A stretch of DNA of 44,741 nt from Candidatus Oleimmundimicrobium sp. (GCF_030651595.1 NZ_JAUSCH010000129.1:1-44741); one strand, 5' to 3'. Shown: positions 1 to 44,741, counted from the first letter of the stretch. The notes: a model not told the origin generated them from the sequence alone. Numbers and translations: made by a program.

Positions 1-105
1 AAAACGAAGCAAAAGAAGGGCGGCCGATCATTTTTTGACGGCTCCGAAATAACGGTTGTTCAGGTGCCTGCTTGCCAGCCTCGCCAGCGGCGGGCACGGC
101 GGTAG
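1..105 (+). CDS. possible C-terminal tail of an upstream gene
   Basis: Frame 1 is open from the window edge to a TAG at 103-105. The residues up to about codon 22 (ending EITVVQVP) look protein-like. The last dozen codons are read through a G+C-rich palindromic repeat and become Arg/Pro-rich. If real, the repeat has replaced or extended the native C-terminus. The family is not recognisable from about 34 residues, and chance is quite possible. Confidence 0.25.
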   Translation, partial: KTKQKKGGRSFFDGSEITVVQVPACQPRQRRARR

Positions 106-280
106 GCACGGCAGAACTCGCTCCGATAAATCGGAGCTCAAACAGCTTCGGCTCATTTCCCTCACAATTTATTTCTCCCTGCCTGCCGGTAGGCACGGCG
201 CCTAAAAATGATATGGCGTATAAAAAAGCGTGCTCATATGCTTGCCCGCCTGTGGAGGGCCTGCCCGCCTCTGGAGAGTC
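61..280. repeat. cluster of G+C-rich palindromic repeats
   Basis: Two related families of short palindromes lie between the window start and yebC. Family A (core TGCCTGCCGGTAGGCACGG) occurs at about 67-110 and 178-200. Family B (core GCCCGCCTCTGGCGGG, here degenerate) occurs twice at 240-275. A 78-codon reading frame crosses the block but is Pro/Ala/Ser-rich repeat translation with no ribosome binding site, so I do not call it a gene. Other copies occur at 1883, 7604 and inside recJ. Confidence 0.7.
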
Positions 281-376
281 GCTATCTACTCGGCCCACGG
301 GGTTTTAAAAACCAAAATATTTAAAAGCTCTTTTGATTTTCCTGGAGACTGGCAACTGATGGCTGTTTTTTGGAAT

Positions 377-406
377 TTGGCTAATTTTAGAAACTTTTGT
401 TAAGAT
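377..406 (+). promoter_or_regulatory. candidate promoter of yebC
   Basis: TTGGCT (377-382) and TAAGAT (401-406) are separated by 18 bp in an A+T-rich stretch, about 30 bp upstream of the yebC start. The match is moderate and there is no experimental support. Confidence 0.35.
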
Positions 407-438
407 GATTATGGATTCAAAAGAAAGGAGATAGTCGT

Positions 439-1200
439 ATGTCAGGACATTCAAAGTGGCATTCAATTAAGCACAAAAAGTCAAAAGAAGATGTAAAGAA
501 AGGTAAAATATTTAGCAAATTATCCAGGTATATAACTGTTGCTGCCCGAGAAGGTGGAGGGGATATTAGTGGCAATTCTTCTCTTGCTTTAGCTCTTCAA
601 AAGGCGAAGGATTACAATATGCCCGCTGCAAATATAGAACGGGCTATTAAAAAAGGAACAGGTGATCTTGGGGGAGCAGAGGCTTTCGAAAAAATTATCT
701 ATGAAGGATATGGGCCCGCCGGGGTTGCTGTTATGGTTGAGGCGATGACGGATAATCGGAATAGAACGGCTTCAGATATAAGAAATATTTTTTCGAAACA
801 CAACGGAAATCTTGGAACTACAGGCTGTGTGGCATGGATGTTTGATAGAAAGGGCGTAATTTTAGCAGGCAAAGATGAAAATATAGATGAAGACACCTTG
901 CTTTCCATAGCTCTTGAAGCAGGCGCTGAAGATTTAAAAAACGAGGATGATCATTTCGAAATAATCACTGAACCGGTAGATTTAAATTCGGTTTGTGATG
1001 TTTTGAAAGATAAAGGTGTTAAATTTTCCTCCGCTACAATTACTATGCTGCCCAAAGATATGGTCAAATTAAACAAAGCGGATGCGAAAAAAGCTTTAAA
1101 ACTCATGGATGTTCTCGAGGACCATGATGATGTTCAAGAGGTGTATTCAAACTTTGATATTCCCGATGAAGTAATGGATGAAATTGCGGCCGAATCCTAA
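439..1200 (+). CDS. yebC: YebC/PmpR family translation/transcription factor
   Basis: The 253-residue product has the usual family length and the hallmark N-terminus MSGHSKWHSIKHKK, followed by the family segment AANIERAIKKGTG near residue 65 and ETMTDNRNRT-like sequence near residue 105. YebC proteins are three-domain cytoplasmic proteins. Some members relieve ribosome stalling at proline runs and others bind DNA; which applies here cannot be told. The ATG follows an AAAGGAG box by eight bases. The adjacency to ruvC, ruvA and ruvB is the classic arrangement across bacteria. Confidence 0.97.
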   Translation: MSGHSKWHSIKHKKSKEDVKKGKIFSKLSRYITVAAREGGGDISGNSSLALALQKAKDYNMPAANIERAIKKGTGDLGGAEAFEKIIYEGYGPAGVAVMVEAMTDNRNRTASDIRNIFSKHNGNLGTTGCVAWMFDRKGVILAGKDENIDEDTLLSIALEAGAEDLKNEDDHFEIITEPVDLNSVCDVLKDKGVKFSSATITMLPKDMVKLNKADAKKALKLMDVLEDHDDVQEVYSNFDIPDEVMDEIAAES

Positions 1201-1301
1201 ATTGTTAACCGGAACATTGTTTCTAATAAATCTCGTGTTAAAATTGAATAAAACATATGTTCGAATAAGATATTCAAATTGTACAAAGATGAGGATTGCT
1301 T

Positions 1302-1796
1302 GTGATTATTTTAGGGTTAGATCCGGGGTTGGCTATTACCGGGTTTGGGGTTATTGATTGTAAAGGAAATAGACTAAAACCAATAAGCTATGGATGTATA
1401 AGAACCGAAGCTAAACTTTCTCTACCTGTTAGACTTGATAAGGTGTTTAAAGAGATGGAAATTTTAATTAACAAGTATAATCCACAAGAAGTGGCAGTTG
1501 AGAGTCTTTTTTTTAATTCTAACGCGAAAACAGTTTTTGCTGTTGGTCAAGCCAGAGGAGTAGCCTTATTGGCAATGGCCAGAGCCGGTTTGCCCGTTTC
1601 GGATTATACGCCACTTCAAGTGAAACAAGCCGTTGTGGGATACGGAAGAGCCGATAAATTGCAAGTTCAAAATATGGTAAAAACTCTTTTGTGTTTATCA
1701 GAATACCCGAAGCCGGATGACGCAGCCGATGCTTTAGCTATAGCGATATGTCACGCACATTCAAGGAAGATGAACAGAGTGGGTAATGAGGAGTGA
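1302..1796 (+). CDS. ruvC: crossover junction endodeoxyribonuclease RuvC
   Basis: RuvC resolves Holliday junctions by paired nicking, working with RuvAB. The acidic catalytic residues are visible: LGLDPG at the N-terminus, VAVESLFF near residue 65 and PDDAADALAIAI near residue 140. Length (164 residues) is normal. I chose the GTG at 1302 because the GAGG box at 1291-1294 is correctly spaced from it; a TTG at 1296 is too close. About 100 bp separate it from yebC. Confidence 0.96.
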   Translation: MIILGLDPGLAITGFGVIDCKGNRLKPISYGCIRTEAKLSLPVRLDKVFKEMEILINKYNPQEVAVESLFFNSNAKTVFAVGQARGVALLAMARAGLPVSDYTPLQVKQAVVGYGRADKLQVQNMVKTLLCLSEYPKPDDAADALAIAICHAHSRKMNRVGNEE

Positions 1797-1810
1797 GAAG
1801 TTGGTAAAAG

Positions 1811-1976
1811 ATGGCAAATAGCTTATAGCTTATAGCAGATAGCAAATAGTGTTTTGTTTTAAACATTTTAAATTTTAAATTTCCGTGCCTACCGGCAGGC
1901 AGGCTGACAGGCAGGTAGTTTTACATTTTTCATTTTCATTTTTTCATTTAAAACGAGCTGGGGGCTGGAAGCTGAC
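1811..1976. repeat. composite intergenic repeat before ruvA (heptamers, A+T block, palindrome)
   Basis: From left to right: heptamer units of TAGCTTA/TAGCAGA type (1811-1851); an A+T-rich block around GTTTTGTTTTAAAC (1850-1882); a G+C-rich family A palindrome (1883-1918); a second A+T block with TTTTTCATT runs (1919-1955); then CTGGGGG/CTGGAAG/CTGACAT heptamers reaching the ruvA start codon. The A+T block recurs at 18238-18308 without the palindrome, so the palindrome appears inserted here. Confidence 0.7.
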
Positions 1977-2567
1977 ATGATTGCATATCTTGAAGGGAAA
2001 ATTAAAGAAAAAGGGACAGATAAAATTGTGGTCGATGTAAATGGAATCGGTTTTGAAGTTTTTGTTTCAAGTAATTCTTTGCGTAATTTGCCTGAAAAAG
2101 GTGAGATAGCTGGTGTTCATACATATCTTCATGTGCGTGAAGATATTTTGCAGATTTTTGGTTTTAATTCTTTAGAAGAAAAAGAGATGTTTTTAAATTT
2201 ACTCTCAGTATCAAAAATTGGTCCAAAAATTGCTTTGTCAATACTTTCTGCTCTTTCTTTGGATTCTTTGAGAAAGGCAATTATTATGGGTGATTTGGAA
2301 ATGATAACCGCAATACCGGGGATAGGTAAAAAAGGAGCTCAACGGTTGATTCTTGAATTAAAAGAAAAACTTGAACTCCCTGATTTTTTTGAGAATATAC
2401 CTGAGCAGGTTAATAATTCTGCTTACATTGAAGCAAGAGATGCCTTAGTTAACCTTGGCTATTCAACAATGGAGGCAGCTAAGGCACTAGAAGGGTGCCT
2501 TAATAAAAACAATCTTTCCGCTGAAGAAATGATAAAATTTGCCTTAAAGAAACTGGCAAAATGTTAA
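1977..2567 (+). CDS. ruvA: Holliday junction branch migration protein RuvA
   Basis: RuvA binds the four-way junction and loads the RuvB motor. The 196-residue product has the N-terminal OB fold (MIAYLEGKIKEKGTDKIVVDVNGIGFEV), two helix-hairpin-helix motifs (VSKIGPKIALSIL near residue 78 and IPGIGKKGAQRLILEL near residue 113), and a C-terminal UBA-like domain that contacts RuvB. The ATG immediately follows a heptamer repeat tract, with only G-rich repeat sequence where the ribosome binding site should be. ruvB begins 49 bp downstream. Confidence 0.97.
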   Translation: MIAYLEGKIKEKGTDKIVVDVNGIGFEVFVSSNSLRNLPEKGEIAGVHTYLHVREDILQIFGFNSLEEKEMFLNLLSVSKIGPKIALSILSALSLDSLRKAIIMGDLEMITAIPGIGKKGAQRLILELKEKLELPDFFENIPEQVNNSAYIEARDALVNLGYSTMEAAKALEGCLNKNNLSAEEMIKFALKKLAKC

Positions 2568-2615
2568 TTGCGCGCTTTATTGGTAAAAAGTTTTTTTGAT
2601 ATAGGAGTTGTGCTT

Positions 2616-3632
2616 ATGGAAGAAAGAATTTTATCTACAAATTTGACACCTGAAGACATTGAATATGATAAAAACTTGCGACCTAAAAGATTGGTTGAGT
2701 TTATTGGCCAGGGGAAAATTAAAGAACATCTGGGCGTGTATATTTCAGCAGCTAAAAATCGTAAAGAGACATTAGACCATGTTCTTTTATCCGGTCCTCC
2801 CGGTTTAGGGAAGACCACTCTTGCCGGAATTATCGCTAACGAGATGGATGTAAGCATAAAAGTTACTTCCGGGCCGGCTCTTGAACGAGCTGGAGACTTA
2901 GCAGCCATTTTAACTAATTTAGAAGTTGGAGATGTCTTATTTATTGATGAAATCCACCGCCTAAATAGAAACGTGGAAGAAGTTCTTTACCCGGCTATGG
3001 AGGATTTTGAGCTGGATATAATTATTGGTAAAGGGCCTAGCGCAAGGTCACTTAGGTTAGAAGTGCCTCGCTTTACTTTAGTTGGAGCAACGACACGAAC
3101 AGGTTTAATCACCTCTCCTTTAAGAGACAGATTTGGGGTTGTTGCCCGGCTTGACTACTATACGGTTGAGGAACTTGAAGAAATTACCAAACGCTCTGGT
3201 TCAATCTTGGGAGTTAAGATTGATTCAGAGGGGGCACACGAAATAGCCAGACGCTCAAGAGGAACGCCACGAGTTGTAAATCGCCTGCTTAAAAGGGTTA
3301 GGGACTATGCTGAAGTTAAGTGTGATGGTATTATAAACAAAGATGTAGCCATGGAGGCCCTTTCATTTTTTGAGGTTGATAATAAGGGTTTAGATAAACT
3401 GGACCAAAGAATTTTAATGACCTTAATTGATAAATTTGATGGTAAGCCGGTTGGGCTTAACACACTTGCTACTGCTATTGGGGAGGAGTCCGATACTGTA
3501 GAGGACGTCTATGAACCATATCTCCTCCAACTTGGTTTTTTGATGCGTACCCCAAGAGGACGAATAGCTACCGGGAAAGCGTATGAGCATTTTGGAATTA
3601 AACCTAAAGAAGACAACCCCGCGCTATTTTAG
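2616..3632 (+). CDS. ruvB: Holliday junction branch migration ATPase RuvB
   Basis: RuvB is the hexameric AAA+ motor of the RuvAB complex. Walker A (GPPGLGKTT), Walker B ([10 protein letters not shown]), sensor 1 (GATTRTG), sensor 2 ([13 protein letters not shown]) and the C-terminal winged helix are all present in the 338-residue product. The frame is open further upstream, but the ATG at 2616 has an AGGAG box and gives the normal N-terminus ([24 protein letters not shown]). It closes the ruvCAB group. Confidence 0.97.
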
Positions 3633-3737
3633 AGAGTTAAAATTTACAGGTGCTCCGGGGGTTTAAAAATTGGGAGCTGAAAACTAATCTAAATCTTTGT
3701 TCTCCACTTTTTTAGTGTTCAGGCATCGGAGGTTGAA

Positions 3738-5597
3738 ATGCATAGAAAAGAAAATAGAATTTTACTGCCTATGACTAAAAAAACGATAAATAAGAACCTT
3801 ATCAAAATTATTTCTTCGTTGATTTCAAAAAATCAAGGCAAATTAACCGCCTTAGGAGTTGTCGAAATACCCAAAGATTTATCACTTAGTTATGGGGCTA
3901 TTCCCGCGCGAAGGTTTAGGAAAATCATAAGTGATTTAGCCCAAACGGGGCAGTTAGAAAGAGTTGAAATGAAGACTTTGGTTGGAGTTTCTCACCAGGG
4001 GTGGCAGGAAGTAATTAATTCGGCTCAAAAAGAAAGGTGCAACTTAATCTTTCTGGAGTGGGATGGAAAAGGTGATGGAAAAAGGCGTTTTTACGGAACC
4101 ACGATGGATGAAATTGCACAGAAAACTTCTAATGATATTGTAATTGTTAAACCCGGCAAGGGTGGGGAATTTAAAAAAGTACTTGTTCTTTTAAGAGGCG
4201 GGGTACACGCTAAGCTTGGTTTGAGTCTCGCAACTTCAATTGTCGATAAATTTGGTTCTTCTCTAACGGTTTTGCATATTTCAAGCACCGCTCCCAAGCA
4301 ATTTCAAAAAGATAAAACTGCTTTAAAGAACTATTTAAAAAAGCAAGCAAGTTTTGCTGATAAAATAAATATCGTTTCTTTACCTTCTCCCGATACTGAA
4401 AAGACAATTCTGGATTTTGCCAAAGATTATGACGTTATTATAATGGGTGCTTCCACAAAAGACGGCAAAACAACTCCTTTTGGGCCAATATCTCAAAAGA
4501 TAGCAAAAAATTTAGACGCGACCACAATTATCGCAATTGCCGGGGTCCCTTCGCAGTTACCAATTTTTGAGTCAGAGAAGAAGAGCGTTAAATTGCATTC
4601 GGCCAAAAAAGATATCTCTGAAGTCGTTGATAGATGGTTTGCGGAAAACACTTTTCACGCTGAGGAATTTTCAAATATCGAAGAACTTGTTGAATTAAAA
4701 GAAAAACAAGGGCTTACAATAAGTCTGGGCCTGCCAACATTAAACGAGGGTGAGACCGTCGGTAAAATAATACATACTATAAAAAGTGAACTTTACGATA
4801 AGCATCATCTTATTGACGAAATTGCCCTAATCGATAGCAATTCAACTGATGGAACGCAAGAAATTGCTCGTAAATTAGGAATACCGGTTCTTGTTGATAG
4901 TGAGATATTGCCTTCTCAGGGAGCAAAAAAGGGGAAAGGGGAGGCGCTTTGGAAAAGTCTTTATGCTTTAAATGGCGATATTATTGTTTGGATAGATACA
5001 GATATTAAGAACATCACTCCAAGTTTCGTATATGGATTGGTTGGGCCACTTATTAAATATCCAAGGATAAAATATGTAAAAGGGTTTTACCGTCGTCCCA
5101 TAAAAGTTAGAGACACACTTCGCGAAACAGGCGGAGGAAGAGTTACTGAACTTACCGCGAGACCTCTCATAAACCTTTTCTTCCCGGAGCTATCGGGTCT
5201 TGTGCAGCCGCTTTCGGGTGAATATGCCGGAAGGCGAGAGACACTTGAGCAAGTTGGTTTTTACACGGGATACGGCGTTGAAATAGGTTTATTGATAAAT
5301 ATTTTAGAAAAATTTGGCTTATCTGTTTTTGGCCAAGTGGATTTAATTAAGAGGATTCACAGAAATCAAAGTCTTTCAGATTTAAGTAAAATGTCTTTTG
5401 CTATTCTTCAAGTGGTTATCGAATGGCTTGAGAAGAAAAATAAAGTGTATTTGCTCCAGGAAATGAATAAGTCAATGAAGCTTATTCATCGCGATCCTAA
5501 GAATTTTTATCTTGAAGTTAAAGAAATAGAAGATACTATGAGGCCACCCATGATTGAAATGCCCGAATACGTTGAGAAGTTTAAAAAATTATCGTAG
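3738..5597 (+). CDS. gpgS: two USP-like domains fused to glucosyl-3-phosphoglycerate synthase (GT81)
   Basis: The C-terminal half (about residues 325-560) matches GpgS-type glycosyltransferases: LGLPTLNEGETVGKII, the DSNSTDGT segment, a metal-binding VWIDTDIKN motif, and SGLVQPLSGEYAGRR. GpgS makes glucosyl-3-phosphoglycerate, precursor of glucosylglycerate solutes and, in mycobacteria, of methylglucose lipopolysaccharide. Residues about 18-138 and 142-268 resemble two universal-stress-protein domains; the second has the VIIMGASTKDG/FGPISQKI nucleotide-loop pattern. At 619 residues it is nearly twice an ordinary GpgS. The ATG follows a GGAGG box. No partner phosphatase gene lies nearby. The N-terminal assignment is by fold-like pattern only. 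Confidence 0.85.
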   Translation: MHRKENRILLPMTKKTINKNLIKIISSLISKNQGKLTALGVVEIPKDLSLSYGAIPARRFRKIISDLAQTGQLERVEMKTLVGVSHQGWQEVINSAQKERCNLIFLEWDGKGDGKRRFYGTTMDEIAQKTSNDIVIVKPGKGGEFKKVLVLLRGGVHAKLGLSLATSIVDKFGSSLTVLHISSTAPKQFQKDKTALKNYLKKQASFADKINIVSLPSPDTEKTILDFAKDYDVIIMGASTKDGKTTPFGPISQKIAKNLDATTIIAIAGVPSQLPIFESEKKSVKLHSAKKDISEVVDRWFAENTFHAEEFSNIEELVELKEKQGLTISLGLPTLNEGETVGKIIHTIKSELYDKHHLIDEIALIDSNSTDGTQEIARKLGIPVLVDSEILPSQGAKKGKGEALWKSLYALNGDIIVWIDTDIKNITPSFVYGLVGPLIKYPRIKYVKGFYRRPIKVRDTLRETGGGRVTELTARPLINLFFPELSGLVQPLSGEYAGRRETLEQVGFYTGYGVEIGLLINILEKFGLSVFGQVDLIKRIHRNQSLSDLSKMSFAILQVVIEWLEKKNKVYLLQEMNKSMKLIHRDPKNFYLEVKEIEDTMRPPMIEMPEYVEKFKKLS

Positions 5598-5902
5598 ATT
5601 AGTTTTTTCATTTTCTTGCTCGTCCTAAGAATTTTATTTTGTGGGCGGGCAACAGCTCTGGATTGCCTACAAATAACCCCCCTGGGTTTTAAAAGATAAA
5701 AACTAATGGCTTATAGGTTCGTCATTGCGAGAGACCGAAGGGAACGTGGCAATCTCATAGGTGGCTGATAGCTGGGGGATGTTTCCACTGGGATTTTAGA
5801 AGGGTTGTTAATTCCTTTGTTTTTGTGATGTTTTTTCGCTAATTCCACAACCTTAAACAACTGTGATAAACTAAATTAAATCCAGCTTAAGAAGGGAATC
5901 TT
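5598..5902. repeat. intergenic region with composite repeat and CATTGCGAG element
   Basis: Positions 5642-5756 hold a composite of about 115 bp: a degenerate GC palindrome, AAATAACCCCCCTGGGTTTT, an A-rich stretch, then a CATTGCGAG...GGCAATCTC inverted element (5721-5756). A diverged copy in the same order lies at 18068-18184. Short heptamer-like units (GTGGCTG/ATAGCTG) follow at about 5760-5780. The remainder up to DUF763 is A+T-rich and probably holds that gene's promoter. Confidence 0.65.
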
Positions 5903-6973
5903 ATGCGCACGGGTATTGCAAATCTACCGCTTCACGGTGGCAAAGCCCCCAGGTGGCTTTTTTCCAGAATGACAAAACTGGCAAGAGAAATAGCCATTGT
6001 AATTGTGACTGAGTTTGGGCCCGAGGAAATGCTTAGAAAGCTCTCCGACCCGTTTTGGTTTCAGGCCTTCGGTTGTGTTTTAGGTTTTGACTGGCACAGC
6101 TCCGGGGTAACCACTACTACTTGTGGTGCTCTTAAAGAAGGGATAAAAGATATCGGGCCTGATTTAGGATTGTTTGTTGCCGGCGGGAAAGGTGCAACTT
6201 CTCGTAAGACCCCAAGTGAAATAGAAAAAACCGAAGGATTTCTTGCGATTGACCCAAAAATCCTTATATCTACAAGCAAGATTACTGCCAAGGTAGATAA
6301 CAATGCGCTTCAGGATGGGTATCAGCTCTATCATCACTGCTTCATTTTTACCAAGGAAGGTTCATGGGCCGTGGTTCAACAAGGGATGAATGAGGTAAAT
6401 TTATACGCGAGAAGATACCACTGGCTGGGCGAGAAGGTTAATGATTTTGTAAATGAACCTCATTCCGCAATATGTTGTGATAAGAAAAATCCCTCTTTAA
6501 ATTTAGTGGCCAAAGAAAGTGAGGAGGCAAGAGAAGTAACGGCCTCGCTTTCCAGGGAAAAGCCAGAAACCCTGGTCAAGGAGCTCAAAAGAATCAAGAC
6601 ACTTGAACTGCCTGCCCGTCATTCAGTAAAGGTTGGCGATATAAATCCTGATAGGATTGAGAAGATCTTTCTTAAGACCTATGAGAGGCAGCCCGAGGAT
6701 TTTAAGACACTTCTTGCGATGCCGGGAGTTGGTCCCAAGACCATTAGGGCATTAAGTTTAATATCCGAGCTTGTTTACGGGGTTAAGCCGAGCTTTAAAG
6801 ATCCGGTGCGCTATAGTTTTGCTCACGGGGGAAAAGACGGACATCCTTATCCGGTCGATAGGACTACATATGATAAATCCATAGAGATTTTGAGGACTGC
6901 AGTTTCACATGCTAAAGTTGGACGGGAAGAAAAACTGCAGGCTTTTAGAAGGTTAGGAAACTACGGTGGGTAG
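5903..6973 (+). CDS. DUF763 domain protein
   Basis: The 356-residue product matches the DUF763 family closely in conserved blocks: GIANLPLHGGKAPRWLF, LSDPFWFQAFGCVLGFDWHS, SGVTTTTCGALKEG and FVAGGKGATSRKTPSEI. A helix-hairpin-helix-like segment (MPGVGPKTIRALSLI) lies near residue 275. The family is shared by archaea and various bacteria and has no established function; the helix-hairpin-helix hints at nucleic-acid binding, which is inference. The ATG follows AAGAAGGGAATC. queH starts 9 bp downstream, so the two are probably co-transcribed. Confidence 0.9.
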   Translation: MRTGIANLPLHGGKAPRWLFSRMTKLAREIAIVIVTEFGPEEMLRKLSDPFWFQAFGCVLGFDWHSSGVTTTTCGALKEGIKDIGPDLGLFVAGGKGATSRKTPSEIEKTEGFLAIDPKILISTSKITAKVDNNALQDGYQLYHHCFIFTKEGSWAVVQQGMNEVNLYARRYHWLGEKVNDFVNEPHSAICCDKKNPSLNLVAKESEEAREVTASLSREKPETLVKELKRIKTLELPARHSVKVGDINPDRIEKIFLKTYERQPEDFKTLLAMPGVGPKTIRALSLISELVYGVKPSFKDPVRYSFAHGGKDGHPYPVDRTTYDKSIEILRTAVSHAKVGREEKLQAFRRLGNYGG

Positions 6974-6982
6974 GAGTTAAAA

Positions 6983-7516
6983 ATGGCAAAAATTCTTTTA
7001 CATGCGTGTTGTGCTCCTTGTTTAATATATTCTTATGAAAAGTTAGTTAAAGAAGGCTATGAAGTAACCTGTTTTTACTATAATCCCAATACTCATCCCT
7101 TCAGAGAATACAAAGAACGGCTAAAGTCTGTTCGGAAATGCTGCGAGGAATTAAATATTCCTTTGATTGTTGGCGAATATGAACTTGAGGAATATTTTCG
7201 AAGAGTGGCTTTTCACGAGGACGAAAGATGCTCTATTTGTTATAATTTGCGTTTGAGGAAAACGGCCGAAACAGCTAAAAAGAACGGCTTTGACGCATTT
7301 ACAACAACATTAACTATAAGTCCGTATCAATCGCTTGAGCTAATAAAAAAAATTGGAGACAAAATAGCTCACGAGGTTGGTGCTGATTTTTTGTTTAAAG
7401 ATTTTAGGGAAGGTTTTAAGGAGAGTCACGAAAAAGCAAGAGAGATGGACTTATACATGCAAAAATATTGCGGATGCTTGTTTAGTGAATGGGAGCGTTA
7501 TGGTAAAAAGAAATGA
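6983..7516 (+). CDS. queH: epoxyqueuosine reductase QueH
   Basis: QueH (formerly DUF208) performs the last step of queuosine synthesis, reducing epoxyqueuosine in tRNA, and replaces the unrelated QueG. The diagnostic paired cysteines are present: HACCAPC at the N-terminus, KCCEELNIP and CSICYNLR in the middle, and YCGCLFSEWERY at the C-terminus, which bind Fe-S and metal. Length (177 residues) is typical. GGAG precedes the ATG. queA and tgt lie just downstream, forming a queuosine group. No queC, queD, queE or queF is in the window. Confidence 0.94.
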   Translation: MAKILLHACCAPCLIYSYEKLVKEGYEVTCFYYNPNTHPFREYKERLKSVRKCCEELNIPLIVGEYELEEYFRRVAFHEDERCSICYNLRLRKTAETAKKNGFDAFTTTLTISPYQSLELIKKIGDKIAHEVGADFLFKDFREGFKESHEKAREMDLYMQKYCGCLFSEWERYGKKK

Positions 7517-7589
7517 AAAATGGAGAATGAAAAAGTAAAAACTATAATTAAAAGTTAATAAAGTCTTCAGTTTTACATTTTTATTTAAG

Positions 7590-7640
7590 TCACTGCCGAC
7601 TCCCGCTTGCCCGCCTCTGGCGGGACTAAGAGACTTCCGA
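7590..7640. repeat. heptamer tract interrupted by a family B palindrome
   Basis: A CCGACTC-type heptamer tract runs from about 7590 and resumes at about 7626 with ACTAAGAGACTTCCGACTG. Between them (7604-7625) sits the palindrome GCCCGCCTCTGGCGGG. The copy at about 33115-33155 has the same flanks without the palindrome, which suggests insertion. Confidence 0.65.
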
Positions 7641-7700
7641 CTGATAGGGTATAGGGTAAAGTAGGAATTAGGATTAAGGAGCAATTGTACAGGTTAAGAG

Positions 7701-7770
7701 CTTAATCCTTATAACTTATTGCTTATAGCTGGTGGCTGGCGTCTGGCAGCTTATAACTGGCAACTTACAG
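7701..7770. repeat. ten-unit heptamer repeat ending at a ribosome binding site
   Basis: Ten consecutive heptamers of consensus CTKRYRR can be read without a phase break: CTTAATC, CTTATAA, CTTATTG, CTTATAG, CTGGTGG, CTGGCGT, CTGGCAG, CTTATAA, CTGGCAA, CTTACAG. The last unit supplies the first bases of the AGGAG box for the DUF2905 gene. This is the clearest member of a repeat type seen upstream of several genes here. Confidence 0.85.
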
Positions 7771-7779
7771 GAGTTGCGC

Positions 7780-8007
7780 GTGAACTTTGAAACAATAGGA
7801 AAAATAATTTTAATATTTGCAATCGTGCTTTTTGTTATAGGCAGTCTTTTTTATCTTGCCGGGAGAGTTGGTTTCAAAGGTCTCCCCGGCGATATATTTT
7901 ATAAAAAAAATGAGTTTAGTTTTTATTTTCCTATAGTAACTTGCATTGTCATAAGCATCATCTTAACTGTAATTATCAATCTAATCTTTTTTTTCTTAAG
8001 ACGGTGA
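7780..8007 (+). CDS. DUF2905 small membrane protein
   Basis: The 75-residue product has two transmembrane helices (about residues 5-25 and 45-70) around the family loop GRVGFKGLPGDIFYKKNEFSFYFP, which matches DUF2905. The function is unknown. This small protein is commonly found between ruvB and queA, as here. I chose the GTG at 7780 because of the AGGAG box nine bases upstream; a longer frame starting at 7732 would translate the heptamer tract. It ends 3 bp before queA. Confidence 0.9.
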   Translation: MNFETIGKIILIFAIVLFVIGSLFYLAGRVGFKGLPGDIFYKKNEFSFYFPIVTCIVISIILTVIINLIFFFLRR

Positions 8008-8010
8008 TTT

Positions 8011-9048
8011 ATGAAAACTTCTGATTTCAATTATTGTTTACCTGCTGAATTAATAGCCCAAAAACCTATTGAGTCCAGGGATAGTTCGCGTCTTATAGTT
8101 GTTGACAGAGGCGTAAATAAAATTGAACATAAAACCTTTAGAGATATTGCTGAATTTTTGCAAGCAGGAGATTGCCTTGTCATAAATGATACGCGCGTTC
8201 TTCCGGCTCGGCTTAAGGGAGTAAAAGATAAAACCGGGGGCAAGGCGGAAATTTTTCTTCTCACCGAACTTAAAGAGGGTCGTTGGGAGGCGCTTGTTAA
8301 ACCGGGGCGTCGGCTTCAACCGGGCACGAAAGTTATATTTAAAGATGGAATTTTAATTGGAGAAATTGAGGGCCGTCTTTCTGGTGGTAAACGAATTGTT
8401 CGTTTTGAATATGAGGGAAATTTTAAGGAAATTTTAAAAAAAGTTGGCGAAGTTCCTCTTCCGCCTTATGTGCATCGTAGTTTAAAAGAACCGGAGCGTT
8501 ATCAAACTATTTATTCTAAGGAAGAAAAATCGGTTGCTGCTCCCACTGCCGGTTTGCATTTTACGCCTGTTTTTATGGATGAGCTTAAAGAAAAGGGAGT
8601 TCGTTTCGCTACTGTAACATTAGAAGTTGGGTTGGATACATTTCGTCCGGTAAAAACGGAAAATATTGAAGAGCACGAAATTCACAAAGAGCGCTTTAAG
8701 TTAACCGAAGAGTCGGCTGATATTATAAATAAGACAATTTTGAAAGGAAAAAGAGTGGTGGCCGTTGGAACTACCTCGGTTAGAGTACTGGAATCATCCG
8801 CGATACAGAGTCAAAAGAAAAAATATGTAGTGAAAGCGGGTGGAGGGGTTACGGATTTGTTTATTTATCCGGGATATGAGTTTAAAATAGTGGATGCTTT
8901 GATTACAAATTTTCATCTTCCTAAATCAACGTTGTTAATGTTGGTTTCGGCTTTTGCGGGGCATGATTTAATTATGAGGGCTTACAAAGAAGCAATCGAT
9001 AAAAAATACCGGTTTTTTAGTTTTGGCGACGCGATGCTCATTATTTAG
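8011..9048 (+). CDS. queA: S-adenosylmethionine:tRNA ribosyltransferase-isomerase QueA
   Basis: QueA transfers and isomerises the ribosyl group of S-adenosylmethionine onto preQ1 at the tRNA wobble position, giving epoxyqueuosine. Family blocks are clear: FNYCLPAELIAQKP at the N-terminus, VINDTRVLPARL near residue 60, VAAPTAGLHFT near residue 178 and ITNFHLPKSTLLMLVSAF near residue 308. Length (345 residues) is normal. It sits between DUF2905 and tgt, the usual queA-tgt-yajC order. Confidence 0.97.
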   Translation: MKTSDFNYCLPAELIAQKPIESRDSSRLIVVDRGVNKIEHKTFRDIAEFLQAGDCLVINDTRVLPARLKGVKDKTGGKAEIFLLTELKEGRWEALVKPGRRLQPGTKVIFKDGILIGEIEGRLSGGKRIVRFEYEGNFKEILKKVGEVPLPPYVHRSLKEPERYQTIYSKEEKSVAAPTAGLHFTPVFMDELKEKGVRFATVTLEVGLDTFRPVKTENIEEHEIHKERFKLTEESADIINKTILKGKRVVAVGTTSVRVLESSAIQSQKKKYVVKAGGGVTDLFIYPGYEFKIVDALITNFHLPKSTLLMLVSAFAGHDLIMRAYKEAIDKKYRFFSFGDAMLII

Positions 9049-10267
<1,219 letters not shown>

Positions 10268-10343
10268 ATTAAAGAATAAAGGAATTTACTTAAAATTGTT
10301 GAAGAAAAAAACTTAATATCTTTAATTTAAAGGAGTGGTTAGT

Positions 10344-10601
10344 TTGTCACAGTCTACAATGTCTTTTGCCTACATCATTTTTCTTATTGCGATTTTCTAT
10401 TTTTTGTTAATTCGTCCCCAGCAACTAAAAGCGAAACAGCACAGGCAACTTATTTCCGCGTTAAAGGTGGGAGATAAGGTTGTTTCAACTGGTGGTGTCT
10501 ACGGAGTTATAAAATCCATTACGGACGATACCGTCTCTTTGGAAGTTGCCGACAAAATTGTAGTTAAGTTTGCCAGGAATTCAATTGCTCAAAAAAAATA
10601 A
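10344..10601 (+). CDS. yajC: preprotein translocase accessory subunit YajC
   Basis: The 85-residue product has one N-terminal transmembrane helix (FAYIIFLIAIFYFLLIRPQQ) followed by the YajC domain with LKVGDKVVSTGGVYG. YajC associates with SecDF and YidC at the Sec translocon. I prefer the TTG at 10344, spaced from an AAAGGAG box at 10329-10335; GTG 10335 overlaps that box and ATG 10359 would cut into the helix region. secD follows after one gene, as usual. Confidence 0.93.
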   Translation: MSQSTMSFAYIIFLIAIFYFLLIRPQQLKAKQHRQLISALKVGDKVVSTGGVYGVIKSITDDTVSLEVADKIVVKFARNSIAQKK

Positions 10602-10642
10602 TTTTCTTGCTGAATTCTCTAATTTTTGTTACTTTTTAACTC

Positions 10643-11344
10643 ATGTTATTAAAAGATAAACTTATGGAAAATAGAATAACTTTAGATGATTTGAAGAAAA
10701 ATGAGTCTGTTGCTATATATTTAGAAATGGCTGATAAGTTTACGGGTTATATGGGCTATACCGAACATGGGCCCAGGCATGCAAATTTAGTTGGCCATAT
10801 AGTCCACAATATTCTTAAGCGGTTAGGCTATCCGGAAAGAGATGCTGAGCTTGGAGCTATGGCCGGATATCTTCATGATATAGGGAATGCTATTAGCCGT
10901 CAGAACCATGGTGTATCTTCGGCTATTTTGGCAAAAGATATTCTTGAAAAGATGGATATGCCCAAAGAAGAAATTGGGTTAATTATGAACTCGGTAGGCA
11001 ATCACGAAGAAGAATACGGGTGGGCAACTCATCCTTTAGCTGCTGCCTTGGTTATAGGAGATAAAGCTGATGTTCATCGTAGCCGAGTGCGGGAGAAGGA
11101 TAAGAATAAGGTAGACAGAATTGGTGATATCCATGACAGAGTAAATTATGCTGCCGAAAAATCCTTTTTAAAAGTAGATTCTGAAAAAAAGACAATTACT
11201 CTTGAAATTAAAATTGATACGAAAATTAGCAAAGTGATGGAGTATTTTGAAATATTTTTATCTCGTATGATCATGTGTAGAAAAGCGGCCGAGATTTTAA
11301 ATTGTCAATTTTGTTTAGTAATAAATAATGTGCAACTTTTATAG
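10643..11344 (+). CDS. HD-domain phosphohydrolase
   Basis: Metal-binding HD signatures are present in order: GPRHANLVGH near residue 45, YLHDIGN near 77, GNHEE near 123 and IGDKAD near 138. Such proteins hydrolyse phosphate esters of nucleotides or cyclic dinucleotides, but the substrate here is not predictable. No transmembrane segment is seen in the 233 residues. The ribosome binding site is weak; ATG 10664 is an alternative start. It lies between yajC and secD, a position HD proteins often occupy in this cluster. Confidence 0.8.
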   Translation: MLLKDKLMENRITLDDLKKNESVAIYLEMADKFTGYMGYTEHGPRHANLVGHIVHNILKRLGYPERDAELGAMAGYLHDIGNAISRQNHGVSSAILAKDILEKMDMPKEEIGLIMNSVGNHEEEYGWATHPLAAALVIGDKADVHRSRVREKDKNKVDRIGDIHDRVNYAAEKSFLKVDSEKKTITLEIKIDTKISKVMEYFEIFLSRMIMCRKAAEILNCQFCLVINNVQLL

Positions 11345-11359
11345 CTGAGGGGGATAAAT

Positions 11360-12622
11360 TTGCGTTCCAGAACCAAAAATATACTTTCATTGTCATTTGT
11401 TTTTATATTAATTTGTATAGCAATTTATTCTATAGTTCCGCCTGCTGAATCTACTAAGTTGGGATTGGATTTAAAAGGCGGCTTAAGCGTTTTGTTAACC
11501 GCGAAAGGAACTAAAGAAGCTCCAATTACCGAGGACTCTATGGAGCAAGCTATGCTTATCATTCGGGAGAGGGTTGACAAGCTTGGAGTGTCTGAGCCAC
11601 AGATTCAAAGACAAGGGTCAAACAATATTTTAGTTCAGCTTCCGGGGATAGAAGATCCGCAAAAAGCTTTAGACATTATTGGAAAAACCGCTCTCTTGGA
11701 ATTTAAACCTGTTGTTTCCCAAGAAGAAGATAAGATAATGCTTGGCTCGACGCTAATGACCGGAAAGGCACTTTCTGATGCTTCCGTTGGATTTGACGAG
11801 TTTAATAACGCAAAGGTTGAAATGAAGTTTACGGCTGAAGGGGCAAAGAAGTTTGAGGAGGTAACAGGAGAAATAATTGGCCAACAACTGGCCATTGTGT
11901 TGGATGGTGCCATAATGTCAGCCCCAACAGTTCAAGCAAAAATATCCGGGGGAAGCGCGGAAATAACCGGAAATTTCACAGTTGATGAAGCCAAAAGTCT
12001 CGCGCTCGTTCTCCAAACAGGGGCGCTTCCTGTAAATCTTGAAATCTCTGAGAATAGGGTTGTTGGGCCCACACTTGGAAGAGACTCCTTAAGAGCTGGA
12101 TTGATTGCTGGAATTATTGGTTTAATGTTAGTCGTGTTATATATGATTATTTATTACAGAGGGTTAGGGCTTATTACAACGTTTGCTCTTATTGTATTCG
12201 GTACATTGTTCTGGGGTTTAATTGCCATTATCGGGAAAGCATTCATGTGGACTTTAACTCTTCCCGGAATTGCCGGAATGATTTTAAGCATAGGTTTAGC
12301 GGCAGACTCCAGTATTGTTATTTTTGAGAGGTTTAAAGAAGAAGTAAAGGGCGGCAGAACAGTGCGTATGGCTGCCGAAACCGGTTTTAGTCATGCAATT
12401 AAGACTATGCTTGACGCGGACCTCGTGACGCTGGTAGCGGTAATTTTTCTCTATCTTTTGGCGATTGGTCCTGTTCGAGGGTTTGCTTTTACTCTAATTA
12501 TAGGAGTTTTAATTGATCTCTTTACCGCGTTTTTCTTTACTCGCCCCATGCTTATTTTGATGGCACAGTTTAAGTTTTTTAGTAATCCTCTGCTTATTGG
12601 GGCAAAAAGGGAGACGAAATGA
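11360..12622 (+). CDS. secD: protein translocase subunit SecD
   Basis: SecD with SecF uses the proton gradient to help pull secreted proteins out of SecYEG. The product has an N-terminal membrane helix (about residues 8-26), the conserved LGLDLKGGLSVLL segment, the periplasmic/extracellular P1 region, and a C-terminal multi-helix membrane domain with GLAADSSIVIFERFKEE. At 420 residues it is a short Gram-positive-type SecD. TTG start with a GAGGGGG box. It overlaps secF by 4 bp, implying translational coupling. Confidence 0.96.
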   Translation: MRSRTKNILSLSFVFILICIAIYSIVPPAESTKLGLDLKGGLSVLLTAKGTKEAPITEDSMEQAMLIIRERVDKLGVSEPQIQRQGSNNILVQLPGIEDPQKALDIIGKTALLEFKPVVSQEEDKIMLGSTLMTGKALSDASVGFDEFNNAKVEMKFTAEGAKKFEEVTGEIIGQQLAIVLDGAIMSAPTVQAKISGGSAEITGNFTVDEAKSLALVLQTGALPVNLEISENRVVGPTLGRDSLRAGLIAGIIGLMLVVLYMIIYYRGLGLITTFALIVFGTLFWGLIAIIGKAFMWTLTLPGIAGMILSIGLAADSSIVIFERFKEEVKGGRTVRMAAETGFSHAIKTMLDADLVTLVAVIFLYLLAIGPVRGFAFTLIIGVLIDLFTAFFFTRPMLILMAQFKFFSNPLLIGAKRETK

Positions 12623-13494
12623 TGAAGCTAAATTTGATGGGACGAAAAAAGGTTTGGTTTACTCTGTCCGGCATTGTGATATCGATAAGCGTTATTGCTG
12701 TTTTAATTCTTGGAATTAAGCCGGGGATAGACTTTAAAGGCGGAACATTTCTTGATATTAAATTTGAAAAAACGACCACAGTTTCTAATGTTCGCGATGT
12801 TCTTCGAAAATATGATTTAGCTGACAGTGTTATTCAGCATTCGGAAGAAAATGAATTTCTTATCCGTTCTAAAAGAATTGAGCAAAAAACACAGGGGGAA
12901 ATTCTTAAAGACTTTGAGAAAAATTTTGGAATAAAGGAAGTTCGCGATATTCAAAATGTTGGCCCGGGGTGGGGAGCACAAGTTACTAAAGGGGCGTTTC
13001 TTGCTCTTGTGGCATCACTTATAACAATTTTAATATATATAAGTTTGCGTTTTGAATATAAAATGGCATTTTCGGCGGTTGCCGCTCTTTTTCACGATGT
13101 TATAATTGCCGTTGGATTATATGCTTTATTTGGCAGAGAAGTAACGCCAAACACAATTGCGGGTCTTCTTACAATTCTGGGATATTCGCTCTACGATACT
13201 ATTGTTGTTTTTCACCGGATTCGTGAGAATACTAAATATTTAGGCAGGAAAAGATATTCGGATATGGTCAACGATTCTGTAAATCAAGTTTTTATGAGAT
13301 CCATAAATACATCTTTAACTTCGTTGTTGCCTGTAATTTGTTTGTTGATGTTTGGCGGCGAGACATTAAAGGATTTTGCTCTGATTCTTGCCATCGGCTT
13401 AATTGCGGGAACTTATTCTTCAATTTTTATTGCCAGTCCTATTCTTGCTATTTGGAAAGAACGTGAACCTAAGTATCGTCCCTCAAAAGCTTAA
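12619..13494 (+). CDS. secF: protein translocase subunit SecF
   Basis: The 291-residue partner of SecD has an N-terminal helix, GIDFKGGTFLDIKFE near residue 38, and a C-terminal membrane domain with GYSLYDTIVVFHRIREN, the charged family motif. The start overlaps the secD stop (ATGA); a second ATG three bases on is equally possible. Nothing co-directional follows until a degraded UbiB fragment 130 bp downstream. Confidence 0.96.
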   Translation: MMKLNLMGRKKVWFTLSGIVISISVIAVLILGIKPGIDFKGGTFLDIKFEKTTTVSNVRDVLRKYDLADSVIQHSEENEFLIRSKRIEQKTQGEILKDFEKNFGIKEVRDIQNVGPGWGAQVTKGAFLALVASLITILIYISLRFEYKMAFSAVAALFHDVIIAVGLYALFGREVTPNTIAGLLTILGYSLYDTIVVFHRIRENTKYLGRKRYSDMVNDSVNQVFMRSINTSLTSLLPVICLLMFGGETLKDFALILAIGLIAGTYSSIFIASPILAIWKEREPKYRPSKA

Positions 13495-13626
13495 TTGAAT
13501 AAGTTGGGATATATGCTCGACATCAATAAATTGATGTAAGATATTTATTAGTGCCACAAACCAATGGTTTATCCGGACTGCATGTAAGCCGCGTCTACTT
13601 GTTCACTCTCATAGTGCGACCCGCAG

Positions 13627-13974
13627 ATGTTCGAATCTCCTTCGCTTAACGGAGTGTTCGTACTGGATGAAATCTATGAAGAAATTAGGAAATATGCTTT
13701 TTACGCACTCGATTATCCAAAGCAACTGCACGAAATATTAAATCAAGCAAAGGATGGAGAATTTCAAATAAGGTATAGGCATATTGGTTTGGAAAAGCTA
13801 TACTCTAAATTAGATATTTTGGCCGCGAGTTTAGTGATTTCTGCCATTATTATTGGTTCGGCTCTATTTGCGATACGTTTGGATAATAGCGCTTTTAATA
13901 TTGCTTGGTTTGTCGTTGTGGTGTTTTTGGGGGTTTGGGTTATATCAGTGATTCTTAAATCCGGAAAGTCTTAA
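13627..13974 (+). pseudogene. C-terminal remnant of a UbiB/ABC1 (AarF) kinase-like protein
   Basis: The 115 residues resemble only the C-terminal tail of UbiB/ABC1 proteins: an YPKQLHEILNQAKDGEFQIRYRH-like segment, GLEKL, then two hydrophobic helices (LAASLVISAIIIGSALFAI and the final segment) ending ISVILKSGK. The kinase domain (several hundred residues) is absent: the frame meets a stop at 13612 and secF ends at 13494. A stand-alone small membrane protein is the alternative, but the start has no convincing ribosome binding site. lapA follows 13 bp later, so the fragment may persist in an operon. Confidence 0.6.
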
Positions 13975-13987
13975 AGGAGAAATAAAA

Positions 13988-14275
13988 ATGCAGTGGATTT
14001 TAATTCTTATTCTAATCTTAATCCTTGGAGTTACGTTGTTTGCTATTGAAAACGTGGCTATTATTAGCATTTCTTATTTGTTTGGGCAAGCCAATGTGTC
14101 TTTAGCTCTTGTTATCGTCGTATCTGTCATAGTGGGTGCTGTTTTAGGGATACTTGCTAGTTTGCAAAGTATATGGAAAGTCAAGGCTCAGCTCAGGGGA
14201 CAGAAGAAAGAACTGAACGACCTCAAGAAAGAAATTCAGGAATCCAAAGAAACGGAACCTGAAGTTACAGACTAA
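13988..14275 (+). CDS. LapA-like (DUF1049) membrane protein
   Basis: The 95-residue product has two transmembrane helices (about residues 2-20 and 35-60) separated by the short IENVAIISISYLFGQANV segment, and a charged C-terminal coiled coil rich in Lys and Glu. This is the layout of LapA/DUF1049 proteins, which in E. coli work with LapB in lipopolysaccharide control; the role here is unknown. The start has an AAAGGAG box. It is followed after 24 bp by the recJ fusion gene. Confidence 0.8.
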   Translation: MQWILILILILILGVTLFAIENVAIISISYLFGQANVSLALVIVVSVIVGAVLGILASLQSIWKVKAQLRGQKKELNDLKKEIQESKETEPEVTD

Positions 14276-14299
14276 TCTTGCTTTACGTGGGAGGAGCGG

Positions 14300-17200
14300 G
14301 TGCCACCGAGCAAATACTCATTTTCTGGTAGAAAAATATGGAAAACCTCAATACCTCATTCTGAGGTATGTAATTTACTCTCTAAAGAACTCGGTATCTC
14401 CAAGATTGTTGCCGGCCTTCTCGTAAATCGAAATATTACTTCATCTGAAGAAGCGAAACTATTTTTATATCCTTCTTTATCTCATCTCAACAATCCCTTT
14501 TTAATGTCAGGAATGTCGCTTGCGGTAAATCGAATAAAAACAGCCATCTCAAAAAATGAAAAAATAACTGTTTACGGTGATTTTGATGTTGACGGGATTA
14601 CCAGCACGGCTCTCGTGGTTTCGGTGCTGAAAAAACTTGAGGCAGATGTTAACTTTTATATTCCAAGTCGCTTTGAAGAGGGTTACGGCTTAAATAAATC
14701 GGCTTTAAAAAAATTGGAAGAGGCCGGCTCCTCTTTAGTCATAACCGTAGACTGCGGCATTACGGCTATAGAGGAAGTTGATTACGCCTCAAAGATTGGC
14801 TTAGATATTATCATAACCGACCACCACTTGCCCGGAGAGAACATTCCTAAAGCATTGTCGGTGATAGACCCCAAGCAAGATGTCCGCGTGCCGGATACCG
14901 GTCTGCCAGCCTGCCGGCAAGCACGGCGATATCCTTATTCGGAACTTGCGGGCGTGGGAGTTGCTTTTAAACTTGTTCAAGCGTTGTGTGAAGACTTGAA
15001 TGCTGACATAAAGTTTGATGATAATCCAGAGGATTATCAGCTTTTGACTGATAATCTGGATTTAGTTGCTCTTGGAACCGTTGCCGATATGGTCCCTTTG
15101 TCGGGAGAAAACAGAGTAATTGTAAAAAATGGTTTAAAAATTTTAAACGCGACAAAAAAGCCGGGCTTAATTGCCCTTAAAGAAGTTTCGGGTCTAAATG
15201 ATAAGGAAATTACAGCCGGACAGGTTGGGTATTGGCTGGCTCCTCGCCTGAATGCCGGAGGCCGTATGACGAATGCCGGCAAGTGTGTTGAATTGTTATT
15301 AACCGAGGATATTGAGTTTGCGAAAAAAACTGCTAAGTATTTAGATGAAAAAAACAAAGAAAGACAGTCGATAGAAGAAAAAATATTAAATCAAGCCCTT
15401 GAAATGGTTGAAAAAGAAGTAGATTTGGATAAAGAAAAGGTTATAGTCTTGGCGTCTGAGAATTGGCACGAAGGGGTTAAGGGAATTGTTGCGTCGAGAC
15501 TGGTTAATAAGTATTTTCGTCCAACAATCCTTTTTAGCATTAAAGGCGATAAAGCTAACGGCTCAGGAAGAAGTATTTCAGGGTTTCACCTTTTTGATGC
15601 TTTAACTAAGTGTGATGAGTTTTTGGAGCGCTATGGTGGCCACGCTTGCGCTGCCGGCCTTTCGCTTTCGGCGAAACATCTCGGTTCCTTCAGAGAAAAA
15701 ATAAATCAAATAGCAAGTGAAACGCTCGATGAATCTGACTTGATTCCTAAATTATCCATAGACTTGGATTTACACATCTCTCAAGTTGATAAAACCTTAT
15801 TAAAAGAGATTGAGTTGCTCTCACCTTTTGGCATCGGAAACCCAACTCCGGTTTTATCTTTAAAAAATACCTTATTAAGCAATTTGAATTATGTTGGGGA
15901 TGGAAAGCATTTAAAATTTTCAGTTATCGGAAATGGAACAAGCATCTCAGGTATCGGTTTTAATTATTTAAAGGATTATCCAAAGGATAGTTTTGAAAAA
16001 GATTATCAGCCGGTAAATGTCGACTTGGCGTTTACACTCGATAAAAATAAGTGGAACGGCCGGGAAGAATTGCAGTTGAAGCTGGTGGATTTAAAGATTC
16101 TTAAAGAAGCAACGAAACTGCCTGCCATCGGAGGCAGGGATGATTTTGTTGAGAAGCTGTTTGCCGATGCGTCTGAAATAATCAAGGATGAGGATTATAA
16201 AAATATAGGTGACGCGGATTCTTTCTACTCCAAAGTTGCCGGAGTTACATTTGAGGGGCGCCAGGCTATTTTAGCAAACCTTGAAGCGGGAACTCGTTTA
16301 GATTTAATACGTGAACCGGATAATCCGCATGACGAAAACGCAATTCGCGTAGATGATGAGAATGGAAATAATTTGGGCTACATAAAATCGGCAATGGCTA
16401 AACATCTTGCTCTTGTTATGGATTCGGGCTGCGAATACGAGGGAAAAGTTACTGAAGTTACCGGAAAAGAGGCGGATAAACATCTTGGCGTAAATATTTT
16501 GGTCAGAAAGAAGAAGATTGATGGGGCTATCGAGCAGGGAGCTGTATCATTGGTGCCCGAAGAACTCAAAAATCTCGATAAACCAAAGCTTGTAAACGAA
16601 CTTGCCAAAAGATTTTTAAATGGAAATAAATTGCGCGAGAAGCAGAAAGAAGCGCTTGGAAATTTGTTACAAGGAAAAAATTGCTTGGCGATTATGGGCA
16701 CGGGCAGGGGAAAGTCGGCAATATTTCATATTTTTTCTGCCATTGAAGCCATCAAGGATAACAAAATTTCAGTTATTTTATATCCTTTAAGATCTCTCAT
16801 AAATGACCAGCACTGTTATTTAAAGCAGGTTTTTAGTGAAATTGGTTTAAACGTTGTTTTCCTTTCCGGTGATGTGGATTTTGATGAAAGAGAAAGTATT
16901 TTTGCCGCGCTTGCTTTGGGAGAAGCTCACGTTGTTTTAACTACGCCGGAGTTTATCTATCATAACAAGTTTGAGTTCGATAAATTAAAGAAGAGGATAG
17001 GTTTTTTGGTGGTTGATGAGAGTCATCATGTAAGTACGTCTTCTCAGCTTCACAGGCCGCTCTATGGCCGGTTAAATGAAGTTATAACCTCGATGGGAAA
17101 TCCTTTAGTTCTTGCTATAACAGCTACGGCCGGAGAGACGGTTGCTCCAACTATATATAAAACATTGGGGATAGAAAAGGTTGTTATCGACCCGAACGTG

Positions 17201-18043
17201 AGGAAAAATTTAAGATTAATTGATAAGAGAGGGATAAGGAAAAAAGACTTTTATATAAAAGATGTCATAGCTCAACAAGAGAAGTCAATTATCTATGTGA
17301 ACAGCAGGGAACAGAGCGTTAAAATTGCCTCTGCGCTTAGAGAATCCGTGCCTCATCTGAGAAATAAAATCGTCTATTATAACGCGGGTATGGATTCAAG
17401 CTTGAGGTGTGAAGTTGAAGAAGGGTTTAGGAACGGTGATTTCTTAACGGTGGTATCCACGAGCGCTTTTGGCGAGGGGGTAAATATCCCGGATATCCGC
17501 AACATCTTTCTTTATCACATGCCCTTTAGTTTTATAACTTACAATCAACAGAGTGGCCGAGCAGGCAGAGACGATGAAGAGTCAAATATCCACGTTTTGT
17601 TTGGTGAGAAGGATGCCAAAATAAACAGGTTAATTCTTGAATCTATGGCTCCCTCCAGAAAAGAGCTGGTTAACCTTTACAGGGCTTTGAAGAATATTTC
17701 AAAGGGGTCGCCCGAAGGGTTTGAGCTTACTAATAAGGATATTTTAAGCGAGGTTGAGATTTTCGGCAGAACTTTTTTAAATGAAAAAGGTGTGTCCGCC
17801 GGTCTCAAAATATTTAGAGAATTGGGTTTAGTTGAGGTTTCCGGAAATGGCCTTTCGAGACGAATTAAGCTTTGTGGTTCAAAGGAAAAGCTGTCACTCT
17901 CCGATTCAATCAGACATGAAGAAGGGCAAGACGAAAAAGCGCTGTTTAGTGAGTTTAAAAAGTGGGTTTTAGAAAGTTCGGAAGAAGATTTGCTCTCCAT
18001 GATAAACCAGCCAATTTACCCTAAGGACTGGTTGGAAGGTTAG
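14300..18043 (+). CDS. recJ: RecJ exonuclease fused to HIRAN domain and RecQ-like helicase
   Basis: Residues about 1-600 are RecJ, the 5'-3' single-strand exonuclease: YGDFDVDGITSTA, TVDCG, TDHH, DLVALGTVADMVPL (DHH domain), GSGRSISGFH and GGHACAAGLSL (DHHA1), then an OB fold. Residues about 640-735 match a HIRAN domain (AGVTFEGRQ, REPDNPHDENAIRV, LGYIKSAMAKHLA). Residues about 770-1110 are an SF2 helicase: GTGRGKS Walker A, VVDESHH, AITATA, STSAFGEGVN and QQSGRAGRD, the last being RecQ-like. At 1247 residues it is more than twice a normal RecJ. GTG start with a GGGAGGAG box. About 15 residues near 196-210 appear to derive from an inserted palindrome. It presumably couples unwinding to degradation in recombination repair. 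Confidence 0.93.
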   Translation: MPPSKYSFSGRKIWKTSIPHSEVCNLLSKELGISKIVAGLLVNRNITSSEEAKLFLYPSLSHLNNPFLMSGMSLAVNRIKTAISKNEKITVYGDFDVDGITSTALVVSVLKKLEADVNFYIPSRFEEGYGLNKSALKKLEEAGSSLVITVDCGITAIEEVDYASKIGLDIIITDHHLPGENIPKALSVIDPKQDVRVPDTGLPACRQARRYPYSELAGVGVAFKLVQALCEDLNADIKFDDNPEDYQLLTDNLDLVALGTVADMVPLSGENRVIVKNGLKILNATKKPGLIALKEVSGLNDKEITAGQVGYWLAPRLNAGGRMTNAGKCVELLLTEDIEFAKKTAKYLDEKNKERQSIEEKILNQALEMVEKEVDLDKEKVIVLASENWHEGVKGIVASRLVNKYFRPTILFSIKGDKANGSGRSISGFHLFDALTKCDEFLERYGGHACAAGLSLSAKHLGSFREKINQIASETLDESDLIPKLSIDLDLHISQVDKTLLKEIELLSPFGIGNPTPVLSLKNTLLSNLNYVGDGKHLKFSVIGNGTSISGIGFNYLKDYPKDSFEKDYQPVNVDLAFTLDKNKWNGREELQLKLVDLKILKEATKLPAIGGRDDFVEKLFADASEIIKDEDYKNIGDADSFYSKVAGVTFEGRQAILANLEAGTRLDLIREPDNPHDENAIRVDDENGNNLGYIKSAMAKHLALVMDSGCEYEGKVTEVTGKEADKHLGVNILVRKKKIDGAIEQGAVSLVPEELKNLDKPKLVNELAKRFLNGNKLREKQKEALGNLLQGKNCLAIMGTGRGKSAIFHIFSAIEAIKDNKISVILYPLRSLINDQHCYLKQVFSEIGLNVVFLSGDVDFDERESIFAALALGEAHVVLTTPEFIYHNKFEFDKLKKRIGFLVVDESHHVSTSSQLHRPLYGRLNEVITSMGNPLVLAITATAGETVAPTIYKTLGIEKVVIDPNVRKNLRLIDKRGIRKKDFYIKDVIAQQEKSIIYVNSREQSVKIASALRESVPHLRNKIVYYNAGMDSSLRCEVEEGFRNGDFLTVVSTSAFGEGVNIPDIRNIFLYHMPFSFITYNQQSGRAGRDDEESNIHVLFGEKDAKINRLILESMAPSRKELVNLYRALKNISKGSPEGFELTNKDILSEVEIFGRTFLNEKGVSAGLKIFRELGLVEVSGNGLSRRIKLCGSKEKLSLSDSIRHEEGQDEKALFSEFKKWVLESSEEDLLSMINQPIYPKDWLEG
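14885..14929. repeat. family A palindrome inserted in frame in recJ
   Basis: Positions 14887-14926 start CGTGC and end GCACG and contain CTGCCAGCCTGCCGGCAAGC, closely resembling the intergenic palindrome at 1883-1918 read on the opposite strand. The 45-bp segment adds 15 codons (RVPDTGLPACRQARR) between two RecJ blocks, IDPKQDV and YPYSELAGVGVAFKL, that are nearly contiguous in ordinary RecJ proteins. Confidence 0.7.
16119..16140. repeat. second short palindrome inside recJ, at a domain linker
   Basis: CTGCCTGCCATCGGAGGCAGG is a hairpin-forming sequence like family B palindromes. It encodes LPAIGGRD at about residues 607-614, between the RecJ OB fold and the HIRAN domain. It could be a decayed insertion in a tolerant linker, or chance. 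Confidence 0.4.
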
Positions 18044-18321
18044 TATTATAAACCACCGGTTTAATCGGCCTGCCTGCTGCAGGAAGGTTGCCCATAAATA
18101 ACTCACCGGGTTCTAAAAAGCAAAAAATAATGACTTTTGGCATAGCTGGTCATTGCGAGTGACCGAAGGGAGCGCGGCAATCTCGTAAATAACTGGTCAC
18201 CATTAGCTTTTGGTTGGCAGTTGATAGTATGATTGTTAATTGTGTTTTGTTTTAAACATTTTTAATTTTAAAATATCGTTTTTCATTCTTATTTTTTCAT
18301 TTAAAAAAGGTATCGGGCATG
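18044..18321. repeat. repeat-filled spacer after recJ
   Basis: 18068-18184 is a copy of the composite at 5642-5756: GC palindrome, ATAACTCACCGGGTTC, A-rich stretch, then CATTGCGAG...GGCAATCTC (18149-18184). 18238-18308 repeats the A+T block around GTTTTGTTTTAAAC also present before ruvA. No gene is supported; this stretch marks the left edge of the accessory island. Confidence 0.65.
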
Positions 18322-18507
18322 GAACGTTGTATATTACGAAATAATGCGTATTTTATGGAATTATCCAAAGGATAATCGTCCTCTGGACGACATTTATGGA
18401 TTTTAAAGCATTTTATCTACAATTTTCGGGAATTTTTAGAGGGAAACTCTATTCTGACTTGAATTTTAACTGTAGATTGTGGAATTCGGTATATTAATAA
18501 GTTATGC
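18322..18507. repeat. 186-bp direct repeat, left copy
   Basis: Nearly identical in sequence and identical in length to 24586-24771. It contains two small hairpins (ATTATCC-AAA-GGATAAT and CGTCC-TCT-GGACG) and ends GGTATATTAATAAGTTATGC. A similar GTATATTACGAAATAATGC lies at its start, so the element is bounded by a degenerate direct repeat. It has no coding potential. The last ~50 bp recur at 20701-20753 and 22315-22364. Confidence 0.85.
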
Positions 18508-18564
18508 CACCTCAAGCAACAAATCCAATACTTTCTCATCTATCGGATTTTTGGTAATATACTC

Positions 18565-18600
18565 TCGGATGGGTTCGAAGATAGTCCTACTGGCCCCACC
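18565..18600 (+). other. possible tRNA 3'-end-like remnant
   Basis: GGGTTCGAA followed 13 bases later by CTGGCCCCACCA resembles the T-loop and acceptor end of a tRNA, directly upstream of a terminator hairpin. No complete cloverleaf can be drawn and the T-stem does not pair. It may be a decayed attachment-site tRNA fragment at the island edge, or chance. Confidence 0.2.
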
Positions 18601-18615
18601 ATCATATTTTGACAT

Positions 18616-18646
18616 AAAATGCCTGCTAGTTAGGCATTTTTTTATT
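18616..18646 (+). terminator. rho-independent terminator
   Basis: A perfect 8-bp stem (AAATGCCT and AGGCATTT) with a 7-base loop GCTAGTT is followed by a run of T residues. It lies between recJ and the AbiE operon and would insulate the two; the stem plus A/T flanks could also work on the minus strand. Confidence 0.75.
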
Positions 18647-18735
18647 TAACCCACATAGGACTCGAACTTTTTAATTTCACAATATATCTTTGCTCTAAAA
18701 TTTTTTTAAATTCAATACCAATGGGTAGGTTACAG

Positions 18736-18770
18736 TTGTGAAAGAATGTGGTATTTTAGATATGTATAAT
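18736..18770 (+). promoter_or_regulatory. candidate promoter of the AbiE operon
   Basis: A consensus TATAAT lies at 18765-18770, 35 bp before the abiEi start. No good -35 hexamer is at normal spacing (TTGTGA at 18736 is 23 bp away). AbiEi proteins autorepress their operons in studied cases, so an operator is expected here, but I see no clear inverted repeat. Confidence 0.4.
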
Positions 18771-18804
18771 TGTTGCTCAAATGTTCCACTTGGAGGTACA
18801 TTCA

Positions 18805-19599
18805 ATGAACAGAAATACAATAAGTGCTTTAAGTCAGAAAGAGGCTGAAATAGTTGCGCGTTTGTCATACGAAGAAAAAGATATTGTAACAGCCAAAGAG
18901 CTTGATTCTTATTTACCGGCTGATTTTCAATATCGACGTAAATTAGTCTATAGTCTCAAGAGAAAACGAATATTAATTCCGATAAAAGGAGGAATTTATA
19001 TATTTGTGCCCTTGGATGCTGTACCAACCGGACGTCGCGTTAGTGAATTTCTTATTCCACCGGTTTTCTTTCCTCAAAATGACTACTATATAGGCTATTC
19101 AACGATGTTTAATTACTATAACTTTACCGATCAGCAATTTCAGACAGTGTATGTGCTCAATACAAGAATTTCCAGGGAAAGGACAATAGCCGGGTTATCT
19201 TTTAAATTTACGAAAATTCCTTCTAAGAGGATGTATGGATTAGAAAAGATAGACATAAAGGGGAGAAAAGTTATTGTCAGCTCAAAGGAGAGAACTCTGG
19301 TTGACCTCATCTATTTTAATAAACCAGTAGGTGGTATTGAGGCTGCCTCGGAAATACTTGAGCGTTTTGTAAAAGAAAAAAAATGTGATATTAAAAAGCT
19401 GGTTGAGTATACCGTGCAATTCTCTAACATCAAAACAAGAAAGCGAATAGGCCTTATTCTTGAGAAAGCGCAGGTTTCCGATTCAGTATTAAAGCCTCTT
19501 GAAAAAAGCGTAAAGGATACATCGCTGATTTCGTTTTCAAATTCTCGCAAAGGAACAAAAAATGAAAAATGGAGAGTCATTATCAATGATCCACAATGA
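18805..19599 (+). CDS. AbiEi-like antitoxin / autorepressor (type IV TA system)
   Basis: The 264-residue product begins with a winged helix-turn-helix region (residues about 10-70, ending in RRKLVYSLKRKRILIPIKGGIYIF), then the AbiEi segment DYYIGYSTMFNYYNFTDQQFQTVYV and ISSKERTLVDLIYF-like sequence typical of AbiEi antitoxins. In the family, the antitoxin represses the operon and counteracts the nucleotidyltransferase toxin. The ATG at 18805 has a GGAGG box. It overlaps the toxin gene by 14 bp. The system can defend against phage or stabilise mobile DNA; its place in an accessory island fits either. Confidence 0.85.
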   Translation: MNRNTISALSQKEAEIVARLSYEEKDIVTAKELDSYLPADFQYRRKLVYSLKRKRILIPIKGGIYIFVPLDAVPTGRRVSEFLIPPVFFPQNDYYIGYSTMFNYYNFTDQQFQTVYVLNTRISRERTIAGLSFKFTKIPSKRMYGLEKIDIKGRKVIVSSKERTLVDLIYFNKPVGGIEAASEILERFVKEKKCDIKKLVEYTVQFSNIKTRKRIGLILEKAQVSDSVLKPLEKSVKDTSLISFSNSRKGTKNEKWRVIINDPQ

Positions 19600-20464
19600 T
19601 AAAGACAAATTTTTTAAATTAATAGACCAGATTGCTTCACTGACGGGTTTTTATGCGCCTCTTATGGAGAAGGATTATTATCTTACGCTTATTCTTTCAC
19701 GAATAAATGAGCTCTCAGAAAATCTTATTTTTAAAGGCGGAACATGCCTTAATAAAATTTACTATTCTTATTATCGTTTAAGCGAGGATTTGGATTTTAG
19801 TATGCGTTTGCCTGAACATACAACTACACGTAGCAATAGACGCAAATGTATACAGCCGGTAAAAGATAACATTAAAAGATTCGCAAAGCAGTTTGGCATG
19901 CGCGTGGATGGAGCAGAAAAAGCGGGACGTAATGAGTCCAAACAGTATATTTATTATTTTGTCTATGATCCGGTAACAACGCCATCAGAGCAAACAATAA
20001 AATTTGAGATCGGACTTCGTTTTAATCCAATTATTAGAACAGAAATGCATCCTGTTCAGCATAAATTCTCACACTCATTTACTAGGGAGCCGCTATTTGA
20101 TGGCGGAAAGGTGAATTGTTTATCACTTAATGAAATTGTTAGCGAGAAACTGCGCGCCGCAGCCCTTAGATTAAGAATCGCACCTCGTGACTTCTATGAT
20201 CTCGATTTCATTCTGCGCAATGGATTTAATTTGGCAAGCAAAGAGGTAATGGAACTTTTTAAAAAGAAGATTGAGGAAGGCGGTGGAGATACGGATTTAT
20301 CAAAATACAGGGTTAATCTTGGGCGATCGGATGAGGAAATTAAAGATATGCGCTCGCGAATTAAACAAGAGCTGTTTGAGGTCTTAACAGAAAGCGAACG
20401 CCAGAATTTTGATCTTGATAAAGCTTTAAAGCGAACTAACAAGGCAATGGAAAGCGTAAAATAA
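19586..20464 (+). CDS. AbiEii-like nucleotidyltransferase toxin
   Basis: The 292-residue product carries the DNA-polymerase-beta-like nucleotidyltransferase signature of AbiEii: FKGGTCLNKIYYSYYRLSEDLDFSM (GG-T and the D-x-D pair) near residues 42-68, and a KLRAAALR.RIAPRDFYDLDFIL block near residue 195. AbiEii toxins transfer nucleotides, in characterised relatives to tRNA. ATG 19586 has a GGAGAG box; ATG 19562 is an alternative. It pairs with the overlapping AbiEi gene. The gene is intact. Confidence 0.87.
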   Translation: MIHNDKDKFFKLIDQIASLTGFYAPLMEKDYYLTLILSRINELSENLIFKGGTCLNKIYYSYYRLSEDLDFSMRLPEHTTTRSNRRKCIQPVKDNIKRFAKQFGMRVDGAEKAGRNESKQYIYYFVYDPVTTPSEQTIKFEIGLRFNPIIRTEMHPVQHKFSHSFTREPLFDGGKVNCLSLNEIVSEKLRAAALRLRIAPRDFYDLDFILRNGFNLASKEVMELFKKKIEEGGGDTDLSKYRVNLGRSDEEIKDMRSRIKQELFEVLTESERQNFDLDKALKRTNKAMESVK

Positions 20465-20784
20465 TGGTTAGCAGTAAATCGGCCGGCATTAAAAACTAGC
20501 CAAAAGATGATAGGTCGAGAGAGAAGTTGTTACAAGCAACTGTGCATTGCGGTAGATTCAAGTAAGAGACTGTGATAATAGACGATAAGTTAATAGGAAG
20601 CACTGCAACCGAACAGATTGAAGAGGTTTCGATAAATCTTTCAATTAACATTCTTTTGAAATCACACAATTTTGGGGAATTGTTGAAGGGGAAACTTGCT
20701 TTGTCTCGAAATTTAATTGTTATTATGGAACTCGGTATATTAATAAGTTAGCGTGAAAATCATATTTAAGAAGGAGGGAATATT
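20465..20784. repeat. spacer with partial copy of the island repeat
   Basis: 20666-20753 is related to the right half of the 186-bp repeat: CAATTTTGGGGAATTGTTG and GGGGAAACTTG correspond to CAATTTTCGGGAATTTTTA and AGGGAAACTCT in the left copy, followed by the conserved GGTATATTAATAAGTTA tail (GTTAGCG at 20747-20753). The rest, 20465-20665, shows no gene or clear structure. Confidence 0.7.
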
Positions 20785-21075
20785 ATGATTCCTTTCCCCA
20801 ATGTAATAGCGGGCATATTGATTGGTGTTGCAAATGACACATGGCTTGCGCGGTTAATTGTTCCATTTGCGTGGGGCATTGTTTTTTGCATTTACACTTC
20901 AATTGCTCGACGAGATACACGAGATGCATTCATAAAACAAGGAGAAATGATTGATAGAAAAGCCAAATGGGGAATGTCTCATGTGCAAGCATTTTATTTT
21001 GTTGAATTTATGACAGCAAGCTTTACATCCCTGCTTTTCTCAATTATTTCAGGACTTATTAAAGGATTATTTTGA
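20785..21075 (+). CDS. cassette-type small membrane protein, unknown
   Basis: I do not recognise the family. The 96-residue product has two or three hydrophobic segments (about residues 5-17, 22-40 and 75-95) separated by a charged Arg/Asp/Lys loop. An AAGGAGGG box precedes the ATG. The gene begins 35 bp after the conserved GTTAGCG tail and ends 2 bp before an attC-like site, the compact layout of an integron cassette. Confidence 0.65.
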   Translation: MIPFPNVIAGILIGVANDTWLARLIVPFAWGIVFCIYTSIARRDTRDAFIKQGEMIDRKAKWGMSHVQAFYFVEFMTASFTSLLFSIISGLIKGLF

Positions 21076-21076
21076 A

Positions 21077-21134
21077 GGCTAACCAATCAATCCAGCGGAC
21101 GGCAGAAACGCCGCCGCTGATTTCTACGTTAGAG
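21077..21134 (+). other. attC-like recombination site 1
   Basis: The left arm CTAACCAATCAATCCAGCGG and the right arm, ending GTTAGAG at 21128-21134, pair across a short AGAAAC loop. Pairing is AATC-CAGCGG-CGGC on both arms, with one C and one A unpaired on the left strand. Outer CTAAC/GTTAG ends plus extrahelical bases are the hallmarks of integron attC hairpins. The next gene starts 20 bp downstream, as in a cassette array. Confidence 0.82.
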
Positions 21135-21154
21135 GAGATTCAATTAACGGGAAC

Positions 21155-21993
21155 ATGGTAGGCAAAGAACCAAAGAACGAACAGATTCTCTGCGAAGCTG
21201 TGGTCGGCCTCATAGGTGGGTGGCGCGGTGAATCGATAAAGAAGGTCAAGTTGGTTGATACCGTCGTTCGCATGCGCCCAGCCGTCGAATTGCATTTCGA
21301 GACGCCGACAGCACGGTTCGCGCTTGAGCACACTCGAATCGAGAGTTTCGCGAACCAAATCTTCCACGGCAAGCAGTTCGCCTGGCTCCTGGAACCTCTT
21401 GAAACTGATCTTGCGGGACGCTTGCCCGGAGTTTTCTTCCTCATTGTGGATGTTGGAGCGGCGACAGCACCGGTCGCTCGGCACGTAGAAATCCGCAACG
21501 CCTTGTCCACATGGATCGTAGCATACGGCGATACACTGGACGCTAGGAGGACACGGGACTTGATGGCAACTGTGACCTTACCGCTAGGCCGCCTAGTGTG
21601 CCGTTCGACGTTACGCTGCATCGGGACGCTAGTGACGGTAGTGAGCTAATCATCTTTCAGTGTACTCCCGGCGACCTTTATGCTTTGAGGCGCGATCGCA
21701 TCCGCGAAGCTCTCGATCGGAAGTGTCCGAAGCTCTGGCAAGAAAAGGCGAGTGGTCGAATCTCGGTCCTCATTCTTGAATCGGACGACATAGCTCTCGC
21801 TAATCGAATGGCTGTCACCGACGCAGTTGTTGCCGAACTGTGCGCGAGAAACGATGCGCCAGATATTATCATTTGGGCGAGAACCAGTACTCATCCGTGG
21901 AAGGCTTGGTTGATCAAGGACGGCTCGCGTGTGTCTCAACAGGTCCCTGATACTGGGCCATTCATTTTGGCTTCAAAAGGCGTGACCGCCTAA
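21155..21993 (+). pseudogene. frameshifted G+C-rich cassette gene, unknown function
   Basis: Two adjoining frames (21155-21649 and 21598-21993) make one continuous protein of about 279 residues if a TG duplication in GTGTG at 21596-21600 is removed: LPLGRLV then joins PFDVTLHRDASDG. I do not recognise the family. A conserved-looking segment VELHFETPTARFALEHTRIESF lies near residue 45. Base composition is clearly richer in G+C than the neighbours, indicating foreign origin. It follows attC site 1 directly. Either the gene is recently inactivated, or this is an assembly error; programmed frameshifting is less likely because no slippery heptamer is evident. Confidence 0.65.
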
Positions 21994-22372
21994 AACCGGC
22001 TTACAGATGGTGCGCCCACCGTTCACAAAAAAGGGGACAGATTTATTTATTACTGGCAATTATCAGGGGCTTTTATTTTCAGGTAGCTTTTTACTATATA
22101 TCATTTGAAAAACATAGTTCTTCTCCATTTTTAGTAGGCATCAATTGCAATTTGCAAAAATATTTTAGTTTCTGCTCTTCACAAACTTGCTCGGTGTCAG
22201 ACACCGAACTGACACCGAGCTGACACAGAACTAAGGTCACTATAATCCACTAAAGCTCCAAAGCTGACCCCAAAGCGTGTCTGACACCGAGCTAAAGCTG
22301 CGCAAAGCTTGCGCTCTAAAATTTAATTGGATATTATAGAATTCAGTATATTAACAAGTTATACGTTTGTGA
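21994..22372. repeat. spacer with REP-like and GGTGTCAGACACC repeats and tail repeat
   Basis: Contains GGGGACAGATTTATTT at about 22032 (a sequence widely dispersed in REP/Y1-transposase-rich genomes), several copies of the palindrome GGTGTCAGACACCGA and variants between 22192 and 22292, and at 22315-22364 the ~50-bp island tail repeat ending GTTATAC. No gene is visible. The next gene starts 8 bp after the tail. Confidence 0.6.
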
Positions 22373-22714
22373 ATGAATAGAAACACACGTATGAGGACAA
22401 AACAAATGATTAGAGCATTAATTCATAATGCAATTGGAATCCTTGCGACTTTCATTGGAAGACCATTTTTACTCCTATTGGCTTGGTTTAGATGGCCTTT
22501 CTTGATCTTTGGTTTTTTCTTTAATACTTTGTCAACATACAATCCAACGACAGGAGCAGAAACTCACAAGTTTACCGTTATCCCATTAATATTTGGGCTT
22601 GTATTATTCAGTGCTGGTTCTGCGGTGAAACGGTATGAAGAAATTGCAAACATATACCGTAGGGGAGTCAAAGAAGTGGATACAGAAAAAAATGATAAAA
22701 ACGAATCCGTATAA
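22373..22714 (+). CDS. cassette-type membrane protein, unknown
   Basis: Not a family I recognise. The 113-residue product has a basic N-terminus (MNRNTRMRTKQ), two hydrophobic helices (about residues 17-53 with FRWPFLIFGFFF, and 68-82), and a charged tail rich in Glu, Lys and Asp. The N-terminus faces the tail repeat directly, leaving little room for a ribosome binding site; ATG 22382 or 22399 are alternatives. The stop overlaps the left edge of attC-like site 2. Confidence 0.55.
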   Translation: MNRNTRMRTKQMIRALIHNAIGILATFIGRPFLLLLAWFRWPFLIFGFFFNTLSTYNPTTGAETHKFTVIPLIFGLVLFSAGSAVKRYEEIANIYRRGVKEVDTEKNDKNESV

Positions 22715-22836
22715 CCAATCAATTAAGTGGACTGCTTACCACGGTGTTTAATAGCCGGTTAAAGGCTTCGTTAAAGTTTTTAGATTCTCCAAATTCTGTG
22801 GCTTCGAGTCGCAGCCACTTATTTCTATCGTTATAT
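22709..22836 (+). other. attC-like recombination site 2 (long)
   Basis: The left end GTATAACCAATCAATTAAGT continues to GGACTGC and pairs with the right end, GCAGCCACTT then ATTTCTATCGTTATAT. AAGTGG and CTGC pair with one unpaired A between them, and TATAAC pairs with GTTATA outside. The left arm strongly resembles that of site 1 (AACCAATCAAT...GGAC). The ~75-bp centre makes it comparable in length to Vibrio-type attC repeats. Gene 22851 begins 14 bp downstream. Confidence 0.8.
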
Positions 22837-22850
22837 TATAAGGAAATAAA

Positions 22851-23327
22851 ATGAATGAAAATAAAAAATCCATAGAACAACCTTTGGAAGAAAATATACA
22901 AATGTTGCAAATAAACGCTTATGAGGATTTCCTTTTTGAAAAAGATAATAAACTATCAAGTACAAAAGCAATCGTTGCTCAAATTTACATTAACCTTGAA
23001 AAAATATTGCAAATTGGCATTCTTATATTATTTCTAAAGCAACGCTACAACCAAGAATTATGGGATCTATTTGAAGATGAAATCCTCATACCATTAAATA
23101 TAACTAAAAAAATTAGCATAATTGAGAAAAGTAATAAATTCGATAATAAAATAATTAAAAAGGCTTACAAAATTAACAATATAAGAAATGACCTATTGCA
23201 TTTCAAAAAAACTGAACCAAAATATAACGGCAAAAATATAGAGAATAATCCAGAAATAATAAAATCTATTTTTGATGATTTCGTGGAAGTTAATAATCAC
23301 ATGGTGTCTGTATGTCAAAATTTATAA
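22851..23327 (+). CDS. HEPN-like cassette protein
   Basis: The 158-residue product is helical, very rich in Lys, Ile and Asn, and contains IRNDLLHFKK near residue 121. This matches the R-x4-6-H motif (usually RN...H) that is catalytic in HEPN RNases, many of which are toxins or abortive-infection effectors. No antitoxin-like partner is adjacent, so a non-toxic HEPN role or chance motif is possible. A TATAAGGAA box precedes the ATG. Its A+T-rich codon use contrasts with the G+C-rich cassette at 21.2 kb. It ends 6 bp before attC-like site 3. Confidence 0.55.
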   Translation: MNENKKSIEQPLEENIQMLQINAYEDFLFEKDNKLSSTKAIVAQIYINLEKILQIGILILFLKQRYNQELWDLFEDEILIPLNITKKISIIEKSNKFDNKIIKKAYKINNIRNDLLHFKKTEPKYNGKNIENNPEIIKSIFDDFVEVNNHMVSVCQNL

Positions 23328-23333
23328 ATAAAC

Positions 23334-23396
23334 ATATAACAATTCGCTTCAGCCGACGCTGAGTACGGCGCGGCTGAGCTTGTAGCGTTTGTGCGT
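23334..23396 (+). other. attC-like recombination site 3
   Basis: ATATAACAATTCGCTTCAGC followed by CGACGC folds with GCGCGGCTGAGCTTGTAGCG: CAGCCG/CGGCTG and CGC/GCG pair, with a single unpaired A on the left strand, around a GTACG-type loop. The right end reads GCGTTTGTG, an imperfect core. A second right end, GCTTAAGCATTAGTTT at 23471-23486, can also pair with the left end, so two nested or tandem sites may be present; CCGAATAAC occurs twice between them. Confidence 0.65.
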
Positions 23397-23902
23397 CCGA
23401 ATAACGTGGCTGCAAGCTGGAAACCGCTCACTGTTCCCCGGACGCGCTGATGCGCGCCGAATAACAGCGAGCTTAAGCATTAGTTTCATCAAAACCCATC
23501 AATCAATGCTTCATCGGTGGGACGAAGCATTGATTGATCCCTTTAAACTTCTGCCACTTTAATTTTCCCGAATTTTTGTTCGTATTCTCTCACGTTATCC
23601 TGCAGAGCCGAGATTGCCACGGCTTCGCCTCGCAATGACTTTGACGGATTGCCACGTCCTTCGGGCTCGCCGCCCGCATCGGGGGCAGGTAGTGACGGTA
23701 AAGATGCCATTGCAAGGAATACCTGGTTTGTTCTGTCGTTGCCAATGAAGTGACGAAGTAATCCCTTGAGATTGCCGCGCTTCTTCCAGTCGTTCGCAAT
23801 GACTTTGACAGATTGCTATGCTCCGCAAAATTGCTACGGGATTTGCATGTACCATAATGTGTGCGATATAATGTACAAAATACATACTCAATGAGGTGCA
23901 AT
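23397..23902. repeat. repeat-rich spacer upstream of the RelBE-type pair
   Basis: 23476-23640 is a diverged copy of 25203-25362 (shared TTATCAAAACCCATCNATCAAT, CTTCATCGGTGG and CACGTTRTCCTG segments). It ends in a minus-oriented CATTGCGAG element (23610-23639). Two more degenerate elements follow (23645-23668 and 23766-23801). Short minus-strand frames across these are repeat translation, not genes. The last 60 bp hold a promoter for the TA pair. Confidence 0.65.
23843..23885 (+). promoter_or_regulatory. promoter and candidate operator of the TA operon
   Basis: TTGCAT (23843-23848) and TATAAT (23867-23872) are spaced by 18 bp. The interval starts and ends in TGTAC/GTACA (about 23848-23877), an imperfect inverted repeat overlapping the -10, a plausible autorepression site for the antitoxin. 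The operator call is inference. Confidence 0.55.
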
Positions 23903-24184
23903 ATGCAAAAACTAAAAATTGATCAAGATATCAGGTCCCTGTCAGAAGTCAGGAATGGCATGGCAAACTTCATAAAGCAAGTTCACGATACTAAAAGACC
24001 GGTGATAATTACACAGCACGGGAAAGGCGTCGCGGTCCTTTTAGGCGCAAATGAATTTGAAGCCATGCAAGAGAAAATCGAGCTTCTATCAGATATTCAA
24101 ACCTCTCTCAATCAACTGGAAAAAGGAGCGGGAATTAGCCATAAAGATGCAAAAGAGAAACTATTAAAGCGAATCACAAAATGA
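23903..24184 (+). CDS. RelB/Phd-type antitoxin
   Basis: The 93-residue product has the Phd/YefM-like N-terminus: LKIDQDIRSLSEVRNGMANFIKQVHDTKRPVIITQHGKGVAVLLGANEFEAM, which dimerises and binds DNA. The remaining tail would wrap the toxin. In the family, the antitoxin neutralises the RNase or gyrase toxin and represses the operon. The ATG at 23903 is chosen over two upstream ATGs because GAGGTG is correctly placed. It overlaps the toxin gene by 4 bp. TA pairs are common stabilising cargo of cassette arrays. Confidence 0.88.
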   Translation: MQKLKIDQDIRSLSEVRNGMANFIKQVHDTKRPVIITQHGKGVAVLLGANEFEAMQEKIELLSDIQTSLNQLEKGAGISHKDAKEKLLKRITK

Positions 24185-24477
24185 GAATAATCTGGGCTCC
24201 TCTTGCTGTCGATAGAGCGTCGGAAATAGTCGATTATATTGCCCAAGACAAACCATCAGCGGCAGAAAAATGGATTGATATAGTATTTTCTAAAGTTGAG
24301 CAGTTAAAATCGTCTCCTGAAATCGGCCGGATTGTCCCTGAAATTAATGATAGTCAATTTAGAGAACTAATTTACGGCAATTACCGCATCATTTATCGTA
24401 TCGAAACCAAACAAATATCCATTATCACGATTCGACATGGTAGACAAATATTGCCAATAAATGAAATTAAGGCATAA
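24181..24477 (+). CDS. RelE/ParE-superfamily toxin
   Basis: The 98-residue product matches the RelE/ParE fold: IIWAPLAVDRASEIVDYIAQDKPSAAEKWID, GRIVPEI, FRELIYGNYRIIYRI and a C-terminal ITIRHGRQILP. The R-H-G-R-Q end is more ParE-like; ParE poisons gyrase while RelE cuts mRNA, and sequence alone does not decide. ATG overlaps the antitoxin stop (ATGA). The stop codon lies within GGCATAACAAG, resembling the start of an attC site. Confidence 0.87.
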   Translation: MRIIWAPLAVDRASEIVDYIAQDKPSAAEKWIDIVFSKVEQLKSSPEIGRIVPEINDSQFRELIYGNYRIIYRIETKQISIITIRHGRQILPINEIKA

Positions 24478-24552
24478 CAAGCGCATGGACAACCGATGGG
24501 AAAAGCCTGCTGGCGGGCAAGAAAGCCACTCGTCCTGTGGTCGGCGGCGGTT
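24472..24552 (+). other. weak attC-like site after the TA pair
   Basis: GGCATAACAAGCGCATGGAC at the toxin stop is a good match to the left end of an attC, and GTCGGCGGCGGTTTAC could be a right arm, but the arms pair poorly and a GC palindrome (CCTGCTGGCGGGC) sits between. It may be a decayed site, or one whose right half is now beyond the 186-bp repeat at 24586-24771. Confidence 0.3.
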
Positions 24553-24585
24553 TACTTTTTTAGTATACAAGTTTATGTTTATATA

Positions 24586-24771
24586 GAATGCTGTATATTA
24601 CGAAGTAACGCGTATTTTATGGAATTATCCAAAGGATAATCGTCCTCCGGACGACATTTGTAGATTTTAAAGCATTTTATCTATAATTTTAGAGAATTTT
24701 TAGAGGGAAACTCTATTTTGGCTTGAATTTTAACTGTAGATTGTGGAATTCTGTATATTAATAAGTTATGT
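24586..24771. repeat. 186-bp direct repeat, right copy
   Basis: Same length and order as 18322-18507, including both hairpins and the tail GTATATTAATAAGTTATGT. With the left copy it brackets about 6.1 kb containing AbiE, the orphan cassettes and the RelBE-type pair. No coding potential. Between 24772 and 24881 I see only A+T-rich sequence with ACTAACC-type heptamer-like units. Confidence 0.85.
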
Positions 24772-24881
24772 AATCCTTACAACTCTGTCTAATTATTACT
24801 TGCAGTCCAAGTATGATGGAAGTACAATCAACAAGTATATTTAACTAACCAAATTAACTAACCGAAACAAAGTGAGAATCC

Positions 24882-24983
24882 ATGGCTAAAGGAAAAAGTA
24901 CTCAAAAATCAGTTAAGAAAAAAACAGAAAAAACGTTGAAAGAAAAGCGCAAGGAGAAAAAAGCCAAAAAGGGTAAGGCTTAA
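24882..24983 (+). CDS. 33-residue lysine-rich protein, cassette-borne
   Basis: The product starts MAKGKSTQKSVKKKTEK and continues LKEKRKEKKAKKGKA; about half of the residues are Lys or Arg. No fold or function can be assigned; strongly basic tiny proteins often bind nucleic acid or ribosomes, which is inference only. GTGAGAA precedes the ATG. It lies between the right 186-bp repeat and attC-like site 4, consistent with a minimal cassette. Confidence 0.6.
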   Translation: MAKGKSTQKSVKKKTEKTLKEKRKEKKAKKGKA

Positions 24984-25080
24984 CACTTTAATCAAATGAG
25001 TTTTGAGACAGATGAGACTGTCAGGGCTTGATGTCCTAATGTGTTCAATGAAGAAAAACAACTACGAATAAACGTCAAAA

Positions 25081-25210
25081 ACATAACAATCGCTTCCACA
25101 GCCGACCGGGCTAAGTCGGTGCTTTTTTAAACATTTTCGTTTATCAAAGTATATCATTTTCTTAAAGGGTTTCGTTATGCCCGCCCGGCGGGTGAAGCGA
25201 AGCGTTAGTT
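25081..25210 (+). other. attC-like recombination site 4 (long)
   Basis: The left end ACATAACAATCGCTTCCAC pairs with the right end GTGAAGCGAAGCGTTAGTT: TAAC/GTTA, TCGCTTC/GAAGCGA and CAC/GTG, with one C unpaired on the left. The ~90-bp centre includes GCCGACCGGGCTAAGTCGGT, a further hairpin, and a GC palindrome (GCCCGCCCGGCGGG). It is the last site before the conserved chromosome resumes. Confidence 0.75.
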
Positions 25211-25454
25211 TTATCAAAACCCATCCATCAATACTTCATCGGTGGAACGAAGCCGATTGTCCCCTTTAAACTTCCGTTGACTTAATCTCTTAAAATTTTT
25301 GTTCATATTTTCTCACGTTGTCCTGTAGAGCCGAGATTGCCACTGCTTCGCCTCGCAATGACCACATAAGATTGCCACATTTCTTCAGTTGTTTCCTCAA
25401 AGGGCTTATTCTTTTCTATTCTAACCAGCGAAAATTTGTTAAAATTAAAAAACG
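25203..25454. repeat. duplicated spacer between the array and relA
   Basis: 25203-25362 is the second copy of the block at 23476-23640, again immediately right of an attC-like right end and again ending in a minus-oriented CATTGCGAG element (25333-25361). The final 90 bp before relA are A+T-rich; TTGTTAAAATT around 25437 may contribute to a promoter but no clear pair is seen. Confidence 0.65.
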
Positions 25455-27608
25455 ATGGAAAAAAGGATAAAAGCATTAATCGAAAAAATCAGAATATATG
25501 AACCGGAAGCCGATTTAATTTTAGTTAAACGGGCCTATACGGTTGCCAAAAAAGCCCACCTTGATCAGTATCGTAAATCGGGTGAGCACTATATCTTTCA
25601 TCCCCTGGGAGTGGCCAATATTTTGGCTAAACTTGAATTGGATTCGACAAGCATCGCGGTCGCTCTTCTTCATGATGTCGTTGAAGATACAGCCATTTCT
25701 TTAGATGATATTCAAAAGGATTTTGGCAAAGAGGCAACCGAACTAATCGATGGCCTTACGAAACTTAGCCAAATTGAGTTTAAAAGTGAAGAAGAGAAAC
25801 AAGCCGAGAATTTGCGTAAAATGATGCTCGCGATGTCCAAAGATATCCGTGTTATCTTCATTAAACTTGCGGATAGATTAGATAATATGAGAACAATTCA
25901 GCATTTGAACCCGGAAAAACAGAAGCAGAAAGCAAGAGAAACACTTGATATTTATGCTCCCCTTGCTCATCGTCTGGGAATTTTCAAAATTAAATGGGAG
26001 CTGGAAGATCTCTCTTTTAAAACGTTGGAACCCAAAAAGTATGCCGAGATTGCAAAAATGGTGTCTGAAACGAGAAGAAAGAGGGAGGTCTATCTTAAAA
26101 AGGCATCGGAAATTCTCTCTGTCGAGTTAAAAAAAGTAAAAATCAAAAACGAGATACTCGGAAGAATTAAACACTATTACAGCATCTATGAAAAGATGAT
26201 TCGCCGGGGCAAAGAGTTCAATGAAATTTATGATTTGTCCGGGCTTCGAATATTGGTTGATTCAATTAAAGATTGCTACGCAGTTTTGGGAGTTATCCAC
26301 TCACTCTGGAAACCTATTCCGGGAGCATTTAAGGATTATATTGCGATGCCTAAATTTAATATGTACCGTTCCCTGCACACCACTGTTATTGGTCCAATGG
26401 GTCGTCCTTTAGAGTTACAGATAAGGACGCATGATATGCACAGCACCGCTGAATATGGGGTTGCCGCCCATTGGCATTACAAAGAAGGAACCATTATGGA
26501 TAAGGGAGAGGAAAGGCTTTCATGGCTTCGTCAAATGTTGGAGTGGGAGAGTGAGACCAAAGATTCCAAGGATTTTTTAGAGACACTAAAAATTGATTTG
26601 TTCGAAACGGAAGTTTTTGTTTTTACCCCGAAAGGCGATGTTATAAGTCTTCCCAAGGGTTCTACCCCATTGGATTTTGCCTATAACATTCATACGGATG
26701 TCGGTCATTCATGTGTTGGAGCAAAAGCCGGCGGTAAGATTGTTCCACTTGAATATGAGCTCCAAAACGGGGATATAGTTGAAATTTTAACTTCAAAAAC
26801 TTCTTCTGGCCCAAGCAGGGATTGGTTAAGTGTTGTAAAAACTTCTAGCGCGAGAACAAAGATAAGACAATGGTTTAGCAAAGAGAGCCGTGAAGGAACG
26901 GAACACGTTGGCCGTGAAATTTTACAGAAAGAGCTTCGCCGGAAGGGCTATAGTTTAAGCGACATCTCAGTCGATGTAATTAAGTCGGTTCTTAAAGATT
27001 TAAAAATTTCCGATACTGAATCTCTTTACACCAATATAGGAACGGGAAATATTTCTCCGAAACAAGTGGTTACTAAAATAATTCATGCTGTGAAGGCAGG
27101 GGAAGAAGAGGGAAAAGAGCTTGAACTGCCTCTATCTTATCCCAAGAAGCAAACAAGGCCAACGGCTGTTGGAGTAAGGATCGAAGGGGTTGAGGATGCT
27201 TTAATCCGTTTAGCGAGGTGTTGCGACCCTGTTCCAATGGACGATATAATTGGTTTTATTACAATAGGAAGAGGTATTACAGTTCACCGCAAAGACTGTT
27301 CAAATGTTAAAAACCTAAAGAAAAAATATCCTGATAGGTTAATTAAAGTTGAGTGGAATTTAGGTGGCAAGGAAACATTTCAAGCTGAAATTCAAGTTGA
27401 GGCAATAGATAGAACCAAGTTGTTAAGGGATGTAAGTTCAACTATAAGCGATATGGGAGTAAATATTCGCTCTGCTACTGTTTTAATGGGTAAAGATAAT
27501 ACGGCAATCTTTCGATTTATTTTTGACATAAGCAGCGTGGCTCATCTTGAAAATATATTGGCAAATGTTAAAAAGATTGATAGTGTTTTTGACGCGTATC
27601 GAGTTTAA
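25455..27608 (+). CDS. rel: bifunctional (p)ppGpp synthetase/hydrolase RelA/SpoT
   Basis: The 717-residue product has the full long-RSH layout: HD hydrolase with intact LLHDVVEDT near residue 73; synthetase with YDLSGLRILV and FNMYRSLHTTVIGP near residues 255-315; TGS (EVFVFTPKGDVISLPKGST) near 385; a Cys-containing helical region (RLARCCDPVPMDDIIGF) near 580; and a C-terminal ACT domain. An intact HD site indicates it both makes and degrades the alarmone, as expected for a sole long RSH. No strong ribosome binding site precedes the ATG. Position between recJ and the MBL/hisS group is conserved. Confidence 0.96.
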   Translation: MEKRIKALIEKIRIYEPEADLILVKRAYTVAKKAHLDQYRKSGEHYIFHPLGVANILAKLELDSTSIAVALLHDVVEDTAISLDDIQKDFGKEATELIDGLTKLSQIEFKSEEEKQAENLRKMMLAMSKDIRVIFIKLADRLDNMRTIQHLNPEKQKQKARETLDIYAPLAHRLGIFKIKWELEDLSFKTLEPKKYAEIAKMVSETRRKREVYLKKASEILSVELKKVKIKNEILGRIKHYYSIYEKMIRRGKEFNEIYDLSGLRILVDSIKDCYAVLGVIHSLWKPIPGAFKDYIAMPKFNMYRSLHTTVIGPMGRPLELQIRTHDMHSTAEYGVAAHWHYKEGTIMDKGEERLSWLRQMLEWESETKDSKDFLETLKIDLFETEVFVFTPKGDVISLPKGSTPLDFAYNIHTDVGHSCVGAKAGGKIVPLEYELQNGDIVEILTSKTSSGPSRDWLSVVKTSSARTKIRQWFSKESREGTEHVGREILQKELRRKGYSLSDISVDVIKSVLKDLKISDTESLYTNIGTGNISPKQVVTKIIHAVKAGEEEGKELELPLSYPKKQTRPTAVGVRIEGVEDALIRLARCCDPVPMDDIIGFITIGRGITVHRKDCSNVKNLKKKYPDRLIKVEWNLGGKETFQAEIQVEAIDRTKLLRDVSSTISDMGVNIRSATVLMGKDNTAIFRFIFDISSVAHLENILANVKKIDSVFDAYRV

Positions 27609-27718
27609 GTTGCTAAGGGGGAAAGTTAGTAAAGTATGGAGTATAGTAAAACTAGCAATCTGGCCAACAAACTCCCCACTATCGACTAACAAACCACCGA
27701 CTAACAGAGGGGGAGCAG
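27609..27718. repeat. AGCAATCTGGC module and heptamers before the MBL gene
   Basis: GTATAGTAAAACTAGCAATC followed by TGGCCAACAAACT (about 27641-27673) matches two blocks upstream of mnmA (33088-33110, 33232-33252). ACT-spaced heptamer units (CCCCACT, ATCGACT, ...CACCGACT) follow and end near the GGGGGAG ribosome binding site. Confidence 0.7.
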
Positions 27719-28342
27719 TTGATTTTACATAAACTAATAGTTGGGCCGCTTGGGGTAAATTGTTATATACTTGCTTCTGATAACAAGGAAGCCGTGGTCA
27801 TTGACCCCGGTGGAGACGCAGAAGATATTTTAAATCTTATAAACGAAAACAAACTTGTTATTAAAAAAATAATTCTTACTCACGGGCATTGTGATCACAT
27901 TGGTGCCTGCAAAGAAGTTGCAGAGGCAACTAAAGCGCCAATTTGTATTCACAAAGAAGATGAAATATTATTAAAGCAGCCGTCAAAAAATCTATCATTT
28001 CTTATGGGAATAAACTTCTCACTTGATTTAAAGACGGAAGAGCTATTTGATGGACAAACAATCTTGATAGATAATTTAAGTTTAACTATTTTGAATACGC
28101 CGGGCCATACTCCAGGAAGTATTTCAATATGGGTTTCGGGCCTTCTTTTTACGGGGGATTTGCTTTTTGCGGGTTCTGTCGGGAGAACGGATTTGTCCGG
28201 CGGGTCTTTTAAAGTTTTAACTAATTCATTGAAACGTGTTTTAAATTTCCCCGACGAAACGAGGGTTTTACCGGGGCATGGTGAAGAAACTACATTGGGG
28301 CAAGAGAAGGCAGTTAACCCCTTTTTAAAAGATTTACGATAA
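27719..28342 (+). CDS. metallo-beta-lactamase-fold hydrolase (glyoxalase II-like)
   Basis: The 207-residue product shows the MBL metal motif THGHCDHIGA near residue 58, NTPGHTPGSI near 130, FTGDLLFAGSVGRTDL near 145 and LPGHGEET near 187. It resembles YcbL/YqgX-type type-II glyoxalase-like hydrolases; the substrate (often a glutathione or other thiol ester) is uncertain. TTG start after a GGGGGAG box. Placement between rel and hisS is common in Gram-positive genomes. hisS begins 20 bp later. Confidence 0.9.
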   Translation: MILHKLIVGPLGVNCYILASDNKEAVVIDPGGDAEDILNLINENKLVIKKIILTHGHCDHIGACKEVAEATKAPICIHKEDEILLKQPSKNLSFLMGINFSLDLKTEELFDGQTILIDNLSLTILNTPGHTPGSISIWVSGLLFTGDLLFAGSVGRTDLSGGSFKVLTNSLKRVLNFPDETRVLPGHGEETTLGQEKAVNPFLKDLR

Positions 28343-28362
28343 TAAAGATTGGAGGATAGTTT

Positions 28363-29646
28363 TTGAAATTTAAGATACCTCGCGGTACTTCGGATGTTAT
28401 TTTCGAAAAAGCTGCTAAAAAACAATATATTGAAAAAATGGCGATACAGTTATTTAAACAATTTGGTTATTATCCAATAGTTACTCCTACTTTTGAACAC
28501 ACTGAACTTTTTCAGCGGGGGATAGGCGAAGGCACCGATATAGTTCAAAAAGAGATGTATACCTTCAAAGATAAAGGTGGGCGTAGTTTAACGCTTCGTC
28601 CTGAAGGAACAGCCCCTGTTGTCAGGGCTTATCTTGAAAACGGGCTTGCCTCCAAACCTCTTCCCGTAAAACTTTATTATTGCGGCCAGATGTTTAGATA
28701 TGAGCGTCCGCAGGCGGGCAGATATCGTGAATTTTGGCAATTGGGGGTCGAGGTGCTTGGCTCTAAAGATGCTTTTGTCGATGCGGAAGTCATCTTGCTT
28801 TTGGTTCGCTTTCTAGAAAAATTGGGTTTAAAAGAGTTGGAATTAAATTTAAATAGTATGGGTTGTTCCGAGTGCGGAAAATCTTTCAGTAAAGCTTTAA
28901 AAAAGTATCTTGCCGATAAAATTGAACACTTGTGTGAAGATTGTAAAAGAAGAGCTGAACTAAATCCTTTACGGGTTTTTGATTGCAAAGTTAAGGGATG
29001 CCAGGCGGCCTTAAAGGGTGCTCCTTTAATATCCGGTTTTTGGTGTGAAGATTGCGGAAATCACTTTGAATCGGTCAAATCTATCTTAGATAATGTCGGT
29101 ATTTCTTATATCTTAAATCCTGCTTTGGTGCGAGGATTTGATTATTACACCAAAACTACTTTTGAGATTCGAACCCCGTATTTGGGGGCTCAAAATGCTT
29201 TGGGAGGCGGCGGAAGATACGACAGTTTAGTGGAGGAATTTGGAGGGCCGTCAACACCCGCAATAGGTTGGGCGATTGGAACCGAGCGGGTTATTATGGC
29301 AATTGAAGAATTAAATATAAACCTTCCCATAAAATCTAATATTGATGTTTTTATCGCGGCCATTGATGGCGCAAGAGATGAAGGTTTTAAAATCCTTAAC
29401 GCTATTCGGGAAATGGGCATCTCGGCTGATATGGATTATGGCGAGAGGAGTTTGAAAGGGCAAATGAAGTTGGCCAATAAATTAAAGGCATCTAATGTAA
29501 TAATTTTAGGGCCCGACGAACTCAACAAAGGCCTGTGTTTAATTCGAGACATGAATCTGGGCGAGCAGTCGGAATTGAAAATTTCCGAAATAACCCGGTG
29601 GGCAAAGGATAAATTTAAGTTAAGAAAGGTAGATTTTGATGGATAA
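28363..29646 (+). CDS. hisS: histidyl-tRNA synthetase
   Basis: The 427-residue class II synthetase has the HisRS N-terminus KFKIPRGTSDVI, motif 2 with QMFRYERPQAGRYREFWQLGVE near residue 110, the histidine-binding block LVRGFDYYTKTTFEI near 257, motif 3 with GWAIGTERVIM near 307 and the C-terminal anticodon domain. An inserted cysteine-rich segment (CSECG, CEDCKRR, CKVKGC, CEDCG; about residues 167-230) is typical of many bacterial HisRS proteins. TTG start after a GGAGG box. It overlaps aspS. Confidence 0.96.
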   Translation: MKFKIPRGTSDVIFEKAAKKQYIEKMAIQLFKQFGYYPIVTPTFEHTELFQRGIGEGTDIVQKEMYTFKDKGGRSLTLRPEGTAPVVRAYLENGLASKPLPVKLYYCGQMFRYERPQAGRYREFWQLGVEVLGSKDAFVDAEVILLLVRFLEKLGLKELELNLNSMGCSECGKSFSKALKKYLADKIEHLCEDCKRRAELNPLRVFDCKVKGCQAALKGAPLISGFWCEDCGNHFESVKSILDNVGISYILNPALVRGFDYYTKTTFEIRTPYLGAQNALGGGGRYDSLVEEFGGPSTPAIGWAIGTERVIMAIEELNINLPIKSNIDVFIAAIDGARDEGFKILNAIREMGISADMDYGERSLKGQMKLANKLKASNVIILGPDELNKGLCLIRDMNLGEQSELKISEITRWAKDKFKLRKVDFDG

Positions 29647-31411
29647 ATCAATAAAATACTCGCAACGTTCTCATGGTTGCGGGCTGCTTGCTGTTGATGA
29701 TGTTGGCAGCAAAGTGAAACTATCCGGTTGGGTAAATCGGCGGAGAGATCACGGTGGATTAATATTTATTGATCTCAGGGATAGAAGCGGAGTCGTTCAA
29801 GCCGTAATTAATCCGGAACGTGGTGAAGCATTTAAAATTGCCGAGCAGGTTAGAGATGAGTTTGTATTGGAAATAGAGGGAGAGGTTTCTCTGCGGCCGG
29901 AAGGGACGATAAATCCTAATCTTCCAACCGGAAAAATTGAAGTTATCGTCAGCAGTATATCGGTTCTTAACCCGGCTAAAACGCCTCCTTTTGAAATTGT
30001 TGACGACTTAAATGTGGATGAAAATATCAAACTTAAATATCGGTATCTTGATATTAGGCGAAGACCGATGTTGGAGAATTTAAAATTAAGGCACAAAGTT
30101 GTAAGCACGGTTAGAAACTTTCTTAATGATTACAACTTTATTGAAGTTGAAACGCCTTATTTAACCAAAAGTACTCCTGAAGGGGCAAGGGATTATTTGG
30201 TCCCCAGTAGGGTTCAACCCGGACATTTTTACGCTCTTCCGCAGTCGCCTCAGTTGTTTAAGCAGATACTTATGGTGGCCGGAATTGAGCGGTATTACCA
30301 GATTGCCCGATGTTTTAGAGACGAGGATTTAAGGGCAGATCGGCAACCTGAGCATACTCAAATAGACATGGAAATGTCTTTTGTGGAGGAGAACGATATC
30401 ATTTCGCTTGTAGAAGAAATGATGAAGTCGATTTTTAATTCGCTTGGCTTGAATTTAAAGATTCCTTTTCAGAGGATAACATATGACGAAGCAATGGAGC
30501 ATTACGGAAGCGATAAGCCGGACATTCGATTTAATATTGAATTAGTTGATATATCTAACCTTGCGTCAGAATGTGGATTTAAAGTTTTTGAGAACATAAT
30601 AAATGCCGGTGGGGTTGTGAAAGGGATTAACGCAAGTGATTGCGGTCATTTCTCTCGAGGCAAACTTGACGAATTGACAAAATTTGTCTCCATTTACGGC
30701 GCGAAAGGTTTAGCTTGGATGCAGGTAATTGAGGGGAAGAAGGTTAAATCACCGATTGCGAAGTTCTTGAGCAACGAGAAAATTGAATCCATAATTGATG
30801 TTTTTAATGCGAAGCCCGGAGATTTGCTTCTTTTTGTGGCTGACAAAAAAGAGGTTGCGCGTGAGGCGCTTGGCCAGTTGAGGTTACATCTTGCTAAAGA
30901 GCTTGGCCTTATAGACAAGACCGTGCATAAATTTTTATGGGTATTAGATTTTCCTATGTTTGAATATGACGAAGAAGAAAAGAGGTATAAAGCCCAACAT
31001 CATCCATTTACCTCTCCGAAAAAAGAATCTCTTTCTCTTTTAGACAAGGACCCTTTGGCGGTTAAGACCAATGCTTATGATTTGGTCTTAAACGGGGTTG
31101 AGATTGGCGGGGGGAGCATAAGAATACATGACCAAGATTTACAAAATAAGATATTCCGTTTATTGGGATTATCTGATGAAGAAATAAATAGCAAGTTTGG
31201 ATTTCTTGTTGAAGCACTTCAGTACGGCGCGCCTCCCCATGGAGGAATTGCTTTTGGGCTCGATAGATTGGTTATGATTTTAGCGGGAAGGGATACTATT
31301 CGTGATGTTATTGCTTTTCCGAAAACACAGACGGCAACTTGTCCTTTGACAGGGGCCCCTGATAAGGTTTCAAGCAAACAGTTGAAAGAATTAGGCATTA
31401 AACTAAAATAA
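29639..31411 (+). CDS. aspS: aspartyl-tRNA synthetase, bacterial type
   Basis: The product (about 590 residues) has the N-terminal OB anticodon domain (GWVNRRRDHGGLIFIDLRDR), class II motif 2 (ARCFRDEDLRADRQPEHTQID), the bacterial GAD insertion (residues about 290-410), and motif 3 (GGIAFGLDRLVMIL). A His occupies the position where discriminating E. coli AspRS has Leu in RRRDLGSLIF; His there is associated with non-discriminating enzymes that also charge tRNA-Asn, so GatCAB may be needed (inference). It overlaps the hisS stop by 8 bp and is likely co-translated. Confidence 0.95.
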   Translation: MDKSIKYSQRSHGCGLLAVDDVGSKVKLSGWVNRRRDHGGLIFIDLRDRSGVVQAVINPERGEAFKIAEQVRDEFVLEIEGEVSLRPEGTINPNLPTGKIEVIVSSISVLNPAKTPPFEIVDDLNVDENIKLKYRYLDIRRRPMLENLKLRHKVVSTVRNFLNDYNFIEVETPYLTKSTPEGARDYLVPSRVQPGHFYALPQSPQLFKQILMVAGIERYYQIARCFRDEDLRADRQPEHTQIDMEMSFVEENDIISLVEEMMKSIFNSLGLNLKIPFQRITYDEAMEHYGSDKPDIRFNIELVDISNLASECGFKVFENIINAGGVVKGINASDCGHFSRGKLDELTKFVSIYGAKGLAWMQVIEGKKVKSPIAKFLSNEKIESIIDVFNAKPGDLLLFVADKKEVAREALGQLRLHLAKELGLIDKTVHKFLWVLDFPMFEYDEEEKRYKAQHHPFTSPKKESLSLLDKDPLAVKTNAYDLVLNGVEIGGGSIRIHDQDLQNKIFRLLGLSDEEINSKFGFLVEALQYGAPPHGGIAFGLDRLVMILAGRDTIRDVIAFPKTQTATCPLTGAPDKVSSKQLKELGIKLK

Positions 31412-31462
31412 GAAGTGTCTTTAAGCTCTGTTTTACTGATACTTATATTTTGTTATTTATGC

Positions 31463-31468
31463 TATATT
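31463..31468 (+). promoter_or_regulatory. -10 element of the 6S RNA gene
   Basis: TATATT lies 8 bp before the predicted RNA 5' end (31476), within an A+T-rich stretch after the aspS stop. The best -35 candidate at 17 bp (TACTTA) is weak. Confidence 0.4.
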
Positions 31469-31475
31469 ATTAGAT

Positions 31476-31658
31476 AAAGGTTCTGCAATGTTTGTGGTTT
31501 GACAATTAGTTGTTCCAACACTTTAACATTGGGAGTCCGGGTCTAAAAGTGGAGCAAATGCCTTAATTTTAAGGACTTGCGAATCTGATAGCAGGGCACC
31601 CACCTATTTGAGCGTCCGGGTTCAAATAGTAGTCATATCACGGCAAAGCGGAACCTTT
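31476..31658 (+). ncRNA. ssrS: 6S RNA
   Basis: The 183-nt interval is closed by AAAGGTTCTGC (31476-31486) pairing with GCGGAACCTTT (31648-31658, one G-U). Near the 3' side, CACCCACCTATTTGAGC followed by GGGTTCAAATAG forms a CTATTTGA/TCAAATAG hairpin, matching the conserved CACC-TTGAAC...GTTCAA stem-loop of 6S RNAs. The apical part has a CCTTAA/TTAAGG hairpin. 6S RNA mimics an open promoter and sequesters housekeeping RNA polymerase. The aspS-rarA neighbourhood is also where I recall a 6S gene in Bacillus. Confidence 0.78.
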
Positions 31659-31715
31659 GTTATTAAGAGATTTTATCAAAGGACTATCTACATTTTTAAA
31701 GCAAAGTTTAAAAAT

Positions 31716-33032
31716 ATGAATCTGTTTGAACATGAAATCCAGTCTAAATTATCTGATTTAGCCCCTTTGGCTAGCCGTGTCAGGCCACGAACTCTTAAAG
31801 AGTTTGTTGGCCAAGATAAGATTATAGGAGAGGGCAAAGCTTTAAGGAGAGCTATTTCTGAAGATAAACTTTATTCACTTATCCTATGGGGGCCTCCCGG
31901 GACAGGTAAGACCACCTTAGCCCAGATAGTTGCCAGTATAACTAAGTCTTTCTTTGTTCAAATCAGCGCTGTGACATCTAATGTCGCGGAGATAAGAAAA
32001 GTTTTAGCACAAGCCGAAGACAGACTTGCAATGGAAAATAAAAAGACAATTCTTTTTATAGACGAAATTCACAGGTTCAACAAATCTCAACAAGACGCGT
32101 TGCTGCATGCTGTTGAAGATGGGCTAATTATCTTGGTGGGGGCTACAACCGAGAATCCTTATTTTGAAGTAAACCCGCCGCTTGTTTCTCGCTCCTGGTT
32201 GTTTCAGTTTGAATCTTTATCTGAAGATAATTTGGTCGAAATTCTTACCAAAGCTTTGAGAGATAAAAGAGGTTTAGGGGATATAAAGGTTGAGATTTCT
32301 AAGAAAGAGTTAAGACAGATAGCAAATATTGCCAATGGAGACGCGCGCACAGCTCTTAATATATTAGAAGCAGCTGTAATGACAACTTCACCTAATGAAA
32401 CAAAAACAAGGAAAATTACCAAAGATGTTATTGAAGATGTTTCTCAAAGACGAAAGATAGTTTACGGAAAAAAAGGCGATGCTCATTATGATACGATTTC
32501 TGCATTTATAAAGAGCATAAGGGGCTCTGATCCCGACGCGGCACTTTATTGGTTGGCAAAAATGATATATGCGGGGGAGGACCCTAAGTTTATTGCGAGA
32601 AGGATGATTATTGCTGCCTCAGAAGATATAGGGCTAGCTAACTCAAGAGCGCTTGAAATAGCGGTTGCGGCTTCCAGGGCGGTTGAGTTTGTTGGATTAC
32701 CGGAGGCACGTTTAAATTTAGCTCATGCTGCTCTTTATCTCTCGCTGTCCCCCAAAAGCAATTCTGTTATAACCGGAATAGATAATGCGCTTGGCGATGT
32801 GAAAGATAAAATGACTTACTTGGTTCCAAAGCATTTAAGAGATAGTCACTATCCGGGAGCCAAAAAACTGGGTCATGGAGATGGTTACAAATATCCTCAT
32901 AATTTTTCCGGAAATTATGTAGAGCAGGATTATTTACCAAAAGAGTTGAAGAATGAGAAGTACTATCAACCATCTAATTCGGGGCAGGAAAAAAAGATAC
33001 GCGAGGCATTGGAAAAAAGAAAGAAGGAGTAA
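31716..33032 (+). CDS. rarA: replication-associated recombination protein RarA (MgsA family AAA ATPase)
   Basis: RarA acts at stalled forks and is related to clamp loaders and RuvB. The product shows SRVRPRTLKEFVGQDKI, Walker A GPPGTGKTT near residue 60, Walker [19 protein letters not shown] near 115, GATTENPYFEV sensor 1, NGDARTALNILE sensor 2 and the C-terminal MgsA domain ending in HNFSGNYVEQDYLP. An in-frame start at 31608 would lie inside the 6S RNA, so I use ATG 31716 (438 residues). No ribosome binding site is evident; an A+T hairpin (TTTTTAAA/TTTAAAAA) covers the start region. Confidence 0.94.
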   Translation: MNLFEHEIQSKLSDLAPLASRVRPRTLKEFVGQDKIIGEGKALRRAISEDKLYSLILWGPPGTGKTTLAQIVASITKSFFVQISAVTSNVAEIRKVLAQAEDRLAMENKKTILFIDEIHRFNKSQQDALLHAVEDGLIILVGATTENPYFEVNPPLVSRSWLFQFESLSEDNLVEILTKALRDKRGLGDIKVEISKKELRQIANIANGDARTALNILEAAVMTTSPNETKTRKITKDVIEDVSQRRKIVYGKKGDAHYDTISAFIKSIRGSDPDAALYWLAKMIYAGEDPKFIARRMIIAASEDIGLANSRALEIAVAASRAVEFVGLPEARLNLAHAALYLSLSPKSNSVITGIDNALGDVKDKMTYLVPKHLRDSHYPGAKKLGHGDGYKYPHNFSGNYVEQDYLPKELKNEKYYQPSNSGQEKKIREALEKRKKE

Positions 33033-33301
33033 GGCCAGTCCCCAGCTGTCAGCTTTCAGCCTTCAGGAAAGCTTTAGAGCTTAGAGTATGGTAAAACCAG
33101 CAATCTGGCTAAGAAACTCCCGACTCCCCACTAAGAGACTACCGACTGATAGAGCAGAGAGCGTAACGACTTCGTCAAATTGAAAATTGGAAAGTTGAAA
33201 AAGCAGAAAACAAGAATAGAGAGCGGAAAACAAACTAGCAATTTGGCCAACAAACTACCAACTCCTAACTAATAGACTCCCGACTCAAAAGGGGTGATTT
33301 T
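33033..33301. repeat. heptamer tracts and duplicated AGCAATYTGGC modules before mnmA
   Basis: CAGCTGT, CAGCTTT, CAGCCTT, CAGGAAA (33043-33070) are followed by AGCAATCTGGCTAAGAAACT (33098-33117) plus ACT-spaced heptamers, a purine-rich spacer, and a second AGCAATTTGGCCAACAAACT (33239-33258) plus AACTACC/AACTCCT/AACTAAT-type heptamers that stop just before the AAGGGGTG ribosome binding site of mnmA. No gene is present. Confidence 0.7.
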
Positions 33302-34345
33302 TTGAAGAAAGAGAGAGTAGCTGTTGCCATGAGCGGTGGTAAAGATAGCGCGGTCGCGGCTTCACTATTGATTGACGAAGGATATGATGTTTTTGGCGTT
33401 ACTATGATATTATCCTCAGAGTCAAAACATCTTAAAAAAACTCAAAACACCTGTGATTATTTAAACATACCTCTTTATGTGGTTGATTATACATCGGTTT
33501 TTAAAGATAAAGTAATTACTCCGTTTTGTAATGAGTATCTGAACGGGGTAACTCCTAATCCCTGTATTGTTTGTAACAAACAGATAAAAATGGGCATTTT
33601 GCTCAATTGGGCAATTTCAGAAGGAGCAGCTTATCTTGCTACGGGGCACTACGCGAAAGTTTCATATGATTCAAAAACCGGACGCTTTTTACTTTACAAA
33701 GGGAAAGATAAGAAAAAGGATCAATCTTATTTGCTCTGGTCTCTTGACCAAACTCAGTTAAGTCATTTAAAAACGCCCTTAGGTGGTTTACTTAAAAGCG
33801 AGGTTTCCAAGATTGCTGAAGAACGAGGACTTTTTGAACTTGAAGCTGAAAGCCAGGAAATTTGCTTTATTCCCAATGATGATTATAGAAGTTTTTTACA
33901 AGGAAGACTTAAAGATTTTATTTCTCCCGGTGATATTGTTGACAAAACCGGCAAGGTTTTAGGAAGGCACCAGGGGTTGCCCTTCTACACAATTGGTCAA
34001 AGAAAAGGGCTGGGTATATCCCATAAAGAGCCCTTATATGTTTTAAATTTAAATAAAGAAAAAAATATTGTAATTGTTGGTGAAGAAAAAGACTTGTATA
34101 AATCAAGCTTAGTTGCTTCGAATTTAAACTTTATTCCCTTTAATGTTTTAGATAAAGAAATGGCTGTTGAAGCTCAGATTAGATATAATATGATGCCTTC
34201 ATCAGCTACAATTTTACCTTTAAGTGAAGACAAAGTTATTGTTAAGTTTGCTCAAAAACAGAGAGCAATTACTCCCGGCCAATCTGTTGTTTTTTATCAG
34301 AGAGACAAGGTTTTGGGTGGCGCAATAATTGATTTTGTAAGGTAG
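33302..34345 (+). CDS. mnmA: tRNA-specific 2-thiouridylase MnmA
   Basis: MnmA installs the 2-thio group on wobble uridine of Lys, Glu and Gln tRNAs. The 347-residue product has the PP-loop SGGKDSAVAASLL near residue 10 (the family usually has SGGVDS; here Lys replaces Val), NPCIVCNKQIKMG near 85 and SQEICFIPNDDY near 185, containing the two catalytic cysteines, and ATGHYAKV. TTG start after AAGGGGTG. The usual cysteine desulfurase partner (iscS) is not adjacent. rarA-mnmA order recalls Bacillus. Confidence 0.94.
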   Translation: MKKERVAVAMSGGKDSAVAASLLIDEGYDVFGVTMILSSESKHLKKTQNTCDYLNIPLYVVDYTSVFKDKVITPFCNEYLNGVTPNPCIVCNKQIKMGILLNWAISEGAAYLATGHYAKVSYDSKTGRFLLYKGKDKKKDQSYLLWSLDQTQLSHLKTPLGGLLKSEVSKIAEERGLFELEAESQEICFIPNDDYRSFLQGRLKDFISPGDIVDKTGKVLGRHQGLPFYTIGQRKGLGISHKEPLYVLNLNKEKNIVIVGEEKDLYKSSLVASNLNFIPFNVLDKEMAVEAQIRYNMMPSSATILPLSEDKVIVKFAQKQRAITPGQSVVFYQRDKVLGGAIIDFVR

Positions 34346-34396
34346 AATTTGATTTTGCTATATGATAAACTTTTCTTAAATTATATTGGAGGCAAA

Positions 34397-34759
34397 ATGA
34401 ACTGGTTAAATTTTTTATATTTAGTTTTATCGATAGCGATTATCGGGATTTCTATCGGGCTGGTTATACTTCTCGCTCGTTTTTCAAAAACGTTAAATAA
34501 TATAAATAAATTAGTTGAAGACGTACAACGAGAGGTTATGCCAATTGTGTCTGATTTACAAGTTACGGTTAATAAAGTAAATGATGGTTTATCGAGGATT
34601 GATGAGATAACCGGGTCTGTTAAGGATATTAGTGGTAGATTTAACTTAGTTGTTAAGATATTACAAGAAGCCGTTTCTTCACCGTTGATAAAATTAGCCG
34701 GTGTATCCGCGGGAGCAAAAAAAGTCATTAACACCTTAATTAAGAGAGAAGATGTATAG
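34397..34759 (+). CDS. DUF948-like membrane-anchored protein
   Basis: The 120-residue product has one N-terminal transmembrane helix (about residues 4-28), then an amphipathic helical region with LNNINKLVEDVQREVMPIVSDLQVTVNKVNDGL, the layout of DUF948 proteins. The function is unknown; the family neighbours YtxH-type proteins, as here, and is sometimes linked to general stress. ATG 34397 has a GGAGG box; an earlier in-frame TTG lacks one. The next gene is 3 bp away. Confidence 0.8.
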   Translation: MNWLNFLYLVLSIAIIGISIGLVILLARFSKTLNNINKLVEDVQREVMPIVSDLQVTVNKVNDGLSRIDEITGSVKDISGRFNLVVKILQEAVSSPLIKLAGVSAGAKKVINTLIKREDV

Positions 34760-34762
34760 CTT

Positions 34763-35053
34763 ATGGGAAGAAATAGAGGTTCAATTTTAAAATTTAGTTT
34801 AGGGATATTTACGGGGCTTAGTTTTGTTTTATTTCTTAGTCCTACAACAAGAGAAATTTGCAAGGAAAAAATATCTGAAGCGGTTGAGGTCGCGGAGCCG
34901 TACGCGCAAAAATGTTGGGCGCGGTTGCTGGATGCTATAAAAGAAGGGAAAGAAGCCGCGCTAAAAAAAGAAGAAGAGCTGGGAAAAAAACTTCAATCCA
35001 TGGAAGAACAAGAATCTTTTGCGGAAGAAGAACCCCCTGATTATATAGTATAA
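34763..35053 (+). CDS. YtxH-like small membrane protein
   Basis: The 96-residue product has one hydrophobic segment (ILKFSLGIFTGLSFVLFLSP, about residues 8-27) followed by a Lys/Glu-rich helical tail (TTREICKEKISEAVEVAEPYAQKCW...). This is the layout of YtxH-domain general-stress proteins. The acidic C-terminus (SFAEEEPPDYIV) is unremarkable. It is translationally close to the DUF948 gene, suggesting one operon with the AI-2E transporter downstream. Confidence 0.7.
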   Translation: MGRNRGSILKFSLGIFTGLSFVLFLSPTTREICKEKISEAVEVAEPYAQKCWARLLDAIKEGKEAALKKEEELGKKLQSMEEQESFAEEEPPDYIV

Positions 35054-35102
35054 TGTTTTTATCCCATAAATTTATTTTCTATATTATTTTTAAGGAGAAC
35101 AA

Positions 35103-36194
35103 TTGAGCAAAGAAAATAAAGGCGTTATTGATAAGTGGAAAAAATTGGGCATTGTTACCTGGTCGATTATCGGATTAATTTTACTTATTTTGGGCTTCTT
35201 TTTTTTATTGTTTAAAATTAAAACAGTTTTATTCCTTTTTTTAGGTATTTTTGCGATTGTCTATATTCTTGCTCCGGTTGTTGAGTATCTTGAGAAAAAA
35301 GGAATTTCAAGAATTTTTTCAGTTGTTTTAACATATCTCATTTTATTGGTTTTAATTTCGCTGGCTTTAACTTTTTTCATTCCTTTAATTATTGCTCAAA
35401 TTAAAAGTTTGGTTGACCACCTGCCCCTTTATTTTATAAGTATTCAAAATATTATTAAAAATTACCAAAGCCAACTTAAGACCTTGCCTCTATCCTCTCC
35501 GGCAATTGATTTTATTGAAAATTCAATAACACAGTTTACAGATGTGGCAATTAAAATGGCTTCTCGCTTGCCAACTTACACATTCAATGTTTTTTCGGTT
35601 GCGATATACGCTATTATTGCCCCACTTTTTGCGCTTGTTTTTTCATTTCATACGTTAAAAGATTTAAAACAGATAAAGGAAACATTTAATAACTTAGTAC
35701 CTGCAAATTATAGAAATGAAGCAAAATTAATTATTCGGAAGATAGATGTTATTTTAAGAGGGTTTTTAAAAGGGCAGCTTTTAGTAATGTTAGCTACCGG
35801 AACATTAAGTTGGCTTATTCTGCTTTTGTTAGGGGTAGATTATGCTTTTGCGCTGGGAGTCGCAATTGGGGTATTTGATATTTTTCCCTATCTTGGTCCA
35901 ATTTTGGCGGGAGCGCTTGCGGTCATCGTGGCTTTATTTGAATCACCAACTTTGGCTTTGTGGGTGGCGATTGCAATGGTGGCGGTCCAACAAATAGAGT
36001 CCTTGTTTATAGCTCCCAATCTTATGAGAAAACAAGTAAATTTACATCCTTTGGTTATAGTATTTGCAATGCTTGTTGGTGGAACCCTTTTTGGTATACC
36101 CGGTGTGCTTTTAGCAATACCGGTTGCTGCTGTCGGAAAAGGGATATTCTATTACTATTTTGAGAAATATGAATCTAAAGACGCGGAATTGTAA
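35103..36194 (+). CDS. AI-2E family transporter (PerM/YueF type)
   Basis: The 363-residue integral membrane protein has two N-terminal helices (about residues 18-55), a third (65-95), a soluble amphipathic region, and a C-terminal multi-helix block including the family motifs FLKGQLLVMLATGTLSW, VFDIFPYLGPILAG and HPLVIVFAMLVGGTLFGIPGVLLAIPVAA. The family includes E. coli TqsA and sodium/proton or peptide exporters; the substrate is unknown. TTG start with an AAGGAG box. It sits just upstream of alaS, as is frequent in Gram-positive genomes. Confidence 0.92.
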   Translation: MSKENKGVIDKWKKLGIVTWSIIGLILLILGFFFLLFKIKTVLFLFLGIFAIVYILAPVVEYLEKKGISRIFSVVLTYLILLVLISLALTFFIPLIIAQIKSLVDHLPLYFISIQNIIKNYQSQLKTLPLSSPAIDFIENSITQFTDVAIKMASRLPTYTFNVFSVAIYAIIAPLFALVFSFHTLKDLKQIKETFNNLVPANYRNEAKLIIRKIDVILRGFLKGQLLVMLATGTLSWLILLLLGVDYAFALGVAIGVFDIFPYLGPILAGALAVIVALFESPTLALWVAIAMVAVQQIESLFIAPNLMRKQVNLHPLVIVFAMLVGGTLFGIPGVLLAIPVAAVGKGIFYYYFEKYESKDAEL

Positions 36195-36232
36195 AAGTAA
36201 CGCAATAAATTATTTTGGAGTAATTAACGTAG

Positions 36233-38881
36233 ATGAAAAGTTCTGAAATTAGAAATAAATTTCTTACTTTTTTTAAAAAAAAAGGGCATGTTGTTTTGCC
36301 GAGTTCTTCACTAGTCCCTGATGATCCTACCCTTTTATTGACGACGGCCGGAATGGTTCAGTTTAAATCAATTTTTCAAGGGGACATTAAACCAACATAT
36401 CCTCGTGCTATTACTGTTCAGAAATGTGCTCGAACAACTGATATTGAAAAAGTTGGGCATACTGCAAGACATTTAACCTTCTTTGAAATGCTGGGCAATT
36501 TTTCTTTTGGAGATTATTACAAAAAAGAAATAATTCCTTGGGCTTGGGAGTTTTTAACGAAAGAGTTAGGTTTTGATAGCTCAAAACTTTGGATAACTAT
36601 TTTTAAAGATGACGATGAGTCCTTTGATATTTGGCACAAGGATGTTGGGATTCCCAAAGAGCGGATTGTCAGAATGGGTGAGGAAGATAACTTTTGGTCG
36701 GCTGGGGCTACGGGTCCATGTGGACCGTGCTCGGAAATATTGTATGACCTCGGTAAAGAAAGAAGTTGTGGGAAACCAGATTGTTTTATTGGATGTGATT
36801 GCGATAGATTTCTTGAAGTTTGGAATTTGGTTTTTATGCAATACCACAGAGATGAAAAAGGTGTTCTTAACCCTTTGCCCAAGAAAAATGTTGATACCGG
36901 TCTTGGGTTAGAGAGAGCTGCGTCAATTCTTCAAAAAGTGCCGAATAATTTTGAAACCGATCTTATAAAACCAATTATTGATAAAGTTGCTGAAATTGCC
37001 GGAGTTGCTTACGGGAAAGATGACAAAATCGATATTTCCCTTAAAGTAATTGCTGATCACGCGCGGGCGATGGTTTTTCTTGTAAGTGATGGAGTTTTGC
37101 CTTCAAATGAGGGCAGGGGGTATGTTCTCCGTCGTCTTATTAGAAGAGCTGTTCGTCATGGACGATTAATTGGAATTGAGAGAGGGTTTTTAAAAGATAT
37201 TGCTGCCATTGTGGTGGATGTAATGAAAGATACATATAGAGAACTTGAAGAAAATAGTGATTATACATACCATATTTTGGCCAGCGAGGAAGAAAATTTT
37301 TCAACCACTTTAAAACAAGGTTTAAACATTTTAGATTCAATTATTGAAAAGGAAAAGAAAAAAGGAAGTTTATCTCTTAAAGGGGATTTAGTCTTTCAAC
37401 TTTACGATACCTATGGTTTTCCGCTTGAATTAACCCGCGAAATTGCAGAGGAAAATGGTTTTAAAATAGACGATAAAGGTTTTGAAAAACTAATGGAAGA
37501 ACAGAAAAAGAAAGCAAGGTCTGCGCGCGGGCAAGCATCATTTGAAACTGCGAAAGAAATTTATACCGAAATTTTTGATAAATTTGGTGAAAATAAGTTT
37601 GTTGGCTATCAAAAAGATTCTGCCGAGGCAGTGGTGCAATCCGTTATTAAAGGAAATGTATTTGCGCCTCGTGCCCAAAAAGGCGATAAAATTGAGATGA
37701 CCCTTGACCAAACACCTTTTTATGCTGAAAGAGGTGGTCAAATTGGAGATACCGGTTTAATTGAAACACCAACCGGCAAAGTTAAAATTGTGGATGTCTT
37801 TATGCCAATTCCCAACATGTATGTTCACAGAGGGGCGGTTGAGGAGGGATTTATAGAGGTTTCGCAAAAAGCTAAGGCAAATATTGATACTGAAAGGCGA
37901 GCAGCTATATCTAAAAATCATACTGCTACGCATATTCTTCAACGGTCTCTTAAAAAAGTTTTAGGAAATCACATAAAACAAGCCGGTTCTTTTGTTAGTG
38001 GTGACAGACTGAGATTTGATTTTGCACATTTTGAGTCCATTAATCCCGGTGTTCTTAAAAAAATTGAAAAATTAGTAAACGAAAAAATCTTAGAAAACCA
38101 ACCGGTAAGAGTTTATATAACTTCACTTGAATTTGCCCGTGAACAGGGAGCCGTTGCTTTGTTTGGAGAAAAATACGGCAAATTTGTTCGCGTTATAGAG
38201 GTGGGTGATTTTAGTAAGGAGCTATGTGGGGGGACCCATGTTGATAGAACCGGCGATATAGGGCTTTTTAAAATTATTAGCGAGGGAAGCATTGCGGCCA
38301 ATACACGCCGGATTGAAGCATTGACTTCTTACAATGCATTAAACTATGTGAATAAAGAAGAAGAACAATTGAAAGAAGTTTCTAATTTGCTTAAAGTCGG
38401 AAGTTTTGATATTGCTAAAAAATTGAAAAGTCTATTGGATTTGGTTAAAAACAACGAAAAAAAGATTAAAGATTTGCAAATTAAAATAGCTAAATATGAA
38501 ACTAATGATTTAATTTCATCGGCTCACCAAATTGGTGATTTCAAGGCTATCGTTGAAGAAGTAAGCCTAAATGATATGGATGACTTAAGGTCTTTTGTTG
38601 ACATATTAAAGAATAAGCTTGGAGAAGGGGTTATTGTATTGGGCGTATCTTCAGAAGGTAAGGCAGTGCTAATTTCTGCTGTTTCTCCCAAGCTGGTTAA
38701 ACTTGGATTTAATGCCGGGAATATTCTTAAGGAAGTTGCGCCTATAATCGGCGGAGGCGGCGGTGGCCGACCCGAAATGGCACAAGCCGGAGGAAAGAAT
38801 CCTGAAAAAATGGAACTCGCTCTTAAAAAAGCTTTAGAATACATACGAGAGAAAAGTGACGCAAACATTTCTGATAAATAA
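36233..38881 (+). CDS. alaS: alanyl-tRNA synthetase
   Basis: The 882-residue product has the AlaRS N-terminus (IRNKFLTFFKKKGHVVLPSSSLVP), aminoacylation domain (ARTTDIEKVGHTARHLTFFEMLGNFSFGDY), the editing domain with zinc ligands HTATH near residue 562 and CGGTHV near 666, and a C-terminal oligomerisation/C-Ala domain with a Gly-rich GGGGGGRPEMAQAGG. An additional Cys-rich stretch CGKPDCFIGCDCD lies near 180. ATG after a TTGGAG box; no T-box leader is present in the 38-bp gap. ruvX follows. Confidence 0.97.
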   Translation: MKSSEIRNKFLTFFKKKGHVVLPSSSLVPDDPTLLLTTAGMVQFKSIFQGDIKPTYPRAITVQKCARTTDIEKVGHTARHLTFFEMLGNFSFGDYYKKEIIPWAWEFLTKELGFDSSKLWITIFKDDDESFDIWHKDVGIPKERIVRMGEEDNFWSAGATGPCGPCSEILYDLGKERSCGKPDCFIGCDCDRFLEVWNLVFMQYHRDEKGVLNPLPKKNVDTGLGLERAASILQKVPNNFETDLIKPIIDKVAEIAGVAYGKDDKIDISLKVIADHARAMVFLVSDGVLPSNEGRGYVLRRLIRRAVRHGRLIGIERGFLKDIAAIVVDVMKDTYRELEENSDYTYHILASEEENFSTTLKQGLNILDSIIEKEKKKGSLSLKGDLVFQLYDTYGFPLELTREIAEENGFKIDDKGFEKLMEEQKKKARSARGQASFETAKEIYTEIFDKFGENKFVGYQKDSAEAVVQSVIKGNVFAPRAQKGDKIEMTLDQTPFYAERGGQIGDTGLIETPTGKVKIVDVFMPIPNMYVHRGAVEEGFIEVSQKAKANIDTERRAAISKNHTATHILQRSLKKVLGNHIKQAGSFVSGDRLRFDFAHFESINPGVLKKIEKLVNEKILENQPVRVYITSLEFAREQGAVALFGEKYGKFVRVIEVGDFSKELCGGTHVDRTGDIGLFKIISEGSIAANTRRIEALTSYNALNYVNKEEEQLKEVSNLLKVGSFDIAKKLKSLLDLVKNNEKKIKDLQIKIAKYETNDLISSAHQIGDFKAIVEEVSLNDMDDLRSFVDILKNKLGEGVIVLGVSSEGKAVLISAVSPKLVKLGFNAGNILKEVAPIIGGGGGGRPEMAQAGGKNPEKMELALKKALEYIREKSDANISDK

Positions 38882-38906
38882 ACTTTGAGATGAGGGTTTT
38901 TGATTT

Positions 38907-39326
38907 ATGAGAATAATTGGTTTAGATATTGGTTCAAAGCGCATTGGAGTTGCTGTTTCAGATGCCCTTTGTGTGATAGCCCAGCCCTTAACTACAGTTT
39001 TGCGAAGTACTTTTGAAGATGAGATTAAAATTATAAAAAAATATATTGAAGATTATGATGTTGATAAAGTGGTTGTTGGTGTTCCGTATAGTTTAAGTGG
39101 CGAAATTGGCCCTCAAGGAAAATTAACGCTGGATTATATCGAAAAACTTCAAAGTGAATTACAGATTCCGGTTATAGAATGTGACGAGAGATTTACAACT
39201 TATATTGCGAAAAAAACCCTTATATTAGCCAACATGCGGCGTGCTGAAAGAAAAAAAGTTATTGACAAAGTTTCGGCGGTTCTTATTTTACAAAGTTATT
39301 TGGATAGTTCGCGGGAGAATAGGTGA
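38907..39326 (+). CDS. ruvX: Holliday junction resolvase-like YqgF/RuvX
   Basis: The 139-residue RNase H-fold protein has DIGSKRIGVAVSD at the N-terminus, VVVGVPYSLSGEIGPQ in the middle, ECDERFTTYIAKKTL near residue 95 and a DKVSAVLILQSYLD end, with the catalytic acidic residues conserved. RuvX is implicated in pre-16S rRNA 5'-end processing and possibly recombination. The IreB/ReoM gene often found between alaS and ruvX is absent. mltG follows after 6 bp. Confidence 0.93.
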   Translation: MRIIGLDIGSKRIGVAVSDALCVIAQPLTTVLRSTFEDEIKIIKKYIEDYDVDKVVVGVPYSLSGEIGPQGKLTLDYIEKLQSELQIPVIECDERFTTYIAKKTLILANMRRAERKKVIDKVSAVLILQSYLDSSRENR

Positions 39327-39332
39327 AGTAAT

Positions 39333-40421
39333 TTGATAAGCCGAATAGATGAAAGGTATCTTAAGAGAAAAAATAAAGGGAGAAAGAGATTTTTCCTGAT
39401 TGTAATTTTATTAGCCGCGTTGCTAGTTGGGTTCGGGGGATATGTTAGTTTAAAGAATTTTCACCCGTTCTTATCCAGCAGCGCGTCTTTATCGGAACAG
39501 CCCGTTTTGGTTGAAATTCCCGCTGGCTCCGGAATTAATGAGATTGGCAAAATCTTGGTTCAAAAAAAGGTTGTTTCAAGTGCTTTTTACTTTGATTTAT
39601 ATGCTAAATTTAGCGGGCTGGGTAGTCGATTTAAATCCGGAAAATATAATTTAAGAGAGGGTATGTCATATTCAGAAGTTATTGGAATTCTTAATAAAGG
39701 TCCAAACACGCCTAAAAAATTTTATAAAGTGAGTATTCCTGAAGGGTTTACCTTAGAACAAATTGCTGAAAGACTGGGCAAAAACACGACAATTGATTCT
39801 GAAGAGTTTAAAGAGTTAGCTTTAAATGGTGAGGGGCTTGAAGTGGCAAATTATGATTTTCTTAAAGAAGTTCCGGTAAAGTCTTTAGAGGGTTATTTGT
39901 TTCCTAAAACATACAGTTTTTCAGAGGATGCAACCGCCAAAGATGTTCTTAAAATTATGCTTTCTCAGTTTAATCAAGAGATAAGCAAATTTGACTTTAG
40001 TCCAGCTGATGAAAAAGGATTATCTACACACGAAATTATAACAATAGCTTCTTTAATTGAAAAAGAGGTAAAAATTCCGGAGGAAAGGGAGTTAGTGTCG
40101 GCGGTAATATATAATCGTCTTGAAAAAAATATAGCTTTACAAATTTGCGCTACTGTTCAGTATATATTGCCACAACGGAAGACAAGTCTTTTTGAAGAAG
40201 ACTTAAAGATTGATTCTCCTTACAATACGTATCTTCACACAGGCCTTCCTCCCGGGCCTATTTGTAGTCCGGGCTCTACTTCGATTGAGGCCGCTCTTAA
40301 TCCTGCTTTGGTGGACTATTTGTACTATGTATTGACTGGTTCTGATGGGCATCATACTTTTACAAGTTCATATGATGAGTTTTTAAAAGCAAAAAAAGAA
40401 GCCAAAAATGGCAGTGAATAA
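39333..40421 (+). CDS. mltG: endolytic murein transglycosylase MltG
   Basis: MltG cleaves nascent peptidoglycan near the synthases and sets glycan length. The 362-residue product has a basic N-terminus, one transmembrane helix (about residues 17-40), a LysM-like region (EIPAGSGINEIGKILVQKKVV), and the YceG catalytic domain with IASLIEKEVKIPEERELVSAVIYNRL (catalytic Glu) and GLPPGPICSPGSTSIEAALNP. TTG start with a GTGAAG box. It overlaps the next gene by 14 bp. Confidence 0.95.
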   Translation: MISRIDERYLKRKNKGRKRFFLIVILLAALLVGFGGYVSLKNFHPFLSSSASLSEQPVLVEIPAGSGINEIGKILVQKKVVSSAFYFDLYAKFSGLGSRFKSGKYNLREGMSYSEVIGILNKGPNTPKKFYKVSIPEGFTLEQIAERLGKNTTIDSEEFKELALNGEGLEVANYDFLKEVPVKSLEGYLFPKTYSFSEDATAKDVLKIMLSQFNQEISKFDFSPADEKGLSTHEIITIASLIEKEVKIPEERELVSAVIYNRLEKNIALQICATVQYILPQRKTSLFEEDLKIDSPYNTYLHTGLPPGPICSPGSTSIEAALNPALVDYLYYVLTGSDGHHTFTSSYDEFLKAKKEAKNGSE

Positions 40422-41664
40422 ATTGACGGACAATAAGAATATTAAGCGCCCCGAACTCCTTGCTCCGGCGGGGAACCTTGAAAAACTTCGATTTGCAATT
40501 ACCTATGGAGCCGATGCTGTTTACATTGGGGGTAAAAAGTATAGTCTGCGCATGGGAGCGGAGAATTTTGATATCTCAGAAATAAAAGAGGGAGTCGATT
40601 TTGCTCATAATAACAGGGCTAAAGTTTATGTAACCGTTAATATTTTTGCTCATGATGAGGACTTATGTGGATTAGAAGACTATCTATTAAACTTAGCTAA
40701 TGTTGGTGTAGACGCGATTATTGTGGCCGATAACGGTATATTCTCAATAGCTAAAAAAGTAATTCCTGATATCCCAATTCATATAAGCACTCAGGCAAAC
40801 GTATTAAATGTTGCCAGCGCGGAATTTTGGAAGAAGATGGGAGCCGGAAGAATTACTTTGGCTAGGGAGCTTTCGTTTTTTGATATTAAAGAGATTACCA
40901 AAAGTGTCGATATAGGAATAGAAGTGTTTGCGCACGGCGCTATGTGTATTTCTTATTCCGGGCGTTGTCTTATGAGTAAATATTTAGCGGATAGAGATGC
41001 TAACAAGGGGGATTGCGCGCACAGTTGCCGGTGGAAATATTTTTTAATGGAAGAGAAAAGACCGGGAGAATATCATCCTGTTTATGAAGATGAACGGGGA
41101 ACATATTTTTTTAACTCAAAGGATTTATGCCTGGCAAAGCATGTTCCCAAATTAATTTCGGCGGGGGTAGATAGTTTTAAGATAGAGGGCAGAATGAAAA
41201 GTATTCATTACATAGCCACTGTTACAAATGTTTACAAGGAAATAATAGATGAATATTTTAGGTGCCCGGAGGAGTTCACCTTTCGGGAAGAGTGGATTGA
41301 TGAACTTGAAAAAGTAAGCCATCGACATTATACGACGGGATTTTTTGACAATTCAGCTAAAAAGGAAAAAACCGAAGTGATTGATTCGGCAAGTTATAAG
41401 CGGACTCATGATTTTGTAGGGGTTGTAAAGAAGAATGAAAGCAAAGATGGGATTATTAAGGTAGCTGTTAAGAATCGTATTTCGGTTGGAGATGAGATTG
41501 AGGTTCTTAGTCCGGGAAAAGTTTTTAGTTTTAGACTTTCCTCAATGTTTAATTCCAAAAATGGAGAGAAAATAGACGAAGCGCATGCTAATTATGTTGT
41601 TGATATTCCTGTTAAAATAGAGATAGTGAAGGATTCAATTTTGAGAAAACAATTGACGGGATAA
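40408..41664 (+). CDS. U32 family peptidase-like tRNA hydroxylation protein
   Basis: The 418-residue product begins with RPELLAPAGNLEKLRFAITYGADAVYIGG and contains the U32 signature EVFAHGAMCISYSGRCLMS, then CAHSCRWKY and FKIEGRMKSIHYIATVT. U32 proteins downstream of mltG in Bacillota are TrhP-like (YrrN/YrrO) and act in forming 5-hydroxyuridine at the tRNA wobble position; others hydroxylate 23S rRNA. Context and similarity favour TrhP, though Bacillus has two tandem copies and only one is present here. Overlaps mltG. Confidence 0.88.
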   Translation: MAVNKLTDNKNIKRPELLAPAGNLEKLRFAITYGADAVYIGGKKYSLRMGAENFDISEIKEGVDFAHNNRAKVYVTVNIFAHDEDLCGLEDYLLNLANVGVDAIIVADNGIFSIAKKVIPDIPIHISTQANVLNVASAEFWKKMGAGRITLARELSFFDIKEITKSVDIGIEVFAHGAMCISYSGRCLMSKYLADRDANKGDCAHSCRWKYFLMEEKRPGEYHPVYEDERGTYFFNSKDLCLAKHVPKLISAGVDSFKIEGRMKSIHYIATVTNVYKEIIDEYFRCPEEFTFREEWIDELEKVSHRHYTTGFFDNSAKKEKTEVIDSASYKRTHDFVGVVKKNESKDGIIKVAVKNRISVGDEIEVLSPGKVFSFRLSSMFNSKNGEKIDEAHANYVVDIPVKIEIVKDSILRKQLTG

Positions 41665-41677
41665 TAAAAATAAAAGA

Positions 41678-41806
41678 TCAGCTACCAGTCGCCAGCCTCC
41701 AGCAAAACAAAATATGAGTAGAGAAAAAGTGAGGAGAAAAGCAAAAAGAAATTTTTCTTTGTCATTGCGAGTCCTGGTGTTTTATTGGGGCGAAGCAATC
41801 TCAAGA
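41678..41806. repeat. heptamers and CATTGCGAG element before yqeG
   Basis: CAGCTAC, CAGTCGC, CAGCCTC, CAGCAAA (about 41681-41708) form a heptamer tract. A plus-oriented element GTCATTGCGAGTCCTGG...GAAGCAATCTC lies at 41761-41802. Nothing else is visible in the 200-bp gap. Confidence 0.65.
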
Positions 41807-41868
41807 TAAAGACATAGTGACATAGAAACCAAGTAGCCAAGAAGCAGGGTTTTAGAGGGGCGTTTAAT

Positions 41869-42387
41869 TTGTCAAAAAAAAGTTTTTTGAAAAAATTTTA
41901 TCCGGATGAGTATTATGAGTCAATTTTTAATATAGACTTTAAATGGCTTCAAAAGAGGAACATTAAAGGTTTATTAATTGATCTCGATAATACAATAGTA
42001 CCGAGAAAAGAGAGAGAAGTTTCGAAAAATTTAATAGAATGGTTTTCAGAATTATCGAAAAAGGGCTTTAAGGTTTGTATTATTTCAAATAATTGGAAGG
42101 CGAGAACCGGTAAAATTGGAAAAAGCTTAGGAGTGCCTGTTGTGGCAAGGGCTGTTAAGCCCAGACGCAAAGCTTTTGAGCGGGGAATGAAGATTTTAAA
42201 AACAAACAGGGAGCAAACAGCTGTTATTGGGGACCAAATATTTACAGACGTGTTTGGAGGAAATCGAATGAATCTCCTGACAATACTTGTTGTTCCTTTA
42301 AGTAAAAGCGATTTATTTTATACGAAGATTTTAAGGAAATTGGAGCGTTTAATTTTAAAGGGATATAAAGGGAGCCGGGAATGCTAA
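41869..42387 (+). CDS. YqeG family HAD-type phosphatase
   Basis: The 172-residue product has the N-terminal family segment FYPDEYYESIFNIDF, the HAD motif I LLIDLDNTIVPRK, motif II VCIISNN, a Lys in AVKPRRKAF and motif IV AVIGDQIFTDVFGGN. YqeG-type phosphatases include bacterial relatives of phosphatidylglycerophosphate phosphatases, but the substrate here is unproven. TTG start with a GAGGGGCG box. It overlaps aroE by 7 bp; yqeG-aroE linkage is common in Bacillota. Confidence 0.9.
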   Translation: MSKKSFLKKFYPDEYYESIFNIDFKWLQKRNIKGLLIDLDNTIVPRKEREVSKNLIEWFSELSKKGFKVCIISNNWKARTGKIGKSLGVPVVARAVKPRRKAFERGMKILKTNREQTAVIGDQIFTDVFGGNRMNLLTILVVPLSKSDLFYTKILRKLERLILKGYKGSREC

Positions 42388-43250
42388 AGATTAACGGAAA
42401 AACAAAACTTGTTGGCATTATGGGTTATCCTTTGGAGCATACCCTTTCACCTATTTTTCATAATGCTGCTTTTAATTATTTGGATTTAAATTGGTGCTAC
42501 ATTCCCATACCGGTGGAGGAAAAGTTTTTTGATAAGGCAAAAGAAGGCATTCGTGTTATCAAAAATTTCGTCGGGGTTAATATAACGATGCCGTATAAAG
42601 AGAAGGTTCTACCTTGTTTGGATGAAATTTCATCTTATGCTCAAGTTATTGGTGCTGTTAATACCATTCACATAGTGGATAATGGCAGGTTGGTCGGATA
42701 TAATACGGATGGGCGCGGTTTTTTAACTGCGTTGAGTCAAGATGGTGGTTTTAACCCAAAAAATAAAAACGTTTTGATTATTGGAGCGGGTGGGGCCTCA
42801 CGTGCTGTTGCGGTAAGTTTGGCTTTGTCGGGAATCAAAAAATTGAAAATATTAAATCGCACCTTAGATAAAGCCGAAGCAATTCGTTCTAAAATCATAA
42901 GTAATTTTGCTTGCGAAGTTGAAATTTTTAATTTTCAATCTAATTTAGAGAATTGTTTTTCATCAATAGATCTTATTGTTAACGCTACTCCTGTGGGCAT
43001 GGTTAAAGAAGAATATCCTTTTCCCGTTGAGTTAATATCCCGCGAACATTTTGTGTGCGACTTAATTTATGAACCATTAGAAACTCCACTTATTCGTGCT
43101 GCAAAAGAGAAGGGTGCTAAGACACTGAATGGTTTAAATATGCTTTTATATCAAGGGGCGGCTGCTTTTAAGATATGGACACATATAGATCCTCCAATTG
43201 AAGTGATGCGCAAAGCTTTGGAGGATGCTTTGGAGTTAAAGAAAAATTAA
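42381..43250 (+). CDS. aroE: shikimate dehydrogenase
   Basis: AroE reduces 3-dehydroshikimate with NADPH in aromatic amino acid synthesis. The 289-residue product has GYPLEHTLSPIFHNAAF (shikimate binding), NITMPYKEKV with the catalytic Lys, GAVNTI, NTDGRGF with the catalytic Asp, the nucleotide-binding GAGGASRAVAVSL near residue 134, and NRTLDKAE typical of NADP preference. No other shikimate-pathway gene is in the window. Confidence 0.96.
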   Translation: MLKINGKTKLVGIMGYPLEHTLSPIFHNAAFNYLDLNWCYIPIPVEEKFFDKAKEGIRVIKNFVGVNITMPYKEKVLPCLDEISSYAQVIGAVNTIHIVDNGRLVGYNTDGRGFLTALSQDGGFNPKNKNVLIIGAGGASRAVAVSLALSGIKKLKILNRTLDKAEAIRSKIISNFACEVEIFNFQSNLENCFSSIDLIVNATPVGMVKEEYPFPVELISREHFVCDLIYEPLETPLIRAAKEKGAKTLNGLNMLLYQGAAAFKIWTHIDPPIEVMRKALEDALELKKN

Positions 43251-43262
43251 AGGTGAAAATTT

Positions 43263-44741
43263 ATGCATAAAAACACAGCCAGGGGTTTAGGGAAAATATT
43301 AATAGAAGCGGGTTTAATTACTGAAGGGCAGCTTAAAGAAGCGATAAAATCTTGCCATGAAGGTAAATCATTAAATGCTGCCTTAGTAGATTGTGGTTTT
43401 GTCTCTGAGATTGATATTGCTCATGCCCTTGCTAAACAAATGCAGCTTTCATCCCTCGATATAACAAATTTTCAAATTGACCAAAACGCTTGCTCAACGA
43501 CATCCGAAGAGATGGCTCGCCGCTATATGGTGTTGCCGATTGGATTTGAAGACGATAAGTTAATTGTCGCCATGTCTGATCCTACTAATGTATTTGCCAT
43601 AGATGATCTTAGAATTGTAACAGGTCGTGAAATAAAACCGGTAGTAGTTGCTGAATCAGATCTTCTATCTGCTATAAAGCGATATTGCAAGATAGATAAG
43701 GTTGTGGAGGAGTATGTTGAGAGTGTTGTCGTCGAAGAAGAGGTGGGCATCAAAGAAGGCGATGTCCAAGATGCTCCAATTATTAAGCTTGTTCAATCAG
43801 TTATTATTCAGTCTGTTAATGAACGAGCAAGCGATATTCATATTGAGCCCGAAGAAGATGATTTTAGAATAAGGTTTAGAATCGACGGGGTTCTTCATGA
43901 AATCATGCGGTTTCCTAAGCGATTTCAGGGCGCTGTGCTTTCAAGATTAAAAATTATGGCAAACATGGATATTGCTGAGCATAGAAAGCCTCAGGATGGT
44001 AGATTTAGTTTATCTGTGCAACAAAATCCTGTTGATTTTAGAGTTGCGTGTTTGCCAACAGTCTACGGTGAAAAAATTGTTTTGCGTTTGCTGAGAAGGG
44101 AAAGTACTGTATTGGAACTCAGCGACCTTGGGTTTTCACCTGAAATTCTTAAACGGTTCAGCTCCTCATTTACGAAGCCGTATGGCGCGATTTTAGTAAC
44201 AGGCCCAACCGGAAGCGGTAAATCTACAACCCTTTACGCAACGCTAAATATTTTAAACTCTGTTGAAAAGAACATAATTACCGTTGAGGATCCGGTTGAG
44301 TATAGATTGGAAGGTCTTAGCCAAATACAGATAAACCCAAAAGCGGGGCTTACTTTTGCTAGCGGCCTAAGGTCTATTTTACGAAATGACCCTGACATCA
44401 TCATGGTCGGCGAGATAAGAGATAAAGAAACGGCTCTAATTGCGGTTGAATCTGCTTTAACCGGTCATCTTGTGCTTTCCACACTTCACACAAACGATGC
44501 TCCCTCCGCGATTACAAGACTTACGGAAATGGGAATAGAGCCTTTTTTAACTGCTTCTGCTGTTGATTGTGTTTTAGCTCAAAGACTTGTAAGAAAGCTC
44601 TGTCCTAAATGCAAAGAAGCGTATAAACCGTCTCCGGAAATAAGAAAAGAATTTGGGATTTCGCTCGAGGAAGATATAACCTTTTATCGAGCAAAAGGTT
44701 GTAATAAATGTAATAATACCGGTTACAAAGGAAGAATTGGC
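43263..44741 (+). CDS. pilB: type IV pilus / type II secretion assembly ATPase PilB/GspE (partial)
   Basis: The frame is open from ATG 43263 to the window end (493 codons), so the C-terminus is missing. The N-terminal MshEN/GspE domain (LGKILIEAGLITEGQLKEAI) is followed by ERASDIHIEPEEDDFRIRFRIDG, Walker A GPTGSGKST near residue 313, the Asp box TVEDPVEY, Walker B IIMVGEIRD near 378, the His box TGHLVLSTLHTNDA, and a tetracysteine zinc motif (CPKC...CNKCNNTG). It powers pilus or pseudopilus extension from the cytoplasm. The downstream genes (pilT, pilC) are presumably beyond the window. The start has an AAAGGTG box after aroE. Confidence 0.95.
   Translation, partial: MHKNTARGLGKILIEAGLITEGQLKEAIKSCHEGKSLNAALVDCGFVSEIDIAHALAKQMQLSSLDITNFQIDQNACSTTSEEMARRYMVLPIGFEDDKLIVAMSDPTNVFAIDDLRIVTGREIKPVVVAESDLLSAIKRYCKIDKVVEEYVESVVVEEEVGIKEGDVQDAPIIKLVQSVIIQSVNERASDIHIEPEEDDFRIRFRIDGVLHEIMRFPKRFQGAVLSRLKIMANMDIAEHRKPQDGRFSLSVQQNPVDFRVACLPTVYGEKIVLRLLRRESTVLELSDLGFSPEILKRFSSSFTKPYGAILVTGPTGSGKSTTLYATLNILNSVEKNIITVEDPVEYRLEGLSQIQINPKAGLTFASGLRSILRNDPDIIMVGEIRDKETALIAVESALTGHLVLSTLHTNDAPSAITRLTEMGIEPFLTASAVDCVLAQRLVRKLCPKCKEAYKPSPEIRKEFGISLEEDITFYRAKGCNKCNNTGYKGRIG

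Follow-up and report, generated by a model that had tools for sequence, protein, structure and literature searches.

RecJ and RecQ are textbook partners; a physical complex of the two is hard to see. RecQ enzymes translocate in the 3' to 5' direction, and degradation by RecJ proceeds 5' to 3'. As separate proteins, together with SSB, they resect together in both E. coli and D. radiodurans (PMC4846377). RecQ opens the duplex so that RecJ can degrade the 5' strand, RecQ is required for blunt and 3'-tailed ends, and no direct contact between drRecJ and drRecQ was found (PMC4846377). A nuclease and an SF2 helicase are joined in Staphylococcus DinG, which combines a 3'-5' exonuclease with an SF2 helicase (PMC12345164). 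For the window analysed here, a whole stretch of 44,741 nucleotides, a sequence-only reading had proposed that a RecJ nuclease, HIRAN and a RecQ-like helicase are covalently joined, an architecture for which no characterised enzyme was known to it. Full-text searches on the fusion, on RecJ in Coriobacteriia and on PF10141, which did not cover subscription papers, turned up no paper that describes the architecture. As documented, the architecture is new and its component parts were already known.

The source genome is a Ca. Oleimmundimicrobiaceae MAG (Actinomycetota, Aquicultoria), 95% complete with 4.45% contamination. The recJ-HIRAN-recQ fusion gene occupies 14300-18043 (+ strand, as are all features below) as a single frame of 1247 amino acids with no internal stop and one terminal stop, supported by the frame itself, by Pfam and NCBIfam and by its intact state in relatives. 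The start codon is GTG, and direct reading of the sequence gives a Shine-Dalgarno-like GGAGG 5 nt before it at 14290-14294. All six Pfam domains exceed their gathering scores and occur in the order predicted, a complete RecJ followed by HIRAN and an SF2 helicase. The RecJ part consists of a DHH phosphoesterase domain (aa 88-260, 14561-15079; Pfam 8.7e-25), in which alignment placed GDFDVDG at 93-99, D151 and DHH at 174-176, a DHHA1 domain (aa 379-473, 15434-15718; Pfam 2.2e-14) with GGH aligned at 446-448, and an OB fold (RecJ_OB, aa 487-597, 15758-16090; Pfam 4e-25). Thus the three domains and the motifs of a RecJ (motif I DxDxDG, D151, DHH and GGH) are all present, and the protein passes the recJ equivalog TIGR00644 of NCBIfam with 568.7 bits against a cut-off of 396.9. 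Matches in the PDB to the N-terminal half were the RecJ proteins of S. aureus, D. radiodurans and Thermus. In an alignment of 61 fusions (the window protein and 60 others) D94, D96, D98, D151, D174-H175-H176 and GGH 446-448 were invariant in 61/61. The DHH domain also carries an in-frame, GC-rich palindromic insert (aa 194-216, 14879-14947; core CCTGCCGGCA at 14910), which comparison with close relatives showed to be missing there.

The middle module is a HIRAN domain (aa 641-731, 16220-16492; Pfam 1.8e-16), scoring 60.2 for PF08797 against a gathering threshold of 24.7. The PDB search matched it to the HIRAN domain of HLTF, as had been suspected. HLTF D94, which we take to be the contact to the 3'-OH, corresponds by alignment to D678, invariant in all 61 fusions. 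HLTF Y72 and Y93 have a stacking role (PMC4666394, which the HLTF numbering used here follows in part). The Y72 equivalent, F651, is Phe in 60 of the 61, and the Y93 equivalent varies (Y, H, A, F), so that binding of 3' ends by the fusion HIRAN may differ from that of HLTF.

The helicase comprises RecA lobe 1 (DEAD, aa 780-948, 16637-17143; Pfam 9.1e-22), with Walker A MGTGRGKS at 799-806, DESHH at 906-910 and TATA at 941-944, and RecA lobe 2 (Helicase_C, aa 986-1090, 17255-17569; Pfam 6.9e-20), with the motif VI QQSGRAGRD already noticed by the earlier reader at 1083-1091; both lobes are also supported by alignment and model. Residues K805, S806, D906, E907, H909, R1087 and R1090 were invariant in 61/61 fusions; the catalytic residues of nuclease and motor alike are thus preserved despite wide sequence divergence. 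The RecQ-like assignment held up in both sequence and fold: the C-terminal half matched RecQ, WRN and BLM in the PDB, and for residues 606-1247 an AlphaFold model with a mean pLDDT of 86.4 gave 50 listed Foldseek matches that were all of the RecQ family (RecQ/WRN/BLM/RECQL5/RECQ1), the first being DNA-bound RecQ. RecA lobes, Walker A, DExH, motif VI and RecQ-type fold are therefore present. The score for recQ_fam (TIGR00614, NCBIfam) was 190.7 bits, slightly below the cut-off of 219.8. The C-terminal helical and winged-helix region (aa 1110-1247, 17627-18040), homologous by profile comparison to the Bacillota RecJ C-terminal domain (CTD, PF10141) and winged-helix-like in the AlphaFold model, has no four-Cys zinc site, with a single Cys after residue 1110. 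In the Pfam search the protein had no match to RQC, HRDC or PF10141 itself, and no SF1 motor or PD-(D/E)XK nuclease, as would be expected for membership of AddAB/AdnAB/RecBCD. The fused helicase is a divergent RecQ subfamily without the four-Cys zinc site or HRDC, not RecQ proper.

The frame was intact in three separately assembled relatives of the same family at 85-90% identity, in three more at 50-57% (a fourth family member at 57% and two further families of the class) and in >60 full-length homologues from named genomes. A scan of GTDB genomes found 470 relatives, and among the best 80 of them each complete ORF has the RecJ core, HIRAN, both RecA lobes and the C-terminal tail. In Coriobacteriia the fusion was found in 140 of 149 genomes; about 60 of the 140 have no HIRAN, the match starting after that domain in an ORF of about 1100-1160 aa, and for one such protein (L046) Pfam gave RecJ and helicase without HIRAN. 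In Bacillota (the phylum of L117) 28 of 299 genomes matched, about 25 with intact fusions. The architecture is as claimed and is not a one-off, being class-wide in Coriobacteriia. Both in Coriobacteriia and in the source family of Aquicultoria the normal RecJ is this fusion, which occurs also in some Bacillota. The closest organism with a name is Candidatus Oleimmundimicrobium americanum (Actinomycetota, Ca. Aquicultoria).

The gene is preceded by queA, tgt, the gene of an HD protein, secD and secF, and followed, beyond an AbiEi/AbiEii pair, by relA and hisS. The order secD-secF-recJ-...-relA-hisS is the usual recJ neighbourhood. The fusion gene is the recJ of its genome at the normal recJ locus, and no second RecJ was found in this 95% complete MAG. 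A role in a defence system was set aside because the fusion gene belongs to the secDF-recJ-relA housekeeping locus, although the AbiE pair directly adjoins it. The recombination genes of the genome were checked only by searches for RecQ, RecO and PDDEXK_1. RecO was found; a separate RecQ, whose presence the sequence-only reading had left to be checked, was not found above the family cut-off, an absence that is not absolute with a MAG of 95% completeness. An AddAB/AdnAB-type nuclease was not found by the PDDEXK_1 search in the searched genomes of the family, because a single-domain ORF, 378 aa long in the source genome and 378-404 aa across these genomes, is the sole PDDEXK_1 protein. This gene set fits a RecF-type pathway with the fusion as the resection enzyme. 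Elsewhere a separate RecQ is present in 6 of 16 sampled fusion genomes, mostly of Coriobacteriia, and, within Bacillota, in 13/25 fusion genomes versus 90/274 others (p 0.08). Replacement of RecQ by the fusion as a general rule was rejected, there being no anticorrelation across the 299 Bacillota genomes.

For 21 fused proteins, a RecJ-core tree and a helicase tree had 14 of 18 splits in common (shuffled mean 0.22, maximum 3 in 500 shuffles); therefore, the fusion is old and was inherited as a unit. We consider it probable, in the absence of biochemistry and with function only inferred, that the protein is an old, vertically inherited single-chain enzyme for 5'-end resection, built of a motor, RecJ and an accessory HIRAN, whose motor later decayed in many Bacillota. 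At a break or gap, the RecQ-like motor would travel inward along the 3'-ended strand in the 3' to 5' direction, peel the 5'-ended strand away and feed it to the tethered RecJ, which would degrade it 5' to 3' and leave a 3' tail for RecO/RecA. During loading, HIRAN might grip the 3' end or the edge of the gap and so aid initiation; it is regarded as accessory because many Coriobacteriia fusions lack it. The tether would be geometrically natural, since motor and RecJ both advance inward at a DNA end on opposite strands. In many Bacillota lineages the motor would have decayed, with lobe 2 and the winged helix persisting as the RecJ CTD. The 5'-3' ssDNA exonuclease activity of the RecJ part and end recognition by HIRAN are inferred, as are the motor polarity and the coupling of the two halves, which are borrowed by analogy from RecQ. 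Counting against this model are the separate RecQ kept in many fusion genomes, the helicase score below the RecQ cut-off and the variable Y93 position.

The fusion could instead mainly remodel stalled forks and widen post-replication gaps, using HIRAN as HLTF does, rather than resect double-strand breaks. HLTF, the best solved relative of the fusion HIRAN, is a fork-remodelling enzyme, and blocked forks are a site of action of RecJ and RecQ in E. coli according to a reference cited in PMC4846377. However, the domain on which this explanation leans is missing from about 60 of the 140 Coriobacteriia fusions, where the helicase is nevertheless retained, and with no AddAB/AdnAB found in the family something else must resect breaks. 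Such a role is possible but unlikely.

Less probable again is a link without mechanistic coupling, in which RecJ and helicase each have substrates of their own and are fused merely to fix their stoichiometry. RecJ persists where the helicase has repeatedly decayed, pointing to a RecJ independent of the helicase, and in one genome (G225) an intact HIRAN-helicase of 657 aa stands apart from a RecJ whose own helicase is dead. Against these observations stand the co-inheritance of the two cores seen in the trees and the joined state of the halves in nearly all Coriobacteriia genomes.

The decay of the motor was followed in the tails of other RecJ proteins. PF10141 (ssDNA-exonuc_C), the domain at the C-terminus of RecJ in B. 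subtilis and L. lactis, matched the C-terminus of an intact triple fusion of Bacillota (L146; E 2.2e-6). The tail of another RecJ (L147, 864 aa) aligned to residues 967-1221 of the window protein (phmmer, E 8e-27) and has no lobe 1. Profiles built from intact fusions detected remnants in most long Bacillota RecJs and in a sister family (f5) of the source class, and did not match shuffled tails. These forms make up a graded series, from HIRAN with a dead helicase (L207, L177) through traces of lobe 1 (L220, L178) and lobe 2 with tail (L147, L201, L041) to the tail only (L206) and finally nothing or a short RecJ. Walker A and DExHH were found in 112/112 triple fusions and in 0/42 long forms that were classed as decayed or left unassigned (V, HV and P); all of the decayed Bacillota tails have lost Walker A, DExH and motif VI. 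Comparison of intact with decayed tails (helicase lobe 2 and C-terminus) by hhalign gave a probability of 99.8 (E 7.7e-30). Taken singly, 8 of 10 smaller tail groups reached 52-98%, whereas column-shuffled decoys did not exceed 3.3%. The two exceptions were the L209/L151 group, with 2.9%, and an actinobacterial RecJ tail (L047), which showed no homology (0.2%). A broader tail profile found residues 539-739 of S. aureus RecJ (E 4.5e-13). Judged from these sequence comparisons, the C-terminal extension of many Bacillota RecJs (PF10141), including that of S. aureus, appears likely to be a decayed copy of lobe 2 and the winged helix of the fused helicase. The Deinococcus RecJ CTD was not found by the vestigial-CTD profiles, and its authors found no homologue with HHpred (PMC4663267).

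The opposite order of events, in which the RecJ CTD came first and resembles the helicase only by a shared winged helix, or in which fusion took place repeatedly, was given little credence. It draws support from an AlphaFold model of a Paenibacillus-like, PF10141-type CTD (pLDDT 76.7), which in a structure search hit S. aureus RecJ first (E 6e-9) and winged helices after it, with neither lobe 2 nor any helicase recognised, and from the weak scores of the most divergent tail groups. However, the less divergent tails align across both lobe 2 and the winged helix (L147 by phmmer, and hhalign), the intermediates L207, L177, L220 and L178 keep traces of lobe 1 or HIRAN, and the vestigial profile was aligned in register with WRN lobe 2, though at only E 0.06; the PF10141 match to an intact fusion and the congruence of the trees also oppose it. 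A join made in assembly, a chimera of two adjacent genes or a frameshift, any of which would have refuted the original reading and for which only the contamination of the MAG could speak, was rejected as practically impossible, the identical frame and architecture recurring in many independent assemblies, including those of the isolates Olsenella porci, Parafannyhessea umbonata and Kribbibacterium absianum.

On the RecJ-core tree, a quick one that carries a long-branch warning, intact and decayed forms were intermixed, with well supported sister pairs of L147 with L146 and L166 (99), L177 with L191 (100) and the HIRAN-less L046 with L113 (99). This is most simply read as one fusion that preceded the split of these lineages, or one fusion with early transfer as a unit, and then repeated loss of HIRAN or motor. 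G225, with its intact HIRAN-helicase apart from RecJ, represents yet another fate. With some hesitation we lean towards regarding RecJ-HIRAN-RecQ as a separate, ancient single-chain end-resection helicase-nuclease beside RecBCD/AddAB/AdnAB, predating the split of the sampled Coriobacteriia/Aquicultoria and Bacillota, with the Firmicutes RecJ CTDs (S. aureus, Bacillus) as fossils of its motor. Beyond the single protein, the finding covers an enzyme present throughout a lineage and gives the RecJ tail of Firmicutes a likely origin. The decay series offers an origin for a CTD that had been unexplained and predicts which surfaces it kept, and coupled RecF-type resection becomes testable on one purified protein from a class that includes cultured gut species.

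Compared with RecJ and RecQ (with SSB) of the RecF pathway, the fusion has the same two enzyme families, the expected polarities and presumably the same job, but there they are separate proteins and here they are covalently joined with HIRAN between them. The RecJ proteins with a CTD of Deinococcus, S. aureus and Bacillus (PF10141; PDB 8y30, 5f54) have the RecJ core in common with the fusion. Lobe 2 and the winged helix of the fused helicase are homologous to the Bacillota-type CTD, which lacks Walker A, DExH, motif VI and lobe 1, whereas for the Deinococcus CTD no homology to them was detected. HLTF and Rad5 also combine HIRAN with an SF2 motor, but are eukaryotic, with a SWI/SNF translocase and no nuclease. 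WRN and Staphylococcus DinG likewise fuse a nuclease to an SF2 motor, in WRN a RecQ helicase, but both have a DEDD 3'-5' exonuclease in place of the 5'-3' DHH RecJ, and neither has HIRAN. AddAB, AdnAB and RecBCD place helicase and nuclease in one end-processing machine, which the fusion resembles by analogy only: they pair SF1 motors with a PD-(D/E)XK nuclease, whereas the fusion, not homologous to them, pairs an SF2 RecQ-like motor with a DHH nuclease.

Between recJ and relA lies an AbiEi/AbiEii type IV toxin-antitoxin pair (window 18781-20464). A direct repeat of 188 nt, with copies 93% identical, was found at window 18319-18506 and 24583-24770, placing the two copies on either side of the AbiE-containing stretch of this interval, and the segment they bound may be mobile or recombined.

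In genome G225, a standalone HIRAN-RecQ-like protein of 657 aa with intact motifs (L161, G225:C1:750342-752267) is encoded alongside a RecJ, L180, which carries a decayed, dead helicase. The HIRAN-helicase part was seen twice in the Atopobiaceae MAG UW_MP_ATO4_1, as L068 and L069 on separate contigs, reflecting either a duplication or a strain mix. A single-domain PDDEXK_1 protein of 378-404 aa is present at G000:C107:3141-3857 and in the relatives G001-G003; no other member of this family was found in these genomes, G000-G003.

The fusion gene itself contains short GC-rich palindromic elements, CCTGCCGGCA-like, as in-frame insertions whose positions differ between relatives: window 14879-14947 in the gene studied here, aa 708-726 in the related protein L036, and aa 521-532, 704-715 and 1177-1196 in another, L037. 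Similar elements occur elsewhere in the window, at 179-196 and 1885-1902. The inserts in the fusion gene look like in-frame palindromic repeats, of which the RPEs of Rickettsia are an example.
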